Part shown: piece after piece, positions 1-64,000 of the stretch
How the letters are laid out: each line of letters opens with the position of its first letter
Position numbering within the stretch: the first letter of the stretch is position 1
DNA from: Mesorhizobium sp. B2-4-3
Lineage (GTDB): Bacteria; Pseudomonadota; Alphaproteobacteria; Rhizobiales; Rhizobiaceae
Direction of reading: 5' to 3'
Assembly: GCF_006442815.1 (NCBI RefSeq)
Contig: NZ_VFVL01000015.1
Location: forward strand, 62,001-126,000
Length of the DNA: 64,000 nt
The notes under the pieces: model-generated
What the model saw: the letters and a program-made list of their open reading frames with translations, nothing else
What the model was told of the DNA's origin: nothing
Database searches by the model: none
Translations under genes and position numbers: made by a program

Positions 1-1
1 G

Positions 2-1105
2 ATCACCGCCGAGCTGCCTGGCCGCACGGCTGCCTCGCTCATCGCCGAGGTGCGCCCGCAGGTCGACGGCATCATCCAGCAGCGCCTGTTCCAGGAGGGC
101 GCCGAGGTGGTGGCGGGACAGCCGCTCTACCTCATCGACCCGGCGAGCTATCAGGCCGCCTATGACAGCGCCGTCGCCACTCAGCAGAAGGCGGAAGCCG
201 CCGTGCCCACCGCGCAGGCGAAGTTCGACCGTTATTCCGGGCTGCTGAAGCAGAACGTGGTCTCGAAGCAGGATTACGACGATGCCGCCGCGACGCTGGC
301 GCAGGCCCAGGCCGACGTCGCATCGGCCAAGGCCAGCGTCGAAACCGCGAAGATCAGCCTCAACCGCACCTCGATCACCGCGCCGATCGCCGGCCGGATC
401 GACAAATCGACATTGACGCCGGGCGCGCTGGTCACGGCCAACCAGGAGACGGTGCTAACCACCATTCGCTCGCTCGACCCCATCAATGTCGACGTCACGC
501 AGTCGAGCACCAACCTGCTCAATCTGCGCCAGGCGATCAACGAAGGCCGGCTGAAGTTCAGCGGGGCCAATGTCAGCGTCAAGCTGAAGCTCGACAACGG
601 CACCATCTACGCGCAGGACGGCAAGATGGAATTCGCCGGCGCCAATGTCGACCAGTCCACCGGCACCTTCGCGCTCAGAGCCCAGTTCCCCAATCCCGAC
701 CGCCTGCTGCTGCCCGGCATGTATGTGCGCGCCATCGTCGAGGAAGGCGTTGCGCAAAACAGCTTCCTGGTGCCGCAGCGCGGCGTCACCCGTGATCCCA
801 AGGGCCAGGCGACGGCCATGGTGATCAATGCCCAGGGCAAGGTCGAACAGCGCACGCTGAGCGTGCGCAACAGCGTCGGCAACAACTGGCTGGTGGATTC
901 CGGCGTCGGCGACGGCGACCGCGTCATCGTCGAGGGCCTGCAGCTGGTGCGCGCCGGCGGCGACGCGACGGCTGTCGAAGTGACGATCGACGAAACGACC
1001 GGCGAGATCAAGGACCGCGAGCAGAGCTCCGCCTCAGCGGAGTCTGCCAGCGGCAACGCCGCCGGCGCCGCAAAGCAGCCTGCCTCTGGCGCAACCGGGA
1101 ACTAA
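2..1105 (+). CDS. RND efflux periplasmic adaptor (membrane fusion protein), 5' truncated
   Basis: Periplasmic adaptor that bridges an inner-membrane RND pump and an outer-membrane channel. The gene starts before the window; the frame is open from base 2, and the GTG at 50 is internal, because the upstream residues ([11 protein letters not shown]...) match the family N-terminal segment 'ELPGRT..AEVRPQV'. Next come the lipoyl half-motif ([11 protein letters not shown]), an Ala/Gln-rich coiled-coil hairpin, the second lipoyl half ([11 protein letters not shown]), the beta-barrel and the membrane-proximal domain. Its stop lies 4 nt before the permease start, so the two are surely co-translated. 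The Ser/Ala-rich C-terminal tail is typical of the family. Substrate cannot be told from sequence. Confidence 0.93.
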
Positions 1106-1109
1106 AGCG

Positions 1110-4100
1110 ATGTCGGGTTTCTTCATCAACCGGCCGATCTTCGCCTGGGTGATCGCCATCGTGATCATGCTGGGCGGCCTGCTCGCGCTGCAGTCGCTGC
1201 CGATCTCGCAATATCCGCAGATCGCGCCGACCACCGTCAACATCAGCGCCACCTATCCCGGCGCCGATGCCCAGACCGTCGAGAACTCGGTGACCAAGGT
1301 CATCGAGCAGGGCATGACCGGCATCGATAATCTCGATTACATGACGGCGACGTCGACCTCGACCGGTCAGGCTTCGATCACGCTGACCTTCACCAGCGCC
1401 GCCAACGCGGATACGGCCCAGGTTCAGACGCAGAACAAGCTGCAGCTGGTGCAGTCGCAGCTGCCGCAGGTCGTCCAGAGCAACGGCATTACCGTCTCCA
1501 AATCCTCGACCGGCTTCCTGATGGTCATCGGCTTCGTCTCCAGCGACGGCAAGATGAACTCGACCGACCTCGCCGATTACGTCGACAGCACCGTCAACGA
1601 CACGCTGAAGCGCGTCGAAGGCGTCGGCTCGACACAGCTCTTCGGCTCCGGCTATGCCATGCGCATCTGGCTCGACCCCGACAAATTAGCGCAATACGCG
1701 CTGATGCCGAGCGATGTCGCCACCGCCATCGAGGCGCAGAACACGCAGGTTTCGGCGGGCCAGCTCGGCGGCTTGCCGGCGCGCAAGGGCCAGCAGCTCA
1801 ACGCCACGGTGACGGCCAAGAGCCGGCTGCAAACCGCCGAGCAGTTCCGCAACATCATCCTCAAGAGCAATACCGACGGCTCGCTGGTTCGGCTGAACGA
1901 CGTCGCCAAGGTCGAGATCGGCGCCGAAAGCTACACCACGCAGGCCCATTACAACGGCAAGCCGGCCGCCGGCGTCGCCGTCAACCTGGCGACCGGCGCC
2001 AACGCCATCAGCACCGCCGAGGCGGTGCGCGCGACGATCAACCGCCTGAGCTCGACCTTCCCGCAGGGCGTCGAGGTGGTCTACCCGTACGACACTTCAC
2101 CCTTCGTGCGCCTGTCGATCGAGGAAGTGGTGAAGACGCTCGCCGAAGCGATCGTGCTGGTTTTCCTGGTGATGCTGCTTTTCCTGCAGAACCTGCGCGC
2201 CACCATCATCCCGACGATCGCGGTGCCGGTGGTGCTGCTCGGCACATTCGGCGTGCTCTCCTTCTTCGGCTATTCGATCAACACGCTCACCATGTTCGCC
2301 ATGGTTTTGGCCATCGGCCTGCTCGTCGACGATGCCATCGTCGTGGTCGAGAATGTCGAGCGCGTGATGCAGGAGGAAGGCCTGCCGCCGAAAGAGGCGA
2401 CGCGCAAATCGATGCACGAGATCACCGGCGCGCTGATCGGCATCGCCACCGTGCTGTCGGCCGTGTTCGTGCCGATGGCTTTCTTCGGCGGCTCCACCGG
2501 CATCATCTACCGGCAATTCTCCGTCACCATCGTCTCGGCGATGGTGCTCTCGGTGCTGGTCGCGCTGGTGCTGACGCCAGCGCTATGCGCCACGATCCTG
2601 CGCCCGGCCAAGGGCCATGCGACGCAGAAAGGTCCGTTCGGGTGGTTCAACCGCGTCTTCGATCGCGGCACGATCGCCTATCGCGACGGCTCGCACGGCA
2701 TCATCAACCGGTCGTGGCGCTTCCTTGCCGTGTTCCTGGCGATCGTCATCGCCATGGGCTGGATGTTCGCCCGGCTGCCGAGCTCGTTCCTGCCGGACGA
2801 GGATCAGGGCATCCTGATCACCAGCGCATCGCTGCCGGTCGGCGCGACGCAGGGTCGCACCGAGCGCGTGCTGGCTGAGGTGACCAACCACTATCTGAAC
2901 GAAGAGAAGGACGCCGTCGAAGGCGTGTTCACCGCTTCCGGCTTCGGCTTCGGCGGCGCCGGACAGAATGTCGGCATCGCCTTCGTGCGGCTGAAGGATT
3001 TCGGTCAGCGCAAGACGCCGGCTCTCGCCGCGTCGGCGGTCGCCGGCCGCGCCATGGGCGCCTTCTCCAAGATCAGGGACGCGCAGGTTTTCGCGCTCGC
3101 CCCGCCCGCCATCCAGGGTTTCGGCAACACCAACGGCTTCGATTTCTACCTGCAGGACGTCAATGGCGCCGGCCATGAAGCGCTGATCCAGACGCGCAAC
3201 CAGCTGCTGGGCTTGGCCGCGAAGAGCACGCTGCTCGCCAACACCCGCCCCAACGGCCAGGAGGATCAGCCGCAATTCTCGGTCGATATCGACCAGGAAA
3301 AAGCGAGCGCGCTGGGCATCAGCCTTGCCGACATCAACAACACGCTGTCGACCGCCTGGGGCAGCGACTACGTCAACGACTTCATCGATCGCGGCCGGGT
3401 GAAGCCGGTCTATCTGCAATCGGACCCAGACTTCCGCATGCAGCCGGAAGACCTGGACAAATGGCAGGTCCGCAACTCCGGCGGCGCCATGGTGCCGTTC
3501 TCGGCCTTCGCCTCCAGCCACTGGACCTACGGATCGCCCCGCCTCGAACGCTACAACGGCTCGGCGGCGGTGGAGATCCAGGGCGCGGCGGCCGCGGGCC
3601 AAAGCTCGGGTGCTGCCATGGACGAGATCGACAGGCTGGTCGCGCAACTGCCCGCCGGATATTCGCATGAATGGACCGGGCTGTCGCACCAGGAGCGGCT
3701 TTCCGGCAACCAGGCGATGTCGCTCTACGCGATTTCGGCGCTGGTCGTCTTCCTCTGCCTTGCCGCGCTTTACGAGAGCTGGTCGATCCCGTTCGCCGTC
3801 ATGCTGTCGGTGCCGATCGGCATCTTCGGCGCGCTGGCGGCGGCAAGCCTGTTCGGGCAGACCAACGACGTCTATTTCAAGGTCGGCCTGCTGACCACGA
3901 TCGGTCTTGCCGCCAAGAACGCCATCCTCATCGTCGAGTTCGCCATCGAGCGGCAGTCGGCCGGAATGGGGTTGGTCGAAGCGACGCTCGAGGCGGCGCG
4001 ACAACGCCTGCGGCCGATCCTGATGACCTCGCTGGCCTTCATCCTCGGCGTCACGCCGCTTGCGATCGCCAGCGGCGCGGGCTCGGGCGCGCAGAACTCG

Positions 4101-4253
4101 GTCGGCATCGGCGTCATGGGCGGCATGATCGCGGCGACCGTGATCGGCGTCTTTCTGGTGCCGCTATTGTTCGTCACGGTGCGCCGCATCTTCAGGGGCA
4201 AGGCGGCCAAGCAGGATTCGGGCGGGACACAAGCCACAGCCACTCCGGAATAA
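1110..4253 (+). CDS. RND (HAE1/AcrB-family) multidrug efflux permease
   Basis: Proton-driven inner-membrane pump subunit of 1047 residues, the normal length for AcrB-like proteins. It begins with the family signature [17 protein letters not shown]. The TM4 proton-relay pair is D407-D408 ([13 protein letters not shown]) and the TM10 lysine is K936 ([12 protein letters not shown]), so the proton pathway is complete. It is organised as two duplicated halves, each with six membrane helices and a large periplasmic loop. It lies between the adaptor and the NodT-type channel in one operon. It probably exports hydrophobic drugs or plant-derived compounds, but this is inferred from the family only. 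No regulator gene is inside the window; it may lie upstream. Confidence 0.96.
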
Positions 4254-4266
4254 AGGTTTCTCTCAA

Positions 4267-5760
4267 ATGTTTGATTTTGAACGCGGTCTCGCGACCGCGA
4301 AGGGGCTCTTTTTGCCCGCGTTCGCCGCTGCCCTGCTCTCGGGATGCGTCGTCGGTCCGGACTACCAGAAGCCCCTGCTGGCAATGCCGGCGAGCTGGAG
4401 CGGGCAGAAGGCGGCGAAGCCGGCCAAGCCGGCACAGCTATCGAAATGGTGGCAGCGCCTGCGCGACCCCGAGCTGAACGCGCTTGTCGACGAAGCGGTT
4501 GCCGGCAATCTCGATGTCGCCACTGCCAAGGCCAAGATCCGCGAGGCACGGGCGAGCTACCGCCAGTCGGTAGGCACATTGCTTCCATCCGCCGACGGTT
4601 CGGCCTCGGCCACCCGCAACAAGGTTTCGGCCACCACCGCGGGAACGACGGCCAGCGAGACCTACAGCCAGTATCAGGCAGGCTTCGATTCCAGCTGGGA
4701 ACTCGACCTCTTCGGCGCCAACCGCAGGGGCGTCGAGGCGGCGAGCTACGGACTGGACGCCTCCGAGGAGGAGCTGCGTTCAACCCTTCTCACGCTGGTT
4801 GGCGACGTGACCTCCAACTACGTCCAGGCACGCGGCTATCAGGCCCGCATAGCGCTTGCCCGGCGCTCTGCAGCGTCGCAGCGGCAAACCGCCCAGCTCA
4901 CCCGCACGATGGCTCTGGCCGGCTCGGCGACCGCGGCGGATGTCGCCAAGGCGGATGGACAGGCAAGCGGCACGGAAGCCGGCGTTCCGAGCCTGGAAGC
5001 GAGCTATGCCGAGGCTGTGCATCGCCTTTCCGTGCTGACCGGGCGGCCGCCGGCGGCGCTCACCGAGCGCTTGAAGCGCGCAGCACCGATCCCGGCGCCG
5101 CGCCTGCCGATCCCGACCGGTATCCCGGCCGACATCCTGCTCACCCGTCCGGACGTGCGCATGGCCGAGCGGCAGTATGCGCAGTCCACCGCCAAGATCG
5201 GCCAGGCCGAGGCGGCGCGTTATCCAAGCGTCAGCCTGACCGGCGACATCAGCACCACTTCTCTCAAGCTCGGCGATCTCGGCAAGAACTCTACCATCGG
5301 CTGGTCCTTTGGCCCGACGCTCAGCGTGCCATTGTTCAACGCCGGCCAACTGCAGGCGGCCGTGGACGTCGCCAAAGCCCAACGCGACCAGTCTTTCGTC
5401 ACCTACAAGGCCGCCGTGCTGACGGCTCTGGAAGACGTGGAAAACGCCACGGTTTCGCTGTCGCAGGAGCGCATCAGAAACGGCAAGCTCGCCTCCTCCG
5501 CGAAGTCCTATGGCGATGCCGCGCGGCTTGAAGGAACGCTCTACAAGGCTGGCGAGACCAGCCTTCTCGACGTGCTCGATGCCCAGCGCTCGGCCTATTC
5601 CGCCGACGACTCTGTCCTGCAAAGCCGCGTCTCGATTGCCACCGATTATATAGCCCTCAACAAGGCGCTCGGCGGCGGCTGGAACGGCGCGATCGACACC
5701 GCCAGGCCCGAAATCATCGATGTCCGCACCGGTCCGCGACTGGCATCGAAGACGCAATGA
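4267..5760 (+). CDS. NodT-family outer-membrane efflux lipoprotein
   Basis: TolC-like outer-membrane channel of 497 residues completing the RND pump. A signal peptide with the lipobox LLSGC is followed by VVGPDYQKP, the standard start of NodT/OprM factors. Two OEP repeats follow (SKWWQRLRDPELNALVDEA... and ILLTRPDVRMAERQY...). It starts 13 nt after the permease stop, so adaptor-permease-channel form a single operon. The NodT name comes from a nodulation-linked homologue in rhizobia; nothing here ties this copy to nodulation. Confidence 0.94.
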   Translation: MFDFERGLATAKGLFLPAFAAALLSGCVVGPDYQKPLLAMPASWSGQKAAKPAKPAQLSKWWQRLRDPELNALVDEAVAGNLDVATAKAKIREARASYRQSVGTLLPSADGSASATRNKVSATTAGTTASETYSQYQAGFDSSWELDLFGANRRGVEAASYGLDASEEELRSTLLTLVGDVTSNYVQARGYQARIALARRSAASQRQTAQLTRTMALAGSATAADVAKADGQASGTEAGVPSLEASYAEAVHRLSVLTGRPPAALTERLKRAAPIPAPRLPIPTGIPADILLTRPDVRMAERQYAQSTAKIGQAEAARYPSVSLTGDISTTSLKLGDLGKNSTIGWSFGPTLSVPLFNAGQLQAAVDVAKAQRDQSFVTYKAAVLTALEDVENATVSLSQERIRNGKLASSAKSYGDAARLEGTLYKAGETSLLDVLDAQRSAYSADDSVLQSRVSIATDYIALNKALGGGWNGAIDTARPEIIDVRTGPRLASKTQ

Positions 5761-5855
5761 CCAGTGTGAGTCGCGCTGTCTATCCGTAACAAATTCCCGT
5801 GAGCCATGCCCGCAAGCAATATCACACTATATAACAGCGTCGTTGAGGTAATGAG

Positions 5856-6542
5856 ATGTCAGGCGCCTACGATCTGGGAACCAATCTGGTCCGCCGTATC
5901 TATGAGAAGCGCATAGATGCACCGGCCATTCTTGATGCCGGCACGCATTTTCCCAATGCCGCGAAGTTCACCGCCGCCTGGCGGGATATCCGCGACGAGG
6001 CGCTGGCGGCGAAGCTGAACAACGCGCCGCGCTTCCACGACATCATGCCGGAGCAGGCCGATGTCTCGGCCAATGACGGTCTCGACTGGCGCATGTTCGT
6101 GCTCAAGGCCTATGACATGACGGTCCCGGAAAACCTCGCGCGCATGCCGGTCCTGAGCCGGCTGCTTGCGGAGTGCCCAGAGGTCAAATCGGCGGCTGTC
6201 TCATTCCTGGCCCCACACAAGCACATCCCGGCGCACCGCGGACCTTTTCGCGGCATCATGCGGTTCCATCTTGGCCTGGTCATCCCGAAACAGCCGGACG
6301 GCCGTCCGGCAACGATCATGATGATCGATCACGAGGAACGGCGCATCGCCGACGGCGAGTGCATGCTATGGGACGACACGTTCGAGCACGAGGTTATGAA
6401 CAACTCGGATCAGCCCCGCGTGGCTCTCCTCCTCGACGTGTGGCGTCCGCAAATGCCGCTGGACATGGAAATCCTGTCGCGCGTGATCGTGCGCGGCGTG
6501 CAGGTTGGGATGCGCTATCGTGGTGTGTCGTTCGGCGGCTGA
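5856..6542 (+). CDS. Aspartyl/asparaginyl beta-hydroxylase family protein
   Basis: Fe(II)/2-oxoglutarate-dependent oxygenase of the Asp_Arg_Hydrox (PF05118) type, 228 residues. The core is visible as HKHIPAHRGPFRG (iron-ligand His and 2-oxoglutarate-binding Arg region) followed by DGECMLWDDTFEHEV (second His) and a C-terminal VALLLDVWRP strand. As in mammalian AspH, only two histidine ligands are evident and there is no facial Asp. GAGGT lies about 7 nt before the chosen ATG. It stands alone, with a 95-nt gap after the efflux operon. Bacterial substrates of this family are varied (peptides, lipid A or ornithine-lipid acyl chains), so the substrate is unknown. Confidence 0.85.
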   Translation: MSGAYDLGTNLVRRIYEKRIDAPAILDAGTHFPNAAKFTAAWRDIRDEALAAKLNNAPRFHDIMPEQADVSANDGLDWRMFVLKAYDMTVPENLARMPVLSRLLAECPEVKSAAVSFLAPHKHIPAHRGPFRGIMRFHLGLVIPKQPDGRPATIMMIDHEERRIADGECMLWDDTFEHEVMNNSDQPRVALLLDVWRPQMPLDMEILSRVIVRGVQVGMRYRGVSFGG

Positions 6543-6572
6543 ACCAGTTGCAAAGGCTCAAAGCGCCGCGCT

Positions 6573-6878
6573 TTAAGCGCGCGCCTCGCGATACGTCCCT
6601 GTCCCGCTGCCAGGCTTGCCGGGGAACATCGCGTCTCTCGCCAGCAATCCGCTGACGCGGCAGAAGGCAGCGAACGCGCGGCAGGCTTCCTCTGCGCTGG
6701 CGACATCGACGGTCGCGCCGAAGCAGGCGTTGAACGCGGCTTCGTAGACCTTGCCCTGCCGGCGCTTCGGCCAATCCTGCAGGAAATCGAGCGCCTGCTC
6801 GACGCTGTAGATTTCCTCGACCGGCAGGCCGGGCGCGGGCGTGATGCGCACCGGCACCTCGAATTGCAGTCTGTCCAT
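6573..6878 (-). CDS. DUF982 domain protein
   Basis: Small protein of 101 residues. The ATG at 6878 has GGGAG close upstream, and the residues before it look non-coding. The pattern (two beta strands, then YSVEQALDFLQDWP and a helix with AFNACFGATVDVASAEEACRAFAAFC) is that of DUF982, a family of about 80-100 residues abundant in rhizobia. Function unknown. It is convergent with the hydroxylase gene and divergent from the ABC ATPase gene. Confidence 0.75.
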   Translation of the reverse strand: MDRLQFEVPVRITPAPGLPVEEIYSVEQALDFLQDWPKRRQGKVYEAAFNACFGATVDVASAEEACRAFAAFCRVSGLLARDAMFPGKPGSGTGTYREARA

Positions 6879-7092
6879 TCCCTGTCTCCCGAACTGGCGC
6901 AGCCCTGAGCAACGCCGCTCGATGTGAAAAGTTGCTTTTTGCGGCCTTCTGACTCGCAAATGTGACCTCAGTGCGGTGAAGATTAGGTTCGCCGGTGCGG
7001 CGGATCGGCGTCAGTCCGGATCGATACCGGCTCATTGCCAATGCCGGATTTCCACCGTATTGCCGGCCATCACAGCTGCCGCGGGCGAAAAT

Positions 7093-8136
7093 ATGAGCGA
7101 AATCCGGGTCGAGTCTCTGGTCAAGCGCTATGGCGGCACCACCGCGCTGGACGGCGTTTCGCTGGCCTTTCCGCAGGGATCTTTCACGGCGCTGCTCGGC
7201 CCTTCCGGCTGCGGCAAGACGACGATGCTGCGGTTGATCGCCGGCTTCGAGGCGCCGAGCGAAGGCTGTGTTTTCCTTGGCGATGCGCTTGTCGCCGACC
7301 CGAAGCGGCAGCTGCCGCCGGAGGCGCGCAATGTCGGCGTCGTTTTCCAATCCTACGCGCTGTGGCCGCATATGGATGTCGCCGAAAACGTCGCCTATCC
7401 GCTGAAGGCCAGGCATGTCCCCTCCGCCCACATCCCTGCCCGCGTCGCTTCGGTCCTCGATATCGTCGGGCTTGGCGGCTTCGCCAAGCGCCGCATCGAC
7501 GAGTTGTCGGGCGGTCAGCGGCAGCGCGTGGCGCTGGCCCGCTGCCTGATCGCCGAGTCCGGCATCATCCTGTTCGACGAGCCGCTCGCCAATCTCGACA
7601 TGCATCTGCGCGCGGCAATGGTCGACGCCTTCCGCGAAATCCACCGCCGCACCGGCGCGACCATCGTCTATGTCACGCATGACCAGGCCGAGGCCCTGGC
7701 GCTTGCCGACCGCGTCGCCGTGATGAGCAAAGGCCGACTGCTGCAGGCAGCACCCCCGCGGGAAATCTACCGCTCTCCCGCCGACGCCGCTGTTGCCGGT
7801 TTCGTCGGTCGCGGCAGCCTGGTCTCAGGCAACACCGTCGGCCATTCGGACAAGGCCTCGATCATCGATATCGCCGGCCACCGGCTCACGGCGCGCAGCC
7901 AGGACAAACCGGCCGGTGCGGTCAAGGTCCTGCTGCGCCCGGAAGCCTTGCGCATCGCGGCCGAGGGATTGCCCGCGACGGTGCTGGACAGCGTCTATCG
8001 CGGGCCGGTGCACGAGGTGCGGCTGGCGCTCGCCGAGCCCGGCCAGCACCTGCTCGTCGACAGCGCCGAGGCACTGGCGGTGGGACAGCGCGTGCATGTC
8101 GCCGTGTCGGACGCTTGGGTGGTGCCGAGCGCCTGA
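7093..8136 (+). CDS. ABC transporter ATP-binding protein (FbpC/PotA-like)
   Basis: Nucleotide-binding subunit of an importer, 347 residues from the ATG at 7093; the frame continues upstream to 6976 but those residues are not family-like. Walker A is GPSGCGKTT (G36-K42 region), the signature is LSGGQRQRVALAR, Walker B is ILFDEPLANLD and the switch histidine is in VYVTHDQ. A C-terminal TOBE-like domain (about residues 240-345) places it with iron(III), spermidine or 2-aminoethylphosphonate importers. Its TGA directly abuts the TAA of the permease gene on the other strand, so the transporter genes converge and need separate promoters. Confidence 0.92.
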   Translation: MSEIRVESLVKRYGGTTALDGVSLAFPQGSFTALLGPSGCGKTTMLRLIAGFEAPSEGCVFLGDALVADPKRQLPPEARNVGVVFQSYALWPHMDVAENVAYPLKARHVPSAHIPARVASVLDIVGLGGFAKRRIDELSGGQRQRVALARCLIAESGIILFDEPLANLDMHLRAAMVDAFREIHRRTGATIVYVTHDQAEALALADRVAVMSKGRLLQAAPPREIYRSPADAAVAGFVGRGSLVSGNTVGHSDKASIIDIAGHRLTARSQDKPAGAVKVLLRPEALRIAAEGLPATVLDSVYRGPVHEVRLALAEPGQHLLVDSAEALAVGQRVHVAVSDAWVVPSA

Positions 8137-9882
8137 TTAGCGCCAGGGCAACACGCCGGCCGGCAAGCGGCGGCCGAGCCGATCAAGCGCCAGAAGCAGC
8201 GCGATCACGACGACGATCGTGGACACAGCGATTGCCGCGGCCTGCGTGCCGAGCCCCGCCTCCTCCAGGCTGAACAGCACGACGCCGAGCGTTTCCTTGC
8301 CGCTCGACCACAGCAGCGCCGAGACCGTCAACTCGTTGAAGGCACTCATGAATACCAGCAGCCCGCCCGCCACGGCGGCCGGCGCCGCGAGCGGCGCGGT
8401 GATCGTTGCGAGCCGCCGGAACGGACCGGCGCCAGACACCGCCGCCGCCTCTTCGAGATCGCGCGGAATCTGCCCGACGGCGGTCGTCACCGGTTTCATC
8501 GCCAGCGTCAGGAAGCGCATCGCATAGGCGACCAGGATGATCGACGCGGTCGCGTAGAGGCTGCCGATCAGCGGCAGCGGCCGCAGGAACAAAAGGATGC
8601 AGGCGATCGCCAGCACCACGCCGGGGATTGTGTAAGGCAGGTCGACGATGCCGCCCAGCACACGCCGCCAGCGCTTGTCGAAACGTTCGAGCCGCGCGGC
8701 CATGGGAATGGCGCCAAGGGCGAGGATAAGCGCCGCGCCGCCGGCAAAGAGCAGCGAATTGCGGAAGGCCCGCGCCGTCGACGCCTGCCGGACAAGCACT
8801 TCCACATAGTTGGCGATCGTTGCCGTCCGCGGACTGAGCGGCACGCCGAAGGACGGCACCAGCGACGTCGCCAGCAACGCGCAGGCCGGCAGAATGAGGA
8901 TCAGGCCGATGACCAGCCAGCCCGCGCCGGCGAGCGGCATGCGCAAGCCTCCGAGCTCGAATTGCGCCGGCGTGCCGGCAACGATGCGATGCCCGGCGCC
9001 GCGCAGCGCCAGCGACTGGAAGACCATGCCGGCCAGCGCCAGGGCGCCGACCAGCACAGACAGCGCCGCGATCTGCGGCAACACGCTCGGGCCAAAACTC
9101 GACAGGTCCTGATAGATCAGGGTTGGCAGCGTCAGATAGTTGACGGGCATGCCAAGCAGCGCCGGTATGCCGAAATTGCCGACGCCCGAGACGAAGGCAA
9201 GCGCCGCGGCGGCCACCACATAGGGCCGCACGACGGGCAGCACGATGGTCCGCAATACGCCGAGCGGCCGCGCGCCGCAGGAGCGCGCCGCCTCGACCAG
9301 ATCGCGCGGCACGCGCGACAGCCCCGCCCGCATGGTGATGAACACGATCGGCGCATGCTGAACGCCATAGAGAAGGATGATGCCGCCGCGGCCAAGCATG
9401 GGATTGCCGCTGCCGGGCGCAGGCGCCAGCCCAAGCATGCCGAGCAGCGTGCTCGACGGGCCGAAGAGATGCAGCCAGGCGAGCGCGGTGACCTGCGGCG
9501 CGATCATCAACGGTAAGAGCAGAAGAAACCCGAGGATCTTTCGTCCCGGCAGATCGGTCATCGTCACTGCGACGGCGAACGGAATGCCGAGGCAAAGCGC
9601 CAGCAGCGCGCCGAAAAAAGCCGTGTCCAGCGTGTGCCACATCGCCTTGAGCGCGGCAGGGCTGGCAAGCCGCCCGGCGAAGGCTGCGAAATCGGCCTCG
9701 CCGCCTGGCGCGATCGCCGCAAGCACGAGGCGCGCCATCGGCAACACGCAGAGCACGGCGATGACCAGCAGGACGGCCAGCGCCGACAAACGCTGGCCGA
9801 ATATCGGGCCTGACGCCATGAAGCCGCCGGCCCGCGGCGACGCCACGCCCCGCTTGGCGATGTGATGTTCCGCGGAGGCCAA
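8137..9882 (-). CDS. ABC transporter permease, two fused permease domains (FbpB-like)
   Basis: Inner-membrane permease of about 581 residues with two BPD_transp_1 domains in one chain and roughly 12 membrane helices. The EAA-loop sequences are visible as DLVEAARSCGARPLGVLRTIVLP in the first half and DLEEAAAVSGAGPFRRLATI in the second. The fused arrangement is that of Fe(III)/AfuB-type permeases. The longest reading starts at a TTG (9882) with an AAGGGAAG-like ribosome site; an ATG at 9819 is also possible and would drop 21 mostly polar residues. It follows the binding-protein gene by 19 nt, so both form one operon. Confidence 0.9.
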   Translation of the reverse strand: MASAEHHIAKRGVASPRAGGFMASGPIFGQRLSALAVLLVIAVLCVLPMARLVLAAIAPGGEADFAAFAGRLASPAALKAMWHTLDTAFFGALLALCLGIPFAVAVTMTDLPGRKILGFLLLLPLMIAPQVTALAWLHLFGPSSTLLGMLGLAPAPGSGNPMLGRGGIILLYGVQHAPIVFITMRAGLSRVPRDLVEAARSCGARPLGVLRTIVLPVVRPYVVAAAALAFVSGVGNFGIPALLGMPVNYLTLPTLIYQDLSSFGPSVLPQIAALSVLVGALALAGMVFQSLALRGAGHRIVAGTPAQFELGGLRMPLAGAGWLVIGLILILPACALLATSLVPSFGVPLSPRTATIANYVEVLVRQASTARAFRNSLLFAGGAALILALGAIPMAARLERFDKRWRRVLGGIVDLPYTIPGVVLAIACILLFLRPLPLIGSLYATASIILVAYAMRFLTLAMKPVTTAVGQIPRDLEEAAAVSGAGPFRRLATITAPLAAPAAVAGGLLVFMSAFNELTVSALLWSSGKETLGVVLFSLEEAGLGTQAAAIAVSTIVVVIALLLALDRLGRRLPAGVLPWR

Positions 9883-9901
9883 GGCTTCCCTTTCGGGCCG
9901 C

Positions 9902-10873
9902 TTACCGGCTCATCACCGCGCTGAACTTTTCCTTGTTCTGGGCATCGTTGGCGAGCGCGGCCGCCGCATCATAGCCGAGCACCTTGATCGAGGCGCGGTC
10001 CGGATAGCCGGCCGGCAGCGCGACGTCGGCGCGCGCCGGGATGTAGCCCATCTTGGCCGCCATTTCCTGCCCGTCCTTCGACAAGAGGAAATCGACGAAC
10101 GCCTTGGCTGCGTCCTGGTTCTTGGCGGTGGAGAGGATGGCGACCGGCTCGGTGACGGCGGACACGCCCTCTTTCGGGAAGACGAACTCGACCGGCGCGC
10201 CCTTGGCCTTCTCGCGGATCGGCATGTAGTCGACGATCATGCCGAACAGCTTGTCGCCGCCGCTGACCGCCTTCAGCACGTCGCCATTGCCGCCGCTGGC
10301 CTGCGCGCCGTTCTTGGCGAGCGCGCCATAATAGTCCCAGCCCTCCGGCAGGTTGCCCGTCAGCGTCACGGTATGGATCATCGCGGCGCCCGAGGTCAGC
10401 GGGCTGGGCATCGCGATCAGGCCCTTGGCTTCCGGCTTCTTCAAATCTTCCCAGCTCGTCGGCACGAAAGGCGCCTTGGTGTTGTAGACGATGCCGGTGG
10501 TGATCAGCTTGGTCGAGAAATAGGTCTTGTCCTTGTCGTAGAGCGCCACGTCGAGGCCGTCGACCTTGGCCTCTGGATAGGCCAGCAGCCGGCCCTCCTT
10601 CTTCAGGCCTTCCATGGTCACGACGTCGGCGATCAGCAGCACGTCGGCCTGCGGCTGGCCGGCCTCGATCTCGGCATGTAGCTTGGCCAGGATCTTCGGC
10701 GTGCCGTCGCGCACCCAGTCGACCTTGATGCCCGGGTTCTTCGCCATGAAGGCGTCGACGGTCTGCTGGGCGTCGGTGTTGGGCTGGCTCGTGTAGAGCA
10801 CCAGCCTGCTGTCGGCGGCGGCTCCCGCTACGGTGGATGCCAGCAATAGGGCGGCGAGAACGATCTGGCGCAT
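9902..10873 (-). CDS. ABC transporter periplasmic substrate-binding protein (FbpA/AfuA-like)
   Basis: Secreted binding protein of 323 residues with a clear signal peptide (MRQIVLAALLLASTVAGAAA) followed by SRLVLYTSQPNTDAQQTV, the usual opening of cluster-D iron(III)/2-aminoethylphosphonate/hexose-phosphate binding proteins. The double tyrosine used by classic ferric-binding proteins to hold iron is not visible in the expected C-lobe segment (VDYMPIREKAKG), so the ligand need not be iron. First gene of the SBP-permease operon; the matching ATPase gene lies beyond the permease on the opposite strand. Confidence 0.88.
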   Translation of the reverse strand: MRQIVLAALLLASTVAGAAADSRLVLYTSQPNTDAQQTVDAFMAKNPGIKVDWVRDGTPKILAKLHAEIEAGQPQADVLLIADVVTMEGLKKEGRLLAYPEAKVDGLDVALYDKDKTYFSTKLITTGIVYNTKAPFVPTSWEDLKKPEAKGLIAMPSPLTSGAAMIHTVTLTGNLPEGWDYYGALAKNGAQASGGNGDVLKAVSGGDKLFGMIVDYMPIREKAKGAPVEFVFPKEGVSAVTEPVAILSTAKNQDAAKAFVDFLLSKDGQEMAAKMGYIPARADVALPAGYPDRASIKVLGYDAAAALANDAQNKEKFSAVMSR

Positions 10874-11019
10874 GGAAATACCTGTTGTTGATTACGGCTG
10901 GGAAGGTCCGGCAGGCGCCGGGGCTGGAAAACCTGAGTAAGGCCGCAGGATAACCATTATGTGACAGGACGACGCAACTCGCATCGCCCTGCCCTTGCCC
11001 CTAATCCGTATCATCGGCG

Positions 11020-11256
11020 CTACTGGTTGGCCGGGTCGGTCTCGGCATCATAGGCCATGCGGGCAACCACCGTCAGCACATAGGCTGACGGCAGCGCGAA
11101 GATGGCGCCGAGCACGATCGCCGCCGCTCCTTCCATGCGAAGGGTGGCGGCAACGGCCCAGTAGACGGTGCCGATGCAGATTACCGCCTGGACTGCCAGA
11201 AAAGAGGCCGCGGCCGCCGCGCGGGTAAGCGTCTTGAACGTCTTGATGCGTTGCAT
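11020..11256 (-). CDS. Small two-helix membrane protein, unknown
   Basis: 78 residues from the ATG at 11256; an in-frame extension to 11286 adds 10 unconvincing residues. Two hydrophobic helices (AAAASFLAVQAVICIGTVYWAVAA, then AAAIVLGAIFALPSAYVLTVVA) and a short acidic tail. No family recognised. Codon use resembles the neighbours, supporting a real gene. Confidence 0.55.
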   Translation of the reverse strand: MQRIKTFKTLTRAAAAASFLAVQAVICIGTVYWAVAATLRMEGAAAIVLGAIFALPSAYVLTVVARMAYDAETDPANQ

Positions 11257-11370
11257 TGAACGGAATCCGAACTGACGCGCACGCAATCGGCGGACGGCCG
11301 GCGGCCGTCGCCGGATCGCGACGCGAAGGAATTGTCTTTGATTTGAACGCCGCGCTCGGCGGCCAAGACT

Positions 11371-11766
11371 TTACGCGGCGGGCGGCGCGCGTGGCTGGTT
11401 GGTGCGCGAAGCTGCTGCGCTTCCCGATACGGGCGCGACGCCCATCTCAGCCGGCAACGCCTGGCCGATAAGCAGGAAATCGGATGCGGGGGCGAGCGCG
11501 CCTGGATTGCCGCTGACGAGCTTTATCGGCAGCGGCCGGCCGGCCCGGACTTCAAGCGCCTGCGCCTTGCCGGTCGTTCTGAGCAGCGCGATCGTGTCGC
11601 CCTGGCGAGCGGCGCTGACGCTGGAAGTGCCCGGGAGCGAAACGGCCGATGCGGAGATTTCGGCCTGAGCAAAGCCCAGCAGCGCGAGCATCAGCAGCGC
11701 CATCAGGCCCGCGCAGGCGGCCCTGACCGGCAACAGCATCGATCTTTCGCGTTCAGGTGCCGTCAA
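11371..11766 (-). CDS. Hypothetical exported protein
   Basis: 131 residues with a signal peptide (LLPVRAACAGLMALLMLALLGFAQA) and a short mature domain rich in Ala, Gly and Pro. The mature part has beta-type alternation (GDTIALLRTTGKAQALEVRAGRPLPIKLVSG). No recognised family. It is divergent from map, about 170 nt away. The signal peptide is the best evidence that it is coding. Confidence 0.5.
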   Translation of the reverse strand: MTAPERERSMLLPVRAACAGLMALLMLALLGFAQAEISASAVSLPGTSSVSAARQGDTIALLRTTGKAQALEVRAGRPLPIKLVSGNPGALAPASDFLLIGQALPAEMGVAPVSGSAAASRTNQPRAPPAA

Positions 11767-11936
11767 GGCGATCTCCCGATATCAGGACCGCCCCTAACCC
11801 ATGGAATGGCCGGAGGAAAGCCGCAATGGACGCCGCAACCGCACTTCGTCCTTGAACCTTGCGGCTTCCGGTGCCAAATCTGGAGAAGATTTTCGCGTTC
11901 GCCTCCTTTGGAGCCGACGCCGGCAAACGGACAAAA

Positions 11937-12764
11937 ATGGTTACCTATCTCGACGCCTCCACGGCCCCCCTTCGAAATACCGGACAGATTCGCCTCTATG
12001 GCGAGGAAGGTTTTGCCGGCATGCGCAAGGCCTGCGACCTCACCGCGCGCTGCCTTGACGAGCTTGTGCCGATGGTGAAGCCCGGCGTGACGACGGAAAC
12101 GATCGACCGCTTCGTCTTCGAATTCGGCATGGACAATGGCGCGCTGCCGGCGACGCTCAATTATCGCGGCTACACCAAGTCGTCCTGCACCTCGATCAAC
12201 CATGTCGTCTGCCATGGCATTCCCGACAACAAGCCGCTGAAGGAAGGCGACATCGTCAACATCGACGTCACCTATATCCTCGACGGCTGGCACGGCGATT
12301 CCTCGCGCATGTATCCAGTGGGCTCGATCAAGCGCGCAGCCGAGCGCCTGCTCGAGGTGACTTACGAGTGCCTGATGCGCGGCATCGCCGCGATCAAGCC
12401 CGGCGCCCGTACAGGCGCCATCGGCGCCGCGATCCAGACCTATGCCGAGGCCGAGCGCTGCTCGGTGGTGCGCGACTTCTGCGGCCATGGCGTCGGCCAG
12501 CTTTTCCACGACGCGCCGAACATCCTGCATTACGGCACCGTCAATGAAGGCGTCGAGATGCGGCCGGGCATGATCTTCACGGTCGAGCCGATGATCAATC
12601 TCGGCCGCCCGCATGTGAAGGTGCTGTCGGACGGCTGGACGGCGGTCACGCGCGACCGCTCGCTGTCGGCGCAGTATGAGCACACGATCGGCGTCACCGA
12701 CACCGGCTGCGAGATCTTCACGCTGTCGCCGAAAAAGCTCGACCGCCCCGGCCTGCCGGGGTAG
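11937..12764 (+). CDS. map: Methionine aminopeptidase, type I
   Basis: Removes the initiator methionine from nascent proteins; cytoplasmic dinuclear metalloenzyme. From the ATG at 11937 it is 275 residues, the usual length. All five metal ligands are present: D110 and D121 ([14 protein letters not shown]), H184 (FCGHGVGQ), E217 (TVEPMI) and E248 (YEHTIGV); the substrate-binding H93 (VCHGIPD) is also there. The frame is open upstream to 11859 but that part lacks family similarity. It is followed at 129 nt by radC in the same direction. Confidence 0.96.
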
Positions 12765-12800
12765 AGCGGTTCATCGTTTCATGGAAACGATGGTCGCTCT
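12763..12800. repeat. Inverted repeat downstream of map
   Basis: Arms AGAGCG...TCATCGTTTC and GAAACGATGG..CGCTCT fold into a hairpin right after the map stop codon. It looks like an intergenic palindrome of the type scattered in rhizobial genomes rather than a classical terminator, since no T run follows. Confidence 0.6.
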
Positions 12801-12813
12801 ATCCTCTTGTTTC

Positions 12814-12860
12814 ACGCAATTCCGAACGGAAAACCGCTTCACACTTTTCCGGGAATTGCT
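12814..12860. repeat. Inverted repeat upstream of radC
   Basis: Arms GCAATTCCG and CGGGAATTGC flank AACGGAAAACCGCTTCACACTTTT. With the preceding hairpin it makes a composite intergenic element filling most of the map-radC gap. Confidence 0.55.
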
Positions 12861-12892
12861 TTAGGTTTCAGCCGAAGCCTGAGGGGGAGCGG

Positions 12893-13660
12893 GTGAGCAT
12901 GGGGAAAGTCGAGGACGAGCGGGCGTTCTTTTCCGAAGGCTGGATCGAGCCGCCCAAGATGGTGCCGAAAACGGCCGCGGCAGCAGAAAAGCCCCATTAT
13001 CACGGCCATCGCGACCGTCTGCGCGAACGCTTCGTGGCCGGCGGACCGGACGCCCTGCCCGACTATGAACTGCTCGAGCTGCTGCTCTTCCGGCTGATCC
13101 CGCGGGTCGACACCAAGCCCATCGCCAAGGCGCTGATCGCCCGCTTCGGCTCGCTGGCCGAAGTGCTCGGCGCGCCGGCATCCTTGCTCGAGGAAGTCAA
13201 AGGCATCGGGCCGGCCGTCGCGACCGATCTAAAGGTCATCGCCGCCGCCGCCCAGCGCATGGCGCGCGGCGAGGTGCGCGGCCGCGAGATCCTGTCCAAC
13301 TGGACGCAATTGCTCGACTATTGCCGTTCGGCCATGGCCTTCGAGGCCCGCGAACAGTTCCGCGTCCTGTTCCTCGACAAGAAGAACGGGCTGATCGCCG
13401 ACGAGGTGCAGCAAACAGGCACCGTCGACCACACGCCGGTCTATCCGCGCGAGGTGGTGAAGCGTGCGCTCGAGCTCTCAGCCAGCGCCGTCATCCTGGT
13501 CCACAACCACCCTTCGGGAGATCCCACACCTTCCCGCGCGGACATCGAGATGACCAAGCAGATCATCGATACGGCCAAGCCGCTCGGCATCGCGGTCCAC
13601 GACCACATCATCATCGGCCGCAAGGGCAACGCCTCGATGAAGGGCCTGCTGCTGATCTGA
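12893..13660 (+). CDS. radC: RadC family protein (JAB/MPN+ domain, UPF0758)
   Basis: 255 residues; function of the family is unsettled and a direct repair role is disputed. An N-terminal helix-hairpin-helix-like segment (residues about 45-120, ending in [15 protein letters not shown]) precedes a JAB metalloprotease-like domain with the zinc motif H204-x-H206-x10-D217 ([14 protein letters not shown]), intact. The start is a GTG at 12893 or the ATG two codons later; both follow a G-rich ribosome site. Common neighbour of map in this order of bacteria. Confidence 0.9.
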
Positions 13661-13802
13661 AGGCCCCGCCCGAAGCTCCGGGCGCAATAGCAACGTTTTG
13701 CCAATCGGATAGTCGGCTCTGGAATTTCAACCGGAAATCGAGCATGATGCGCTTTGGCATTTCCGGATGCTTCGCGCTCCCGAATGCCGGGAGGAACGGG
13801 AC

Positions 13803-14690
13803 ATGGCCGTTGTGCTTGTACTCGTTTTAATCGTTGTGGGCTCAGTGTTGTTCCACTTCCTGAGCCCATGGTGGTGGACGCCCATTGCCTCGAACTGGGA
13901 CTATATCGACCACACCATCATCATCAGCTTCTGGATCACCGGCATCGTCTTTGCCGCGGTCGTCCTGTTCATGGCTTATTGCGTCTTCCGCTTCCGGCAT
14001 CGCGAAGGCAATCGCGCGGCATACGAACCGGAGAACAAGCGGCTCGAATGGTGGCTCATGGTCGTCACCGCGGCAGGCGTCACTGCCCTGCTGGTCCCCG
14101 GCCTGTTCGTCTGGAGCCGCTTCGTCACCGTTCCAAGCGATGCGACCGAGATTGAGGTCGTCGCCCAGCAGTGGCAGTGGAGCTTCCGCTTGCCCGGCAA
14201 GGACGGCAAGCTCGGGACTTCGGACACCCGCGACGTCACCGCTGACAATCCGTTGGGCGTGGCCCCCAAAGACCCGAACGGCCAGGATGATGTCTTGGTC
14301 GAAGCCGCCGATCTGCATCTGCCGGTCGGCAAGCCGGTCAAGGTGCTGCTGCGTTCGATCGATGTCTTGCACGATTTCTACATCCCGGAATTCCGCGCCA
14401 AGATGGACATGATCCCGGGCTCGGTGACCTATTTCTGGTTCACCCCAATCAGGACCGGTACTTTCCAGGTCTTGTGCGCCGAACTGTGCGGCCAGGGACA
14501 TCCGCTGATGCATGGCGTGGTCATGGTCGACACCGAGCAGGACTATCTGGCCTGGCTCGGCCAGCAGCAGACTTTTGCGCAATTGTCGGCGCCCCAGCAA
14601 TCGGGCTCGGCGAACTCGCTGCCAGGAGAGGCAATAGCGTCCAATCTGGGCGTAGCGGCAAACTCGAAACTCTCGAGGTCCGCACAATAG
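13803..14690 (+). CDS. coxM: Cytochrome c oxidase subunit II (CuA subunit), alternative oxidase
   Basis: Accepts electrons from cytochrome c through the binuclear CuA centre. 295 residues from the ATG at 13803, which has GGGAGGAACGGG upstream; the 12 residues before it are non-coding. Two N-terminal membrane helices (AVVLVLVLIVVGSVLFHFL and IIISFWITGIVFAAVVLFMAY) precede a cupredoxin domain. The CuA ligands are complete: C225, E227, C229, H233, M236 (CAELCGQGHPLM) plus the upstream His in VLHDFYIPEF. First gene of a five-gene oxidase operon that resembles the rhizobial coxMNOP cluster. Confidence 0.93.
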   Translation: MAVVLVLVLIVVGSVLFHFLSPWWWTPIASNWDYIDHTIIISFWITGIVFAAVVLFMAYCVFRFRHREGNRAAYEPENKRLEWWLMVVTAAGVTALLVPGLFVWSRFVTVPSDATEIEVVAQQWQWSFRLPGKDGKLGTSDTRDVTADNPLGVAPKDPNGQDDVLVEAADLHLPVGKPVKVLLRSIDVLHDFYIPEFRAKMDMIPGSVTYFWFTPIRTGTFQVLCAELCGQGHPLMHGVVMVDTEQDYLAWLGQQQTFAQLSAPQQSGSANSLPGEAIASNLGVAANSKLSRSAQ

Positions 14691-14707
14691 GGCACGGAGG
14701 TGCTCCG

Positions 14708-16477
14708 ATGGTCGACGTCACACCCGCAGATGCCGTTCCTCCCGCCGAAGTCGGGGAGATGGAACTCTACCATCCGCACAGCTGGTGGACGAAATACGTC
14801 TTCTCGCAGGACGCGAAGGTCATCGCGGTCCAGTACTCGGCAACGGCAACCGCGATCGGACTTGTGGCGCTGGTTCTGTCCTGGCTGATGCGCCTGCAGC
14901 TAGGCTTTCCCGGCACGTTCGATTTCATCACCCCGGAGGCCTATTACCAGTTCATCACCATGCACGGCATGATCATGGTGATCTACCTGCTCACCGCGCT
15001 CTTCCTCGGCGGCTTCGGCAACTACCTGATCCCGCTGATGGTCGGCGCCCGCGACATGGTGTTTCCCTATGTCAACATGCTGAGCTACTGGATCTATCTG
15101 CTCGCCGTGCTCGTGCTGGTGTCGAGCTTCTTCGCGCCGGGCGGACCGACCGGCGCCGGCTGGACCCTCTACCCGCCGCAGGCCATCATGACCGGCACGC
15201 CCGGCGGCCAGGACTGGGGCATCATCCTGATGCTCTCCTCGCTCATCCTGTTCATCATCGGTTTCACCATGGGCGGCCTGAACTATGTGGTGACGGTGCT
15301 GCAGGGGCGCACGCGCGGCATGACGTTGATGCGTCTGCCGCTCACCGTCTGGGGCATCTTCACCGCCACCGTCATGGCGTTGCTCGCCTTCCCGGCGCTG
15401 TTTGTCGCTTGCGTTATGATGCTGCTCGACCGCGTGCTCGGCACCTCATTCTTCATGCCGGCGATTGTCGAGATGGGCGAGCAGCTGCAGCACAATGGCG
15501 GCAGCCCGATCCTATTCCAGCACCTGTTCTGGTTCTTCGGCCACCCGGAGGTCTACATCGTGGCCCTGCCGGCCTTCGGTATCGTCTCCGACCTGATCAG
15601 CACGCATGCGCGCAAGAACATCTTCGGCTACCGAATGATGGTCTGGGCGATCATCGCCATCGGCGCCCTGAGCTTCGTTGTCTGGGCGCATCACATGTAT
15701 GTCAGCGGCATGCATCCCTATTTCGGCTTCTTCTTCGCCACCACCACCTTGATCATCGCCATCCCGACGGCGATCAAGGTGTATAACTGGGTCCTGACGC
15801 TGTGGCGCGGCGACATCCACCTCACCGTCCCGATGCTGTTCGCGCTCGCCTTCATCGTCACCTTCGTCAATGGCGGCCTAACCGGGCTGTTCCTCGGCAA
15901 TGTCGTTGTCGACGTGCCGCTTTCGGACACCATGTTCGTCGTCGCCCATTTCCACATGGTCATGGGCGTCGCGCCGATCCTGGTGATCTTCGGCGCGATC
16001 TATCACTGGTATCCGAAGGTCACCGGACGGATGCTGAACGAAGCGCTCGGCAAGTTCCACTTTTGGGTAACCTTCCTGGGCGCCTACCTGATCTTCTTCC
16101 CGATGCACTATCTCGGCCTGATGGGCATTCCGCGGCGCTACGCCGAACTGACCGACATGACCATCATGACGGAGTCGGCCCGTCATCTGAACTCGTTCAT
16201 CTCCATCATGGCCTTCGTCGTCGGCTTCGCGCAGCTGGTTTTCCTGTTCAACCTGATCTGGAGCATCCGCCATGGCCGCGAGGCCGGCGGCAACCCGTGG
16301 CGTGCGACCACGCTCGAATGGCAGACACCGCAGACGCCGCCGGCGCACGGCAATTTCGGCAAGGAGCTGCCGATCGTCTATCGATGGGCCTATGACTACA
16401 GCGTGCCGGGCGCCAAGGAGGACTTCATCCCGCAGAACGTGCCGGGCGACTTCGCCCCCTCAAGGGAGCCGGCATGA
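14708..16477 (+). CDS. coxN: Cytochrome c oxidase subunit I (heme-copper catalytic subunit)
   Basis: Catalytic subunit that reduces O2 at a heme-CuB site and pumps protons. 589 residues from the ATG at 14708 with GGAGG upstream; the longer open frame into coxM is spurious. H279-E281-Y283 (GHPEVY) gives a CuB ligand, the D-channel glutamate and the cross-linked tyrosine, and the following AHHMYVSGM supplies the CuB histidine pair; heme ligands lie in HGMIMVIY and HFHMVMG. These features fit the A-type of heme-copper oxidases. Overlaps the next gene by ATGA. Heme a vs another heme cannot be told from sequence. Confidence 0.95.
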   Translation: MVDVTPADAVPPAEVGEMELYHPHSWWTKYVFSQDAKVIAVQYSATATAIGLVALVLSWLMRLQLGFPGTFDFITPEAYYQFITMHGMIMVIYLLTALFLGGFGNYLIPLMVGARDMVFPYVNMLSYWIYLLAVLVLVSSFFAPGGPTGAGWTLYPPQAIMTGTPGGQDWGIILMLSSLILFIIGFTMGGLNYVVTVLQGRTRGMTLMRLPLTVWGIFTATVMALLAFPALFVACVMMLLDRVLGTSFFMPAIVEMGEQLQHNGGSPILFQHLFWFFGHPEVYIVALPAFGIVSDLISTHARKNIFGYRMMVWAIIAIGALSFVVWAHHMYVSGMHPYFGFFFATTTLIIAIPTAIKVYNWVLTLWRGDIHLTVPMLFALAFIVTFVNGGLTGLFLGNVVVDVPLSDTMFVVAHFHMVMGVAPILVIFGAIYHWYPKVTGRMLNEALGKFHFWVTFLGAYLIFFPMHYLGLMGIPRRYAELTDMTIMTESARHLNSFISIMAFVVGFAQLVFLFNLIWSIRHGREAGGNPWRATTLEWQTPQTPPAHGNFGKELPIVYRWAYDYSVPGAKEDFIPQNVPGDFAPSREPA

Positions 16478-17178
16478 GCGTCATCCTCGTCTTTCTACTG
16501 GTGGTCGCCGGCTTTGCCGGCTGGTGGCTCTCGCACCAGCGGTTGACGGCTAAGCCGTGGCTGGAGCAAGGCCTGGCCGAGGAATTCGTCGGTCTCGGCC
16601 GGTCGGCCCTGCCCACCGCCAAGATCGGCCTCGGTGTCTTCCTGGCGGTCGTCGGCTGCCTGTTTTCGCTGTTTGTCAGCGCCTATTTCATGCGCATGGG
16701 CCTGTCCGACTGGCGGCCGCTGCCGCTGCCGCGCCTGCTCTGGCTGAACACCGGCGTGCTGGTGCTGAGCAGCGTCGCGCTGCAATGTGCCGTGGTCGCC
16801 GCACGCAGGGGCCAGATGGACATGGTCAGGCTCGGCCTTGCAACGGCGGGACTGACCGCCCTCGCCTTCCTCGCCGGCCAGTTGGTGGCCTGGCGGCAGC
16901 TGACCGAGGACGGCTACCTGTTGGCCTCCAACCCGGCCAACAGCTTCTTCTATTTGATCACGGCAATGCATGGCCTGCATATACTGGGCGGGCTGGTCGG
17001 CCTTGGCAGGACGAGCGCCGGCGCCTGGAACGGAGCGCGGCCGGAGCGGCTGCGCCTCAGCGTCGAGCTCTGCGCCATGTATTGGCATTTCCTGCTTTTC
17101 GTCTGGCTCTGCATCTTCGCCGTTCTGGCCGGCTGGGCGGCAACGTTCGTGAGCATTTGCCAGCGGCTGCTCACCTAG
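16474..17178 (+). CDS. coxO: Cytochrome c oxidase subunit III-like protein (first copy)
   Basis: 234-residue integral membrane protein with about six hydrophobic helices. It carries the subunit III hallmarks near the end (FFYLITAMHGLHILGGLVGL and ELCAMYWHFLLFVWLCIF). It is more divergent than the next gene and is translationally coupled to subunit I by a 4-nt ATGA overlap. Two subunit III genes in a row match the coxO-coxP layout described for rhizobial alternative oxidases; the symbol is assigned on that basis. Confidence 0.85.
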   Translation: MSVILVFLLVVAGFAGWWLSHQRLTAKPWLEQGLAEEFVGLGRSALPTAKIGLGVFLAVVGCLFSLFVSAYFMRMGLSDWRPLPLPRLLWLNTGVLVLSSVALQCAVVAARRGQMDMVRLGLATAGLTALAFLAGQLVAWRQLTEDGYLLASNPANSFFYLITAMHGLHILGGLVGLGRTSAGAWNGARPERLRLSVELCAMYWHFLLFVWLCIFAVLAGWAATFVSICQRLLT

Positions 17179-17188
17179 GAGACTGGCG

Positions 17189-17908
17189 ATGGCCGAAACG
17201 ACACTGACGCATACCAGCCCGTTGGATCGCCCCCAAGGCTTGCGCGGGATCGCCGCCGACTGGGCCTCGGATCAGCGCGCGTTCAAAAACGTGTCCTGGG
17301 GCAAGGCCATGATGTGGATCTTCCTGCTCAGCGACACGTTCATCTTCGGCTGCTTCCTGCTCTCCTATATGACCGCCCGCATGTCGACACGCGTGCCCTG
17401 GCCGAATCCGAGCGAGGTCTTTGCCTTGCGCATAGGCGGCCAGGAGATCCCGCTGATCCTTATCGCCATCATGACCTTCGTGCTGATCTCGAGCAGCGGC
17501 ACCATGGCCATGGCGGTCAATTTCGGCTACCGCCGCGACCGCCGCAAGACCGCGATCCTGATGCTGTTGACCGCTGCGCTTGGCGCAACATTCGTCGGCA
17601 TGCAGGCCTTCGAATGGACCAAGCTGATCACCGAAGGGGTACGGCCCTGGGGCAATCCCTGGGGAGCCGCGCAGTTCGGCTCATGCTTCTTCATGATCAC
17701 CGGTTTCCACGGCACGCACGTGACGATCGGCGTGATCTTCCTCATCATCGTGGCGCGAAAAGTCTGGCGTGGCGACTTCGACACCGGCCGTCCCGGCTTC
17801 TTCACCAGCCGCCGGGGCCGCTACGAGAATGTCGAGATCATGGGCCTCTACTGGCATTTCGTCGACCTGGTCTGGGTGTTCATCTTCGCCTTCTTCTATC
17901 TTTGGTGA
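17189..17908 (+). CDS. coxP: Cytochrome c oxidase subunit III (second copy)
   Basis: 239 residues, several membrane helices, with classical subunit III motifs: MMWIFLLSDTFIFGCFLLSY, FVGMQAFEWTKLI, ITGFHGTHVTIGVIFLI and MGLYWHFVDLVWVFIFAFFYLW. It starts 10 nt after the first subunit III stop, preceded by GGAG. Presumably stabilises subunit I and its proton uptake. Having both copies in one operon is unusual relative to the housekeeping aa3 operon. Confidence 0.93.
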   Translation: MAETTLTHTSPLDRPQGLRGIAADWASDQRAFKNVSWGKAMMWIFLLSDTFIFGCFLLSYMTARMSTRVPWPNPSEVFALRIGGQEIPLILIAIMTFVLISSSGTMAMAVNFGYRRDRRKTAILMLLTAALGATFVGMQAFEWTKLITEGVRPWGNPWGAAQFGSCFFMITGFHGTHVTIGVIFLIIVARKVWRGDFDTGRPGFFTSRRGRYENVEIMGLYWHFVDLVWVFIFAFFYLW

Positions 17909-17934
17909 AAGGCAGGCTTTGTTGAGAGGACGAT

Positions 17935-18336
17935 ATGGCTGAAGCAACCGCAAACGGTCTCGGACAACACGCGCTGCACGCCGCCCATGCGCAGGATGCG
18001 GCTGCTACGGCCGCTCACGCCGAGGTCCATCAGGAGCACCCGATCAAGCTCTACTTGGTGGTCTGGGCATGGCTGTTCATTCTCAGCACCTGCTCCTATC
18101 TGGTCGACTATTTCGGCATCCACGGCTATCCCAGATGGTCGCTGATCCTGATCTTCATGATGCTCAAGGCGGGACTGATCGTCGCCGTCTTCATGCACAT
18201 GGCCTGGGAGCGGCTGGCAATGATGTATGCGATCATCCTGCCGCCGATACTGGTGCTGGTCTTCGTGACGATGATGGTCTTTGAGGCCGATTATACGCTG
18301 CTGACCCGTATCGCGTTTTTCGGGCCCGGTCCCTGA
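17935..18336 (+). CDS. Cytochrome c oxidase subunit IV family protein
   Basis: 133 residues with a His/Ala-rich N-terminus and three membrane helices (YLVVWAWLFILSTCSYLVDYF, WSLILIFMMLKAGLIVAVFMHM, MYAIILPPILVLVFVTMMVF). The motif MMLKAGLIVAVFMHM is characteristic of the prokaryotic COX4/CyoD superfamily. Last gene of the oxidase operon. No heme A synthase, protoheme farnesyltransferase or Cox11 gene is in the cluster, so cofactor assembly must rely on genes elsewhere. Confidence 0.85.
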   Translation: MAEATANGLGQHALHAAHAQDAAATAAHAEVHQEHPIKLYLVVWAWLFILSTCSYLVDYFGIHGYPRWSLILIFMMLKAGLIVAVFMHMAWERLAMMYAIILPPILVLVFVTMMVFEADYTLLTRIAFFGPGP

Positions 18337-18416
18337 CGGGTGCCGCCAAAAACAGCAGGACACCGGTCCATTTGGTTTGGCGCATGCACCGTGAACTCAA
18401 GCAAAGGACGCGGACA

Positions 18417-18890
18417 ATGACGATGGCAAACAGGCTGAAGGATTTTATCGACGGCAAGGGAATCCCGTACGACACCGTCGCACACCATCGAACCGCCACC
18501 AGCAGGCAAGCCGCTATTGCCGCGCACGTGCCCGGCAGCATCATGGCAAAGTCCGTGGTCGTTCACCACGAGCTCGGCTATGCGCTGGCTGTGGTGCCAA
18601 GCACCCATAGGATCGAGCTCGGCAAGCTACAGGACGTCATGGACAGACGCCTCGGGCTCGCTTCCGAGGATGAGGTGGTATCGCTCTTCGACGATTGCGA
18701 CATCGGCGCCATACCGCCGATCGGCGCGGCCTATGACGTGCCGGTCATTCTGGACGAAAGCCTGGGCGATGTCGCCGATATCTATTTCGAGGGCGGCGAC
18801 CACAAGACGCTTGTGCATGTCAGCGGCAACGATTTCCGCAACCTGACCACGGGCGCGCGTCAGGCGCGGTTCAGCCACCGGGCTTACTGA
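18417..18890 (+). CDS. YbaK/prolyl-tRNA deacylase-associated domain protein
   Basis: 157 residues from the ATG at 18417 (a second ATG sits two codons later). The YbaK fold is visible: IPYDTVAHHRTATSRQAA, then IMAKSVVVHHELGYALAVVPSTHRIEL with the lysine typical of Cys-tRNA(Pro)/Ala-tRNA editing domains, and VPVILDESLGDVADIYFEGGDHKTLVHVSG. Family members hydrolyse mischarged tRNAs, often with loose specificity; the exact substrate is unknown. It stands alone after the oxidase operon. Confidence 0.85.
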   Translation: MTMANRLKDFIDGKGIPYDTVAHHRTATSRQAAIAAHVPGSIMAKSVVVHHELGYALAVVPSTHRIELGKLQDVMDRRLGLASEDEVVSLFDDCDIGAIPPIGAAYDVPVILDESLGDVADIYFEGGDHKTLVHVSGNDFRNLTTGARQARFSHRAY

Positions 18891-18932
18891 ACGGCACCGG
18901 TGGTGTTGCCGGCACGCAATACAGGGACTTGC

Positions 18933-19751
18933 TCAGTTCGCCGGTCTGGGGCCAGCCGGCGGCTCCACCACCTTGCGGTACACGTGCCAGGTGGCATGGC
19001 CAAGGATCGGCAGCACGACCGCCAGCCCCACGAACACGGGCAGCGAGCCGATGATCAGCCCGATGGCGACGATAAGTCCCCAGACGGCCATCACAATCGG
19101 GTTAGCCAGGACCACCCGCACCGAAGTGTGGATGGCTTCATAGGCACCGACGTCGCGATCGAGCAGCAGCGGGAAAGCGACCACTGTGGTGCACAACACG
19201 ACCACGGCGAATACGAACCCGATCGCGTGACCCAGCAAGATCAGCGTCCAGCCGCGCCCGGTGGCGAATATCTGGGCGATGAAACCGGACAGTGACGCCG
19301 GCGGCTCGGGGCCGAACAGGTACTCGTAGAAAAACTTGGCAGTTAAAAGCCAGGTGATGAAGATCGCAAACAGCATGATGCCGACCGCGGCAATGGCCGG
19401 CAGCGCCGGAGAATTCCTGACCTCGAAAGCATGTTTCCAGGAAGCATCTAGCCCGGCTTCGCGCCGGCGGCTGATCTCATAGAGGCCGATCGCCGCGAGC
19501 GGCCCGATCAGCGCAAAACCTGACACCAGTGGAAACAGCAGCGGCAGCGTGTTTGCTCCCGATGTCCAGGTGGCAAGCACCACACCGACAAGTGGATAGA
19601 TCATGCACAGAAACACGATGTGCGAGGGTTTGATCATGAAGTCGTCGACACCGCGCCTGAGCGCATCGAAAAGATCGGAAACGCCGATCTTTCTCACCTT
19701 GGTACGCTCCAGCGTTTCGCTGGCGCCTGCAATCACGTGAAAGCTTGCCAT
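18933..19751 (-). CDS. DUF2189 integral membrane protein
   Basis: 272 residues with about six membrane helices. The N-terminal VRKIGVSDLFDALRRGVDDFMIKPSHIVFLCMIYPLVG and LYEISRRREAGL are diagnostic of DUF2189, common in alphaproteobacteria. Function unknown. It lies near the alternative oxidase and the small cytochrome c, a neighbourhood in which redox-linked genes collect, but no direct role can be inferred. Confidence 0.85.
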   Translation of the reverse strand: MASFHVIAGASETLERTKVRKIGVSDLFDALRRGVDDFMIKPSHIVFLCMIYPLVGVVLATWTSGANTLPLLFPLVSGFALIGPLAAIGLYEISRRREAGLDASWKHAFEVRNSPALPAIAAVGIMLFAIFITWLLTAKFFYEYLFGPEPPASLSGFIAQIFATGRGWTLILLGHAIGFVFAVVVLCTTVVAFPLLLDRDVGAYEAIHTSVRVVLANPIVMAVWGLIVAIGLIIGSLPVFVGLAVVLPILGHATWHVYRKVVEPPAGPRPAN

Positions 19752-19969
19752 GGCCGTTCCTCCAGATCGGGTCCGGCAAGGTCGCGGATTTCACTGTGCT
19801 ACCGCTCTGCGTGACTGGTTCACGCAAACCGCAACCTGCACTACCGCCAACATACTCCTTTGCGCCCGATTTGTCGCCTCTCTGTCGGCGCCGGCCAATG
19901 GTCGGCCGCAGCAGCATGCTGGCTCCACAGGTTCTTTTTCGGTATTCTCAAGCGGCGAAGGTGAACGTC

Positions 19970-20050
19970 ATGGATACGCGGACGCTTCTCATACTCGGTC
20001 TTGGCATAGTCATTCTGCTGCTGTTGGGGTTCTTTGCGCTGCCGGCGTGA
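19970..20050 (+). CDS. Possible 26-residue single-helix membrane peptide
   Basis: ATG at 19970 with GAAGGTG upstream, encoding a short polar N-terminus (MDTRT) and one strongly hydrophobic helix (LLILGLGIVILLLLGFFALPA), then TGA. It sits alone in a 388-bp gap between the DUF2189 gene and the cytochrome c gene; nothing else was seen in that gap. The composition fits a small membrane protein, but length makes chance plausible. Confidence 0.3.
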   Translation: MDTRTLLILGLGIVILLLLGFFALPA

Positions 20051-20139
20051 CGGCACGGAGCGCGCGGCATCTCAACAGCGCAATTGCCGGTCCTCTTTCC
20101 TTCGGCGGGCGACCACCCAGATAGGGCCCGCAACGGCGC

Positions 20140-20520
20140 CTACTTGGAAAACTGTTTCAGGTAAGCGATGACGTTGGCTATGTCCTTATCGTCCTTGAGG
20201 CCGGGAAATGTCATCTTCGTCCCTTTGACCATTGCCTGGGGGGCGTGAAGGTAGGTCGTCAGGGTCGGTTCGTCCCATTTGATGCCGGATTTTCCGGCCG
20301 CGATCATGGCCGCGGAATAGGTGAAATCGGGATGCGTGCCCGCGACACGCCCGATGACACCATGCAGGGACGTGCCGATCCTGTTCTGGTCCTGGTCGGC
20401 AATGTGGCAGACCTTGCACTTGGTGAAGACCTTTTCGCCCGCTGCGGCATCCTGCGCCTGCGATGGACTTGCGAAGAAGGTCGTTGCGGACAAGACAATG
20501 AAAAGCGCGATTGCACGCAT
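20140..20520 (-). CDS. Class I soluble cytochrome c
   Basis: 126 residues from the ATG at 20520, preceded by GGGAGGAAATGCG. The frame extends upstream to 20814 but only as noise. A signal peptide ending SPSQA is followed by a heme c site CKVCH near the mature N-terminus, HGVIGRVAG, and a Met axial-ligand segment (KGTKMTFPGLKDDKDIANVIAYLKQ), the pattern of cytochrome c2/c550. Periplasmic electron carrier; an attractive donor for the alternative oxidase 2 kb away, but that link is inference. The 292 bp upstream hold no gene. Confidence 0.93.
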   Translation of the reverse strand: MRAIALFIVLSATTFFASPSQAQDAAAGEKVFTKCKVCHIADQDQNRIGTSLHGVIGRVAGTHPDFTYSAAMIAAGKSGIKWDEPTLTTYLHAPQAMVKGTKMTFPGLKDDKDIANVIAYLKQFSK

Positions 20521-20812
20521 CGCATTTCCTCCCTGATGGTCACTTACGTCGGACGAAGCCGCTCCACACCGGCCTCGCTTTTGTGCCCTGCATGGTACAG
20601 CGGATTGTTCGCGTCTCTTCAGTGGAACTGCGGCATCTACATACCACAGAATGATCCCAATACATAGAAAACCCAGCCTTTGCGGAGGTTTAGGCCGTGA
20701 GCGACGGGCGGGTGGCCTTCGGCCATTTCGACCGGATACGACACAGGACAGCAGCCGCCTCAAACCACTGGGAACCAGCATCTGCTGCGAATCGACGGCC
20801 CGCAGCGCCTTC

Positions 20813-20950
20813 ATGAGTGACTACAAGGTGGCTTTCGTCAGAGATGCCAATGGCGGGCTGGACGAGGCCTCGCACAACGCGACGCTCGCCATCGTCGGCA
20901 AGGTGTTCGGGCGGGTGATGACGGCCGCAGAACTGGAAAGCCTGTTCTAA
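20813..20950 (+). CDS. Small hypothetical protein (45 aa)
   Basis: Encodes a compact amphipathic peptide beginning MSDYKVAFVRDANGG and ending VMTAAELESLF. Composition is protein-like (no runs, balanced charge), but there is no clear ribosome site before the ATG. Sits between divergent cytochrome c and convergent exported-protein genes. Confidence 0.35.
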   Translation: MSDYKVAFVRDANGGLDEASHNATLAIVGKVFGRVMTAAELESLF

Positions 20951-20958
20951 GCAGTGGA

Positions 20959-21471
20959 TCAGGGCGGATCGGTTTTGCAGCTTGCCGCGATCTGTCCGAT
21001 CGCTTCGGAGAGGCCCGCGAGTTCGAAATCGGCCTCGCCGCGTCCCGACAGGAGGCCGAAGCGCCACGACAGCGTCAGCCGGTTCGCTGAAGCCAGACGC
21101 CTGATGCCGTCGTCCCCGTCCCTGACCAGCATTCTGCCGCGCGGGCCGACCGACCAGCTTTCATCGGTTTTGCCGCCGCCGTCGACCACGACGGAGATGG
21201 TGATCTTGCGGCTGGCGGAGACGGCATCGTTGAGCTGGAGCCACTCGCTCCAGCGTGGTTCGCCATCGGGCCGGCAAGCCAGGGTCAGCACAGGACTGTA
21301 ACCCAAGGCCCCGCCGCCGGTGATCAGCTTGTTGCTGGCATGCAGCGATGCCGTGATCCGGCCGTCGTCGCCGGCGCCAACGCTCCAGTTGCCGAGATCC
21401 GGCTCGGCCCGGGCGGCACCGGCGGCCGCGGCAAACAAGAGCGCCGCGGCGACGACCACGTCCCTCATCAT
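20959..21471 (-). CDS. Exported protein resembling type VI-associated TagO/VasI
   Basis: About 170 residues from tandem ATGs at 21471/21468. A signal peptide (VVVAAALLFAAAAGAARA) is followed by a beta-rich domain with the layout of TagO/VasI: W near the start, PVLTLACRPDGEPRWSEWL (single Cys strand), a second W (DESWSV), L..ANRLTLSW and a C-terminal ADFELAGLSEAIGQIAASC. No type VI secretion genes are nearby, so it is either an orphan or a related periplasmic protein of other function. Family assignment is by pattern only. Confidence 0.6.
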   Translation of the reverse strand: MMRDVVVAAALLFAAAAGAARAEPDLGNWSVGAGDDGRITASLHASNKLITGGGALGYSPVLTLACRPDGEPRWSEWLQLNDAVSASRKITISVVVDGGGKTDESWSVGPRGRMLVRDGDDGIRRLASANRLTLSWRFGLLSGRGEADFELAGLSEAIGQIAASCKTDPP

Positions 21472-21614
21472 GAACCCCAGCCTCACCAATGCCTCCAAAC
21501 ACCCGCGCATGCGATGAAGCGCAGATAATATTCAACGCTCCGTATCGCCAGCGGTGGGCCATCAAGACAAGTTGTCAGTGTTGCCGCGCCGCCACAATGA
21601 AGTACCTCAACACG

Positions 21615-21644
21615 AAAAAGGCCGCCCGGAGGCGGCCTTTTGAA
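21615..21644 (-). terminator. Rho-independent terminator of tig
   Basis: GGCCGCC-TCCG-GGCGGCC stem followed on the minus strand by TTTTTCG, starting about 20 nt after the tig stop codon. Confidence 0.85.
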
Positions 21645-21663
21645 ATCGATGGATTGGAAGCTG

Positions 21664-23148
21664 TTACTCGGCTTCCTTGGCGGTTTTCTTTTTCGGCGCG
21701 GCCTTCTTCTTCGGCTCTTCCGCCTCGTCGGTGGCTTCGTCCGCCTTTGCCTCGGCCTTCTTCGACGAGGCCTTCTTGGCCGGCTTCGCCTTGGTCGCGG
21801 TCTCGGCCTCGTCGTCGTCGGCCATCAGCTCGTCCTTGCCGACCTTGACGTCGTCGACCGAGATCTGGCCGAGCAGATAGTCGACCACCTTCTCCTCGAA
21901 CATCGGCGCGCGCAGCGCGTTGATGGCTTCCGGGTTGCTGCGATAATACTCGAAGGCTTCCTGCTGCTGGTTGGCCGGGAAGCGGCGCACCTGCTCGAAC
22001 AGGCCGCGCTGCAGTTCCTCGTCCGACACGGTGACGCCGGCCTTTTCGCCGATCTCGGCAAGCACGAGGCCAAGGCGCACGCGGCGTTCGGCAAGGCGCA
22101 TATATTCGGCGCGCGCCTCTTCTTCCGTCGTCTCTTCGTCGGCGAAAGTGCGGCCTGCGGCTTCGAGGTCGCGGTTGACCTGGGCCCAGATGTTGTTGAA
22201 CTCGGCCTCGACGAGCTTGGAGGGCGCTTCGAACGAGTAGGACGCGTCGAGCTGGTCGAGCAGCTGGCGCTTCACCTTCTGGCGGGTCATCGAGCCGAAC
22301 TGGTTCTCGATCTGGCCGCGCACGATCTCGCGCAGGCGCTCGAGCGATTCCAGCCCGAGATTCTTGGCCGTCTCGTCATTGACCTCGAGCGCGCCGGGCG
22401 CCGACACTTCCTTGACTGTGACGTCGAAGGTGGCTTCCTTGCCGGCCAGATGCGCCGCCTGGTAGTTTTCCGGGAACGTGACGGTGACCTGTTTCTCGTC
22501 GCCGGCCTTCGCGCCGATCAGCTGGTCCTCGAAGCCCGGGATGAACTCCTTGGAGCCGAGCACCAGCGGCTGGTCGGTGCCGGCGCCGCCGGCGAAAGCC
22601 TCGCCGCCGATCTTGCCGACATAATCGATGCTGACCCGGTCGCCCTCGGCGGCCTTGCCGGTCTTCGGTTCGTAGCTGCGCGCCGATTCCGCGACGCGCT
22701 TGACCTGATCCTCGACTTCCGTGTCCGGCACGTCATAGACCTGACGCGTCACCTTGATGTCGGAGAAATCCTTGATCTCGATCGGCGGGATGACTTCGTA
22801 GTTGAGGCTGAATTCGAAATCGGCGCCACCGGCCAGGATCTTCTCGGCCTCTTTCTCGTCCTCGGTCATGATCACTTCGGGCTGCATGGCGGCCTTTTCG
22901 CCGCGCCCCGAAATGATCGAACGGGTCGAGTCGTTGAGGATCTCGTTGACGACCTCGGCCATGAACGACTTGCCGTACATCTTGCGCAGGTGCTGCACCG
23001 GTACCTTGCCCGGGCGGAAGCCGTTGATGCGCACCTTGTCGCGGGCGTCGGTCAGCCGCGCCATCAGCTTGGCTTCCATGTCACCGGCCGGCACGGTGAT
23101 CTTGATCTCGCGCTTGAGACCGGAGTTGAGCGTTTCGGTGACCTGCAT
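21664..23148 (-). CDS. tig: Trigger factor (ribosome-associated chaperone and peptidyl-prolyl isomerase)
   Basis: Binds nascent chains at the ribosome exit. 494 residues, slightly longer than the E. coli protein owing to a charged Ala/Lys/Glu tail. The N-terminal ribosome-binding domain begins [22 protein letters not shown] and has the signature GFRPGKVP (ribosome-docking loop, here [18 protein letters not shown]). The FKBP-like domain (about residues 160-250) contains [20 protein letters not shown] and [16 protein letters not shown], and the C-terminal helical arms follow. Monocistronic, with its own terminator. Confidence 0.96.
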
Positions 23149-23591
23149 CCTAGAACCTTTGTTTTCAACAATGAGACTGCCAAACGGTTCTTAGCCGTTT
23201 ACAGCCTGCCGGTATGATCTTGCCGGAAATGGCTTTTGGGACGGAACCTGGCGATTTGACCGCTAATGCGGTTCAAATCCTCCTGAACTGCGCCTTGCCA
23301 AATGCGAATAAGTTCTTGTTTTTCCTATAACTTTTCGCACCTTGCAGAGGCGGAAATTCACATTCCGTCACATTCGACACGCCTTTTGTCACAGGCTAGG
23401 CTAATTTTCAACCATCTTCGCTTCAATGCATGCCGCCCAAAGTTGCGCAGCGGTTTTGGGCGAACGGCATGCATCAAAGGACTTAAGCGCGTCACCTGAA
23501 TCCATTTCGACGCGACGCGCTTTTAACTGGATAGGCATGACTTGGGCGCCGACATTGACAGAATGATGGCTACATGGGATTGCCGGGGAAA
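23149..23591. other. Intergenic region between tig and tRNA-Leu
   Basis: 443 bp without a credible gene. It must hold the tig promoter (minus strand) and the tRNA-Leu promoter (plus strand); TTGACA at 23555-23560 is a candidate -35 for the tRNA. It also contains a dispersed palindrome at 23426-23474, listed separately. Confidence 0.5.
23426..23474. repeat. Dispersed palindrome, copy 1
   Basis: Arms ATGCATGCCGCCCAAA and TTTTGGGCGAACGGCATGCAT around a centre containing GCAGCGG. Same family as copies at 31273-31321 and 44614-44664 (shared core ..CC(C/G)AAAA..GCGGTTTT(G/C)GG..). Confidence 0.7.
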
Positions 23592-23676
23592 GCGGATGTG
23601 GCGGAATTGGTAGACGCCCTGGATTTAGGTTCCAGTGCCGAAAGGCGTGGGGGTTCGAGTCCCTTCATCCGCACCA
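23592..23676 (+). tRNA. tRNA-Leu(UAG)
   Basis: Class II tRNA of 85 nt with encoded CCA. Acceptor stem GCGGATG pairs with CATCCGC; the T arm is GGGGTTCGAGTCCC; the anticodon stem CTGGA/TCCAG encloses TTTAGGT, giving anticodon TAG at 23626-23628. The long variable arm (GTGCCGAAAGGCGTG region) agrees with leucine identity. Confidence 0.95.
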
Positions 23677-23677
23677 T

Positions 23678-23735
23678 CCTTCGCTCTTCGAGCTTCGGAT
23701 GGCAGGCCACCACCTGAGGCTCGAAGAGCCGAAGG
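23678..23735. repeat. Inverted repeat after tRNA-Leu
   Basis: CCTTCGCTCTTCGAGC pairs with GCTCGAAGAGCCGAAGG across a 25-nt loop; a second GTCCTCC/GGAGGAC pair follows at about 23736-23763. It probably helps end the tRNA transcript or is a dispersed palindrome; no T run is present. Confidence 0.5.
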
Positions 23736-23791
23736 TGTCCTCCGAAGCCTTGGCGAAGGAGGACCGGCGCTGTCAGTGCCAACCCAAGGCG

Positions 23792-24373
23792 CTAGTAAAG
23801 CGGCTCCTCGAACAGCGTCTTGTCGCCATCCATCAGCGCCTTGATCTGCGCCGTGCCGTCGGCCGCGAGCGCGAGCTTGATGCCGAACGGCCGCACGCGC
23901 ATGTCGTCTTGGATCGCCATGCCTTCACCTTCCGGCACATAGAAGCGATCGATCCCGTAGTCCGGCGCGATCGTCATGCCGGGGCTGCGAAGATCCCAGC
24001 CCGCGGCGACATGCCCGGCGATATCCGCCTCGTCCGCGCCCGCCGGGGCCGGTGCTTTGCCGAACCAGGCCGCCATCGGCTGCCAGTAGCCGTCCGCGCC
24101 CTTCTTCAACCGCACCATGATCGAGCCGTCGTCGCTGGAAAACTTGCCTTGCGGAATGTCGGCGATCAGCTTCACCGGGATTCGCGAAATGTTGTTGCTG
24201 AGCGAGACATAGTCGCCGCGCAGGAGATCGCGCGGGTCGACCGGTTGGACCTTCAGCAGCACTTCCTTGCCGCTGCGCAGGATCGCGGCGCGGCCGGCGA
24301 TGATCCAGCTGAGAAAGCCGATCTGGACAAGCGCCAGCACCAGCGCCGCGATGATCAGTTTCTTGCCGGTCAT
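23792..24373 (-). CDS. GDYXXLXY domain membrane-anchored protein
   Basis: 193 residues: one N-terminal membrane helix (KKLIIAALVLALVQIGFLSWII), then the defining motif RGDYVSLSN within VDPRDLLRGDYVSLS, followed by a beta-rich domain. The motif is a slightly altered GDYxxLxY (SN instead of xY at the end). Overlaps the DUF2157 gene by ATGA, the usual pairing of these two families. Probably works on the outer face of the membrane with its partner; function unknown. Confidence 0.85.
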   Translation of the reverse strand: MTGKKLIIAALVLALVQIGFLSWIIAGRAAILRSGKEVLLKVQPVDPRDLLRGDYVSLSNNISRIPVKLIADIPQGKFSSDDGSIMVRLKKGADGYWQPMAAWFGKAPAPAGADEADIAGHVAAGWDLRSPGMTIAPDYGIDRFYVPEGEGMAIQDDMRVRPFGIKLALAADGTAQIKALMDGDKTLFEEPLY

Positions 24374-25488
24374 GTCGTTGCTCCTGTCTGGGCAGGCGCT
24401 TTCATGCGCTTCTCGATGCGGATGATGACCAGCGCCAGGATGCCGAGCAGCACGGCCGCGGCCAGGAAGAATCCGGCCGTATCGAGCATCGACCGCAAGG
24501 TGACCCCATAGATGATGGCGAGTTCGAAGGCGAAGCCGGCATAGGCCAGCCAGCGCAGCCCCCTGCTCTCGCGGCCAGCCAGCATGATCGCCGCCACGAT
24601 GCCGGCAAGCGCCACGATCGAGGCGACGGCGAAACCGCTGTTGTAGGTGCTTTCATCCGCCAGCTCGAACTGGACGATCGCCATGCCGGTGAGGAAACCG
24701 AACAAGGCGTGCAAGGGCAGCCGGCCGCCGAGCTGAAGGATCCTGTCGATCGGATCGCCCGTAAAGACCGAAGCGGCAAACAGCAGCGCCGATACGACGG
24801 CGAGCGAAACCGCCACCGGCAACGTGTCGTGATCCGTCGCCAGCAAAACCAGATAGAGAATGACAGAAAGAATGATGAGGTGGCGCGCGGCCCGGCTGCG
24901 CGTCCAGAACGAAATGGCGAACAGCACGACCGCCATGACGATGAAGAGATGCGGGATCTCCGCGCGCCAGTAGAAGCCGAACCCCTTGAGGACCAGCCAG
25001 GCGTCGGCAATGCCGACCGCCGCCACGGTCAGCGGGTTGGAACGCAGCGCCACCGCCGCCAGCGCCGTGCCGGCGCACCATGTCAACAGCGCCGAGGCCT
25101 CGTCGCCCGAGAGGTGATACATCTGGCCGATGAGCGCGATCGAGCCGCCGAAGGCGGCGGCGGCGACGATCCACAGCGCCTCGCCGATCGCGTCATGGTC
25201 GCGCGTCTTCAGCACAGCGCCGCCGACATAGCCAGCCAGGATGACGGCGAAAAGCGCCGCCACGCGAACGACACGCGGGATAGCCTCCCAATTGGCGGCG
25301 ACGAAAATCAGGATCGCCGCGCCGAACAAAAGCGTCGCCATCATCGCCAGGATGGAGCCGAAACTCAGCGACGCGCGCTCGTTGGCGGCGACGTCGCGCG
25401 TCAATGCCTCCGCCGTGGCGGGATCGATCAGCTCTCTCTCCCGCCAGCGGGCGATATCCGCCCTTACCCGCGCTGTATAGCCCGCCAT
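24370..25488 (-). CDS. DUF2157 multi-spanning membrane protein
   Basis: 372 residues. A cytoplasmic N-terminal segment (VRADIARWRERELIDPATAEAL), typical of DUF2157, precedes about 10-12 membrane helices, including GSILAMMATLLFGAAILIFVAANWEAIPRVVRV. Upstream partner of the GDYXXLXY gene, with a 4-nt overlap. Function unknown. The 234 bp upstream separate it from the divergent DUF1127 pair. Confidence 0.87.
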   Translation of the reverse strand: MAGYTARVRADIARWRERELIDPATAEALTRDVAANERASLSFGSILAMMATLLFGAAILIFVAANWEAIPRVVRVAALFAVILAGYVGGAVLKTRDHDAIGEALWIVAAAAFGGSIALIGQMYHLSGDEASALLTWCAGTALAAVALRSNPLTVAAVGIADAWLVLKGFGFYWRAEIPHLFIVMAVVLFAISFWTRSRAARHLIILSVILYLVLLATDHDTLPVAVSLAVVSALLFAASVFTGDPIDRILQLGGRLPLHALFGFLTGMAIVQFELADESTYNSGFAVASIVALAGIVAAIMLAGRESRGLRWLAYAGFAFELAIIYGVTLRSMLDTAGFFLAAAVLLGILALVIIRIEKRMKAPAQTGATT

Positions 25489-25722
25489 GCTTTCCCCCGA
25501 AGCCTGGTCATTTCCTCAGCCGGAACAGCCAAACCGTTGACGGGGCGGCATTTTCCGATTCGGCCTTCTTTGTGACGCAGGCGTGAATGGCCGTTAATGT
25601 TGCATTGCACAATTTGCATTGCTGCCATGCGCCAACGGCACTTTTAAACCGATATGATCCGACCTATTTTCTGTTCGTACACAAACGGAATGATCCGAAC
25701 CAAAGACGAAACGAGAACTACC

Positions 25723-25863
25723 ATGAACCTGATCCGCAACTACCGCAACTGGCGCCGCTACCGGGACACCGTCTCCGAGCTGAGCCGCCTGTCGAACCGT
25801 GAACTGACCGACCTCGGCATCAGCCGCAGCGACATCCACTACGTCGCCCGCAAGGCGGTCTAA
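25723..25863 (+). CDS. DUF1127 small protein, copy A
   Basis: 46-residue basic protein; the ATG at 25723 is chosen because the family begins here (MNLIRNYRNWRRYRDT). The YjiS-like DUF1127 pattern W..YRDTVSEL.RLSNRELTDLGISRSDI is complete. Small arginine-rich DUF1127 proteins of alphaproteobacteria are stress-induced, and CcaF1 of Rhodobacter sphaeroides is an RNA-binding member co-transcribed with CCUCCUCCC-motif sRNAs. The same arrangement is present here. Confidence 0.9.
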   Translation: MNLIRNYRNWRRYRDTVSELSRLSNRELTDLGISRSDIHYVARKAV

Positions 25864-25870
25864 CCCGCTT

Positions 25871-25888
25871 CGGACCGCAAATGGTCCG
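25871..25888 (+). other. Hairpin between the two DUF1127 genes
   Basis: CGGACC-GCAAAT-GGTCCG, a perfect 6-bp stem directly after the first DUF1127 stop. No T run, so more likely a processing or stability element than a terminator. Confidence 0.55.
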
Positions 25889-25914
25889 AACCAGTTTTGA
25901 AGAGAGTAACGACA

Positions 25915-26055
25915 ATGAACCTGATCCGCAGCTATCGTAACTGGCGCGTCTACCGCGACACCGTTACCGAGCTGGGTCGGCTTTCGAACCGCCAGCTCCA
26001 TGATCTCGGCATCGTTCGCGACGAGATCAAGATGGTCGCCCGCAAGGCGATCTAA
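25915..26055 (+). CDS. DUF1127 small protein, copy B
   Basis: Second 46-residue DUF1127 protein, too short for most ORF calls: MNLIRSYRNWRVYRDTVTEL, then GRLSNRQLHDLGIVRDEI and a C-terminal VARKAI. It is a tandem duplicate of copy A, 51 nt downstream, with many identical positions but several changes in the C-terminal half (SDIHYV versus DEIKMV), so it is a diverged rather than recent duplication. A purine-rich site (GAAGAGAG) precedes it. It lies 13 nt before the first CCTCCTCCC-loop hairpin. Confidence 0.9.
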   Translation: MNLIRSYRNWRVYRDTVTELGRLSNRQLHDLGIVRDEIKMVARKAI

Positions 26056-26068
26056 CCAGGAATTTCGC

Positions 26069-26179
26069 CAGGGTCGACCTCCTCCCCGACCCTGACGGAT
26101 ACGGCCAACCCTCACCTCCTCCCGAGGGTTGACCACCAAAACGGCGCCCGCCGGACCTCCTCCCCCGGCGGGCGTTGTT
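26069..26179 (+). ncRNA. CcsR/cuckoo-type small RNA, unit A
   Basis: Three consecutive hairpins, each with the loop ACCTCCTCCC. Stem 1 is CAGGGTCG/CGACCCTG (26069-26094), stem 2 is CAACCCTC/GAGGGTTG (26106-26131) and stem 3 is CGCCCGCCGG/CCGGCGGGCG (26145-26174), followed by TTGTTC, which makes it terminator-like. The conserved CCUCCUCCC loops and the position after DUF1127 genes define the alphaproteobacterial CcsR ('cuckoo') family. In Rhodobacter these RNAs are cut from the DUF1127 transcript and act in stress adaptation. No promoter was identified between copy B and this unit. Confidence 0.85.
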
Positions 26180-26183
26180 CAGA

Positions 26184-26223
26184 AGCGAACGAAGTTCGTC
26201 TTCAGCGAACGAAGTTCGTCTTC
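26184..26223 (+). repeat. Perfect 20-nt tandem duplication between the two sRNA units
   Basis: AGCGAACGAAGTTCGTCTTC occurs twice head to tail (26184-26203 and 26204-26223). Each copy contains a small palindrome CGAAC-GAA-GTTCG. It is followed by AGGGG-TTTCGC-CCCCT (26225-26240), another small hairpin. Confidence 0.85.
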
Positions 26224-26259
26224 CAGGGGTTTCGCCCCCTCTAAAAGCGAAAGAGATTT

Positions 26260-26377
26260 CGTCAGAGCCGACCTCCTCCCCGGCAATGACGAATAAGGTC
26301 GATCTTCACCTCCTCCCGAGGATCGACCCCCAAAACGACACCCGCCGGACCTCCTCCCCCGGCGGGTGTTGTTGTTT
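26260..26377 (+). ncRNA. CcsR/cuckoo-type small RNA, unit B
   Basis: Second copy of the three-hairpin array, again with loop ACCTCCTCCC in every hairpin. Stem 1 is GCCG/CGGC with outer CGTCA/TGACG (26260-26291), stem 2 is an 11-bp stem beginning GGTCGATC (26297-26328, one G-U pair) and stem 3 is ACACCCGCCGG/CCGGCGGGTGT (26338-26369), followed by TGTTGTTT as a terminator. Stems 1 and 2 differ in sequence from unit A but keep pairing (for example GAGGGTT versus GAGGATCGACC), so base pairing and loop are under selection. Confidence 0.85.
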
Positions 26378-26453
26378 CTGGCGCAGGCTTCCCACTTCGC
26401 CCGTTGCCGGCCGGCAATTGCAATCGGACCGCCAAGCGATTATTCCGGCGCTC

Positions 26454-27863
26454 ATGAGCAAAAATCCCGTACACGTCATCGGCGGCGGCCTCGCCGGCTC
26501 CGAAGCCGCATGGCAAATTGCGCAAGCCGGCGTTCCGGTCGTACTGCATGAAATGCGCCCGGTGCGCGGCACCGACGCCCACAAGACCGACAGCCTGGCC
26601 GAGCTCGTATGCTCGAACTCCTTCCGCTCCGACGACGCCGAAAACAATGCGGTCGGCCTGCTGCATGCCGAAATGCGGCTTGCCGGCTCGCTGATCATGA
26701 GCGCCGGCGACGCCAACCAGGTTCCGGCCGGCGGTGCGCTGGCGGTCGACCGCGACGGCTTTTCCGATGCAGTTACCGCGAGGATCGAAGCGCATCCGCT
26801 GATCGCCATCCGGCGCGAGGAAGTGCCGGGACTGCCGCCCGAGGATTGGGACCAGGCGATCATCGCCACCGGCCCGCTGACCGCACCCTCGCTGGCGCAG
26901 TCGATCGCGGAAGCCACCGGCGCCGATGCGCTGGCCTTCTTCGATGCCATCGCGCCGATCATCCATTTCGACACGATCGACATGGAGACCGCCTGGTTCC
27001 AGTCGCGCTACGACAAGGTCGGTCCCGGCGGCACCGGCAAGGACTACATAAACTGCCCGATGGACAAGGAGCAATATCTCGCCTTCGTCCAGGCGCTGCT
27101 CGACGGCCAAAAGACCGAGTTCAAAGAGTGGGAAGGCACGCCCTATTTCGACGGCTGCCTGCCGATCGAGGTGATGGCCGAGCGCGGTGTCGAGACGCTG
27201 CGCTACGGGCCGATGAAGCCGATGGGGCTGACCAATGCCCACAATCCGACGGTCAAGGCCTATGCAGTGGTGCAACTCCGGCAGGACAATGCGCTGGGCA
27301 CGCTCTACAACATGGTCGGCTTCCAGACCAAGCTGAAGCATGCCGAGCAGGTGCGCATCTTCCGCACCATCCCCGGCCTTGAAAACGCGGACTTCGCGCG
27401 TCTCGGCGGCCTGCACCGCAACACCTATATCAACTCGCCGACGCTGCTCGATCCGTCGCTGCAGCTGAAATCGCGGCCAGGCCTGCGTTTCGCCGGCCAG
27501 ATCACCGGCTGCGAAGGCTATGTCGAAAGCGCGGCAATAGGCCTGCTCGCCGGCCGCTTCGCCGCCGCCGAACGGCTCGGCCAGACGCCCTCGCTGCCGC
27601 CCTCAACCACCGCCTTCGGCGCACTGCTCAACCACATCACCGGCGGCCATATCGTCTCCGACGACGAGCCCGGCAAACGCTCCTTCCAGCCGATGAACGT
27701 CAATTTCGGTCTGTTCCCACCCGTGGAAGCACCGAAGACCGAAGGCAAGCGTCTGCGCGGCAAGGACAAGACCGTCGCCAAAAGGCACGCCATCACCTCC
27801 CGCGCCCTGGCTGAATGCAGGGCATGGTTGGGGCTGCCGGGCAGAGCTGAGGCAGCCGAATAA
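26454..27863 (+). CDS. trmFO: Methylenetetrahydrofolate-tRNA-(uracil-5-)-methyltransferase TrmFO
   Basis: Flavoenzyme that makes ribothymidine-54 in the tRNA T loop using methylene-THF. 469 residues from the ATG at 26454; the frame runs open upstream through the sRNA region but that is not coding. Visible are the FAD dinucleotide motif [12 protein letters not shown], the [13 protein letters not shown] segment with the conserved cysteine, [24 protein letters not shown], and the C-terminal FAD-binding [20 protein letters not shown]. Only weak ribosome-site sequence precedes the start. Confidence 0.96.
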
Positions 27864-27881
27864 GCTTTTCTGTCCCATTGG

Positions 27882-27924
27882 CCATGCATATAAAGTAGGA
27901 TATCATCCCACTTTATATGCATGG
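27882..27924. promoter_or_regulatory. Long palindrome, probable ParD operator
   Basis: Perfect 15-bp arms (27882-27896 and 27910-27924; CCATGCATATAAAGT and its complement) flank a centre with further GGAT/ATCC symmetry. It overlaps the possible first parD start codon and part of its GGAG ribosome site, as expected for an autoregulated toxin-antitoxin operator; the AT-rich arms could also hold the -10 element. Confidence 0.75.
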
Positions 27925-27934
27925 AGCGATGTCA

Positions 27935-28237
27935 ATGGAATCTGCCGAGAAACTATCCATCACCGTCACGCCTGCCATGGCGCGCATGATCCGCGAGAAA
28001 GTCGAGGACGGGTCTTTCGGCTCCGCCAGCGAAGTCGTCCGCGCAGCGCTCCGCGCCTTCCAGCGCGAAGAGGAAGAGCATGCCGAGCGAATGGCATCGA
28101 TCCGGGCGCGGGTGAGGGCTTCGATCGAAGATAAAAGACCAGCCGTCCCACTCGACGAAGCAATCGACCGGGTAAAGAACCGAATTTCACAGCTGGCGCA
28201 AGGCCATGATGATCCAGCGCCTCGCCGTCGTTCTTAG
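27935..28237 (+). CDS. parD: ParD-type antitoxin (ribbon-helix-helix)
   Basis: About 100 residues. The ATG at 27935 has GGAG 9 nt upstream; ATGs at 27917 and 27929 are in frame and cannot be excluded. The N-terminal ribbon-helix-helix is KLSITVTPAMARMIREKVEDGSFGSASEVVRAALRAF, the classical ParD/CC2985 pattern, followed by a charged helical tail that would wrap the toxin. The gene overlaps parE and follows a 43-bp palindrome that it presumably binds. Confidence 0.88.
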   Translation: MESAEKLSITVTPAMARMIREKVEDGSFGSASEVVRAALRAFQREEEEHAERMASIRARVRASIEDKRPAVPLDEAIDRVKNRISQLAQGHDDPAPRRRS

Positions 28238-28541
28238 CGAAAACGCGATCTCCGATCTCGAAGCGATTGGCAGCTACATCCTTGAGAAAGGCGGCAGCGA
28301 AAACGTCGCCAATGGCTTCGTGGATCGGGTTAGAAAGCGCTGCGAAAGCATCGGCAATGCACCTCGCGGCGGCCGCTCGCGCGATGACATCGCGCCCGGA
28401 CTGCGAACCGTCCCTTTCGAACATTCTGCGGTCATCACCTATGTTGTCGAGAGCGATGTCGTTCTCATACTCAACATCTTCTACGGCGGCCGCGACTACG
28501 AGACATTGATGCGCGACGGTGGTTCTGGCGATCCATCCTAA
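28206..28541 (+). CDS. parE: ParE-type toxin (RelE/ParE superfamily)
   Basis: 111 residues (ATG at 28206 or the next codon at 28209). It has a RelE/ParE fold: SENAISDLEAIGSYI, VDRVRKRCESIGNAPRGGRSRDDIAPGLRTVPFEH, and a C-terminal VVLILNIFYGGRDYETLM. Characterised ParE proteins poison DNA gyrase. Overlaps the antitoxin gene by 32 nt. Intact, so the module is probably functional. Chromosomal ParDE pairs are accessory, and this one is inserted between trmFO and the hydroxylase operon. Confidence 0.88.
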   Translation: MMIQRLAVVLSENAISDLEAIGSYILEKGGSENVANGFVDRVRKRCESIGNAPRGGRSRDDIAPGLRTVPFEHSAVITYVVESDVVLILNIFYGGRDYETLMRDGGSGDPS

Positions 28542-28549
28542 GGCGTTGA

Positions 28550-29503
28550 TTACTCCGCCGCCTCCGCCTTCGCGCTCGGCAACCCCGGCTTGCCCGCCTC
28601 TCCCGGATTCCTCCTCACATAAGCCGCCTTCAGCGTCTCCGACGTGTCGCGTGAGCCGTCATGGCTCCAGCCCGGCGGCTGGATGAGATAGTTGACGCGC
28701 TGACCAAACGTCAGGCCCGGCGCCAGCGCATCCTTGAACATGCCGATCCATTCGTGAAACGCCACCTTCAATGGATTGAAGGTGCCGATGTTCTTGACGA
28801 TGCCGTAGCGCGGTCGGTCTTCCTCCAACTCCTCGACGAAGGTGCCGAACATGCGGTCCCAGATGATCAGCGTGCCGGCGTAGTTGGCGTCGAGATAGCG
28901 CGGATTGGTGGCGTGGTGGACGCGGTGGTGCGAAGGCGTGTTGAAGATGAATTCGAACCAGCCCCACATCTTGCCGATCGTCTCGGTGTGGATCCAGAAC
29001 TGCCAGACGAGGTTGAAGCCGAAGACGAAGGCGATCACCGCCGGATGGAAGCCGAGCAGCACCAGGGGAGCCTGCAGGATGAAGGTGAAGGTAAACAGCC
29101 CGGTCCAGCTTTGCCTGAGCGCGGTCGACAGATTGTAGTGCTGGCTTGAATGATGGTTGACATGCTCAGCCCATACCCAGCGCACTCGATGCGCAATGCG
29201 GTGGTAGACATAGTAGCGCAAATCATCGAGCAGGAAGGCCGCGACGAACACCCAGACCGACAGGCCGAGATTGAAGAAGCGGAACTGCCAGAGCCACAGC
29301 AGCGCCCAGTAAGACACGACGCCGAGCAGCAGGCCTGCAACGACATTGCCCGTTCCCATCATCAGGCTGGCCAGCGTGTCGCGCGTCTCGAACGATCCTT
29401 TCGCGCGGCCGGTGCGCACCAGCCAGAGCTCGATCAGGATCGCCGCGACGAAGAACGGGATCGCAAGCTGGGTGACCTGCGGGAAATTATACTCGTCCAT
29501 CAC
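28550..29503 (-). CDS. Sterol desaturase/fatty acid hydroxylase superfamily protein
   Basis: Membrane di-iron hydroxylase, 317 residues. The histidine boxes are complete: HRIAHRVRW, EHVNHHSSQHYN and PSHHRVHHATN, set among about five membrane helices. Family members hydroxylate or desaturate sterols, carotenoids, fatty acids or ornithine lipids; the substrate here is unknown. It overlaps the upstream exported-protein gene by ATGA and ends 9 nt from the convergent parE stop. Confidence 0.9.
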   Translation of the reverse strand: MMDEYNFPQVTQLAIPFFVAAILIELWLVRTGRAKGSFETRDTLASLMMGTGNVVAGLLLGVVSYWALLWLWQFRFFNLGLSVWVFVAAFLLDDLRYYVYHRIAHRVRWVWAEHVNHHSSQHYNLSTALRQSWTGLFTFTFILQAPLVLLGFHPAVIAFVFGFNLVWQFWIHTETIGKMWGWFEFIFNTPSHHRVHHATNPRYLDANYAGTLIIWDRMFGTFVEELEEDRPRYGIVKNIGTFNPLKVAFHEWIGMFKDALAPGLTFGQRVNYLIQPPGWSHDGSRDTSETLKAAYVRRNPGEAGKPGLPSAKAEAAE

Positions 29504-29925
29504 GCCGCCTTTCGGATCCGCTCATGGCCTTGCAATGCCGCCGCCACCGCCAGCGCGCCGGCTTCTTCGGCAAAGACGAAATTGCCGCCTTTCCAGGTGA
29601 AATCATTGAGCCGCAGTGAGACCGCATTCCCTTCCCTCGCCAGCGCCAGAATGTCGTGCGGCGTGACGATGCGCGTCAGAAAACAGTCGCCGATGCTCTG
29701 GACGACGCCGCAACGCTGCGGGCCAAGATCGAGAAACGCGGCATGGCTGTCGGCTGTCAGCCGTACTGTACTCGGCCTCTCGTCGGGAAAATCCTCGGCA
29801 AAGCGTGCGAGCGCCTGATCCGGTCCGGCAAGCGTCGCGGTCGTCGTGCCGCCGGTGAAGTGCACGGCGGCGACCGACAACGCGATGCCGAACACGACGA
29901 GAACGACCAGGACTGGCAGGCTCAT
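29500..29925 (-). CDS. Hypothetical membrane-anchored protein
   Basis: 141 residues from the ATG at 29925 (GGAGGAG upstream); the longer frame to 30489 is antisense noise in the next gene. One N-terminal helix (SLPVLVVLVVFGIALSVAAVHF), then a beta-rich domain with two cysteines (RCGVVQSIGDCFLTR). No family recognised. Coupled by ATGA to the downstream hydroxylase gene, suggesting a shared membrane function. Confidence 0.7.
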   Translation of the reverse strand: MSLPVLVVLVVFGIALSVAAVHFTGGTTTATLAGPDQALARFAEDFPDERPSTVRLTADSHAAFLDLGPQRCGVVQSIGDCFLTRIVTPHDILALAREGNAVSLRLNDFTWKGGNFVFAEEAGALAVAAALQGHERIRKAA

Positions 29926-30002
29926 GGAAAGTCTACTCCTCCGGCGGCCCGCATTTCTTTGACGCGAGTCCACATAGACGGAACCCCTAGCACGATTGAC
30001 GT

Positions 30003-30875
30003 TTACGTCAAAGGGGGCGTCCAGCCCCGCATCGCATGACGCAGGAGCAACCAGTGCCGGCGCAGGGTGGAGAGCGTCGCCGTCGAGCCGAGCGGCGACC
30101 CGCCCGCCTTCTCCATCTTGTCGAGATAGACACGGGTCAGCGCCAACGGCAGGAAAGCCGGCCGCAGCGCAACGGGAAGCCCCGGCGCGACTTTCTCGAA
30201 GGCGTTGAGATGGTCCCGCGCCAGCGCGATCGTCGCAGCGACCGCGCGCTCGGCGGCGGCCCCGCCCTCTCCCTTGACGAACTCTTCCGGCGTCGTGCCG
30301 GCGGCCGCCAGGATGTCCGCGGGCACGAAACACTGGCCGCGGCGACGATGCAGCGGCAGCAGAAGCAGCAGGCCGGTTATGGCCTGAGCGCAACCGGCCC
30401 GGCCCGCCAGTTCGGCAAAGCGCGGCGCCGCGACCGGATCGAGCACCATGGCCGCAAGCTGGATCAGCGCAGCGGCCGTTTCGCCGCAATAGCCCTCGAG
30501 GTCGGTCCGCGACGGCATCGGATCGTCATAGAGATCGAAGATGCGCGCCTCGAGCATGTTGTCGAAAGCGGATTTCGGCAGATGATTGCCGACGATCGCG
30601 GCCTTCAGGGCATCGGCGATCGGATGGCCGGTCTCCTCTGGCCCGTCGGCCGCGATGACGTCGCGCCACCATTGCAGCCTGACCTCGCCCGGCAGCGGCT
30701 CGTGGATGCGATCGCGCACGCCGGCGATCTCGGCGTTGAAGGCGTAGAGCGCGAGCAGCGCGTCGCGCCTGTCGGCCGGCGCGTAGAGCGCCGACAGATA
30801 CCGGTCATGGTCGGCGGCGCGCACCGCATCCATGACGACGCCGCCATTCTTGACGATGTTGGACGTGCCGGCCAT
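30003..30875 (-). CDS. Squalene/phytoene synthase-fold protein, NDUFAF6-like
   Basis: 290 residues with the trans-isoprenyl synthase fold, but both catalytic aspartate motifs are lost: the first helix reads LYAFNAEIAGVRDRI instead of a DDxxD-type motif, and the second region reads LLLLLPLHRRRGQCFVP without the NxxRDxxED acids. This is the signature of the NDUFAF6 branch, which in mitochondria assists complex I assembly and is not an isoprenoid synthase. Directly downstream of the Mth938-like gene, with adjacent stop and start. Probably non-enzymatic; function in bacteria unproven. Confidence 0.82.
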   Translation of the reverse strand: MAGTSNIVKNGGVVMDAVRAADHDRYLSALYAPADRRDALLALYAFNAEIAGVRDRIHEPLPGEVRLQWWRDVIAADGPEETGHPIADALKAAIVGNHLPKSAFDNMLEARIFDLYDDPMPSRTDLEGYCGETAAALIQLAAMVLDPVAAPRFAELAGRAGCAQAITGLLLLLPLHRRRGQCFVPADILAAAGTTPEEFVKGEGGAAAERAVAATIALARDHLNAFEKVAPGLPVALRPAFLPLALTRVYLDKMEKAGGSPLGSTATLSTLRRHWLLLRHAMRGWTPPLT

Positions 30876-31265
30876 TCAGTCGACGGCGATCAGCGCAGCG
30901 GCCACCGCGCGGTCTTCGGCGAGCAGCACATTGTAGGTCCGCACCGCCGCCCCCGTCGACATCGGGTCGGCCGCGATGCCGACCTCCTTGAGCGCGGCGC
31001 GCAGCGCCGCCGGCAGCGGCCGCAATTCCTTGCCCATGCCGACCAGCAGGATCTCCACCCTGCCGGCCTCGGCGAACAGCCTGTCGAAATCCGAGGCCTT
31101 CAGCGCCAGCGGATCGGCCGGCTCCCAACCATGGATGCCCGACGGCAGCACGAGCAGCGAGCCCCGATGCGACATGTCGGCAAAACGGAAGCCGCCATTG
31201 CCATAGGCCTCGATCGGCGCCTTGCCCGGGAAATGCGCCTCGCGGATGATGATGCCTTTGGCCAT
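30876..31265 (-). CDS. Mth938-like domain protein, NDUFAF3-like
   Basis: 129 residues of the Mth938/DUF498 fold: GIIIREAHFPGKAPIEAYGNGGF at the start, then SLLVLPSGIHGWEP, VEILLVGMGKELRPLP and MSTGAAVRTYNVLLAEDRAVAAALI. Mitochondrial NDUFAF3, a complex I assembly factor, belongs to this family. It lies 76 nt after secDF and next to the NDUFAF6-like gene on the same strand. Confidence 0.88.
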   Translation of the reverse strand: MAKGIIIREAHFPGKAPIEAYGNGGFRFADMSHRGSLLVLPSGIHGWEPADPLALKASDFDRLFAEAGRVEILLVGMGKELRPLPAALRAALKEVGIAADPMSTGAAVRTYNVLLAEDRAVAAALIAVD

Positions 31266-31272
31266 GGGTCTA

Positions 31273-31321
31273 GAGCATGATGCCGAAAAGCGTGGAGCGG
31301 TTTTCGGACGACATCATGCTC
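31273..31321. repeat. Dispersed palindrome, copy 2
   Basis: GAGCATGATG...CATCATGCTC, with inner CCGAAAA and TTTTCGG arms around CGTGGAGCGG. It lies between secDF and the Mth938-like gene in the same transcription unit, so the hairpin would be in the mRNA. Confidence 0.75.
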
Positions 31322-31341
31322 CATCTCCTTGATTTAGAGCG

Positions 31342-33891
31342 TCAGGTCGTCACGGCCTTGCCGTTCACCGGCTTCTTCTCTTCTTCGGTCGCGGCCTGCG
31401 GCCGCAAGCGGAACAGGATCAGCAGCGGCGCGGCGATGAAGATCGACGAATAGGTGCCGAACACCACGCCGAACAGCATCGCCAGCGTGAACGAGCGGAT
31501 CACCTCGCCGCCGAACAGCACCAGCGCCAACAGCGCCAGGGACGTGGTGACAGAGGTCAGCGTGGTTCTCGACAGCGTCTCGTTGATGGCGTTGTTCAAG
31601 AGCTGCGGCAGCGGCATCTTCTTGTATTTTCGCAAATCCTCGCGCACGCGGTCATAGACGACGATGGTGTCGTTCAGCGAATAGCCGATGATGGTCAGGA
31701 TCGCCGCCAGCGACGACTGGTTGAACTCAAGTCCTGTGAGGACGAAGAAGCCGATCGTCATCACCACATCGTGTACCGTGGCGACGATGGCGCCGACGGC
31801 GAACTGCCATTCGAAGCGGAACCAGACATAGAGCAGGATGCCCGCCAGCGCGATCAGCATGGCGATCGTGCCCTGCTTGGCGAGCTCGCCGGAAACCGTC
31901 GGACCCACCACTTCGACGCGGCGGAAATCATACTGGTCCTGCAGCTCGCCCCGCACCTTGTCGATGACGGTCTGCTCGGCGTTCTCGCCGGCGTCCTGCG
32001 TGCCGACGCGGATCAGCACGTCGTTCGGCGCGCCGAACTGCTGCACCTGGATCTCGCCGATGTTGAGCTCGGACAGCCTGTTGCGGATGTCGCCGAGGTC
32101 GGCGTCGCCCTGCTTGGACTGCACCTCGATCATCGAGCCGCCCTTGAAGTCGATGCCGTAGTTGATACCAAGAGTCAGGAAGCCGACGACCGACAGGATC
32201 GACAACGTGCTGGAGAGAGCAAATGTCCAGCGGCGGATGCCCATGAACGGGATTTTGGTGCCAGGCGGAATGAAGGTGACCGGCGCGCGCGGCAATTCCT
32301 TCGGACGAGCGCGGCGCAGCCAGATCGACACCAGCATGCGGGTGAAGGTAAAGGCTGTGAAGACCGTCGTCAGAATGCCGATGGCATAGGTAATGGCGAA
32401 GCCCTTCACCGGACCGGTGCCCAAGAAGAACAGCACGACGGTCGCGATCAGCGAGGTGACGTTGGAATCGACGATTGTCGCAAGCGCCTTGGAGAAGCCG
32501 GTGTCGATCGCCTGGATGACCGAGCGGCCGTTGCGCCGCTCTTCGCGGATGCGCTCATAGATCAAGACGTTGGAGTCCACCGCCATGCCGATGGTGAGCA
32601 CGATACCGGCGATGCCGGGCAAGGTCAGCGTGGCGCCGAGCAGCGACAGCGCGCCGACGATCATCGCCACGTGCACGGCCAAGGCGATATTGGCGATGAA
32701 ACCGAGGAAACCATAGGCGACGAACATGAAGGCGACGACGAGGATCGAGCCGATCACACCAGCCACCTTGCCGGCGTGGATGGAATCCTGACCGAGGCCC
32801 GGGCCGACGGTACGCTCTTCGATGATCGTCAATTTGGCCGGCAGGGCGCCGGCGCGCAGCAAGACGGCGAGGTCGTTGGCGCTCTCGGTCGTGAAATTAC
32901 CGGAGATCTGGCCGCTGCCGCCGAGGATCGGCTCGCGGATCACCGGTGCCGAAATCACCTGATTGTCGAGCACGATGGCGAACGGCTTGCCGACATTCTG
33001 TTGGGTCGCCTGGCCGAACCTGGTCGCTCCGCGGGAATTGAAGGTGAACGAGACCACCGGCTCATTGGTCTGTGAATTATAAGTCGGCGACGCATTCGAC
33101 AGGTCTTCGCCCGAGACGATGACGCGGTTCTCGACCAGGTAAGGAACCGGAGGATCGTCCTGCGAATAAAGGACCGAGTCGCCAGCCGGCGGGCGATTCT
33201 TCATCGCGTCCTGGACCGGCACCGACGTGTCGACCATCTGGAACGTCAGCTTGGCGGTCTGGCCGATAATGTCCTTGAGCCTTTGCGGGTTCTGGAGCCC
33301 AGGCACCTGGACCAGGATGCGATCGTCGCCCTGCCGCTGCACGATCGGCTCGGTCGTGCCTAGCGCGTTGACGCGTCGCTCCACCACCTCGATCGCCTGC
33401 GAGAGCGCGGTCGAGGTACGATATTTGATGCCGGCATCCGTGACGGTGAACTTCAACAGCCCAGGCTCGGAATCGTCCAGCGCCATCGACTGCACGGAAC
33501 CACCGGCAAACAGACCGGCCGTGACCGGGTTGGTTATCGGCTTCAGCGCTGTCTTGGCGGCCTCGACCTGGCTCGCATCGTTGATGCGCACCTGCACGGT
33601 TCGGCCTGTTCCGCCAAGGCCGGTATATTGGATCTTGGCGTCGCGCAGCAGCGTCCTGATCTCGTCGCGCGTCGTCTGCAGCTGATCCTTGATCAGGTCG
33701 TTCTGATCCATCTGCAGCAGGATGTGCGAGCCGCCCTGAAGGTCGAGGCCGAGCGTCATCTGCCGCTTCGGCACCCAGCTCGGCAGTTGCGCCAGCGTGC
33801 TTGCCGGGAAAAGGTTGGGCGCGGCCAGGATCACTGTGATGGCCACGGCGAGCCAGATCAGGATCATCTTCAGGCGCGAGAAATAGAGCAT
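31342..33891 (-). CDS. secDF: SecD-SecF fusion, protein translocase accessory subunit
   Basis: Uses the proton gradient to pull exported proteins out of the SecYEG channel. 849 residues with SecD and SecF in one chain, as in many alphaproteobacteria. The SecD half begins with an anchor helix and LGLDLQGGSHILLQMD, then the periplasmic P1 domain (about residues 60-380) ending LPAKLTIIEERTVGPGLG, and five further helices. The SecF half begins near residue 530 (FMGIRRWTFALSST) with GIDFKGGSMIEV. Terminal helices carry the GIVLTIGMAVDSNVLIYERIREE motif. Downstream of the short SecD paralogue and yajC. Confidence 0.96.
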   Translation of the reverse strand: MLYFSRLKMILIWLAVAITVILAAPNLFPASTLAQLPSWVPKRQMTLGLDLQGGSHILLQMDQNDLIKDQLQTTRDEIRTLLRDAKIQYTGLGGTGRTVQVRINDASQVEAAKTALKPITNPVTAGLFAGGSVQSMALDDSEPGLLKFTVTDAGIKYRTSTALSQAIEVVERRVNALGTTEPIVQRQGDDRILVQVPGLQNPQRLKDIIGQTAKLTFQMVDTSVPVQDAMKNRPPAGDSVLYSQDDPPVPYLVENRVIVSGEDLSNASPTYNSQTNEPVVSFTFNSRGATRFGQATQQNVGKPFAIVLDNQVISAPVIREPILGGSGQISGNFTTESANDLAVLLRAGALPAKLTIIEERTVGPGLGQDSIHAGKVAGVIGSILVVAFMFVAYGFLGFIANIALAVHVAMIVGALSLLGATLTLPGIAGIVLTIGMAVDSNVLIYERIREERRNGRSVIQAIDTGFSKALATIVDSNVTSLIATVVLFFLGTGPVKGFAITYAIGILTTVFTAFTFTRMLVSIWLRRARPKELPRAPVTFIPPGTKIPFMGIRRWTFALSSTLSILSVVGFLTLGINYGIDFKGGSMIEVQSKQGDADLGDIRNRLSELNIGEIQVQQFGAPNDVLIRVGTQDAGENAEQTVIDKVRGELQDQYDFRRVEVVGPTVSGELAKQGTIAMLIALAGILLYVWFRFEWQFAVGAIVATVHDVVMTIGFFVLTGLEFNQSSLAAILTIIGYSLNDTIVVYDRVREDLRKYKKMPLPQLLNNAINETLSRTTLTSVTTSLALLALVLFGGEVIRSFTLAMLFGVVFGTYSSIFIAAPLLILFRLRPQAATEEEKKPVNGKAVTT

Positions 33892-33979
33892 TCGTTCTTA
33901 TCCGTTCAGGCGTACAAGCGGCAGCGTTCCGCCATCGGCTCGTAGTCAGCTATGGTTGTCATTCCGGCCATGGCCGGCC

Positions 33980-34993
33980 CTATCGTGCTTCCTCGACTAT
34001 TGTCAATCGCGCCGGCAGCGCGCCGGTGCGAAACAACAGCGCGAGTTCCCTGGCGCTTTCAGCCGTGAAATTACCCGATATCTGGACAGTGCCGTGCTCG
34101 ATGGGTTCACGGATCATAGGTGCCGAAATCACCTGATCGTCCAAAATCACCGCAAATGGCTTGCCGATATTCCGAGTGGTTGCCCACTTGAAACGTTGCG
34201 TACCCTTGGAATCGAGCCGGAATGCGACGACAAACTGTTCTGTCGAGCTGTCGTGGATCGCTTTCGCGTCCAGCACGCTGTCGCCCGAGACAAGCACCCG
34301 GTCTTCGACCAGATAGGGAACTGGCGGATCATCCGGCGTGTACAGCACCGTTGATCCGGCGGGCGCCTGGCCATTGACCGCATCGTCCACAGGCATCGAA
34401 GTATCGACCAATTGGAAGCTCAGTCGGCCTCGCCGCGCAAGGGTTTGCGCCAGGCTGTGCAAATCCGCGGCGCCTGGCGCCTGAACCAGTATGCCGTCAT
34501 CCGTCAACTGGACCGAGGGATCGGCCACGCCAAGTTCGTTGAGGCGATTTTTGATGATCTCGATCGACTGTGTGAGCGCGGCAGAGGTTCGATACTTCGC
34601 GCCGGCATCGGTCATGGTGAGCTTCAACAAGCCAGGCTCGCTGTCGTCCAGCGCAAACTCCTGGACCGGGCCTTCCTTGCCGGCAATGGGATCGACCACC
34701 GCCTTGAGTGCCGCTTTGGCGGCCTCGACTTGCGCGGGATCGCTAATGCGCAGTTGAACCGTGAGGCCCGATACGACAAGGCCGCTATAGTTGATCCTGG
34801 GTTCGGCGTCGCGAAGCAGCGTCCTGATCTGGTCGCGCTTTGCTTCCAGCCGGCGGCTTTTTACCTGGTCCGTATCCAGGTGAAACAGAATATGCGCACC
34901 AGGCACTGCGGCCAGAACATTCGACGCGCCGAAGACCATCGAGATCAGGGCAAGCCCGATCAAAATGACCTTCAGGCGCGAAAGATAGACCAT
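33980..34993 (-). CDS. Truncated SecD paralogue: membrane anchor plus P1 domain only
   Basis: 337 residues aligned by eye with residues 1 to about 385 of the neighbouring SecDF: the anchor (MVYLSRLKVILIGLALISMVF), the P1 domain with many shared blocks (LDDSEPGLLK.T.TDAG, PDDPPVPYLVE.R..VSG, ALPA.LTI.EE), then a stop at the exact point where SecDF enters TM2. The LGLDLQGG motif after the anchor is missing. The frame is uninterrupted, which argues for a kept gene rather than fresh decay. Function unknown; a decoy or helper P1 domain is conceivable. Weak ribosome site. Confidence 0.85.
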   Translation of the reverse strand: MVYLSRLKVILIGLALISMVFGASNVLAAVPGAHILFHLDTDQVKSRRLEAKRDQIRTLLRDAEPRINYSGLVVSGLTVQLRISDPAQVEAAKAALKAVVDPIAGKEGPVQEFALDDSEPGLLKLTMTDAGAKYRTSAALTQSIEIIKNRLNELGVADPSVQLTDDGILVQAPGAADLHSLAQTLARRGRLSFQLVDTSMPVDDAVNGQAPAGSTVLYTPDDPPVPYLVEDRVLVSGDSVLDAKAIHDSSTEQFVVAFRLDSKGTQRFKWATTRNIGKPFAVILDDQVISAPMIREPIEHGTVQISGNFTAESARELALLFRTGALPARLTIVEEAR

Positions 34994-35045
34994 ATGCCGC
35001 CGTTCGTCAGAACCCTGCCCGCAGCCATCACCGCTGGGATTTCGC

Positions 35046-35387
35046 CTACTTCTTGGCGTTCTGGTTCGCCACCGGTTCGCCCTTGACGCGCACGTCCGAG
35101 ATCGTCGAGCGCAGCGCGGTCACCTTGGTTCCGCCGCCAAGGTCGATCTCCAGCTCATTGTCGTCGATCACCTTGGTCACCTTGCCGACGAAGCCGCCGC
35201 CCGTCACCACCGTGTCGCCGCGGCGCACCGCCGAGAGCATTTCCTGGCGCTTCTTCAGCTGCCCGCGCTGCGGCCGGATGATCAGAAAATACATGATCAC
35301 GAAAATCAGGACAAACGGCAAAATCGAGATAAGCATGTCTGGCGAAGCGCCGACGCCCTGGGCGTATGCCGGTGTAACGAACATCAA
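35046..35387 (-). CDS. yajC: YajC, Sec translocase accessory subunit
   Basis: 113 residues: a short N-terminal part (MMFVTPAYAQ), one membrane helix (LISILPFVLIFVIMYFLIIRPQR) and the cytoplasmic domain with KKRQEMLSAVRRGDTVVTGGGFVGKV, all typical. First gene of the yajC - SecD paralogue - secDF - NDUFAF3-like - NDUFAF6-like run on the minus strand. The 263 bp upstream separate it from the divergent DUF815 gene. Confidence 0.95.
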   Translation of the reverse strand: MMFVTPAYAQGVGASPDMLISILPFVLIFVIMYFLIIRPQRGQLKKRQEMLSAVRRGDTVVTGGGFVGKVTKVIDDNELEIDLGGGTKVTALRSTISDVRVKGEPVANQNAKK

Positions 35388-35650
35388 GAAACTCCTGGAT
35401 GGTGAAATACCGCCGGGGCGGCCCCGCGAAAATTTGGCCGGAATATAGTCGGTAAACTTGCCAATGCAACTGCGCTGCGAGCCCGATCCGTTGCTTTTCC
35501 AGCCGTTTGCGGCGTGCTAGAGCGTCGCAGCGGAAACGGCTTCGAGGCCACCGAAAGATCATGCTCCAACAAAAGCTTGGACCTGGTTCTAGCAGCGACG
35601 CCGTGGAAGCTGTTCCCACATGCTGAAATATCACAACAAAAAGACCTGAT

Positions 35651-36523
35651 ATGACCGACAGCCTGGACGCCTTGAACAAGAAACTCGACCGCCTGATCGA
35701 GGCGGTTTCCCGCCTCGCCCCGCCGCCGGTTCCGCAGACCGACCTCGGCGTTGCCGACTGCTTCGTCTGGCAGGCGGACCCTGGCTTTCTGGAACCGGTG
35801 CGCAAGGTCAACCGCGTCGACATCGGCCTGATCCGCGGCGTCGACCGCGTGCGCGACATCCTGCTCGACAACACCGAGCGCTTCGCGTCCGGCTATGCAG
35901 CCAACAACGTGCTTTTGTGGGGCGCTCGCGGCATGGGCAAGTCGTCCCTGGTCAAGGCCGTGCATGCCACCGTGAACGCCTCCGACAAGCTCGACCGGCC
36001 GCTGAAGCTGATCGAGATCCACCGCGAAGACATCGACACGCTGCCTAAGCTGATGGGTCTCCTGAAGGCAGCGCCTTATCGGTTCATCCTGTTTTGCGAC
36101 GATCTTTCCTTCGACCATGACGACACATCATACAAGTCGCTGAAAGCGGCGCTCGAAGGCGGCGTCGAGGGCCGCCCCACCAACGTCATCTTCTACGCCA
36201 CGTCCAACCGGCGGCATCTGTTGCCGCGCGACATGATCGACAATGAGCGCTCGACCGCCATCAACCCCTCGGAAGCGGTGGAGGAAAAAGTCTCGCTTTC
36301 CGACCGTTTCGGCCTGTGGCTCGGCTTCCACAAATGCTCGCAGGACGAGTATCTCGACATGATCGACGGCTATGTCCGCTATCACGACCTGGCGATCGAC
36401 CCCGAGCAGCTGCGCGCCGAGGCGCTGGAATGGGCAACCACGCGCGGCAGCCGCTCCGGCCGCGTCGCCTGGCAGTTCACCCAGGACCTCGCCGGCCGGC
36501 TTGGCAAGCCGCTCAAGGATTGA
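35651..36523 (+). CDS. DUF815 family P-loop ATPase
   Basis: 290-residue AAA-like ATPase. Walker A is GARGMGKSS (G91-K97), the Walker B-like acids are ILFCDDLSF, and a sensor-like YATSNRRHLLP follows, with DRFGLWLGFHKCSQDEYL near the end; these are all DUF815 landmarks. Function not established for the family. Monocistronic and divergent from yajC; this pairing is common in rhizobia. Confidence 0.9.
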   Translation: MTDSLDALNKKLDRLIEAVSRLAPPPVPQTDLGVADCFVWQADPGFLEPVRKVNRVDIGLIRGVDRVRDILLDNTERFASGYAANNVLLWGARGMGKSSLVKAVHATVNASDKLDRPLKLIEIHREDIDTLPKLMGLLKAAPYRFILFCDDLSFDHDDTSYKSLKAALEGGVEGRPTNVIFYATSNRRHLLPRDMIDNERSTAINPSEAVEEKVSLSDRFGLWLGFHKCSQDEYLDMIDGYVRYHDLAIDPEQLRAEALEWATTRGSRSGRVAWQFTQDLAGRLGKPLKD

Positions 36524-36557
36524 AGCACCGATAGCGTCGCCAGCGTCATTTGGGCGG

Positions 36558-37382
36558 CTACGCCCGTCGCAGGTCACGTGGCGTTTGGCCGATCTCGCGG
36601 CGCATCCAATGCGCCAGATGCGACTGGTGCGCAAAGCCCGTCAATGCGGCGACCTCGCTTGTGCTGAGATCGCCTTGCTGCAGCAGAAGGCGCGCGCGTT
36701 CCACGCGCCGTCGCAACACGTAGCGATGCAAGGTGACGCCCATCGCCACCTTGAACCATGTCCGCAAGTGCGAGCTGCTCGCGCCGGCAACCCGGCTCAG
36801 CCGGTCAATCGAAAGCGGCTCGTGGAGAGCGGTCTCGATGTGTTCCAGAACCCGCTTGAGCTGCGCATCCGACAACCGGTTCGTTCGAACAATGTCTGGG
36901 CCATCGAGACCGAGCAGCCTCACCGCAAGGGCGGCGCCGATGCTGTCGGCAAACAAAGGACCGCTCGGCGCGCCTGCGTCGAGATCGCTCTGCAGCGCCC
37001 GGGCGAGATGTTCGATGCGCTGGTCACGCAGCAAATGGCGCGTCTCGAACCGCGACACTCGCGCCCTGCCGCCAAGTTCCGCGGCGACCCTTTCCATCAA
37101 GGCCGGCTGCAAGACGATCTCAACCGTGTCGAACGGGGTTTCCGCCTCGAAACCGCCCTCCTCGCCGGCCGGCACCAGGTCGATATCGCCGGCGCGCCTG
37201 ACGAAATATCGCCCGACCTGATTGCAGTAGGAGCGCGTCGCCGCGCTCGCATGCACCATGATGCGATGGTGTGACGCTCGGGACAGGCGATGGACGCCTG
37301 CTTCAACATGGCGGGAGACCATTGCTACGTCTGACGAGGATCGGGCCGGGGCGAATTGCGGACGCATGCTCTCTCGATTCAT
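36558..37382 (-). CDS. AraC-family transcriptional regulator
   Basis: 274 residues with a variable N-terminal ligand domain and a C-terminal double helix-turn-helix (SIDRLSRVAGASSSHLRTWFKVAMGVTLHRYVLRRRVERA, then STSEVAALTGFAHQSHLAHWMRREIGQTPRDLRR). Divergent from the SDR gene with a 97-bp gap, so it may control it. Ligand unknown. Several upstream start codons are possible. Confidence 0.9.
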   Translation of the reverse strand: MNRESMRPQFAPARSSSDVAMVSRHVEAGVHRLSRASHHRIMVHASAATRSYCNQVGRYFVRRAGDIDLVPAGEEGGFEAETPFDTVEIVLQPALMERVAAELGGRARVSRFETRHLLRDQRIEHLARALQSDLDAGAPSGPLFADSIGAALAVRLLGLDGPDIVRTNRLSDAQLKRVLEHIETALHEPLSIDRLSRVAGASSSHLRTWFKVAMGVTLHRYVLRRRVERARLLLQQGDLSTSEVAALTGFAHQSHLAHWMRREIGQTPRDLRRA

Positions 37383-37479
37383 GGCAAAACCTGTCCAAGA
37401 TTTGGCGGTTCCCGCGCGATTTTCAATGCCGCGAGCTTGTACTCACCCCTCTCCCATCAAGCTTGGAAGAGAGGTTGCC

Positions 37480-38370
37480 ATGAGTTTCCATGTCGTTGTC
37501 GGCGCGGGCCCGGTCGGACGCGAGACCGCTCGCCTTCTAGGCGAAGAAGGCCATGATGTCGTGCTTACAAGCCGAAGCGTCGGTTCGAACACGTTGCCGA
37601 ATGTGCGAGCCATACAGGCCGATGCCACGGATGCCTTGGAATTGTCGCGTATCTGCCGAGGCGCCGATGCCATCTTCATGTGTGCCATGGCCACCTATCA
37701 TCGGTGGCCGACCGACTTTTTCCCCATAATCGACGGCACCGTGCGCGCGGCGGAAGCGGCAGGCGCGAAGCTTATCGTGCTCGGAAACCTCTATGGTTAT
37801 GGGAAAAATACCGAAAACCCGCTTCGCTCCGACATGCCGCTGGACCCGAGCTCGAAGAAGGGAACCGCCAGGACCATCATGTGGCAGCGGGCGCTCCGGG
37901 CCAGTGTGCCGGCGATCGAAGTGCGGTCCAGCGACTATCTCGGACATGGCGCGATCAGCTATTTCTCGCTGATCGCGCTGCCTTCCATCATTGAAGGCAA
38001 GCCCACTGCTTTCATTGGAGACCTCGACGCAACTCATGCCTGGTCCTTCACCAAGGACGTCGCCAGCGCGCTTGTCGCGGCCTCCCGCTACACGGGTGAA
38101 TGGGGTCGGGCATTTCATGTTCCTTCGCAATACGCCTCGCCGCGCGAGCTCATCCGGAAAACCGCGGCAATGCTCGGACAAGAGGTCCCAGAAACACGCT
38201 CCTATTCCATCTCCGAGATGGAAGCCCTTGGCATGCATGAGCTCATCGAGATGCGGTACCTTTTCGAGAGCCCCTTGCTGGTTGATAGCTCCGACGCGGA
38301 GACACTTCTTGGCGTGAAGGCCAGCAGCCTTGAAGAGATGATCGCCGACACGCTCCGTGATCATCTCTGA
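37480..38370 (+). CDS. NAD(P)-binding SDR/epimerase-family protein
   Basis: 296 residues from the ATG at 37480, with GGAAGAGAGG upstream. The Rossmann motif VVGAGPVGRETARLLG opens the protein. NLYGYGKNTENPL follows the pattern of atypical SDRs with a Tyr-x-x-x-Lys-like arrangement (YGYGK). The C-terminal domain contains AWSFTKDVASALV. Probably a reductase or epimerase; substrate unknown. Likely regulated by the divergent AraC protein. Confidence 0.85.
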   Translation: MSFHVVVGAGPVGRETARLLGEEGHDVVLTSRSVGSNTLPNVRAIQADATDALELSRICRGADAIFMCAMATYHRWPTDFFPIIDGTVRAAEAAGAKLIVLGNLYGYGKNTENPLRSDMPLDPSSKKGTARTIMWQRALRASVPAIEVRSSDYLGHGAISYFSLIALPSIIEGKPTAFIGDLDATHAWSFTKDVASALVAASRYTGEWGRAFHVPSQYASPRELIRKTAAMLGQEVPETRSYSISEMEALGMHELIEMRYLFESPLLVDSSDAETLLGVKASSLEEMIADTLRDHL

Positions 38371-38401
38371 ACCTTGCGGGCAGGCATCTTGCACGAATCT
38401 G

Positions 38402-38431
38402 AAAAAGCCCGCTCCTTGCGGAGCGGGCTGA
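38402..38431 (-). terminator. Rho-independent terminator of nlpD
   Basis: AGCCCGCTCC-TTGC-GGAGCGGGCT, with TTTTTC on the minus strand, located 51 nt after the nlpD stop. Confidence 0.85.
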
Positions 38432-38481
38432 AGACGGCGGGCCGGACTGGAGGTCAGGCGGCCAGCAAAACGGTTCTTGTT

Positions 38482-40002
38482 CTATTCGAGATAGCCGGTC
38501 GGATCGACCGGGGCCGAGTTCTTGCGCACTTCGAAGTGCAGCTTGGGCGAGTCGGTGGTGCCGCTCATGCCCGACAGCGCGATCTCCTGGCCGCGCTTGA
38601 CCTTCTGGCCGCGCTGCACCTCGATCGAGCTTGCATGGCCATAGACGGTGACCAGGCCGTTCTCGTGCCGCACCAGGACGGTGTTGCCGAATTCCTTGAG
38701 ACCGTCGCCAGCATAGATGACGACGCCGTTCTCGGCCGCCTTGATCGGCGTTCCTTCCGGCACCGCGATGTCGACGCCGTCCTTGCCGGAACCGAAACCG
38801 GAGATGACGCGGCCGCGCACCGGCCAGCGCATCTTGCCGATGCCGGTCGCGTCGGGCGCCACCGCATCGTCGTCCTCGGCCTGTTGGATGACCTTGGCGT
38901 CCTTCTTCGGCGGCGTATAGGAGGCGAGCGTTTCGGTGGTCTTGGCCGCCGGCGGCGTCGTTGCCGTCGTCACCGGATCGACCGCCAGCTTGGTGGCCGC
39001 GGGCTTGGCCGCTGCGACAGCGACCGTGCCGCCGGCCGGAACCTTGAGCGTCTGGCCGATCTTGAGGAGGCCGTCCTGCATGCCATTGGCCTGCTTCAGC
39101 GCCACGACGCCGACGCCGGTCTTCCTGGCAATCGAGGACAGCGAGTCGCCCTGCTGCACGGTGTAGGAGCCGCCGGCGCCGGCCGGTTTGGCCTCGGCCA
39201 TCCGCGGCGCGGGCTTGGGGTTCTTCGAGCCGCTGGCCGCGGCCGATGCATCGACCTGAGCGGCCGACTTGCCGTCCTTGACCTTGGGCTGCTGCGGCAG
39301 CACAGCGACCTTTTCCGGCGCGGGCTGCTTCGGCGTGTTCACCGGCTTGCCTTCGGCGACCTTTGGCTCCGCCTTGCTCGAATAGGCATAGGCGGGGATG
39401 ACGATCTTCTGGCCGCTGCGGATGCCCTTCTTGGGATCGATCCCGTTGACCTTGGCGATGGCATCGGCAGGCACATGATAGTGCGCCGCAAGGCCCGAAA
39501 GTGTCTCGCCGTCCCGCACCACGATTTCGGTCGCGTGCGGCGCGGCGCTCGCATTGCGCACGGCATCGGGCTCGGCGGTCTTGAACGGCTTGGCCGCGGC
39601 AACCGTGCCGGTGGCCGTCCTGTCGAGATGCGGCGCGGGAGCAAGCGCCGGAGCCGGCGCGAGGGCGGGAGCCGAAGCGGTACGCATCGGCTTTGCCGGA
39701 GCCGACGCCGAGGGCGGCGGCAATTGCTGGGCCGTAACCGGATCGAGGCTCGAGCGGCTCACCGACTGAGTATGGGTGCCGTCGACCGGCGCAGGCGCGA
39801 CCGTGTCGCCCGGATAGGGCTGGTCGACATTCTGCTTGTTGATGATGGCACGCTGATTGTTGGTGGAGGATGTAAAGACATCATCGACACCGTTGAAGCG
39901 CATCGACTGGGAACTGCACCCGGCCGCCGCGCCGGCAATCATCAGGACAGCGCAACCGCGCGCCAGATTACGTCTGTTTGCCTTCAAGTGATTGAATTGC
40001 AT
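38482..40002 (-). CDS. nlpD: LysM/M23 peptidoglycan-binding lipoprotein, NlpD-like amidase activator
   Basis: 506 residues from the ATG at 40002 (a GTG at 40017 is also possible). Signal peptide with lipobox AAAGC, two LysM domains (VVRDGETLSGLAAHYHVPADAI; YTVQQGDSLSSIARKTGVG), long Ala/Lys/Pro linkers, and a C-terminal LytM (M23) domain. In the latter the first zinc ligand is replaced (GKDGVDIAVP instead of HxGxD), while VYGHAS and LHFEV remain. Loss of the first ligand is the pattern of NlpD/EnvC activators of cell-wall amidases rather than active proteases. Follows pcm on the same strand, as in the surE-pcm-nlpD order of other proteobacteria. Confidence 0.88.
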   Translation of the reverse strand: MQFNHLKANRRNLARGCAVLMIAGAAAGCSSQSMRFNGVDDVFTSSTNNQRAIINKQNVDQPYPGDTVAPAPVDGTHTQSVSRSSLDPVTAQQLPPPSASAPAKPMRTASAPALAPAPALAPAPHLDRTATGTVAAAKPFKTAEPDAVRNASAAPHATEIVVRDGETLSGLAAHYHVPADAIAKVNGIDPKKGIRSGQKIVIPAYAYSSKAEPKVAEGKPVNTPKQPAPEKVAVLPQQPKVKDGKSAAQVDASAAASGSKNPKPAPRMAEAKPAGAGGSYTVQQGDSLSSIARKTGVGVVALKQANGMQDGLLKIGQTLKVPAGGTVAVAAAKPAATKLAVDPVTTATTPPAAKTTETLASYTPPKKDAKVIQQAEDDDAVAPDATGIGKMRWPVRGRVISGFGSGKDGVDIAVPEGTPIKAAENGVVIYAGDGLKEFGNTVLVRHENGLVTVYGHASSIEVQRGQKVKRGQEIALSGMSGTTDSPKLHFEVRKNSAPVDPTGYLE

Positions 40003-40140
40003 CGCACTAACCCGCACAGACCCGGTACAAACTGGTCACGATTAAAGCGCGTTAATGTTACTGGGCGGTTAACCCATTAGAATCCGACAAAAATTTTCTT
40101 AAAACATTGGCGGAAATTTTGGCGAAGAGCCGTAAGGCCG

Positions 40141-40794
40141 CTAAATCACCATCGCGACGCTGCGCAGGATAGGCTGCAGCCTGACCATGCCGATGTCCTC
40201 GCGCTCGAAGCGGCTGCCGACCTTGGTGAGCTTGGCCAGCACCTGCCCGCCTTCTTCCGGGCCGATCGGCGCGATGACGATGCCGCCGCTCGACAATTGG
40301 TCGAGCAGGAAGCGCGGCAGGCTGTCGAAGACTGCCCAGGCGACGATACGGTCGAACGGCCCTTCATTGGGCAGGCCGTTGGAACCGTCGGCCTGGCGGG
40401 CGATGACGTTGCTGATGGCGAGCGCCTCGAAGCGCTGCTTTGCCTGCTCGGTCAGGGTCTTGTAGCGGTCGACGGTGATGATGCGCGCCGCAAGCCTCGA
40501 CATGACGGCGGCCGTGTAGCCCGAGCCGGTGCCGATCTCGAGCACGCGGTTGCCCGGCTCGATGTGGAGCGCGGCGATCACCGCCGCCTGCAGATCGGCG
40601 CCCTCGATCGCCTCGCCGCATTCGATCGGCAGCATGCCGTCCGACCAGGCGACCGCATGGAACTGCGCCGGCAGGAAACCACGCCGCGGCGTCGCCTCGA
40701 AGGCGGCGACCAGCGCCTTCGGCGCCGCACCTCTGCCCCGCAGCCTGAGCAGGAAAGCGGCGAAACCTTCGCGGTCGTCGATGCCCGTGTTCAT
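40141..40794 (-). CDS. pcm: Protein-L-isoaspartate O-methyltransferase
   Basis: Repairs isoaspartyl residues in aged proteins using S-adenosylmethionine. 217 residues. Motif I is VLEIGTGSGYTAAVMS, with the upstream active-site segment MLPIECGEAIEGADLQAA (family PYxDxP/IGxGQTIS region, modified) and FDRIVAWAVFDSLPRFLLDQL. Start ATG at 40794, overlapped by the stop of a mini-ORF in an ATGA; see the mini-ORF ladder between surE and pcm. Confidence 0.9.
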   Translation of the reverse strand: MNTGIDDREGFAAFLLRLRGRGAAPKALVAAFEATPRRGFLPAQFHAVAWSDGMLPIECGEAIEGADLQAAVIAALHIEPGNRVLEIGTGSGYTAAVMSRLAARIITVDRYKTLTEQAKQRFEALAISNVIARQADGSNGLPNEGPFDRIVAWAVFDSLPRFLLDQLSSGGIVIAPIGPEEGGQVLAKLTKVGSRFEREDIGMVRLQPILRSVAMVI

Positions 40795-40858
40795 GCCAAA
40801 ACCGTGTTCATGCCAAAACCCTATTCATGCCAACGCCTTGTTCATGACAGCGCCTTGG
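40791..40858 (-). repeat. Four-step 17-nt repeat forming three coupled mini-ORFs between surE and pcm
   Basis: ATG codons occur at 40845, 40828, 40811 and 40794, exactly 17 nt apart. The first three each open a six-codon ORF ending in GCATGA (peptides MNKALA, MNRVLA, MNTVLA), whose TGA overlaps the next ATG as ATGA; the fourth ATG is pcm. The surE stop also overlaps the first ATG as ATGA, and the last surE codons (ACCAAGGCGCTGTCATGA) resemble the repeat unit, so the array probably arose by duplication of the surE-pcm junction. Confidence 0.9.
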
Positions 40859-41600
40859 TCAGCTGGTCGCGGAGTTCATGGGCGGTGAGGTCGAGCTGCA
40901 GCGGCGTCACCGACACCAGCCGGTTGCGCATCGCATGGAGGTCCGTGCCCTTCTTGCCTTCGACCGGCTCGCGGCCGAAGCGCAGCCAGTAGTAAGGCAG
41001 GCCGCGCCCGTCGCGCCGCTCGTCGACCCACAGGCTGTGCACCAGCTTGCCCTGCGCGGTAACGACGGTGCCCTCCACTTCGTCGGGCGCGCAGTTCGGG
41101 AAATTGACATTGAGCAGCACGCCTTCCGGCAGCGGCGTTTCCACCAAGCGCTTGAGCAGCGCCGGAGCCAGCGCCTCGGTCGTCTCGTAAGGAACGACGC
41201 GATCCTCGCCGACATAGGAATAGGCCTGGCTGACCGCGATCGAGCGCACGCCGAGCAGCGCGCCTTCCATGGCGCCCGCAACGGTGCCGGAATAGGTGAC
41301 GTCGTCGGCGATGTTGGCGCCGGAATTGACGCCGGACAGGATAAGGTCCGGCCGTCCGGGCAGGATTTTCTTCGTGCCCATGATGACGCAGTCGGTCGGC
41401 GTGCCGCGCACGGCGTAATGCTTCTCGCCGATCTTGCGCAGCCGGAGCGGCTCCGAGATCGACAACGAATGCGCATAGCCGGACTGGTCCTGCTCCGGCG
41501 CGACCACCCAGACGTCGTCCGACAGCGTGCGGGCTATGCGTTCGAGCGACGCCAGCCCCTCGGCGTGGATGCCGTCGTCATTGGTCAGGAGAATGCGCAT
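40842..41600 (-). CDS. surE: 5'/3'-nucleotidase SurE
   Basis: Survival protein E, a metal-dependent nucleotidase, 252 residues from the ATG at 41600. It has the family opening [16 protein letters not shown] (metal ligands D8-D9), then [40 protein letters not shown] and NVNFPNC. It lies 4 nt after serS and ends in the mini-ORF ladder leading to pcm, so serS-surE-pcm are co-transcribed. Confidence 0.95.
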
Positions 41601-41604
41601 CAAG

Positions 41605-42909
41605 TCATTTCGATTCGATCTTGGCGAGACCACCCATGTAAGGCCGCAGCACTTCAGGAATGGTTACGCTGCCATCCTCGTTCTGGTAGTTTTCGATGAC
41701 GGCGATAAGAGCGCGGCCGACCGCGGTGCCCGAGCCGTTCAACGTATGGACGAAGCGATTGCCCTTGCCGTCCTTGTCCTTGTAGCGGGCATCCATGCGC
41801 CTGGCCTGGAAGTCGCCGCAAACCGAGCAGGACGAGATTTCGCGATAGGCGTTCTGCCCCGGCAGCCAGACCTCGATGTCATAGGTCTTGCGCGCGCCGA
41901 AGCCCATGTCGCCGGTGCAGAGCGTGACCGTGCGGAACGGCAGGCCGAGCCGCTTCAGCACCTCCTCGGCGCATTCAGTCATCCGCTCATGCTCGGCGAT
42001 CGAGCTTTCCTGGTCGGTGATCGAGACCAGCTCGACCTTGTAGAACTGGTGCTGGCGCAGCATGCCACGCGTGTCGCGGCCGGCCGAGCCCGCTTCCGAA
42101 CGGAAGCATGGCGTCAACGCCGTGTAGCGCAGCGGCAGCTTTTCATGTGCGGTGATTTCCTCGCGCACGAGATTTGTCAGCGGCACCTCGGCCGTCGGGA
42201 TCAGGCCGAGGCGACTGTCGCCGTGCGGCGTGAAGAACAGGTCCAGCTCGAATTTCGGCAGCTGGTTGGTGCCGAAAAGCACCTCGTCGCGCACCATCAG
42301 CGGCGGGATGATCTCTTCATAGCCGTGCTCGGTGGTGTGCAGGTCGATCATGTATTGGCCGAGCGCCCGCTCCAGACGCGCCAGCTGGCTCTTCAGCACC
42401 GTGAAGCGCGAGCCGGACAGCTTCGCTGCCCGCTCGAAATCCATCATGCCGAGCGCTTCGCCGATCTCGAAATGCTCCTTCACCCAATTCGGACGCGTCG
42501 GCACCTCGCCGACGATGCGCTTGACGACATTGTCGTGCTCGTCCTTACCGACTGGGACGTCATCAAGCGGCACGTTGGGCAGCACCGCCAGCGCGTCGTC
42601 CAGCGCCTTGTCGAGCTCGCGCTCGCGCGCCTCGCCATTCTGGATGAACGCCTTGATGTCGCTGACCTCGCCTTTGAGCTTCTCGGCGAGTGCTGAATCG
42701 CCCGAACGCATGGCATTGCCGATCTCCTTCGAGGCGGCGTTGCGACGCTCCTGCTTGAGCTGCAAATCACTTAGATGCGTGCGCCGCGCCTCGTCCTTGG
42801 CGATCAGGTCGTCGACCGTGGACTGCGCATCGCCCGTCGACCAGGAACGCTTCACCAGCGCTTCCGCAAGGGCCTTCGGGTTGTCGCGAATCCATTTGAT
42901 ATCAAGCAT
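41605..42909 (-). CDS. serS: Seryl-tRNA synthetase
   Basis: Class II synthetase, 434 residues. N-terminal coiled-coil tRNA-binding arm (residues about 30-110), motif 2 ([22 protein letters not shown]) and motif 3 ([20 protein letters not shown]) are all present, together with the serine-pocket segment [17 protein letters not shown]. Standard length and domain order. First gene of serS-surE-pcm. Confidence 0.96.
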
Positions 42910-43008
42910 GGTCGATCCTCAAAAGTAAGGATCGAGGGGGTAAACCGCATCCGCCATCGATGCAAGACGGCGGGTAGGCGCACCGCCGCGATTTTCCGGC
43001 TTGGCGAC

Positions 43009-43872
43009 TTATGTCGACGGCGCATCCGGCGTGTTGCTGGCGGCAGAGTTCCCGGCCTCCGCCTGCTCGCGCGCCAGGCGGTCGCGCGCCTGGCTGCGCT
43101 CGATCATGCGCGAGGACCAGATGGCGACCTCGTAGAGAATGATGGTTGGGATGGCGAGGCCGCACTGGCTCATCGGATCGGGCGGCGTCAGCACGGCGGC
43201 AACGACGAAGGAAAGAACGATCGCCCATTTGCGCTTCTCGGCCAGCGCCTGCGACGACAATATGCCGACGCGCGTCAAAAGGCTGGTCACCACCGGCAGC
43301 TGGAACACCAGGCCGAAGGAGAAGATCAGCGTCATGATCAGGCTGAGATATTCCGACACCTTCGGCAGCAGCGAGATCTGCACCTGGTCGTTGGTGCCGG
43401 TCTGCTGCATGGCCAGGAAGAACCACATGACCATCGGGGTGAAGAAGAAATAGACCAGCGAGGCGCCCATCAGGAACAGGATGGGCGAGGCGATCAGGAA
43501 TGGCAGGAAGGCGCTGCGCTCGTTCTTGTAGAGGCCCGGCGCGATGAATTTGTAGATCTGCGTGGCGATCAGCGGGAAGGCGATCACCATGCCGCCGAAC
43601 ATGGCGAGCTTCACCTGGGTGAAGAAGAACTCCTGCGGCGCAGTGTAGATCAGCTCGACCTTGTGCGGGTCGAGCCCTGCCCATTGCGTCGCCCATTTGA
43701 ACGGGACGACCAGAAGGTTGAACAGGCGCTTGGCAAAGAAGAAGCAGACGAGAAAGGCGACGAAGAAGCCACCCAGCGACCAGATCAAGCGGCGGCGCAG
43801 CTCAATGAGATGCTCGATCAGCGGCGCGGATGATTTTTCGATTTCTTCCTTTTCCTTGTCCGAAACGCTCAC
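43009..43872 (-). CDS. tatC: Twin-arginine translocase subunit TatC
   Basis: Signal-recognising core of the Tat exporter, 287 residues, six membrane helices. The N-terminal PLIEHLIELRRRLIWSLGGF is the family signature, followed by LYKNERSAFLPF in the periplasmic cap region. The C-terminal tail is longer than in E. coli. Overlaps tatB by ATGA; gene order on the minus strand is tatA-tatB-tatC. Confidence 0.95.
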   Translation of the reverse strand: MSVSDKEKEEIEKSSAPLIEHLIELRRRLIWSLGGFFVAFLVCFFFAKRLFNLLVVPFKWATQWAGLDPHKVELIYTAPQEFFFTQVKLAMFGGMVIAFPLIATQIYKFIAPGLYKNERSAFLPFLIASPILFLMGASLVYFFFTPMVMWFFLAMQQTGTNDQVQISLLPKVSEYLSLIMTLIFSFGLVFQLPVVTSLLTRVGILSSQALAEKRKWAIVLSFVVAAVLTPPDPMSQCGLAIPTIILYEVAIWSSRMIERSQARDRLAREQAEAGNSAASNTPDAPST

Positions 43873-44597
43873 TTGGTGTCGCCCGCCATCTTCTTGCCGT
43901 CGGTTGCCTTCTTCGCGGCCGGCTTCTTCGCCGCGGCAGGCTTTGCCTCAGCCTTGGGCGCAACCTCCCTGGCGGGCGCGGCGACTTTAACCGAGGCCGG
44001 CGAGGATTTGGCCGGCGCTTTTGCAGCCGGTGCCTTAGTTGCCGCTCCCGTTTTCGCCGCGGCGCCGGTCGTCCTGGCCTTGACGGTCGCAGCCTTTTTC
44101 GCCGGCCGGGCCGGCGCGGCGGTCACGGAAACCGGTGCGGTGACGGAGGCGTCGGTCATGGCCGGGAAGGTCGGAGCCGCCGAGGCAGCCTCGGGTCCAC
44201 GGACGCCGGGCATATCCGTCGCGCCATTCTTGAGCGGCTCGGCGGCCTGCGGCGTCTCCGCTGCAGGCGCCGCCGGATCGGCGGCCGGCTTGGGCTTCAT
44301 CATCGTATCGACGCCGGCGCGCACATCGGCCGCTGCCTGCTCGAACGGATTGAGCTGCTTGCGCACCTCGTTCATCGGATTGAGGCCGCGAAGACTATCG
44401 ATCGAGCTCTTCACATCGTCGAGCTCGGCTTCCTTCAGCGCCTCGTTGAACTGCTTCTGAAAGTCGCCGGCCATGGCGCGCAATTTCGCCGCGGTGCGGC
44501 CGAAGGTGCGCAGCATGTTGGGCAAATCCTTAGGCCCGACGACCACGATCATGACGACCGCGATCACCAGCAGTTCGCTCCAACCGACTTCGAACAT
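43869..44597 (-). CDS. tatB: Twin-arginine translocase subunit TatB
   Basis: 242 residues. N-terminal helix with MFEVGWSELLVIAVVMIVVVGPKDLPNMLRTFGR carries the TatB glutamate and the GPKDLP hinge; an amphipathic helix follows. The C-terminal 140 residues are an Ala/Pro/Lys-rich low-complexity tail, long compared with E. coli TatB but usual in rhizobia. Confidence 0.93.
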   Translation of the reverse strand: MFEVGWSELLVIAVVMIVVVGPKDLPNMLRTFGRTAAKLRAMAGDFQKQFNEALKEAELDDVKSSIDSLRGLNPMNEVRKQLNPFEQAAADVRAGVDTMMKPKPAADPAAPAAETPQAAEPLKNGATDMPGVRGPEAASAAPTFPAMTDASVTAPVSVTAAPARPAKKAATVKARTTGAAAKTGAATKAPAAKAPAKSSPASVKVAAPAREVAPKAEAKPAAAKKPAAKKATDGKKMAGDTK

Positions 44598-44613
44598 GAC
44601 AATCTATTCCGAC

Positions 44614-44664
44614 GAGTGCCTGCCGCCCAAAAATACGAAGCGGTTTTGGGACAACGGCATGCTC
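44614..44664. repeat. Dispersed palindrome, copy 3
   Basis: GAGTGCCTGCCGCCCAAAA and TTTTGGGACAACGGCATGCTC around TACGAAGCGG, between tatB and tatA on the tat transcript. Same family as the copies at 23426 and 31273. Confidence 0.7.
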
Positions 44665-44680
44665 AAAGCAACAACCGAGA

Positions 44681-44899
44681 TCAGCTCTTGCTGACCTTTT
44701 CCTTGGCCGGCGAAACAGTCTCGTCAGCGCGATGTTCGACGGTACGCTTGTCGTCGGCGTCGTCGTCGGCCATGCCCTTCTTGAAGCTCTTGATGCCCTT
44801 GGCCATGTCGCCCATCAGTTCCGGGATCTTGCCGCGGCCGAACACCAGGAGCACGATGACCAGCACGATCATCCAGTGCCAAATCGAAAACGAACCCAT
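44681..44899 (-). CDS. tatA: Twin-arginine translocase subunit TatA
   Basis: 72 residues with the classical [42 protein letters not shown]: one membrane helix, the FGRGKIPE hinge and an amphipathic helix, then a short acidic tail. First gene of the tat operon. Confidence 0.95.
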
Positions 44900-45081
44900 T
44901 GCTAAATCTCTCTCGAATGTTTTTCCCTGGCGATGATCTATGCGTTTTCGCTCGGGGATTCAAACACAACCGCAATGAAGTTGATAAAATGGCTAGCGGA
45001 TGTCACGCACTTTCGGCGTGAGCGCCTTGCTACGAATCCGCGCAGGCCTTGCCAATAAACCATCCCGCGCCGGTTTCGCGG

Positions 45082-45837
45082 TCACTCTTCCGTGACGCGC
45101 GGCGTCAGCAGCCCGAGCTCCTCGAGGTCGATATCGGTCAGCGCGTCCTCGTCTTCGGCGAGCGCATCGGGATCGGCCGGCGGCACCGGCATCGAGAAAT
45201 TGGCCGGCATGCGCGTCGAGAGCAGGCCAGCGCCCTTCAACTCCTCCATGCCGGGCAGATCGCGGATCTCCTCCAGCGCGAAATGATCCAGGAAAGCGTC
45301 GGTGGTGCCATAGGTCACCGGCCGTCCGGGCGTGCGGCGGCGGCCGCGCATCCTGACCCACTCCGTTTCGAGCAGCGTATCGAGTGTGCCTTTCGACGTC
45401 TCGACGCCTCTGATGTCTTCGATCTCGGCGCGCGTGACCGGCTGGTGATAGGCGATGATCGCCAGCACTTCGAGCGCCGCGCGCGAAAGCTTTCTCTGCT
45501 GGACCGAATCCCGGCTCATCAGGAAAGCCAGGTCGCCGGCGGTGCGGAAAGCCCAGGCATCGCCGACCCGTACCAGGTTTACGCCGCGCTTGGCATAGAT
45601 TTCCTGCAGATCCGCCATTGCGGCGGCAATGTTCACGCCTTCCGGCAGGCGCGCGGCAAGCTGCTTTTCGCTGACCGGCTCGGCGCTGGCGAAAATGATT
45701 GCCTCCGCCATGCGCACGGCTTCCGACAATTGCAGCCGCTCGGCCGGGTTCTCGATGGAACCCTGCTCCGCCATCTCGTCTTCCGGTTCGTCCTCGACCT
45801 TGAACGGAATGACCGAAGCGTTGGCGCGTTCGCTCAT
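45082..45837 (-). CDS. scpB: Segregation and condensation protein ScpB
   Basis: Winged-helix kleisin partner of SMC, 251 residues. LSEAVRMAEAIIFASAEPVSEKQLAARLP opens the first wing, and RAALEVLAIIAYHQPVTRAEIEDIRGVETSKGTLDTLLE is the second, both diagnostic. An acidic C-terminal tail follows. Overlaps scpA by ATGA. A 182-bp gap without a gene separates it from tatA upstream. Confidence 0.94.
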   Translation of the reverse strand: MSERANASVIPFKVEDEPEDEMAEQGSIENPAERLQLSEAVRMAEAIIFASAEPVSEKQLAARLPEGVNIAAAMADLQEIYAKRGVNLVRVGDAWAFRTAGDLAFLMSRDSVQQRKLSRAALEVLAIIAYHQPVTRAEIEDIRGVETSKGTLDTLLETEWVRMRGRRRTPGRPVTYGTTDAFLDHFALEEIRDLPGMEELKGAGLLSTRMPANFSMPVPPADPDALAEDEDALTDIDLEELGLLTPRVTEE

Positions 45838-46676
45838 GATACCACCTCGACTGCCCTTACCCCTTGCGCGCGGCCGCGCAGATAGATCGGCGCAAACACC
45901 TGGTCCTGCCGCATGTCCAGTTTGCCCTCGCGCACCATTTCCAGCGTCGCCGCGAAAGAGCTGGCCATCGCCGTGCGCTTCTCTTCCGGCGCCGCCAGAT
46001 ATTCGATCAGGAAGCTGTCGAGCGCCGTCCAGTCGCCGACCGAGCCGATCAGGCGCGCCAGCACCTCACGCGCATCCTTCAATGACCAAACGGCGCGCCT
46101 GGCAATCGTCACATTGTTGATCGCCTGCTTCTGGCGCTGCTGCGCGTAGGCGGTGAGCAGATCGTAGAGCGAGGCCGAAAAGCTGTTGCGCTTCTCGATG
46201 ATCACCATTTCCGGCATGCCGCGCGAAAAGACGTCGCGGCCGAGACGGTTGCGGTTGACCAGACGCGCCGCGGCGTCGCGCATGGCTTCCAGCCGCTTCA
46301 GCCGGAATTGCAGCACCGCCGCCAGTTCCTCGCCGCTTTCGCCCTCTTCGCCCGGCTGCTTCGGGATCAGCAGCTTCGATTTCAGGAAGGCGAGCCACGC
46401 CGCCATCACCAGATAGTCGGCGGCAAGCTCGAGTCTCAGCGCCCGCACCTTCTCGACGAAGGCCAGATATTGCTCCGCGAGCGCCAGGATCGAAATGCGC
46501 GCCAGATCGACCTTCTGGTTGCGGGCAAGATGCAAGAGAAGATCGAGCGGACCTTCGAAGCCGGCCACGTCGACGACCAGCGACGGGTCGCCGGTCAGGC
46601 GTGAATCGTCGTTCTCGGCCCACAGACGGTCCATCGGTGCGGCCTTCGCGGCCTTGCTTTCCAATGTCTCCGCCAC
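45834..46676 (-). CDS. scpA: Segregation and condensation protein ScpA
   Basis: Kleisin subunit bridging SMC heads, 280 residues. The core signature is FEGPLDLLLHLARNQKVDLARISILALAEQYLAFV, then LAADYLVMAAWLAFLKSKLLIP, with a C-terminal winged helix. Acts with ScpB in chromosome condensation. It lies 20 nt after nagZ on the same strand. Confidence 0.94.
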   Translation of the reverse strand: MAETLESKAAKAAPMDRLWAENDDSRLTGDPSLVVDVAGFEGPLDLLLHLARNQKVDLARISILALAEQYLAFVEKVRALRLELAADYLVMAAWLAFLKSKLLIPKQPGEEGESGEELAAVLQFRLKRLEAMRDAAARLVNRNRLGRDVFSRGMPEMVIIEKRNSFSASLYDLLTAYAQQRQKQAINNVTIARRAVWSLKDAREVLARLIGSVGDWTALDSFLIEYLAAPEEKRTAMASSFAATLEMVREGKLDMRQDQVFAPIYLRGRAQGVRAVEVVS

Positions 46677-46696
46677 TTGCCCTTGGTCCCTTCGGT

Positions 46697-47716
46697 TCAG
46701 GCCACCGCTTCGAAATAGGTGGCGAATTCTGCGCGTATCGCGGTTTCGTCGGCGACGTCGCGGTCCTTTATATAGGTCAGCGCCCGCTCCGCGCGTTGCA
46801 ACGACTTGCCCGACAACGCCGTCGTGCGCGACGCGATCCCCGACATCTCCTCGAAAACGCCGTTGCAGTGAAGAACGAGATCGCAGCCGGCCGCAAGGAT
46901 CGAGGCCGCCTTTGTCGGGAAATCCCCAGAAAGTGCCTTCATCGAGGTGTCGTCGCTCATCAGCAGCCCGTCGAAACCGATCTCGCCGCGGATCACTTGG
47001 TCGACGACCTTGGCGGATGTGGTCGCCGGATTGTCGGGATCGACGGCGCTGTAGACGACATGCGCCGTCATCGCCATCGGCAGCTCGTTCAACGCCTTGA
47101 ACGGGGCGAAATCATGCCGTCTGAGCTCTTCCAGCGGCGTATCGACGGTCGGCAGCGCGAAATGCGTGTCGGCAAAGGCACGGCCGTGGCCGGGAATATG
47201 CTTCATCACCGGCAGCACGCCGCCGGACATCAGCCCCTCGGCCGAAGCCCGGCCAAGCTCGATCGCGGCATTGGGCTCCTTGCCATAGGCGCGCGCGCCG
47301 ATGACGTCGCTGGCGCCTTCGACCGGCACATCGAGCACCGGCAGGCAGTCGGCGGTAATGCCCAGCCGAGAGAGATCGAAGGCATGCAGCCGCGCCATCA
47401 GCCAGGCGGCGCGGCGGCCGGCCTCGCGATCGTCGCGCCACAATGCGCCAAGCGCGCCGCCGGCCGGATAGTTCGGCGCCAGCGGCGGACGCAGCCGCTG
47501 CACCCTGCCGCCTTCCTGGTCGATGAAGACCGGAGCGTCCGGGCGGCCGACGCTGTCGCGCATCGAGGCGACAAGATCGCGGATCTGCCCGGCCTCGCCG
47601 ATGTTGCGCGCAAACAGGATGAAGCCCCAGGGACGTTCATCGCGATAGAAGCGGATTTCGCCTTCAGTGAGGGATTTCCCGGCGCAGCCGAGGATCATGG
47701 ATTTTGATTCGCTCAT
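46697..47716 (-). CDS. nagZ: Beta-N-acetylhexosaminidase NagZ (GH3)
   Basis: Cytoplasmic enzyme of peptidoglycan recycling that removes GlcNAc from anhydromuropeptides. 339 residues from the ATG at 47716. GH3 landmarks: KHIPGHGRAFADTHFALP (catalytic His/Asp loop), MSDDTSMKALSG (nucleophile Asp) and FIDQEGGRVQRL. Links functionally to the cell-wall genes around it. Confidence 0.94.
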   Translation of the reverse strand: MSESKSMILGCAGKSLTEGEIRFYRDERPWGFILFARNIGEAGQIRDLVASMRDSVGRPDAPVFIDQEGGRVQRLRPPLAPNYPAGGALGALWRDDREAGRRAAWLMARLHAFDLSRLGITADCLPVLDVPVEGASDVIGARAYGKEPNAAIELGRASAEGLMSGGVLPVMKHIPGHGRAFADTHFALPTVDTPLEELRRHDFAPFKALNELPMAMTAHVVYSAVDPDNPATTSAKVVDQVIRGEIGFDGLLMSDDTSMKALSGDFPTKAASILAAGCDLVLHCNGVFEEMSGIASRTTALSGKSLQRAERALTYIKDRDVADETAIRAEFATYFEAVA

Positions 47717-47798
47717 GCCGGGAAGCTTAAGGCTTTGAGCGAGCAAAGGGAATCACCCCTGCCCTCGGACCTGCCAAAGCCCACAACCGTCCACAACG

Positions 47799-47834
47799 AA
47801 AAGCCGGCGCGGCCTCGCGGCGGCGCCGGCTTTG
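47799..47834 (-). terminator. Terminator after the SPOR protein gene
   Basis: AAAGCCGGCGC...GCGCCGGCTTT stem about 15 nt beyond the gene's stop, with TTTTCG on the minus strand. Confidence 0.75.
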
Positions 47835-47849
47835 ATAGGCTTGACTTAA

Positions 47850-50800
47850 TCAGCGCGATACGAAGCAGTTGCCGCCGGCCGCCTTATAGCTGGTGCACAT
47901 GGCAATCGCGTCGTTGCGCGACTTCGCAGGAACGCGAACCCGATAGAACGTGCCCTTGCCCGCGACTTCCGCCTTGACGATGCTGGCGGTGCGGCCGGAG
48001 AGCACGCTGCCGTAGCGGCGTTGCAAGTCCTGATAGGTCGACTGCGCGCTTTCGACCGTCGGCTGTGAGGCGATCTGCATCGACCACGAGCCGCTGCCGG
48101 CGGCCGCCGCCGGATCGATCGAAGCGACCTGGTCCGGCTTGACCTCACCGACGATATCGACCGGCTGGTCGGACGGACGCGCCGGCGCCACCGGCACCAC
48201 CGCCGGCGTGTTGGCCGACTGAGCCTTGGCTTCAGCCTTCTTCGCGGCCTTCGCCGGCTTGACGGCAGGCGCATCGGCCTGGCCCGTATCGGACTGGCTC
48301 GCGTCGGAAGCCACGGTTCCCGTCTGCTGGCCGTCGGAGGCCGCCGCGACATGCTGCGGCGCCGGATCGCTCGGCTCGGCCGCCGCGACCTTCGGCGCGG
48401 CCGGGGCCGGGTCTTCACGCGGCACCAGCGAGCCGTCCGGCTTCACCATCATGGTCTTCACCTTGCGCGGCGCGACGGCGACGACATCGTTGTTGACGGT
48501 GTTGTCGGCATCCTGCTGCAGCACCTGGGCGATGCGGTCTTCCGACTTCGGCGCCGGCGCTGCCGGCTGCGCGCTTGCCTGCGCGGCAGGTTGCGCGCTT
48601 TGCGGCACGGTCGCTTGCGCGACGCCAGGCAAGGCTGCAGCTGAATCGTCGGCGGCGTCAGTGCCGGCCGCGGCGTCGTCGTTGGGCGAGAGATCGACGA
48701 CCCGGCTCGGCGGCGGTTCCTTCGATGCCAGGTCCACGGGCTGCTCGGTGGTGTTCACCAGCTTCTGCTGCACCGGCTCGGCGGGCTTGGCCGCGCCGCC
48801 GCCCTTGGCCACCGCGTCATAAACCTTGTTGTCCTGGTTCGGCACCACCGTGCCGCCCGGATTTTCGGGCTTCACCTTGATCGGCGAATTGTCGGCCTTG
48901 ACGATAACAGGAGCCTCGCTGCCGCCCTTACCGCCGAAGGAGAAGGCCAGCGCGCCAAGGCCGCCGAGAACCACCACGGCGCCGACCAGCGCCGCCATCA
49001 TCACGCCGCGCCGGCGCGGCTGCGCCGCCTCGCGCTCTGCAAGCCCGGGGATCGCCATCGCTTCCTCGAGCTCGGGATCGTAGTCGAGCTCATCGGCGGC
49101 GAAATCCTCCGCCTGCGAAACCGGCCGACTGCCGGGCAGGTCGTCGGCGTCGTAATCGTTCGCGACGGCAAGCGACGCCGGGGCTACCGGAGCCGCCGGA
49201 GCCTCGGTGCGCAAGTCGCGACGGTCATAACCATTGAAGCCGGCGCTGTAGGATTCGTCATCATAGCCCCGGTTCTGCGCGGGCGCCGGCGCGATCTCCG
49301 TCGCGTTCATGTCGGTGAGCAGGCTGGCGAATTCCGCATCGAGATCGTCGTAAGCGGGCGCCGCCGGCTGGTCTTCCTCGAAGCTGAGCTCCGGAATGTC
49401 GAGGTCGTCCGCGAGCGCGACCACGCGCTCCGGCACATCGACCGTCTCGACATCCGGCACGTCTTCGTGCTGGCGAGGCGGCGACGAAGGCGCCGGCGAC
49501 TGCGCCGGCTTGGCATAGGCGGAATAATCCGTTGCGGGTTCGCTGCGGTAGGCCGGCGCCGCCATCTGCACCGGCGCTGAAGGCGGGGCCATCTGCGCCG
49601 GAGCCGAGGGCGCCGGCTGCGCGGCAAACGAAGCCTGCACCGGCGGAGCGGAGGTCGGGGTCGAACGGCTCCACGACTTGGCTGATTCCGTAGGCGTCGA
49701 ATGCAGCCAATCGGAGGAATTTACCGGAGACCTCGCCGTGGCGGCGGCCGCCTGCTCAGCTTCGATGCTCTTGGCGAAAGCAGCGCCGAAATCGTCATCG
49801 AAATCAACATCGGCCTCGGTTTTGGCCGAGCTTGAGAAATCCTGGCGATCGAGTTCGCTGGCCAGCAGGTCGTCCATGTCGCTCTCTGCCGGCTGAGCGC
49901 CCTGCCCGTTCTGCGCTTGCTGGTGCTCGTCGAGATCCCAGTCGAGATCATCGGCCGCCGCCTTCCCGCCAGCGTAGCTTGCGGGTTCCGCAACCAGACG
50001 TGGCGCGGGAGCGGGCTCCTTGACCGCCGGCATCGGTCGCGCGGTCATGGCGCCGAGCAGCGCATTGAGCTCGTCTTCCAGGCTGCGTTCGCTGGCTGCT
50101 GGCCTCGCCGGTTCGACGGCGGCGACAGGCGGAACCGGAGCGGCGACGACAGGAGTCGGCTCGACCGCGGCCGGCTGCAGCGCGGCGGCGGGATCGACGG
50201 CCGGAGCTTGCGGCTCCTCGTTCAGAGCATCGCGGAAACTCAGTTCGAAATCGTCATCGAGGGTCAGCGCCGCGGCAGGTTCAGGCGCGGCGAACTCAGG
50301 CTCGGCGGCGAAATGGGCCGTCTCGGTCGGTGCCTCGACCATCGGCGCCGGGTCGTCGTCAACCGCCAGCTCCGGCTCCTGAAGATCCTGATCCTGACCG
50401 AGATTGATATCGACATCGGTCATTGCCTGATCGAAATGACCGGCAAAATCGTCCTCGGAAATCGGCGGATCGGCCGCGTAGGCTTCGGCCGGCCCGGCGG
50501 CTTGCGCCTGCTGCTCCGGCTCGTGGCTCTCAAACGACAGCTCGTCTTCGAGCGACATCTGGACCGCATTGTCGAAGTCGGCGTTGAACGCGTCTTCGGT
50601 CGCGGCCTGCACGGCTTCGACGGCGTTCTGACGGGCCTCAGCCGGCTCGTGATCCTCGTGATCGTCGAGGTTGGCGGGTTCGTGATGGTCGAGCTGGAAA
50701 TCCTGGTCCAGCGAAGCCGCCATCTCCTGATCGATCGGAAGCTCGTCTTCGAGCGGCGAGACATCCAGCGAGCTGGCGACGGCCTTGTCGAAATCGTCGT

Positions 50801-51302
50801 CAAAAGCGACTTCCGGCTCGGGAGCTTCTTGTGGCTCCGGCGCGAAATGCGGCTCCGCTGCAAAATGCGCCTCCGGCGCGAAATCCGGCTCCGGCGCGAA
50901 ATTCGGCTCCGGCGCACGGGCCACGGCGAAATCGGCATGATCCGCCGCGTCGTCGAACACGAAATCCTGCTCGAAGGACGCGGTGAGCTCGTCGTCGTTC
51001 GCGGCGGCGCTGGCGGGCTCGAAAGCCGGCTCATGGCCGATCTGATGCAGGGCAGCCTGCTGAGCGACCAGCTCGCTTTCCTCGACGGAATCGAACTCTC
51101 CCATCAACTCCTTCTCGAGGTCGATGTCGAAATCGTCCGCCGCTGGAGCCTGATTGGCCGGCACGGCCTTCTCGGCCGCGGGAGCCGGCTGCCGCACCGG
51201 CTGGCGCGGGTCGAAACCCATGATCCGGGTCAGTTCCGCGAACGGATCATCGGCGGCGATATCGTTGTGGTCGGCTACTTTCAGCGGGGTTCTGTCTGCC
51301 AT
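47850..51302 (-). CDS. Large SPOR-domain cell-envelope protein
   Basis: 1150 residues. A very acidic, Ala/Pro/Glu-rich cytoplasmic region (about residues 1-760) with degenerate repeats such as FAPEPDFAPEAHFAAEP; a single helix (GVMMAALVGAVVVLGGLGALAFSF); an Ala/Pro-rich periplasmic linker; and a C-terminal SPOR domain (SWSMQIASQPTVESAQSTYQDLQ ... AIAMCTSYKAAGGNCFVSR). SPOR domains bind denuded septal glycans, so a role at the division site is likely. Located between nagZ and argS, all on the minus strand. Confidence 0.9.
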   Translation of the reverse strand: MADRTPLKVADHNDIAADDPFAELTRIMGFDPRQPVRQPAPAAEKAVPANQAPAADDFDIDLEKELMGEFDSVEESELVAQQAALHQIGHEPAFEPASAAANDDELTASFEQDFVFDDAADHADFAVARAPEPNFAPEPDFAPEAHFAAEPHFAPEPQEAPEPEVAFDDDFDKAVASSLDVSPLEDELPIDQEMAASLDQDFQLDHHEPANLDDHEDHEPAEARQNAVEAVQAATEDAFNADFDNAVQMSLEDELSFESHEPEQQAQAAGPAEAYAADPPISEDDFAGHFDQAMTDVDINLGQDQDLQEPELAVDDDPAPMVEAPTETAHFAAEPEFAAPEPAAALTLDDDFELSFRDALNEEPQAPAVDPAAALQPAAVEPTPVVAAPVPPVAAVEPARPAASERSLEDELNALLGAMTARPMPAVKEPAPAPRLVAEPASYAGGKAAADDLDWDLDEHQQAQNGQGAQPAESDMDDLLASELDRQDFSSSAKTEADVDFDDDFGAAFAKSIEAEQAAAATARSPVNSSDWLHSTPTESAKSWSRSTPTSAPPVQASFAAQPAPSAPAQMAPPSAPVQMAAPAYRSEPATDYSAYAKPAQSPAPSSPPRQHEDVPDVETVDVPERVVALADDLDIPELSFEEDQPAAPAYDDLDAEFASLLTDMNATEIAPAPAQNRGYDDESYSAGFNGYDRRDLRTEAPAAPVAPASLAVANDYDADDLPGSRPVSQAEDFAADELDYDPELEEAMAIPGLAEREAAQPRRRGVMMAALVGAVVVLGGLGALAFSFGGKGGSEAPVIVKADNSPIKVKPENPGGTVVPNQDNKVYDAVAKGGGAAKPAEPVQQKLVNTTEQPVDLASKEPPPSRVVDLSPNDDAAAGTDAADDSAAALPGVAQATVPQSAQPAAQASAQPAAPAPKSEDRIAQVLQQDADNTVNNDVVAVAPRKVKTMMVKPDGSLVPREDPAPAAPKVAAAEPSDPAPQHVAAASDGQQTGTVASDASQSDTGQADAPAVKPAKAAKKAEAKAQSANTPAVVPVAPARPSDQPVDIVGEVKPDQVASIDPAAAAGSGSWSMQIASQPTVESAQSTYQDLQRRYGSVLSGRTASIVKAEVAGKGTFYRVRVPAKSRNDAIAMCTSYKAAGGNCFVSR

Positions 51303-51405
51303 TATTGTTCCCGAACTCGCACACAGTCGGACGCCATGGACGTCGCGCAGGGTTGGCCCTTACCAGCGCAATGTGGGCAAAAGGTGACAGGTTTTTTAGT
51401 TAAAC

Positions 51406-53163
51406 CTAACGCATTTCAGTGGGCGCGTCTGCCCCGATCAGCGTCAGGCCGGAGGTCAAGACATCCGAAACAGCCTGCACCAGCCCTAGTCTGGCATAGG
51501 TTGATTCTCGGTCGTTAACCTTAACAAAACGTAAGTCCTGGTTGTCGTGGCCGCGATTCCACTGTGCATGGAAGCCGGAAGCCAGATCGTAGAGGTAGAA
51601 TGCGAGCCGGTGAGGCTCCAGCGAAAGCGCCGCGGACTCGATCAGCCTTGGATATTCAGCCAGCTTCCGGATCAGCGCGATTTCGCCCTCGTCGGTCAGC
51701 GCAGCCACGGAAGCCGCCAGCCGGTTGCGGTCGAAATTCGCCTCGCCGAGCTGCTCGCTCGCCTGCCTGAAGACGGAATGGCAGCGCGCCGACGCGTACT
51801 GCACGTAGAACACCGGATTGTCCTTCGACTGCTCCGTGACCTTGGCGAAGTCGAAATCGAGCGGCGCGTCGTTCTTGCGGTAAAGCATCATGAAGCGGAT
51901 CGGGTCGCGGCCGACCTCCTCCACGACCTCGCGCAGAGTGATGAAATCGCCGGACCGTTTCGACATGCGGACCGGCTCGCCGTCGCGGAACAGTTTCACG
52001 AGCTGGCAAAGCAGCACGGTGAGCTTGACCGTGTCGCCGGCAACCGCCCGCGCCAGCGCCTCCAGCCGCTTCACATAGCCGCCATGGTCGGCGCCGAGCA
52101 CATAGATCAGGTCGACGAAGTCGCGCTCGACCTTGTCCTTCAGATAGGCGACGTCGGCGGCGAAATAGGTGAACGAGCCATCGGACTTGACCAGCGCCCG
52201 GTCCATGTCGTCGCCGACCGCCGTCGAGCGGAACAGCGTCTGCTCGCGGTCTTCCCAGTCGTCCGGCTTCTCGCCCTTCGGCGGCGGCAGCTTGCCCTTG
52301 TAGATGTGGCCCTTGAGCGTCAGGTCGGCGATCGCCGCCCGGATTCTCTTGGCGTTGTCGGCATGCAGCGTGCGCTCGGAGAAGAACACGTCGTGATGCA
52401 CATTGAGCAGCGCCAGGTCCTCGCGGATCATCGCCATCATCGCATCGACGGTGCGGTCCTTGACGATCGCCAGCGCTTCATCTTCCGGCATCTGCAGCAG
52501 GCCGCGGCTGAATTCCTTGGCCAGCGCCTGGCCGACGGGGACCAGATAGTCGCCCGGATAGAGACCAGACGGGATCTCGCCGATATCGTCGCCGAGCGCC
52601 TCGCGATAGCGCAGGAACGCCGAGCGGCCGAGCACGTCGATCTGCGAGCCGGCGTCGTTGATGACATATTCCTTGGTCACGTCGTAGCCGGCGAACGCCA
52701 TCAGATTGGCCAAGGTGTCGCCGACCACGGCGCCCCGGCAATGGCCGACATGCATGGGGCCGGTCGGGTTGGCCGAAACATATTCGACATTGGCCTTGCG
52801 GCCGCCGCCGATGGTCGAGCGGCCATAGTTGCGCCCTTCGCCGAGCAACGTCGTCAGATGCACGTGCCAGAACGCGTCCTTGAGCCTGAGATTGACGAAG
52901 CCCGGCCCGGCGATCTCGGCCGAGGCAACGTCTGCGTCGGCGCGGAGCGCTTCGGCCAGTCTTTCGGCAAGCGCGCGCGGGTTCTGTCCGGTGGGCTTGG
53001 CCAGCACCATCGCCGCATTGGTGGCGAGATCGCCATGGCTTGCATCGCGCGGCGGCTCGACCGCGACACGCGACAGGTCGAGCGCGGCCCCATCCTTGTC
53101 CTTGAGATCAAGGGCTTCGACGGCCTTTACGATCCGCGCGTTGAAATCGGCGAAGATATTCAT
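51406..53163 (-). CDS. argS: Arginyl-tRNA synthetase
   Basis: Class I synthetase, 585 residues. The HIGH-type motif is [19 protein letters not shown], the KMSKS-type motif is [13 protein letters not shown], and the C-terminal DALR anticodon-binding domain ends the protein. The ATG at 53163 is embedded in the second unit of a 21-nt tandem repeat and lacks a clear ribosome site. Downstream of dgt, probably co-transcribed. Confidence 0.95.
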
Positions 53164-53203
53164 TGGATATGCTCTGGGCTTTATTGGATATGCTCTGGGC
53201 TTT
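53162..53203 (-). repeat. 21-nt tandem duplication at the argS start
   Basis: AAAGCCCAGAGCATATCCAAT repeated twice on the minus strand. The downstream copy runs into the argS ATG (..CCAATG) and the upstream copy reads ..CCAATA. Unit length is seven codons, so the copies are in the same frame. Confidence 0.9.
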
Positions 53204-53245
53204 AAGAGACAACCGGCAGCCTGGCCGGCAAAATCGAGGCTCGCC

Positions 53246-54475
53246 CTAGCTCAAATCGGGCGTATGGTCAAACAGACGCCGATGTTCCTTGAGCGCATAG
53301 GTGTCGGTCATGCCGGCCAGGAAGTCGGCCACGCTGCGCGCCTTGATGCGATCCTCGGCCCGGTCGAGCCCTTCGCGCCAGCCATCGGGCATGGCGCGTG
53401 GATCGGCGAAATAGACGTCGAACAGCTCGCGCACGATCTGCTCGGCATCAGCCCGCACGCGCATCACCTCCGCATGCCGGTAGAGATGCTTGTAGAGAAA
53501 GGCCTTCAATTCCTTTTCGGCCGCGGCCATCCCTGGCGAAAAGGTCACCAGGGTCTCGCCCGCCGCGCGCACCGCGTCGGCGCTGTCCGGCTTCAGGCGC
53601 TCGATATTGGCGGCGGTCGATGCGATGACATCCTCGACCATCAGCGTGATCTGCCGGCGCATCAGTTCGTGGCCGGTACGCACGTCATCTAGAGCCGGAT
53701 AGCGGGCGCGCACGCCCTTCAGGATCGTCCCCGGTAAGCCGACCTCCTCCAGCATATCCAGCGTGAGGAACCCGGCGCGCAGGCCGTCGTCTATGTCATG
53801 GGTGTTGTAGGCGATGTCGTCGGCGATCGCGGCGCACTGCGCCTCGATGCCGGCGAAGCGGTCGAGCTCGAGGTCGTGCAGCTCCGAATAGTCGCGGATC
53901 GCTTGCGGCACCGGACCCTTGAGCCCCTTCCCGCTCGCATCGGTCAGCGGGCCGTTATGCTTGACCAACCCTTCCAGCGTCTCCCAGGTGAGGTTCAGCC
54001 CGTCGAACTCGGCATAGCGCCGCTCGAGCCGCGTGACGACGCGCAGCGACTGGGCGTTGTGGTCGAAGCCGCCCCAGGCGGCCATCTTCTCGTTGAGCGC
54101 GTCCTCGCCGGTATGGCCGAACGGCGTGTGGCCGAAATCGTGCACCAGGGCGACTGCTTCGGCGAGGTCCTCGTCACCGCGCAGCGCCCGCGCCAGCGCG
54201 CGTGCGATCTGCGCCACCTCGATCGAATGCGTCAGCCGCGTGCGGTAGTGATCGCCCTCATGCGCGACGAAGACCTGGGTCTTGTGCTTCAGCCGGCGGA
54301 AGGCGGTGGAATGGATGATGCGGTCGCGGTCGCGCTGGAACGGCGTGCGGGTCGGGCTTTCCGGCTCGTCGAACAGGCGACCGCGCGAGCGCGCCGGGTC
54401 GCTCGCATAGACCGCGCGCGGCCGATAGCCGAATCCGATGTCGCCGAGAGCATCCTTGCCCTGCCGCTCGTCCAT
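53246..54475 (-). CDS. dgt: Deoxyguanosinetriphosphate triphosphohydrolase-like protein
   Basis: HD-domain dNTPase, 409 residues from the ATG at 54475. The metal site is H in [10 protein letters not shown] in [16 protein letters not shown], and a later conserved D ([14 protein letters not shown]). The N-terminus [30 protein letters not shown] is diagnostic of the type-2 subfamily, which degrades dNTPs. Divergent from erpA; followed by argS. Confidence 0.93.
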
Positions 54476-54545
54476 TGACCCACCAGTTGACTTGGCCACG
54501 CCCGCTTCATACCTATCATGTGAAACCGAAAGCAAGGTGACGCCG

Positions 54546-54893
54546 ATGGGCGCGGATGCCAAGACTGCCATGAACGTCGAAATGACCGATGCCGCGGCCA
54601 AGCGGATCGCCAGGATCGTTGCCGGCGAACCGGGCAAGACGGCGTTGCGCGTCTCCGTCGAAGGCGGCGGCTGTTCCGGCTTTTCCTACAAATTCGATCT
54701 CGTCGCAGGCGCGAACGATGACGACGTCGCCATCGAGAAGGACGGCGCGACGGTCCTGATCGACGACCTGTCGCTGGTCTATATGGGCGGCTCGGTGATC
54801 GACTTCGTCGACGACCTGATGGGCCAGTCCTTCCAGATCAGGAACCCCAACGCTGTCGCCTCCTGCGGCTGCGGCACCAGCTTCTCCATCTGA
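54546..54893 (+). CDS. erpA: HesB/IscA-type iron-sulfur carrier
   Basis: 115 residues from the ATG at 54546. A-type carrier with the three conserved cysteines: one in [10 protein letters not shown] and two in the C-terminal CGCGTSF. It donates Fe-S clusters to apoproteins; ErpA versus IscA paralogy cannot be settled from sequence alone. No isc or suf genes adjoin. The start of the divergent dgt lies 70 nt away. Confidence 0.9.
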
Positions 54894-55057
54894 TCGACCG
54901 AAACTTCGCAAGCCTGTGACCGGTGCGAACCGGGTAAGCCCACGGCTGTCGCCCGGCTATTGGCAGGAATGCGACCGGACAGCCTTTCTAAAGGCCCGCG
55001 CAGGCAATACGATCCGCTTCGTCGAACGCCCTCCGTCCGAACAGCATCGAGGCCTGC

Positions 55058-55852
55058 ATGAAGATCGTCACCTGGAACATCAACGGCGTTCGCGCCCGCA
55101 TCGGCAACCTCACCCATTGGCTGACCGAAAGCGCGCCGGACATCGTGTGCCTACAGGAGATCAAGACGGTCGACGACCAGTTCCCGCGCGCCGAGATCGA
55201 GGCGCTGGGCTACAATGTCGAGACCAACGGCCAGAAGAGCTTCAACGGCGTCGCGATCCTGTCGAAGCTTCCTTTCGACGAGGTCAACCGCGGCCTGCCG
55301 GGCGACGACGCGGATGATCATGCCCGCTTCATCGAAGGTGTCTTCTCGACCGACCAGGGCGCCCTGCGCGTCGTTTCGCTCTATCTGCCGAACGGCAACC
55401 CGATCGACGATGAGCGGAAATTTTCCTACAAGCTCGCCTGGATGGCGCGGCTGGAGCGCTGGGCGCAGGAGCGGCTGCGGCTCGAGGAGGCGCTGGTGCT
55501 GGCCGGCGACTACAATGTCATCCCCGAACCGGCCGATGCCCGGTTTCCCGAAAACTGGCTGGGTGACGCGCTGTTCCAGCCGCAGACGAGGCAAGCCTTC
55601 CGCCGGCTGAAGAATCTCGGTTTCACCGAAGCGGTGCGCACCGTGACCGACTCGGCCGGCGTCTACACCTTCTGGGATTATCAGGCCGGCGCCTGGCAGA
55701 AGAACAACGGCATCCGCATCGATCATCTGCTGCTGTCACCGGAAGCCGCCAACCGTTTTGCGTCGGCCTCGGTGGAAAAGCACGTCCGCGCCTGGGAAAA
55801 ACCGTCCGACCATGTGCCGGTCGCGATCGAGCTCAGCCTGCAGCCCGCCTGA
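55058..55852 (+). CDS. xthA: Exodeoxyribonuclease III (AP endonuclease)
   Basis: Base-excision repair nuclease of the EEP superfamily, 264 residues. Catalytic motifs: MKIVTWNINGVRAR (Asn), CLQEIKT (Glu), LAGDYNVIPEP (Asp/Asn), RIDHLLLSPE and KPSDHVPVAIEL (final Asp-His). Full length and intact. Preceded by 164 bp with no gene. Confidence 0.96.
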   Translation: MKIVTWNINGVRARIGNLTHWLTESAPDIVCLQEIKTVDDQFPRAEIEALGYNVETNGQKSFNGVAILSKLPFDEVNRGLPGDDADDHARFIEGVFSTDQGALRVVSLYLPNGNPIDDERKFSYKLAWMARLERWAQERLRLEEALVLAGDYNVIPEPADARFPENWLGDALFQPQTRQAFRRLKNLGFTEAVRTVTDSAGVYTFWDYQAGAWQKNNGIRIDHLLLSPEAANRFASASVEKHVRAWEKPSDHVPVAIELSLQPA

Positions 55853-55923
55853 GCCACTCAAGTTCCGCGGACCCTGATATCGCCACAAATCCCGTCTTTG
55901 ATACGGATTGCTGTGGGGGTTGA

Positions 55924-56217
55924 ATGGCGATCCGATTTCTTTTTGGGCCGGTCGGCCTTGCTTTGGCGCTTGCCGCGCCGACGCCGTTGCTGGCGGCACC
56001 AACCTGTCTTGCCAATGGCAAGTCTTTCAATGTCGGCGAGACGGCGTGCCTGACGCCGGCAGGCGAGAGCCACCTCGCCCGCTGCGACATGGTTCTCAAC
56101 AACACGTCCTGGACCAGGATCAAGGACGAATGCCCGGGAGACGCGCCAAAACCCCACCCGACGTCGATGTCGACCCCGACGCCCGGCCCTGCGCCGACGG
56201 AGCCGACCGAGAACTGA
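55924..56217 (+). CDS. Small exported cysteine-containing protein
   Basis: 97 residues with a signal peptide (MAIRFLFGPVGLALALAAPTPLLAA), a mature domain with four cysteines (TCLANG, TACLTP, ARCDMV, DECPG) that could form two disulfides, and a Pro/Thr-rich tail. No family recognised. The G-rich sequence GGGGGTTGA precedes the ATG. Confidence 0.65.
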   Translation: MAIRFLFGPVGLALALAAPTPLLAAPTCLANGKSFNVGETACLTPAGESHLARCDMVLNNTSWTRIKDECPGDAPKPHPTSMSTPTPGPAPTEPTEN

Positions 56218-56302
56218 GGCGCCGCCGATCTCCCCACCATCCAGGTTACGCTATGCACACATCTTCTGTGACTGGCGTGACTGGCTTGACTGCCACGTGG
56301 TT

Positions 56303-56460
56303 CCCCCAATCCGTCGCTGCTTCGCAGCACCACCTTTCCCCCTCCGGAGGAAAGGAAGGGAGCGTTGCTGGACGAGCGCTGACGGCAAAAAGCTTGGCGC
56401 CTTCCTCTACCCCGTCGATCGGGGGAGAGGTGGCTCGGCGAAGCCGAGACGGAGTGGGGG
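56303..56460. repeat. Bipartite REP-like inverted repeat
   Basis: The left arm CCCCCAATCCGTCGCTGCTT... and the right arm ...GAGACGGAGTGGGGG are inverted homologues about 50 bp each, with internal hairpins (GCTGC-TTC-GCAGC; GCTCGGC-GAA-GCCGAG). It fills most of the 309-bp gap between the exported protein and exoR genes, which holds no gene. Confidence 0.7.
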
Positions 56461-56526
56461 TCGACCAGCGCTACATTGGACAATGCATGCGCCAAGCTAC
56501 CACGCACGCTATCGCCAAACCTGCGC

Positions 56527-57354
56527 TTACTGGTCGCCGTTGTTGCCCTTGGTCAGGATATCGTCGGCGAGCGAGATCGCGGTCCGGCGATCGGCCTCGC
56601 CGGCCGCGGCGAAAGCCTCTTCCTGCATGTTGCGGATCCAGGGCTGGTCGGCCGCCGGAGCCCGCGCCAGCGCCGCCGTCATCATCGCCAGGCCGCGCAC
56701 GACCTTGCCGCTCTGGAACAGAAGATTGCCGAGCGTCGCCTGCGCGCCGGCATGGCCCTTTTCGGCGGCGAGTTGCAGCCAGCGGCCTGCCTGCTTGACG
56801 CTGGCCTTCACGCCGCCCTCGCCCTTGAGGAACATCTGGCCGATCTCGAACTGGGCGTTCGGATTGCGGTAGTTGGCGGCGGCGCGCATGTAATATTCCT
56901 GCGCCGCGACATCATTCTCCTCGACCGGCGTGCCGGGAATGCCCTTGCGAAGATAGTCGCCCAGCGCCACCAGCGCGTCCGACACATAGCTCTCTTCCGG
57001 CGAGCCGGGCTCGACATCCTGGTCGACGATTTCCGAGAAGAACTTGAAGGCGGCGTAGTCGTCGCGCGTCACGCCGTCGCCTTCGGCATACATGCGCGCA
57101 AGCTTCCATGTGGCGCCGATCTGGCCGTTCTCGGCGGCGTATTTATAGGCTTCGACCGCCTGTTCCTTATGGCCGCTCTTGTAGGCGGAGAAGCCGAACT
57201 GGAACACCGCCCAGGGGCTCGACTGCGGCTTCACGCCGGTCTTGTCGTCGAACACCTTGTCGTCGAAGGCCATGGCCTGCCCGACGGCGCCCAAGGTCGC
57301 GAGAGCGATCAGTGCCGAAAAGACAGACGACCTCAACACCTCAGATGTCCGCAT
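56527..57354 (-). CDS. exoR: ExoR, periplasmic Sel1-repeat negative regulator of exopolysaccharide
   Basis: 275 residues from the ATG at 57354. A signal peptide ending AMAFDD is followed by Sel1-type repeats ([92 protein letters not shown]). The pattern matches ExoR of Sinorhizobium, which binds and holds back the ExoS sensor so that ChvI-dependent succinoglycan genes stay low and motility genes stay on. The start lies inside the end of ilvD, a 14-nt overlap. Confidence 0.88.
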
Positions 57355-59065
57355 AGCAGTGCGTTTCTTCTGCCGCACCCGGATGGGTCACCGCGCCGTC
57401 GCGGGCCGGCCCCACGGCCTGCGCATATTTCCAGATCGCGCCGGACTGATAGTCGGTCTTGCGCGCCTTCCAACTCTTTGCCCGGGCCGCCAGTTCGGCG
57501 TCCGACAGGGCCACTTCGATCGTGCCTTTCACGGCGTCGATCGAGATCGCGTCGCCATCCTGGATCAGTCCGATCGGCCCGCCGACCGCCGCCTCTGGCC
57601 CGACATGGCCGATGCAGAAACCGCGCGTGGCGCCGGAGAAGCGCCCGTCGGTGATCAGCGCCACCTTGCCGCCCATGCCCTGGCCGTAAAGCGCGGCCGT
57701 CGTCGACAGCATCTCGCGCATGCCCGGGCCGCCGCGCGGCCCCTCGTAGCGGATGACGAGAACCTCGCCTTCCCGGTAGTTGCGCTGCGTGACCGCCTCG
57801 AAGCACTCCTCCTCCGAATCGAAGCAGCGCGCCGGTCCTGAGAATTTCAGTTCCGACATGCCCGCGACCTTCACGATCGCGCCTTCGGGGGCAAGGTTGC
57901 CCTTCAAGCCCACAACGCCGCCTGTCTTGGTGATTGGCCGATTGGCGGGACGCACGACATCCTGGCTCTCATTCCAGGCAACGTGCTCCATATTTTCGGC
58001 CAAAGTGCGGCCGGTGACCGTCATGCAGTCGCCATGGAGATAGCCGTGGTCGAGCAGCGTCTTCATCAGCAGCGGAATGCCGCCGGCCTCGAACATGTCC
58101 TTGGCGACATATCTGCCGCCCGGCTTGAGGTCGGCGATATAGGGCGTCTTCTCGAAGATCGCCGCCACGTCGAACAAGTCGAACTTGATGCCGGCCTCAT
58201 GCGCGATCGCCGGCAGATGCAGCGCCGCGTTGGTCGAGCCGCCGGTGGCCGACACCACGGTCGCCGCGTTCTCCAACGCCTTGCGGGTGACGATGTCGCG
58301 CGGCCGGATGTTCTTGGCGATCAACTCCATGACCTTTTCGCCGGATGCGAAATTGAAGCGGTCGCGCATCTCGTAGGGCGCCGGCGCGCCGCAGGAATAG
58401 GGCAGCGCAAGGCCGATCGCCTCGGCGACGGTCGCCATGGTGTTGGCGGTGAACTGAGCGCCGCAGGAACCGGCGGAAGGACAGGCCGCCTGCTCGATCT
58501 CGAGCAATTCGGCGTCGCTGATCGTGCCGACCGAATGCTGGCCGACCGCCTCGAACACGTCCTGCACGGTGATCTGCCGGCCGCGATAGCTGCCGGGCAG
58601 GATCGAGCCGCCATAGATGAAGATCGAGGGCACGTTGAGGCGCACCATCGCCATCATCATGCCGGGCAGCGACTTGTCGCAGCCGGCGAGCCCGACAAGG
58701 GCATCGTAGCAATGGCCGCGCATGGTGAGCTCGACCGAATCGGCGATCACCTCACGCGACACCAGCGACGACTTCATGCCCTGGTGGCCCATGGCGATGC
58801 CGTCGGTGACGGTGATGGTGCAGAACTCGCGCGGCGTGCCGTTGGCGGCAGCCACGCCCTTCTTCACCACTTGCGCCTGGCGCATCAGCGAGATGTTGCA
58901 GGGCGCGGCCTCGTTCCAGCAGCTGGCGACGCCGACCAAAGGCTGCGCGATCTCGGCCGCCGACAGGCCCATGGCATAGAGGTACGAACGATGCGGCGCG
59001 CGCGCCGGACCAACGGTCACGTGGCGGCTGGGCAGCTTGGCCTTGGAGATTGCCTTGGCGTCCAT
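57341..59065 (-). CDS. ilvD: Dihydroxy-acid dehydratase
   Basis: Fe-S dehydratase of branched-chain amino acid synthesis, 574 residues from the ATG at 59065 (AAGGA 5 nt upstream; an ATG one codon earlier is also possible). Cluster cysteines appear as C49 ([11 protein letters not shown]), in [11 protein letters not shown] and in [16 protein letters not shown]. Complete and of standard length. The last codons overlap exoR. The 243 bp upstream to the fadL terminator hold no gene. Confidence 0.95.
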
Positions 59066-59308
59066 CATTGTCCTTGCCGCACACCCGCGGCCGGTCCCTC
59101 GCCGCGCCAACCTGGCACGCATCCCGGGACATATCTCGGGTGCTCCGGGTTTATGGCGGGAAATGGGCAGTTCCCTCGGCAAGTCTTTTAGCGCGGGGGT
59201 TGTTCATAAACTGTTGCCAAAACGTCACAATCGTATCGGGCGCCGGTTGCGCGGCGAATCCGCAACAGCGGGCGGAAGGACGGAGCCAAAGGCATCGGTC
59301 ACTCAACG

Positions 59309-59339
59309 AAAAAGGCCGGGCGTTGCCCGGCCTTTTTTC
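59309..59339 (-). terminator. Rho-independent terminator of the FadL-family gene
   Basis: GGCCGGGC-AAC-GCCCGGCC followed by TTTTTCG on the minus strand, about 18 nt after the stop codon. Confidence 0.88.
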
Positions 59340-59356
59340 GTCGAATTTTCAGAAGT

Positions 59357-60604
59357 TTAGAACTTTATCTTGATTCCGCCCGAGATCGCAGTGACGAGAT
59401 CGTTGCCGAAGTCATAGCTGGCGTCCGCGCCAACAATCTTACCGTTTTCGCCAATCAATATGCCGGAATGACCGCTGGTCAACACGCCGATCGCACCAGC
59501 CAAACGAACCTCGATGTTGGGTTGCGGCGTGTAAGCGACTCCGCCGCCGAGTGTCCAAGTATCAGTCTGGGCGCCGTAGCCATGCGAAGTACCACGATCC
59601 CAAGTGAGCTGGGCCGCGGCACTCCACTGATCGTTGAATTTGTGGCCGATACCGCCCGACACGGTCCACCCATCACGATACATCAGGTCCAGCGAGGTCG
59701 CCTCTCCAAGACCATTGGTCACACAGAACTGGGAGGGAGTCCCTACTATACAGATCGGAACACTTTGCAGCACGCTCCAGTTCACCCATTTGATCGAACC
59801 GAAAGCAAGCCAGCCCGGCGCAATGCCGGACTGCAATTTCAATTCCACCGAGTCAGGCATATACTGCGTCGAGCCATAGATAGGTGCGGACGCAGTCCCT
59901 CCCAAGCCATTTGGCAAAGTCAGCGCGCCAGAAATGTTGTCGAGCTTCACCTGCGAATTGTAAACGAGGCTAGCGCGCAATGCGATGTCCGGAATTTCGT
60001 ACGCTATGCCTGCACGCCAACCCCAGCCGCTGGCATCCAGATCGACGCGACCGGACAGTGGCTGGAAGGTAATGGGGGCAAAACCCACCAAGCTTTCCTT
60101 GAAGCCTGAAATATCCTGGTAGAACACGCCGCCGATAAAACGGAGCTGGCCCTTCCCGGCATCAAACTTGTAAGAGCAAGTACCGGCGTAGTTGTTGCTC
60201 TTGATATCGGTCTCAATGTTTGAAACCGCTCCGTTCCAGTTACTGCCCGGTGCCGTATGTGCGCCCCACGGCTGCGAATAATCGACCATGCAGTCGACGC
60301 CTTGGACAACCTGAACCTTGACGCCGATGCGCGGCACCCAATAAGGCTCCGCGCCGTCGGCCGTAGAGCTAAAGCCCGGGAACAGGGGAGCCCCACCCGG
60401 CCCCTTCGCATTCTTGTACTTGCGATCCGGCATCACATAGGTCGCTTCCGCCTCCGTCGCGACCGGCGCGGGATCGAAAAGCAGATCGATGTCGTAGCCG
60501 CCGCGCTCCAGGCCGCCGGCATGCGCGGGATGCATCGCCGCACCGATCAAAGCGATCGAAAAGCAGCCTGCCCCCGCCAGAGCTTTGAGCCGCAAGATGT
60601 TCAT
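59357..60604 (-). CDS. FadL/OmpP1-family outer-membrane transporter
   Basis: 415 residues. Signal peptide ending MHPAHA, then GGLERGGYDIDLLFDPAP, the typical start of the FadL barrel, and a C-terminal phenylalanine (GGIKIKF) required for barrel assembly. It imports hydrophobic compounds such as fatty acids or aromatics. GGGGAGGG lies before the ATG. Monocistronic; a 12-bp palindrome TGTACATGTACA lies 78 nt upstream of the start. Confidence 0.9.
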   Translation of the reverse strand: MNILRLKALAGAGCFSIALIGAAMHPAHAGGLERGGYDIDLLFDPAPVATEAEATYVMPDRKYKNAKGPGGAPLFPGFSSTADGAEPYWVPRIGVKVQVVQGVDCMVDYSQPWGAHTAPGSNWNGAVSNIETDIKSNNYAGTCSYKFDAGKGQLRFIGGVFYQDISGFKESLVGFAPITFQPLSGRVDLDASGWGWRAGIAYEIPDIALRASLVYNSQVKLDNISGALTLPNGLGGTASAPIYGSTQYMPDSVELKLQSGIAPGWLAFGSIKWVNWSVLQSVPICIVGTPSQFCVTNGLGEATSLDLMYRDGWTVSGGIGHKFNDQWSAAAQLTWDRGTSHGYGAQTDTWTLGGGVAYTPQPNIEVRLAGAIGVLTSGHSGILIGENGKIVGADASYDFGNDLVTAISGGIKIKF

Positions 60605-60967
60605 GGAAATCCCTCCCCAAAATACAAGTGGCTCAAGCTAGAACCAATTCGGGTTAACGACGCAACAACGATTTCAAGGGCTGTACATGTACATCTTGAC
60701 AGCACGTATTTTCGCCATGGTGGCTGGCGCCGCAATCGGCGCCTAAATCGCGCGACCCGGCGTCAAACGGTCGAAAAACTCCGAAGAAACTGCCCGAAAC
60801 AGGGCAAAAACAGCCGATTTTAGGGCTCGCAGGCCCCATTGTTACATTATGGCAACAATGGGGCGCAAACTTTCCCTTTACGTCAAAATTAACGTAGCGG
60901 CAGCTGCATTTTCGAGGCAGCTAACGTACCGGAAAGGCGCCTTTGGAGCGAGGCCGAATCTTGCCGC
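60605..60967. other. Intergenic region upstream of the FadL-family gene
   Basis: 363 bp, no gene seen. It contains TGTACATGTACA (60682-60693), a TGCCC-GAAACA-GGGCA hairpin (60791-60806) and an 11-bp inverted repeat GCCCCATTGTT/AACAATGGGGC (60833-60864). The last lies downstream of valS and may act in its 3' end, though no T run follows. Confidence 0.6.
60682..60693. promoter_or_regulatory. Perfect 12-bp palindrome upstream of the FadL-family gene
   Basis: TGTACATGTACA, centred about 83 nt before the start codon. Possible operator of a dimeric regulator; no cognate regulator gene adjoins. Confidence 0.45.
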
Positions 60968-63751
60968 TCAGCCGGCGTCGCGGACCCTGGTCAAAGCCAC
61001 CGAAAGCTTCTCCTGCGCCTCGCGATATTCGGCGAGTTTCTCGCGCTCTGCCTCGACCACCTCTTCCGGCGCGTTGGCGACGAACTTTTCGTTCGACAGC
61101 TTCTTGTGCAGGCGCGCGATCTCCTCGGTCACCTTCGCCAGTTCCTTCTGCAACCGCGCGGCCTCGGCCTGGAGGTCGATCAGGTTGCCGAGCGGCAGGC
61201 TCACCGTCGCCTCGTTGAGCACGATCTGCGCCGAGCCTTTCGGCGGTGCATCGGCGAGCGCGATATCGCCGACGCGCGCCAGCCGCTTGATCGCCTGGGC
61301 GTGACGCTCCAGCCGCTCTTGCGTCAGCGTGTTGGCGCCGATCACCATCAGCGGCGCGATCGCCGCCGGCGGCACGTTCATTTCCGAACGCACCGAGCGG
61401 ATGCCCGAGACAAGGTCGACAAGCCAGTTGATGTCGGCGGCGGCCTCCCCATCCTCGAAGTCGGGCGACGGCCATGCGGCATGGCAAAGCAGCGACGAGC
61501 GCTCCGTGCCCTCGCCCGCGGTCTGCGCCCACAATTCCTCGGTCATGAACGGCATCATCGGATGCAGAAGCTTGTAGATCTCGTCCAGCACAAAGGCGAC
61601 GCAGGCCCGGCTCTCGGCCTTGGCGGCCTCGTCCGTGCCCATGAACACCGGCTTCAACAGTTCCAGGTACCAGTCGCAGAACAGGTTCCAGACGAACCGA
61701 TAGGCCGCGCCCGCCGCCTCGTTGAACCGGTAGCTGGTGATGCCTTCGGTGATGGCGCGCGCCGCCCGCGTCAGCTCGGTCAGGATCCAGCGGTTGACCG
61801 GCAGCTTGGCGTCGTTCAGCCAGAATTCGTCGTCGCGCGCGACCTCGTTCATCTCGGCGAAGCGCGTCGCGTTCCACAGCTTGGTGCCGAAATTGCGGTA
61901 GCCGGCGATGCGGGCCGGATCGAGCTTCACGTCGCGCCCTTGCGCCGCCATGACGGTCAGCGTGAAGCGCAGCGCATCGGCGCCATATTCGTCGATCAGC
62001 TCGAGCGGGTCGATGACGTTGCCTTTCGACTTCGACATCTTCTGCCCGTTCTTGTCGCGCACCAGCGCATGCACATAGACGGTATGGAAAGGCTCCTCGT
62101 CCATGAAGTGCAGACCCATCATCATCATGCGGGCGACCCAGAAGAAGATGATGTCGAAGCCGGTCACCAGCACGTCGGTCTGGTAATAGGTCTTGAGCTC
62201 AGGCGTCTGGTCGGGCCAGCCGAGCGTCGAGAATGGCCACAGCGCCGACGAGAACCAGGTGTCGAGCACGTCCTCGTCGCGGGTCAGGATCTCGCCCGGC
62301 TGGAAGTTTTCCAGCCTGTCCTCGACCCAGGCCTTCCACGGCCCTTCCAGCGCAAGGTAATATTCAATGGCGGCAGCGAGCGCCTCTTCCTCGGTCTTTT
62401 CGACGAAGACATGCCCGTCCGGCCCGTACCAGGCCGGGATCTGGTGACCCCACCAGAGCTGGCGCGAGATGCACCAGGGCTGGATGTTTTCCATCCAGTC
62501 GAAATAGGTCTTTTCCCAGTTCTTCGGCACGAAGTTGGTACGGCCCTCGCGCACCGAGGCGATCGCCGGCTTGGCGAGTTCGGCGGCATTGGCATACCAC
62601 TGCTCGGTCAGGAACGGCTCGATCGGCACGCCGCCACGGTCGCCATGCGGCACGGCGTGGCGGTGCGGCTCGACCTTGTCGAGGAAGCCGCCTCCCTCCA
62701 TCAGCTCAACGATCTTCTTGCGCGCGACGAAACGGTCGAGCCCATCGAGCTCGTCCCAGACGGTCTGACGTTCCGGCGTGATCTCAAGGCCGGCAAGGAA
62801 ATCCTCATTGTTCTTCAGCTTGATGGCCGCCTCGACAGTGAGGATGTTGATCGCCGGCAGCTTGTGGCGTTTGCCTACCTCGAAGTCGTTGAAGTCATGC
62901 GCCGGCGTGATCTTGACCGCGCCGGAGCCTTTTTCCGGATCGGAATACTCGTCCGCAACGATCGGAATCTTGCGGCCGACGATCGGCAGCACGACGTTGC
63001 GGCCGACCAGATCGGTGAAGCGCTCGTCATCGGGATGCACGGCCACGGCGGTGTCGCCGAGCATCGTCTCGGGACGCGTCGTGGCGACCGTGATGAAGGT
63101 CTTCGGGTTCTCGGGGTCGAACGCCTCGCCCTCGATCGGATAGCGGAAGTGCCAGAGATTGCCGTTCACCTCCTGCTGCTCGACCTCGAGGTCGGAAATG
63201 GCGGTAAGCAGCTTCGGGTCCCAGTTCACAAGGCGCTTGTCCTTGTAGATGAGGCCTTCCTTGTAGAGGGTGACGAAGACCTCCAGCACCGCCTTGGACA
63301 GGCCTTCATCCATGGTGAAGCGTTCTCTGCTCCAGTCGGCCGAGGCGCCGAGCCGCTTCAGCTGGTTGAAGATCGCGCCGCCCGATTCGGCCTTCCACTC
63401 CCAGACTTTCTCGATGAACTCCTCACGCGTCAGATCGCGGCGGTGGATCTGCCTTTCCATGAGCTGGCGCTCGACCACCATCTGCGTGGCGATGCCGGCG
63501 TGATCCATGCCGGGCTGCCAAAGCACATTCTTGCCGCGCATGCGCTCGAAGCGCACGAGAATGTCCTGCAGCGTGTTGTTGAGCGCATGGCCCATATGCA
63601 GCGAGCCGGTGACGTTCGGCGGCGGGATGACGATGGTGAAGGCTTCGGCCCCTTCATCCGCGCCAGCGCCGGCCCGGAAGGCATCGGCCTCTTCCCAGAC
63701 TTTGGCGATCTTCGGCTCGACGGCTTTGGCGTCGTATGTCTTTTCAAGCAT
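60968..63751 (-). CDS. valS: Valyl-tRNA synthetase
   Basis: Class I synthetase, 927 residues from the ATG at 63751. The HIGH motif is [21 protein letters not shown], the KMSKS motif is [14 protein letters not shown], the editing domain includes [20 protein letters not shown], and the C-terminal coiled coil is [19 protein letters not shown]. The sequence before the ATG reads GGACCTCCTCC, an anti-Shine-Dalgarno-like stretch with no ribosome site; a TTG at 63778 is an alternative start. Confidence 0.95.
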
Positions 63752-63936
63752 GGAGGAGGTCCGAACTGTCGGGAACAAGCGTCCGGTGTAAATCGGAAGG
63801 TCTTGGCCGAGTCAACCGCGAGAACTGCGATCGCTCTTACAGATAGGCATGCCGCGACCGGCGACAATCCCGGCCGGTGCTGCGATGGCGGCTCGCCTGA
63901 TGCAGGTCGACTGCAAGGGCGCAGCGGGTCCTGAAG

Positions 63937-63966
63937 CAAAAGCGCCGCCCGAAGGCGGCGCTTTTT
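63937..63966 (-). terminator. Terminator of a gene to the right of the window
   Basis: AAGCGCCGCC-TTCG-GGCGGCGCTT followed by TTGC on the minus strand. The upstream minus-strand frame ends ..GAQ-stop at 63988, which may be the 3' end of a gene beyond the window. Confidence 0.6.
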
Positions 63967-64000
63967 CAGCCTGCGTGTTGCGGCAGCTTACTGCGCCCCG

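Follow-up and report, generated by a model that had tools for sequence, protein, structure and literature searches.

The window, that is, the whole stretch of 64,000 nucleotides of Mesorhizobium sp. B2-4-3 DNA that was analysed, carries two short DUF1127 genes that are directly followed by two similar small RNA units. The features of this locus are listed below by their position in the window and their strand.

25606..25628, + strand: composite LsrB/VtlR-type box TGCACAATTTGCATTGCTGCCAT, predicted from a sequence match
25641..25669, + strand: candidate -35/-10 pair, CTTTTAA-N16-CTATTT, inferred from a weak but genus-conserved match
25723..25863, + strand: DUF1127 small protein 1, 46 aa (PF06568, E 4.9e-17)
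25915..26055, + strand: DUF1127 small protein 2, 46 aa (PF06568, E 7.3e-15)
26060..26180, + strand: ar14 sRNA unit 1 (RF02344, 90.7 bits, E 3.6e-15, model 1-123; fold)
26077-26086, 26114-26123 and 26155-26164, + strand: loops of the three hairpins of unit 1
26181..26252, + strand: inter-unit spacer, whose length differs among relatives
26253..26374, + strand: ar14 sRNA unit 2 (RF02344, 90.8 bits, E 3.4e-15, model 1-123; fold)
26271-26280, 26308-26317 and 26349-26358, + strand: loops of the three hairpins of unit 2
26454..27863, + strand: GidA-type gene, a flank outside the sRNA locus (PF01134, E 1.1e-99)

Unit 1 starts 5 bases after the stop codon of the second DUF1127 gene (26055). Within the spacer, two exact 20-nt copies of AGCGAACGAAGTTCGTCTTC lie head to tail at 26184-26223. 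The GidA-type gene 3' of the array is most likely trmFO, and downstream of it there is a ParD/ParE-type toxin-antitoxin pair at 27917-28541.

In an Rfam covariance search, both units matched the RF02344 model over its full length with scores above the curated gathering score of 58.8. Judged by sequence, both belong to ar14, a small RNA family of which Sinorhizobium NfeR1 is the founding member. The earlier note had placed two three-hairpin units with identical loops at 26069-26179 and 26260-26377, which was correct to within a few bases. It had also proposed a cuckoo-type locus related to CcsR, and this was right in kind, as RNAs with CCUCCUCCC loops lie directly 3' of the DUF1127 genes; the precise family, however, is ar14, and the CcsR1 covariance model (RF02791) reached its gathering score nowhere in the window.

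The genome contains four ar14 units, each with three exact loops, and these loops account for 12 of the 48 genomic CCTCCTCCC sites. One of the two copies outside the window (C2:105910-106028) is found 3' of a gene that resembles a regulator and encodes a periplasmic-binding-protein domain. The other (C10:101177-101292; L006 2478-2593, - strand) lies between a phasin gene, which it follows, and a tRNA gene, and it scored 32.8 with the CcsR1 model RF02791, for which the cut-off is 65.3. Its position after the phasin gene suggests a possible co-transcription with this polyhydroxybutyrate granule gene. No DUF1127 gene was found beside either copy; the genome has eight DUF1127 matches, all of them elsewhere.

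The 9-mer CCTCCTCCC was found six times in the window, always on the + strand (starts at 26078, 26115, 26156, 26272, 26309 and 26350), and nowhere else in it, where 0.62 copies are expected from shuffles. The base before each copy is A, and each of the six loops reads exactly ACCTCCTCCC. In line with the earlier note, RNA folding placed all six 10-mers in hairpin loops; the z values against shuffles were -6.5 for unit 1 and -9.9 for unit 2. The predicted hairpins span 26064-26099, 26103-26134 and 26140-26179 in unit 1, and 26258-26293, 26297-26328 and 26334-26373 in unit 2. The stems had been called complementary; pairing is indeed kept overall, but a 2x2 internal loop interrupts hairpin 1 of unit 2, and hairpins 1 and 2 of unit 1 have one mismatch each. 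The third hairpins had been called terminator-like, and they are very stable with 15 pairs in both units, but their T tails are poor (TTGTTC and TTGTTGTTTCT). The terminator scan accepts loops of up to 8 bases, and these hairpins with their 10-base loops lie outside its reach.

The ar14 family was present in all 61 genus genomes searched and in 63 of 199 genomes sampled from the order. We read 31 DUF1127-linked arrays in the genus, including that of the window; two units were counted in 19 of them and three in the other 12, which gives six to nine loops per array. The DUF1127-linked tandem layout is the usual arrangement in this genus. Over the 31 loci, 218 of 222 loops were exact, and the mean pairwise difference was 0.015 in the loops compared with 0.175 in the stems. 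The four degenerate loops (in L038, L040, L051 and L054) all belong to the third hairpin of the last unit. That the breaks are confined to this final terminator-like hairpin hints at a weaker constraint there.

When the order-wide alignment was folded as a consensus, the third hairpin alone was recovered, since the first two stems do not align properly from one family to another; the genus alignment was therefore used for covariation. In this alignment of 64 distinct units, 93% of the cells were paired, a figure favoured by the structure having been taken from one aligned sequence. The earlier note had set compensatory stem changes across relatives as the test by which its reading could be refuted. 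Such changes are present: 17 of the 37 pairs changed on both sides, which was equalled in none of 500 shuffles. The covariation score was 0.227, compared with 0.135 +/- 0.005 in shuffles, which ignore relatedness, and at most 0.082 in slid-partner controls, which do not.

The box upstream of the DUF1127 genes, TGCACAATTTGCATTGCTGCCAT, is composed of TGCA-N6-GCAT (25606-25619) and an overlapping GCAT-N3-TG-N3-T. It is reported that LsrB activates the NfeR1 promoter at TGCA-N6-GCAT (PMC10746234). GCAT-N3-TG-N3-T is the proposed VtlR box, and VtlR directly activates atu1667 in Agrobacterium, the orthologue of BAB1_0914/BAB2_0512 (PMC7486931). DUF1127 genes are also activated by VtlR in Brucella (PMC12595884), and LsrB and VtlR are names of the same regulator in different genera (PMC11975290). 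By sequence match, TGCA-N6-GCAT stands 109-120 bases ahead of the start codon of the first DUF1127 gene in each of the 31 genus loci; L046 and L049 differ in its inner bases but keep its arms. Each half of the box alone is common by chance, but only two composite boxes were found in the 6.2 Mb of the genome, both near DUF1127 genes. At a comparable distance from a third short DUF1127 gene lies TGCACAAAACGCAT. The second composite box (G000:C77, L087, 1501-1523, - strand) is separated by about 110 bases from another DUF1127 gene, which is on the opposite strand. The box points away from that gene, and within about 150 bases beyond the box lies a strong hairpin that carries a T run (GCCGGACTGC...GCAGTCCGGCTTTTTATTTT); this hairpin has no Rfam match and may be an unlisted LsrB/VtlR-controlled sRNA.

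A sigma-70 scan found no promoter. The candidate -35/-10 pair CTTTTAA-N16-CTATTT agrees with the published ar14 promoter CTTAGAC-N17-CTATAT at 9 of 13 positions, which is a weak match. The pair lies after the box, at a spacing that resembles that of NfeR1.

Taken together, we consider it very likely that this is a DUF1127-ar14 locus activated by LsrB/VtlR, in which redundant anti-Shine-Dalgarno loops repress the translation of several mRNAs. Our results directly support the family membership, the predicted structure and its covariation, the constancy of the loops, the linkage to DUF1127 and the conservation of the box; transcription, co-transcription with processing, LsrB/VtlR binding and the targets are what we infer. 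The LysR-type regulator LsrB/VtlR would switch on a promoter 5' of the two DUF1127 genes, and their transcript would run into, or be processed to, the two ar14 sRNAs. The three identical CCUCCUCCC loops of each unit would serve as redundant antisense seeds, and by homology with NfeR1 they most likely pair with purine-rich ribosome-binding sites. Several mRNAs would in this way be kept from translation under nutrient or stress conditions.

It was documented that NfeR1 silences ntrB at the translation start through anti-Shine-Dalgarno seeds, and that its three motifs are redundant (PMC10746234). In the present genome, the likely start of ntrB has only GGAG upstream and no strong complement, so that this NfeR1 target, the best documented one, does not evidently recur here; ntrB was rejected as a target. 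The complement GGGAGGAGG lies 3-10 bases before an ATG at nine genomic places, compared with two for a scrambled motif and one for the reversed control; such perfect sites were not taken as target evidence, since Shine-Dalgarno bias alone can explain this difference. A phbB-like gene was likewise rejected, as its perfect site was found in 1 of 61 genus genomes, namely this one.

Three other roles were weighed against repression in trans. The hairpins follow the DUF1127 stop codon immediately (5 bases) and the third ones are very stable, as would suit a role mainly in cis, in which they would stabilise or attenuate the DUF1127 mRNA and shield the downstream gene as an array of terminators, with regulation in trans secondary. 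A terminator or stabiliser, however, does not need near-invariant nine-base loops amid changing stems; moreover, two further ar14 copies exist without DUF1127 and NfeR1 acts in trans (PMC10746234), so that we regard a mainly cis role as improbable. To a similar degree we doubt that the RNAs compete for the ribosome or for Shine-Dalgarno pairing in general, lowering global translation without selecting particular mRNAs. The loop does contain CCUCC, the 16S anti-Shine-Dalgarno core, and is repeated six to nine times per array, but the conserved 9-mer is longer than this core, the scarcity of GGGAGGAGG before ATG would make strong pairing selective, and the published NfeR1 targets are specific mRNAs.

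Repeated identical loops could also act as a sponge for an RNA-binding protein such as the DUF1127 product, in the manner of CsrB-type RNAs, which titrate CsrA. The DUF1127 protein CcaF1 of Rhodobacter is described as binding RNA and affecting CcsR maturation (PMC10253847). NfeR1 loop mutants, however, lose antisense repression of ntrB (PMC10746234), and the DUF1127 proteins of Agrobacterium and Salmonella act through proteins (PMC12501420), which makes such a sponge very improbable. The preferred reading, translational repression by redundant loops, may be extended to a Mesorhizobium-type operon in which LsrB/VtlR couples two DUF1127 proteins to an ar14 array whose unit number (two or three, hence six or nine loops) evolution has adjusted, and with it the strength of a general anti-Shine-Dalgarno response; we find this extension unlikely.

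Compared with known systems, the locus is an unexceptional and well-conserved example of a family already described, and the existing picture of ar14 is unchanged. Rhizobial sRNAs with three hairpins and identical CCUCCUCCC loops were reported in 2011 (PMC3927594). The earlier note had seen in three loops per unit a high valency for purine-rich targets; this is no peculiarity of the present locus, as three hairpins with identical CCUCCUCCC anti-Shine-Dalgarno loops are the published definition of ar14 (PMC10746234, PMC3927594). At the level of the transcript, the family is characterised by a stable RNA of about 123 nt that does not depend on Hfq and represses its targets in trans. NfeR1/SmelC397 of Sinorhizobium meliloti shares with our units the length, the three hairpins and their loops, as well as variable covarying stems, several copies per genome and the TGCA-N6-GCAT box. 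NfeR1, on the other hand, has been described as a 123-nt transcript with its own promoter, whereas here two tandem units lie behind two DUF1127 genes and the ntrB site is not evident.

According to PMC10253847, the CcsR RNAs of Rhodobacter share a transcript with the DUF1127 gene ccaF1, and tandem copies behind a DUF1127 gene are found in CcsR1-4 and more widely in cuckoo/CIN1 loci. As defined there, cuckoo/CIN1 RNAs have CCUCCUCCC loops and lie 3' of a short DUF1127 gene, as is found here. CcsR1-4 (RF02791) and the cuckoo/CIN1 RNAs of Rhodobacter and other alphaproteobacteria have in common with our array the loops, the tandem copies and the position directly 3' of DUF1127. They differ in that the window stays below the CcsR1 gathering score and the known Rhodobacter promoter depends on RpoHI/RpoHII; the Rhodobacter RNA RS0680a also has two loops (PMC3927594). 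Processing by RNase E is a further mark of CcsR1. AbcR1/AbcR2 (ar15) are likewise rhizobial tandem sRNAs with anti-Shine-Dalgarno seeds under LsrB/VtlR control, but they form a different family without an Rfam match in the window, and their motifs are similar, not identical (PMC10746234). Our analysis shows a well-characterised sRNA family at a DUF1127 locus in a genus where little work on this family has apparently been done; the conserved predicted LsrB/VtlR box and the unit count across the genus appear to be the new detail. A single regulator, LsrB/VtlR, is predicted for the small proteins as well as the sRNAs, which joins the work on VtlR and DUF1127 with that on LsrB and NfeR1.

Follow-up and report, generated by a model that had tools for sequence, protein, structure and literature searches.

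The window, the whole 64-kb stretch of DNA analysed here, carries on its minus strand serS, surE, pcm and a LysM/M23 (DipM/NlpD-like) gene, in this order. The identity of serS is backed by NCBIfam, pcm scores 232 bits with NCBIfam NF001453 (cut-off 188), and the LysM/M23 gene has DipM as its top NCBIfam match, under the cut-off (360 vs 740 bits). Further family matches are given in Table 1, those of surE coming from Pfam and NCBIfam scans of 40845-41603, which take in one extra codon at the start. Between surE and pcm runs a ladder of four ATGs (40845, 40828, 40811 and 40794 on the minus strand), the fourth of which is the pcm start. The surE stop TGA (40844-40842) overlaps the first ladder ATG, and the TGA of each mini-ORF sits inside the next ATGA. 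The AAGG before the first ladder ATG has a weak duplex energy, and no alternative in-frame pcm start (ATG, GTG or TTG) was found between the ATG at the ladder end and the upstream stop.

Table 1. Features of the surE-pcm junction and its two flanking genes, in window coordinates.
Feature	Position	Strand	Description and evidence
surE	40842..41600	-	252 aa; Pfam PF01975, E 1.6e-59; NCBIfam NF001490, 370 bits (cut-off 233)
pcm, protein-L-isoaspartate O-methyltransferase	40141..40794	-	217 aa; Pfam PF01135, E 8.6e-42
AAGG, SD-like	40853..40856	-	7 nt before the first ladder ATG, within the final surE codons; sequence
mini-ORF 1, MNKALA*	40825..40845	-	sequence
mini-ORF 2, MNRVLA*	40808..40828	-	sequence
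mini-ORF 3, MNTVLA*	40791..40811	-	TGA overlaps the pcm ATG; sequence
17-nt tandem array	40791..40858	-	about four copies including the surE end; TRF period 17

A preliminary description of this DNA had reported four ATGs 17 nt apart and three chained mini-ORFs leading from the surE stop to pcm, and both are confirmed on the letters, by TRF and by shuffling; that the array lies on the minus strand and is a minority state in the genus (36 of 144 genomes) was absent from that description. TRF returned two overlapping rows for the array (3.6 and 4.4 copies; score 89). The pattern ATGA-N13-ATGA-N13-ATGA has 2 matches in the window and none in 100 dinucleotide shuffles, and across the 6.2-Mb genome the surE-pcm array is the sole place with three ATGAs 17 nt apart (reversed control, 0). 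Searched with at most one mismatch, ATGANNNNGGNNTTGGCATGA has three exact sites in the genome, all within the array, and one one-mismatch site elsewhere. An Rfam scan of 40100-41700 gave no family at gathering score, so no known attenuator or leader RNA was matched there. Elsewhere in the window, TRF found two-copy exact tandem repeats of 20 and 21 bp (26184-26223 and 53162-53204) and an 18-bp repeat of 4.6 copies (50833-50915), perhaps an in-frame coding repeat.

The composition of the unit points to its origin. Unit 1 consists of ATG-AAC, the first two pcm codons, followed by AAG-GCG-TTG-GCA-TGA, which resembles the four final codons and the stop of surE; surE ends in AAG-GCG-CTG-TCA-TGA (KALS) in the source genome and in KALA in many relatives. 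In two sister genomes, AAGGCATTGGCATGAAC is found once (G089) and twice without mismatch (G077), a one-copy difference that is either a gain or a loss. Growth of the array by junction duplication, as proposed in the preliminary description, is strongly supported by this exact copy, by the chimera of a pcm start and a surE end, and by the range of 0-3 copies; judging from these sequences, duplication origin and copy-number variation are almost certainly correct. The unit comprises a whole start site (GG core, 7 nt, ATG), and start, stop, overlap, SD-like GG and spacing arrive as one package because all of them lie inside the copied piece. Its length matters as well: the next TGA closes a new ORF opened by a copied ATGA junction only if the copied length is 2 mod 3, and since 17 is 2 mod 3, every copied ATG is closed by the TGA of the following copy. 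A copied length of 0 mod 3 would lengthen Pcm, and one of 1 mod 3 would open an out-of-register frame into pcm.

We searched 146 genomes of the genus for Pcm, with 144 positives (the two genomes without pcm are 90% and 79% complete), and read the surE-pcm junction in all 144, assigning units from the spacing between the surE stop and the pcm start. Extra units number 0, 1, 2 and 3 in 108, 21, 11 and 4 of these species-level genomes, respectively. An ATG lies on the surE stop in 107 of the 108 array-free genomes, the exception (G074) having a longer surE with the pcm ATG 7 nt before its stop. On an IQ-TREE tree of surE and pcm with the junction left out (one row, G073, being short at 807 nt), array presence requires at least 11 changes (well-supported branches force 9 of these) and copy number at least 19; a quick tree and a careful bootstrapped tree agree on these counts. 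In having a tandem unit whose copy number differs among related genomes, the array resembles a VNTR or minisatellite. For the order, 121 genomes were searched, 119 had a pcm match and 27 loci from outside the genus were read, one of them without a nearby surE. A start lies on the surE stop in 5 of the 26 loci with both genes (2 ATG, 2 GTG, 1 TTG), which makes this overlap a trait of the genus and not of the order.

The arrays do not keep all their signals equally. At the first junction, the 36 arrays have ATGA in 15 cases and GTGA in 2, and the start is lost in 19 (ATAA 11, ATAG 3, shifted TAA 5), a loss that needs 8 or 9 changes on the trees; 11 arrays, all of one unit, have no mini-ORF left. 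The internal junctions of the 15 multi-unit arrays, in contrast, are ATGA in 19 of 19 cases. Where a ladder start is present (36 units), the unit always measures 17 nt, ends at the next ATGA and encodes six codons, whereas among the 19 first units without a start, counted from the stop of surE, 9 deviate from 17 nt. Fisher tests of these contrasts gave 4.7e-5 and 1.5e-5, both ignoring relatedness, and a rough branch-length estimate predicts about 5 internal losses at the first-junction rate, against none in 19. Pure neutrality is strained by these expected losses and by the retention of every internal start against 17 of 36 first starts; internal starts may be kept for hand-over, or the multi-unit arrays may merely be young. 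The contrast in length suggests that an unclosed ladder start is selected against, whereas loss of the start is tolerated. There is one counter-case, G079, in which an additional ATG within a unit lies 13 nt upstream of pcm and starts a 147-codon frame overlapping pcm out of register. The GG core is kept at its two positions in 35/36 and 36/36 units, and 25 distinct sequences occur among 36 units with positions 6, 8, 11 and 12 variable, so there are no conserved regulatory codons. The comparison of copy number and ATGA retention suggested in the preliminary description bears out the chain at the internal junctions and departs from it in the 108 genomes without an array and the 19 lost first starts; relatives that break the ATGA chain, the sequence half of what that description had named as contrary to its proposal, do exist in the form of these 19 arrays, among them the 11 mini-ORF-free ones. 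In five genomes (G006, G035, G051, G114 and G138), surE has gained one codon and its TAA stop lies inside TAAGG, which presumably serves the next ladder start as SD.

Some units recur in distant clades. The GGTTTTGGCATGAAC unit occurs in clades that have, next to it, a surE matching the clade itself and not the main array clade, a distribution that is explained neither by simple independent duplication nor by a long recombination tract. A long recombination tract importing the array was rejected on the grounds that the flanking surE of each distant genome matches its own clade; this tract search left out misregistered indel columns (pcm of G121, G010, G109 and G112; surE of G114 and G138). A GCGTTGTCATAAATAAGGTTTTGGCATGAAC block is common to G004/G084 and G121/G010, clades about 10-13% apart in flanking surE, and its sharing may stem from an ancient array with many later losses, from conversion over a very short tract, or from convergence.

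SD pairing of pcm, computed with what we take to be the anti-SD tail, reaches its weakest values (-1.4 to -1.6 kcal/mol) in the four genomes with three units. Mean energies do not separate the 107 array-free genomes (-3.3 kcal/mol) from those with one-unit arrays (-3.5). So weak an SD of its own would fit a pcm that is supplied from upstream in the 3-unit arrays, though four genomes do not amount to proof. The 11 startless one-unit arrays have a 12-13-nt gap with AAGG, AGGG or TAGG close before pcm. The mean unpaired probability of the pcm start region is 0.42, 0.32, 0.40 and 0.33 for 0 to 3 units, and a role of the array as a spacer that opens the start is unsupported, as openness does not rise with the units.

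Ladders of this kind are also found beyond the genus. The pattern GG-N3-T-N-K-C-ATGA-N4-GG-N3-T-N-K-C-ATGA, run on one genome per species for 84,980 species, retrieved 112 loci with period 17, 15 of them surE-pcm and 97 others. The four free spacer bases are identical between copies in 48 of these 97 (best match per locus), against about 0.8 expected if the chance per base is 0.3. In 58 of the 97, one ORF ends at the first TGA and another starts at the last step, each of at least 50 codons or running off the locus, with some first steps being GTGA or TTGA; of these 58, 38 look like repeats as well, with one unit at 26 loci, two at 6, three at 3 and four at 3. A stricter ATGA-only count over all loci places 57 of 112 at junctions. 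Because long ORFs are cheap in G+C-rich DNA, multi-unit pairs were scanned with Pfam: 9 of the 12 pairs were examined, with both neighbours matched in 5 of the 9 and at least one in all 9. The named neighbours include a cytidylyltransferase (cdsA-like) and DXP reductoisomerase (dxr) at L201 (3 units, from a Desulfuromonadales MAG), a proC-like reductase and a histone deacetylase (L172, 3 units), DUF350 and spermidine synthase in Mycolicibacterium (L214, 2 units), and an ABC ATPase and MacB (L230, 2 units); no common function is apparent among the named neighbours of these 9 pairs. An unrelated 17-nt-repeat ATGA pair, outside surE-pcm, precedes a 198-codon ORF in Mesorhizobium ventifaucium (L184, 6201-6230). 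In an Acidimicrobiales MAG, an 828-codon ORF is preceded by four ATGAs at 17-nt intervals whose spacers are identical (L203, ~786-849), and another contig of this MAG (L205) has a two-unit ladder with a different unit.

The phase of such repeats was examined in viral contigs by scanning for GGAG-N5-ATGA pairs at eight periods (13, 14, 16, 17, 19, 20, 22 and 23), periods divisible by 3 being left out because coding repeats would dominate. A repeat was defined by at least 80% identity at the free positions; identical contexts were merged, and so, by hand, were the two windows of locus L355. Periods of 2 mod 3 (14, 17, 20 and 23) gave 3, 4, 2 and 2 repeats, 11 in all, and periods of 1 mod 3 (13, 16, 19 and 22) gave 1, 1, 0 and 0, a split of 11 to 2 with a one-sided binomial probability of about 0.011 in a small sample of 13 repeats. 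Pairs lying between two ORFs (at least 30 codons or running off the piece), repeat-like or not, favour 2 mod 3 by 15 to 3, and pairs that are both repeat-like and between ORFs by 4 to 0; distinct matches number 66 against 38, so that repeats taken as a share of them (11/66 vs 2/38) give a weaker contrast. The direction fits a frame filter, in a small sample, and we think it somewhat probable that frame-filtered junction duplications form a general class. A variable-period search of 398 genomes of the phylum, 65 of which had a match, was discarded as a test of the phase rule: the matches listed mostly have periods divisible by 3 within apparent Met-Gly-rich coding sequence, and the reversed control had matches in several genomes too, 16 of them in the genome that the window comes from. 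On the minus strand of genome G257 (C16:49645-49713), GGAGCAAACATGAG is present in several exact copies with a period of 14 (2 mod 3), perhaps another bacterial ladder; this unit equals that of viral locus L355 except for one base.

From the sequence comparisons we consider it rather likely that the array is a VNTR-like, frame-filtered duplication of the surE/pcm junction that passively preserves stop-start coupling. The overlap of surE and pcm would be duplicated as a piece made of a four-codon surE-type end, the ATGA overlap and the first two pcm codons, and the copies would be tolerated, gained, lost and worn down because SurE and Pcm are neither lengthened nor frameshifted. Ribosomes leaving surE would re-initiate at the overlapping ATG and be handed on at each ATGA, or alternatively could enter at any of the weak SDs; pcm would thus stay translated across the 47 nt that separate it from the surE stop, a distance over which stop-start coupling would otherwise fail. 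In E. coli, separating stop and start by 14 nt lowers re-initiation by 40-80%, and with 38 nt between them hardly any is left (PMC10666635, excerpts). Given this decay and the 47 nt between surE stop and pcm start, direct coupling should fail without the mini-ORFs; with them, every step would be the favoured -4 overlap, and stepwise re-initiation along the ladder is plausible. The 12-13 nt and the SD-like motif of the startless one-unit arrays could suffice for partial coupling or for fresh initiation. Overall, the array probably alters pcm output little, by mild tuning at most, without having been selected as a switch. Similar ladders at unrelated gene pairs in other bacteria make it probable that the ladder arose as an accident of copying, which is tolerated and lets translation continue, and that it is no dedicated switch; passive hand-over rather than a selected switch seems to us, on the sequences compared, fairly likely.

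A role in attenuating or timing pcm translation had been put forward in the preliminary description. Such a selected translational regulator, in which stepwise hopping with losses would let unit number set or time pcm output, could account for internal steps that are ATGA in 19 of 19 cases though first starts are often lost, for the closure of all 36 started units and the near-complete retention of the GG core (35/36 and 36/36), and for SD pairing that is weakest in 3-unit arrays, as if pcm relied there on incoming ribosomes. We nevertheless judge it improbable, and the attenuating or timing role finds no support, in view of the absence of the array from 108 of 144 genomes, the loss of the first start in 19 of 36 arrays and of any mini-ORF in 11, the at least 19 changes in copy number, and the ladders at unrelated gene pairs. 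It is also unlikely that the array serves as an uncoupling spacer, by which the surE stop would be freed from the pcm start, its TGA would become TAA or TAG, and pcm, having its own SD, would move towards independent initiation. ATGA or GTGA is retained at the first junction in 17 of 36 arrays, SD energies are alike on average with one unit and with none, and the start region is no more open with an array. In favour of the spacer are the ATAA (11), ATAG (3) and shifted TAA (5) found where 107 of 108 array-free genomes have ATG on the stop, and the AAGG, AGGG or TAGG near pcm in the 11 startless one-unit arrays.

The six-residue peptides might act themselves, as leader-peptide or toxin-like minigenes, and the six codons of all 36 closed units would agree with this; we regard it as very improbable, however, as the 25 distinct units among 36 change freely between the signals, the peptide is accounted for as a copy of the surE end, and no family reached the gathering score in the Rfam scan of 40100-41700. 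Chance or an assembly error has a negligible probability: the pattern is absent from all 100 shuffles, and the comparative data, with related units in the arrays of 36 genomes, refute it. Passive preservation of coupling by a tolerated duplication remains the reading that we prefer.

If junction duplication is harmless mainly at 2 mod 3, this would provide a simple and testable rule for the evolution of operon junctions and, if true, the rule predicts chained mini-ORFs at many gene pairs. The genus also offers a natural series of 0, 1, 2 and 3 steps for asking whether one ribosome re-initiates several times running. A bolder idea, which we find rather doubtful, is that ATGA ladders constitute a recurrent, unnamed and evolvable class of element, in which a stop-start overlap duplicated in tandem would persist mainly at unit lengths of 2 mod 3 and would form chains of self-closing mini-ORFs in many phyla and in phages, with a copy number that would tune translation of the next gene in the operon and leave both proteins intact. 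The open-licence literature that we searched yielded no paper on the surE-pcm junction, and none that treats tandem duplicates of stop-start junctions as a class.

The individual elements of the ladder have known counterparts. Among co-directed neighbouring genes of prokaryotes, no spacing is more common than a -4 nt overlap of stop and start (PMC10666635, excerpts), and termination-reinitiation has been described at gene pairs with this overlap (Huber et al. 2019, 2023, excerpts). Every step from surE through the mini-ORFs to pcm is likewise a standard ATGA overlap, but those pairs join full genes, whereas here three six-codon ORFs are chained between genes. Minigenes such as those of axe-txe, Bacillus subtilis ycbK and EHEC LEE1 raise or lower translation of the next gene in cis (PMC8708949, excerpts); the known minigenes covered there are single or paired and, unlike the ladder, not tandem copies of a gene overlap. 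The VNTR upstream of fpg1 in Mycobacterium tuberculosis is intergenic, and its length correlates modestly with mRNA (PMC2734929, excerpts). It resembles the array in placing tandem repeats between two genes and differs in its 55- and 79-bp units and 279-358-bp gap, the excerpts of this source containing no ATGA chaining.

The closest known kind is probably the mycobacterial MIRUs, as the array would act like a MIRU and yet be none. MIRUs and MIRU-VNTRs reportedly go back to Supply et al. in 1997, and MIRU unit lengths of 77 and 53 bp are also 2 mod 3. A MIRU is a repeat at a gene start whose inner ORF and the host gene share a -4 nt stop-start overlap, and its insertion disturbs little (PMC12548453, excerpts); MIRUs of 40-100 bp occupy 41 places, at 12 of which copy number varies between isolates (PMC2734929, excerpts). 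As in a MIRU, all three mini-ORFs overlap their neighbours by stop and start codons. Unlike MIRUs, which in these excerpts are 40-100 bp long, scattered and apparently mobile, the array has a unit of 17 nt, is confined to one locus of the genome and derives from the junction itself.
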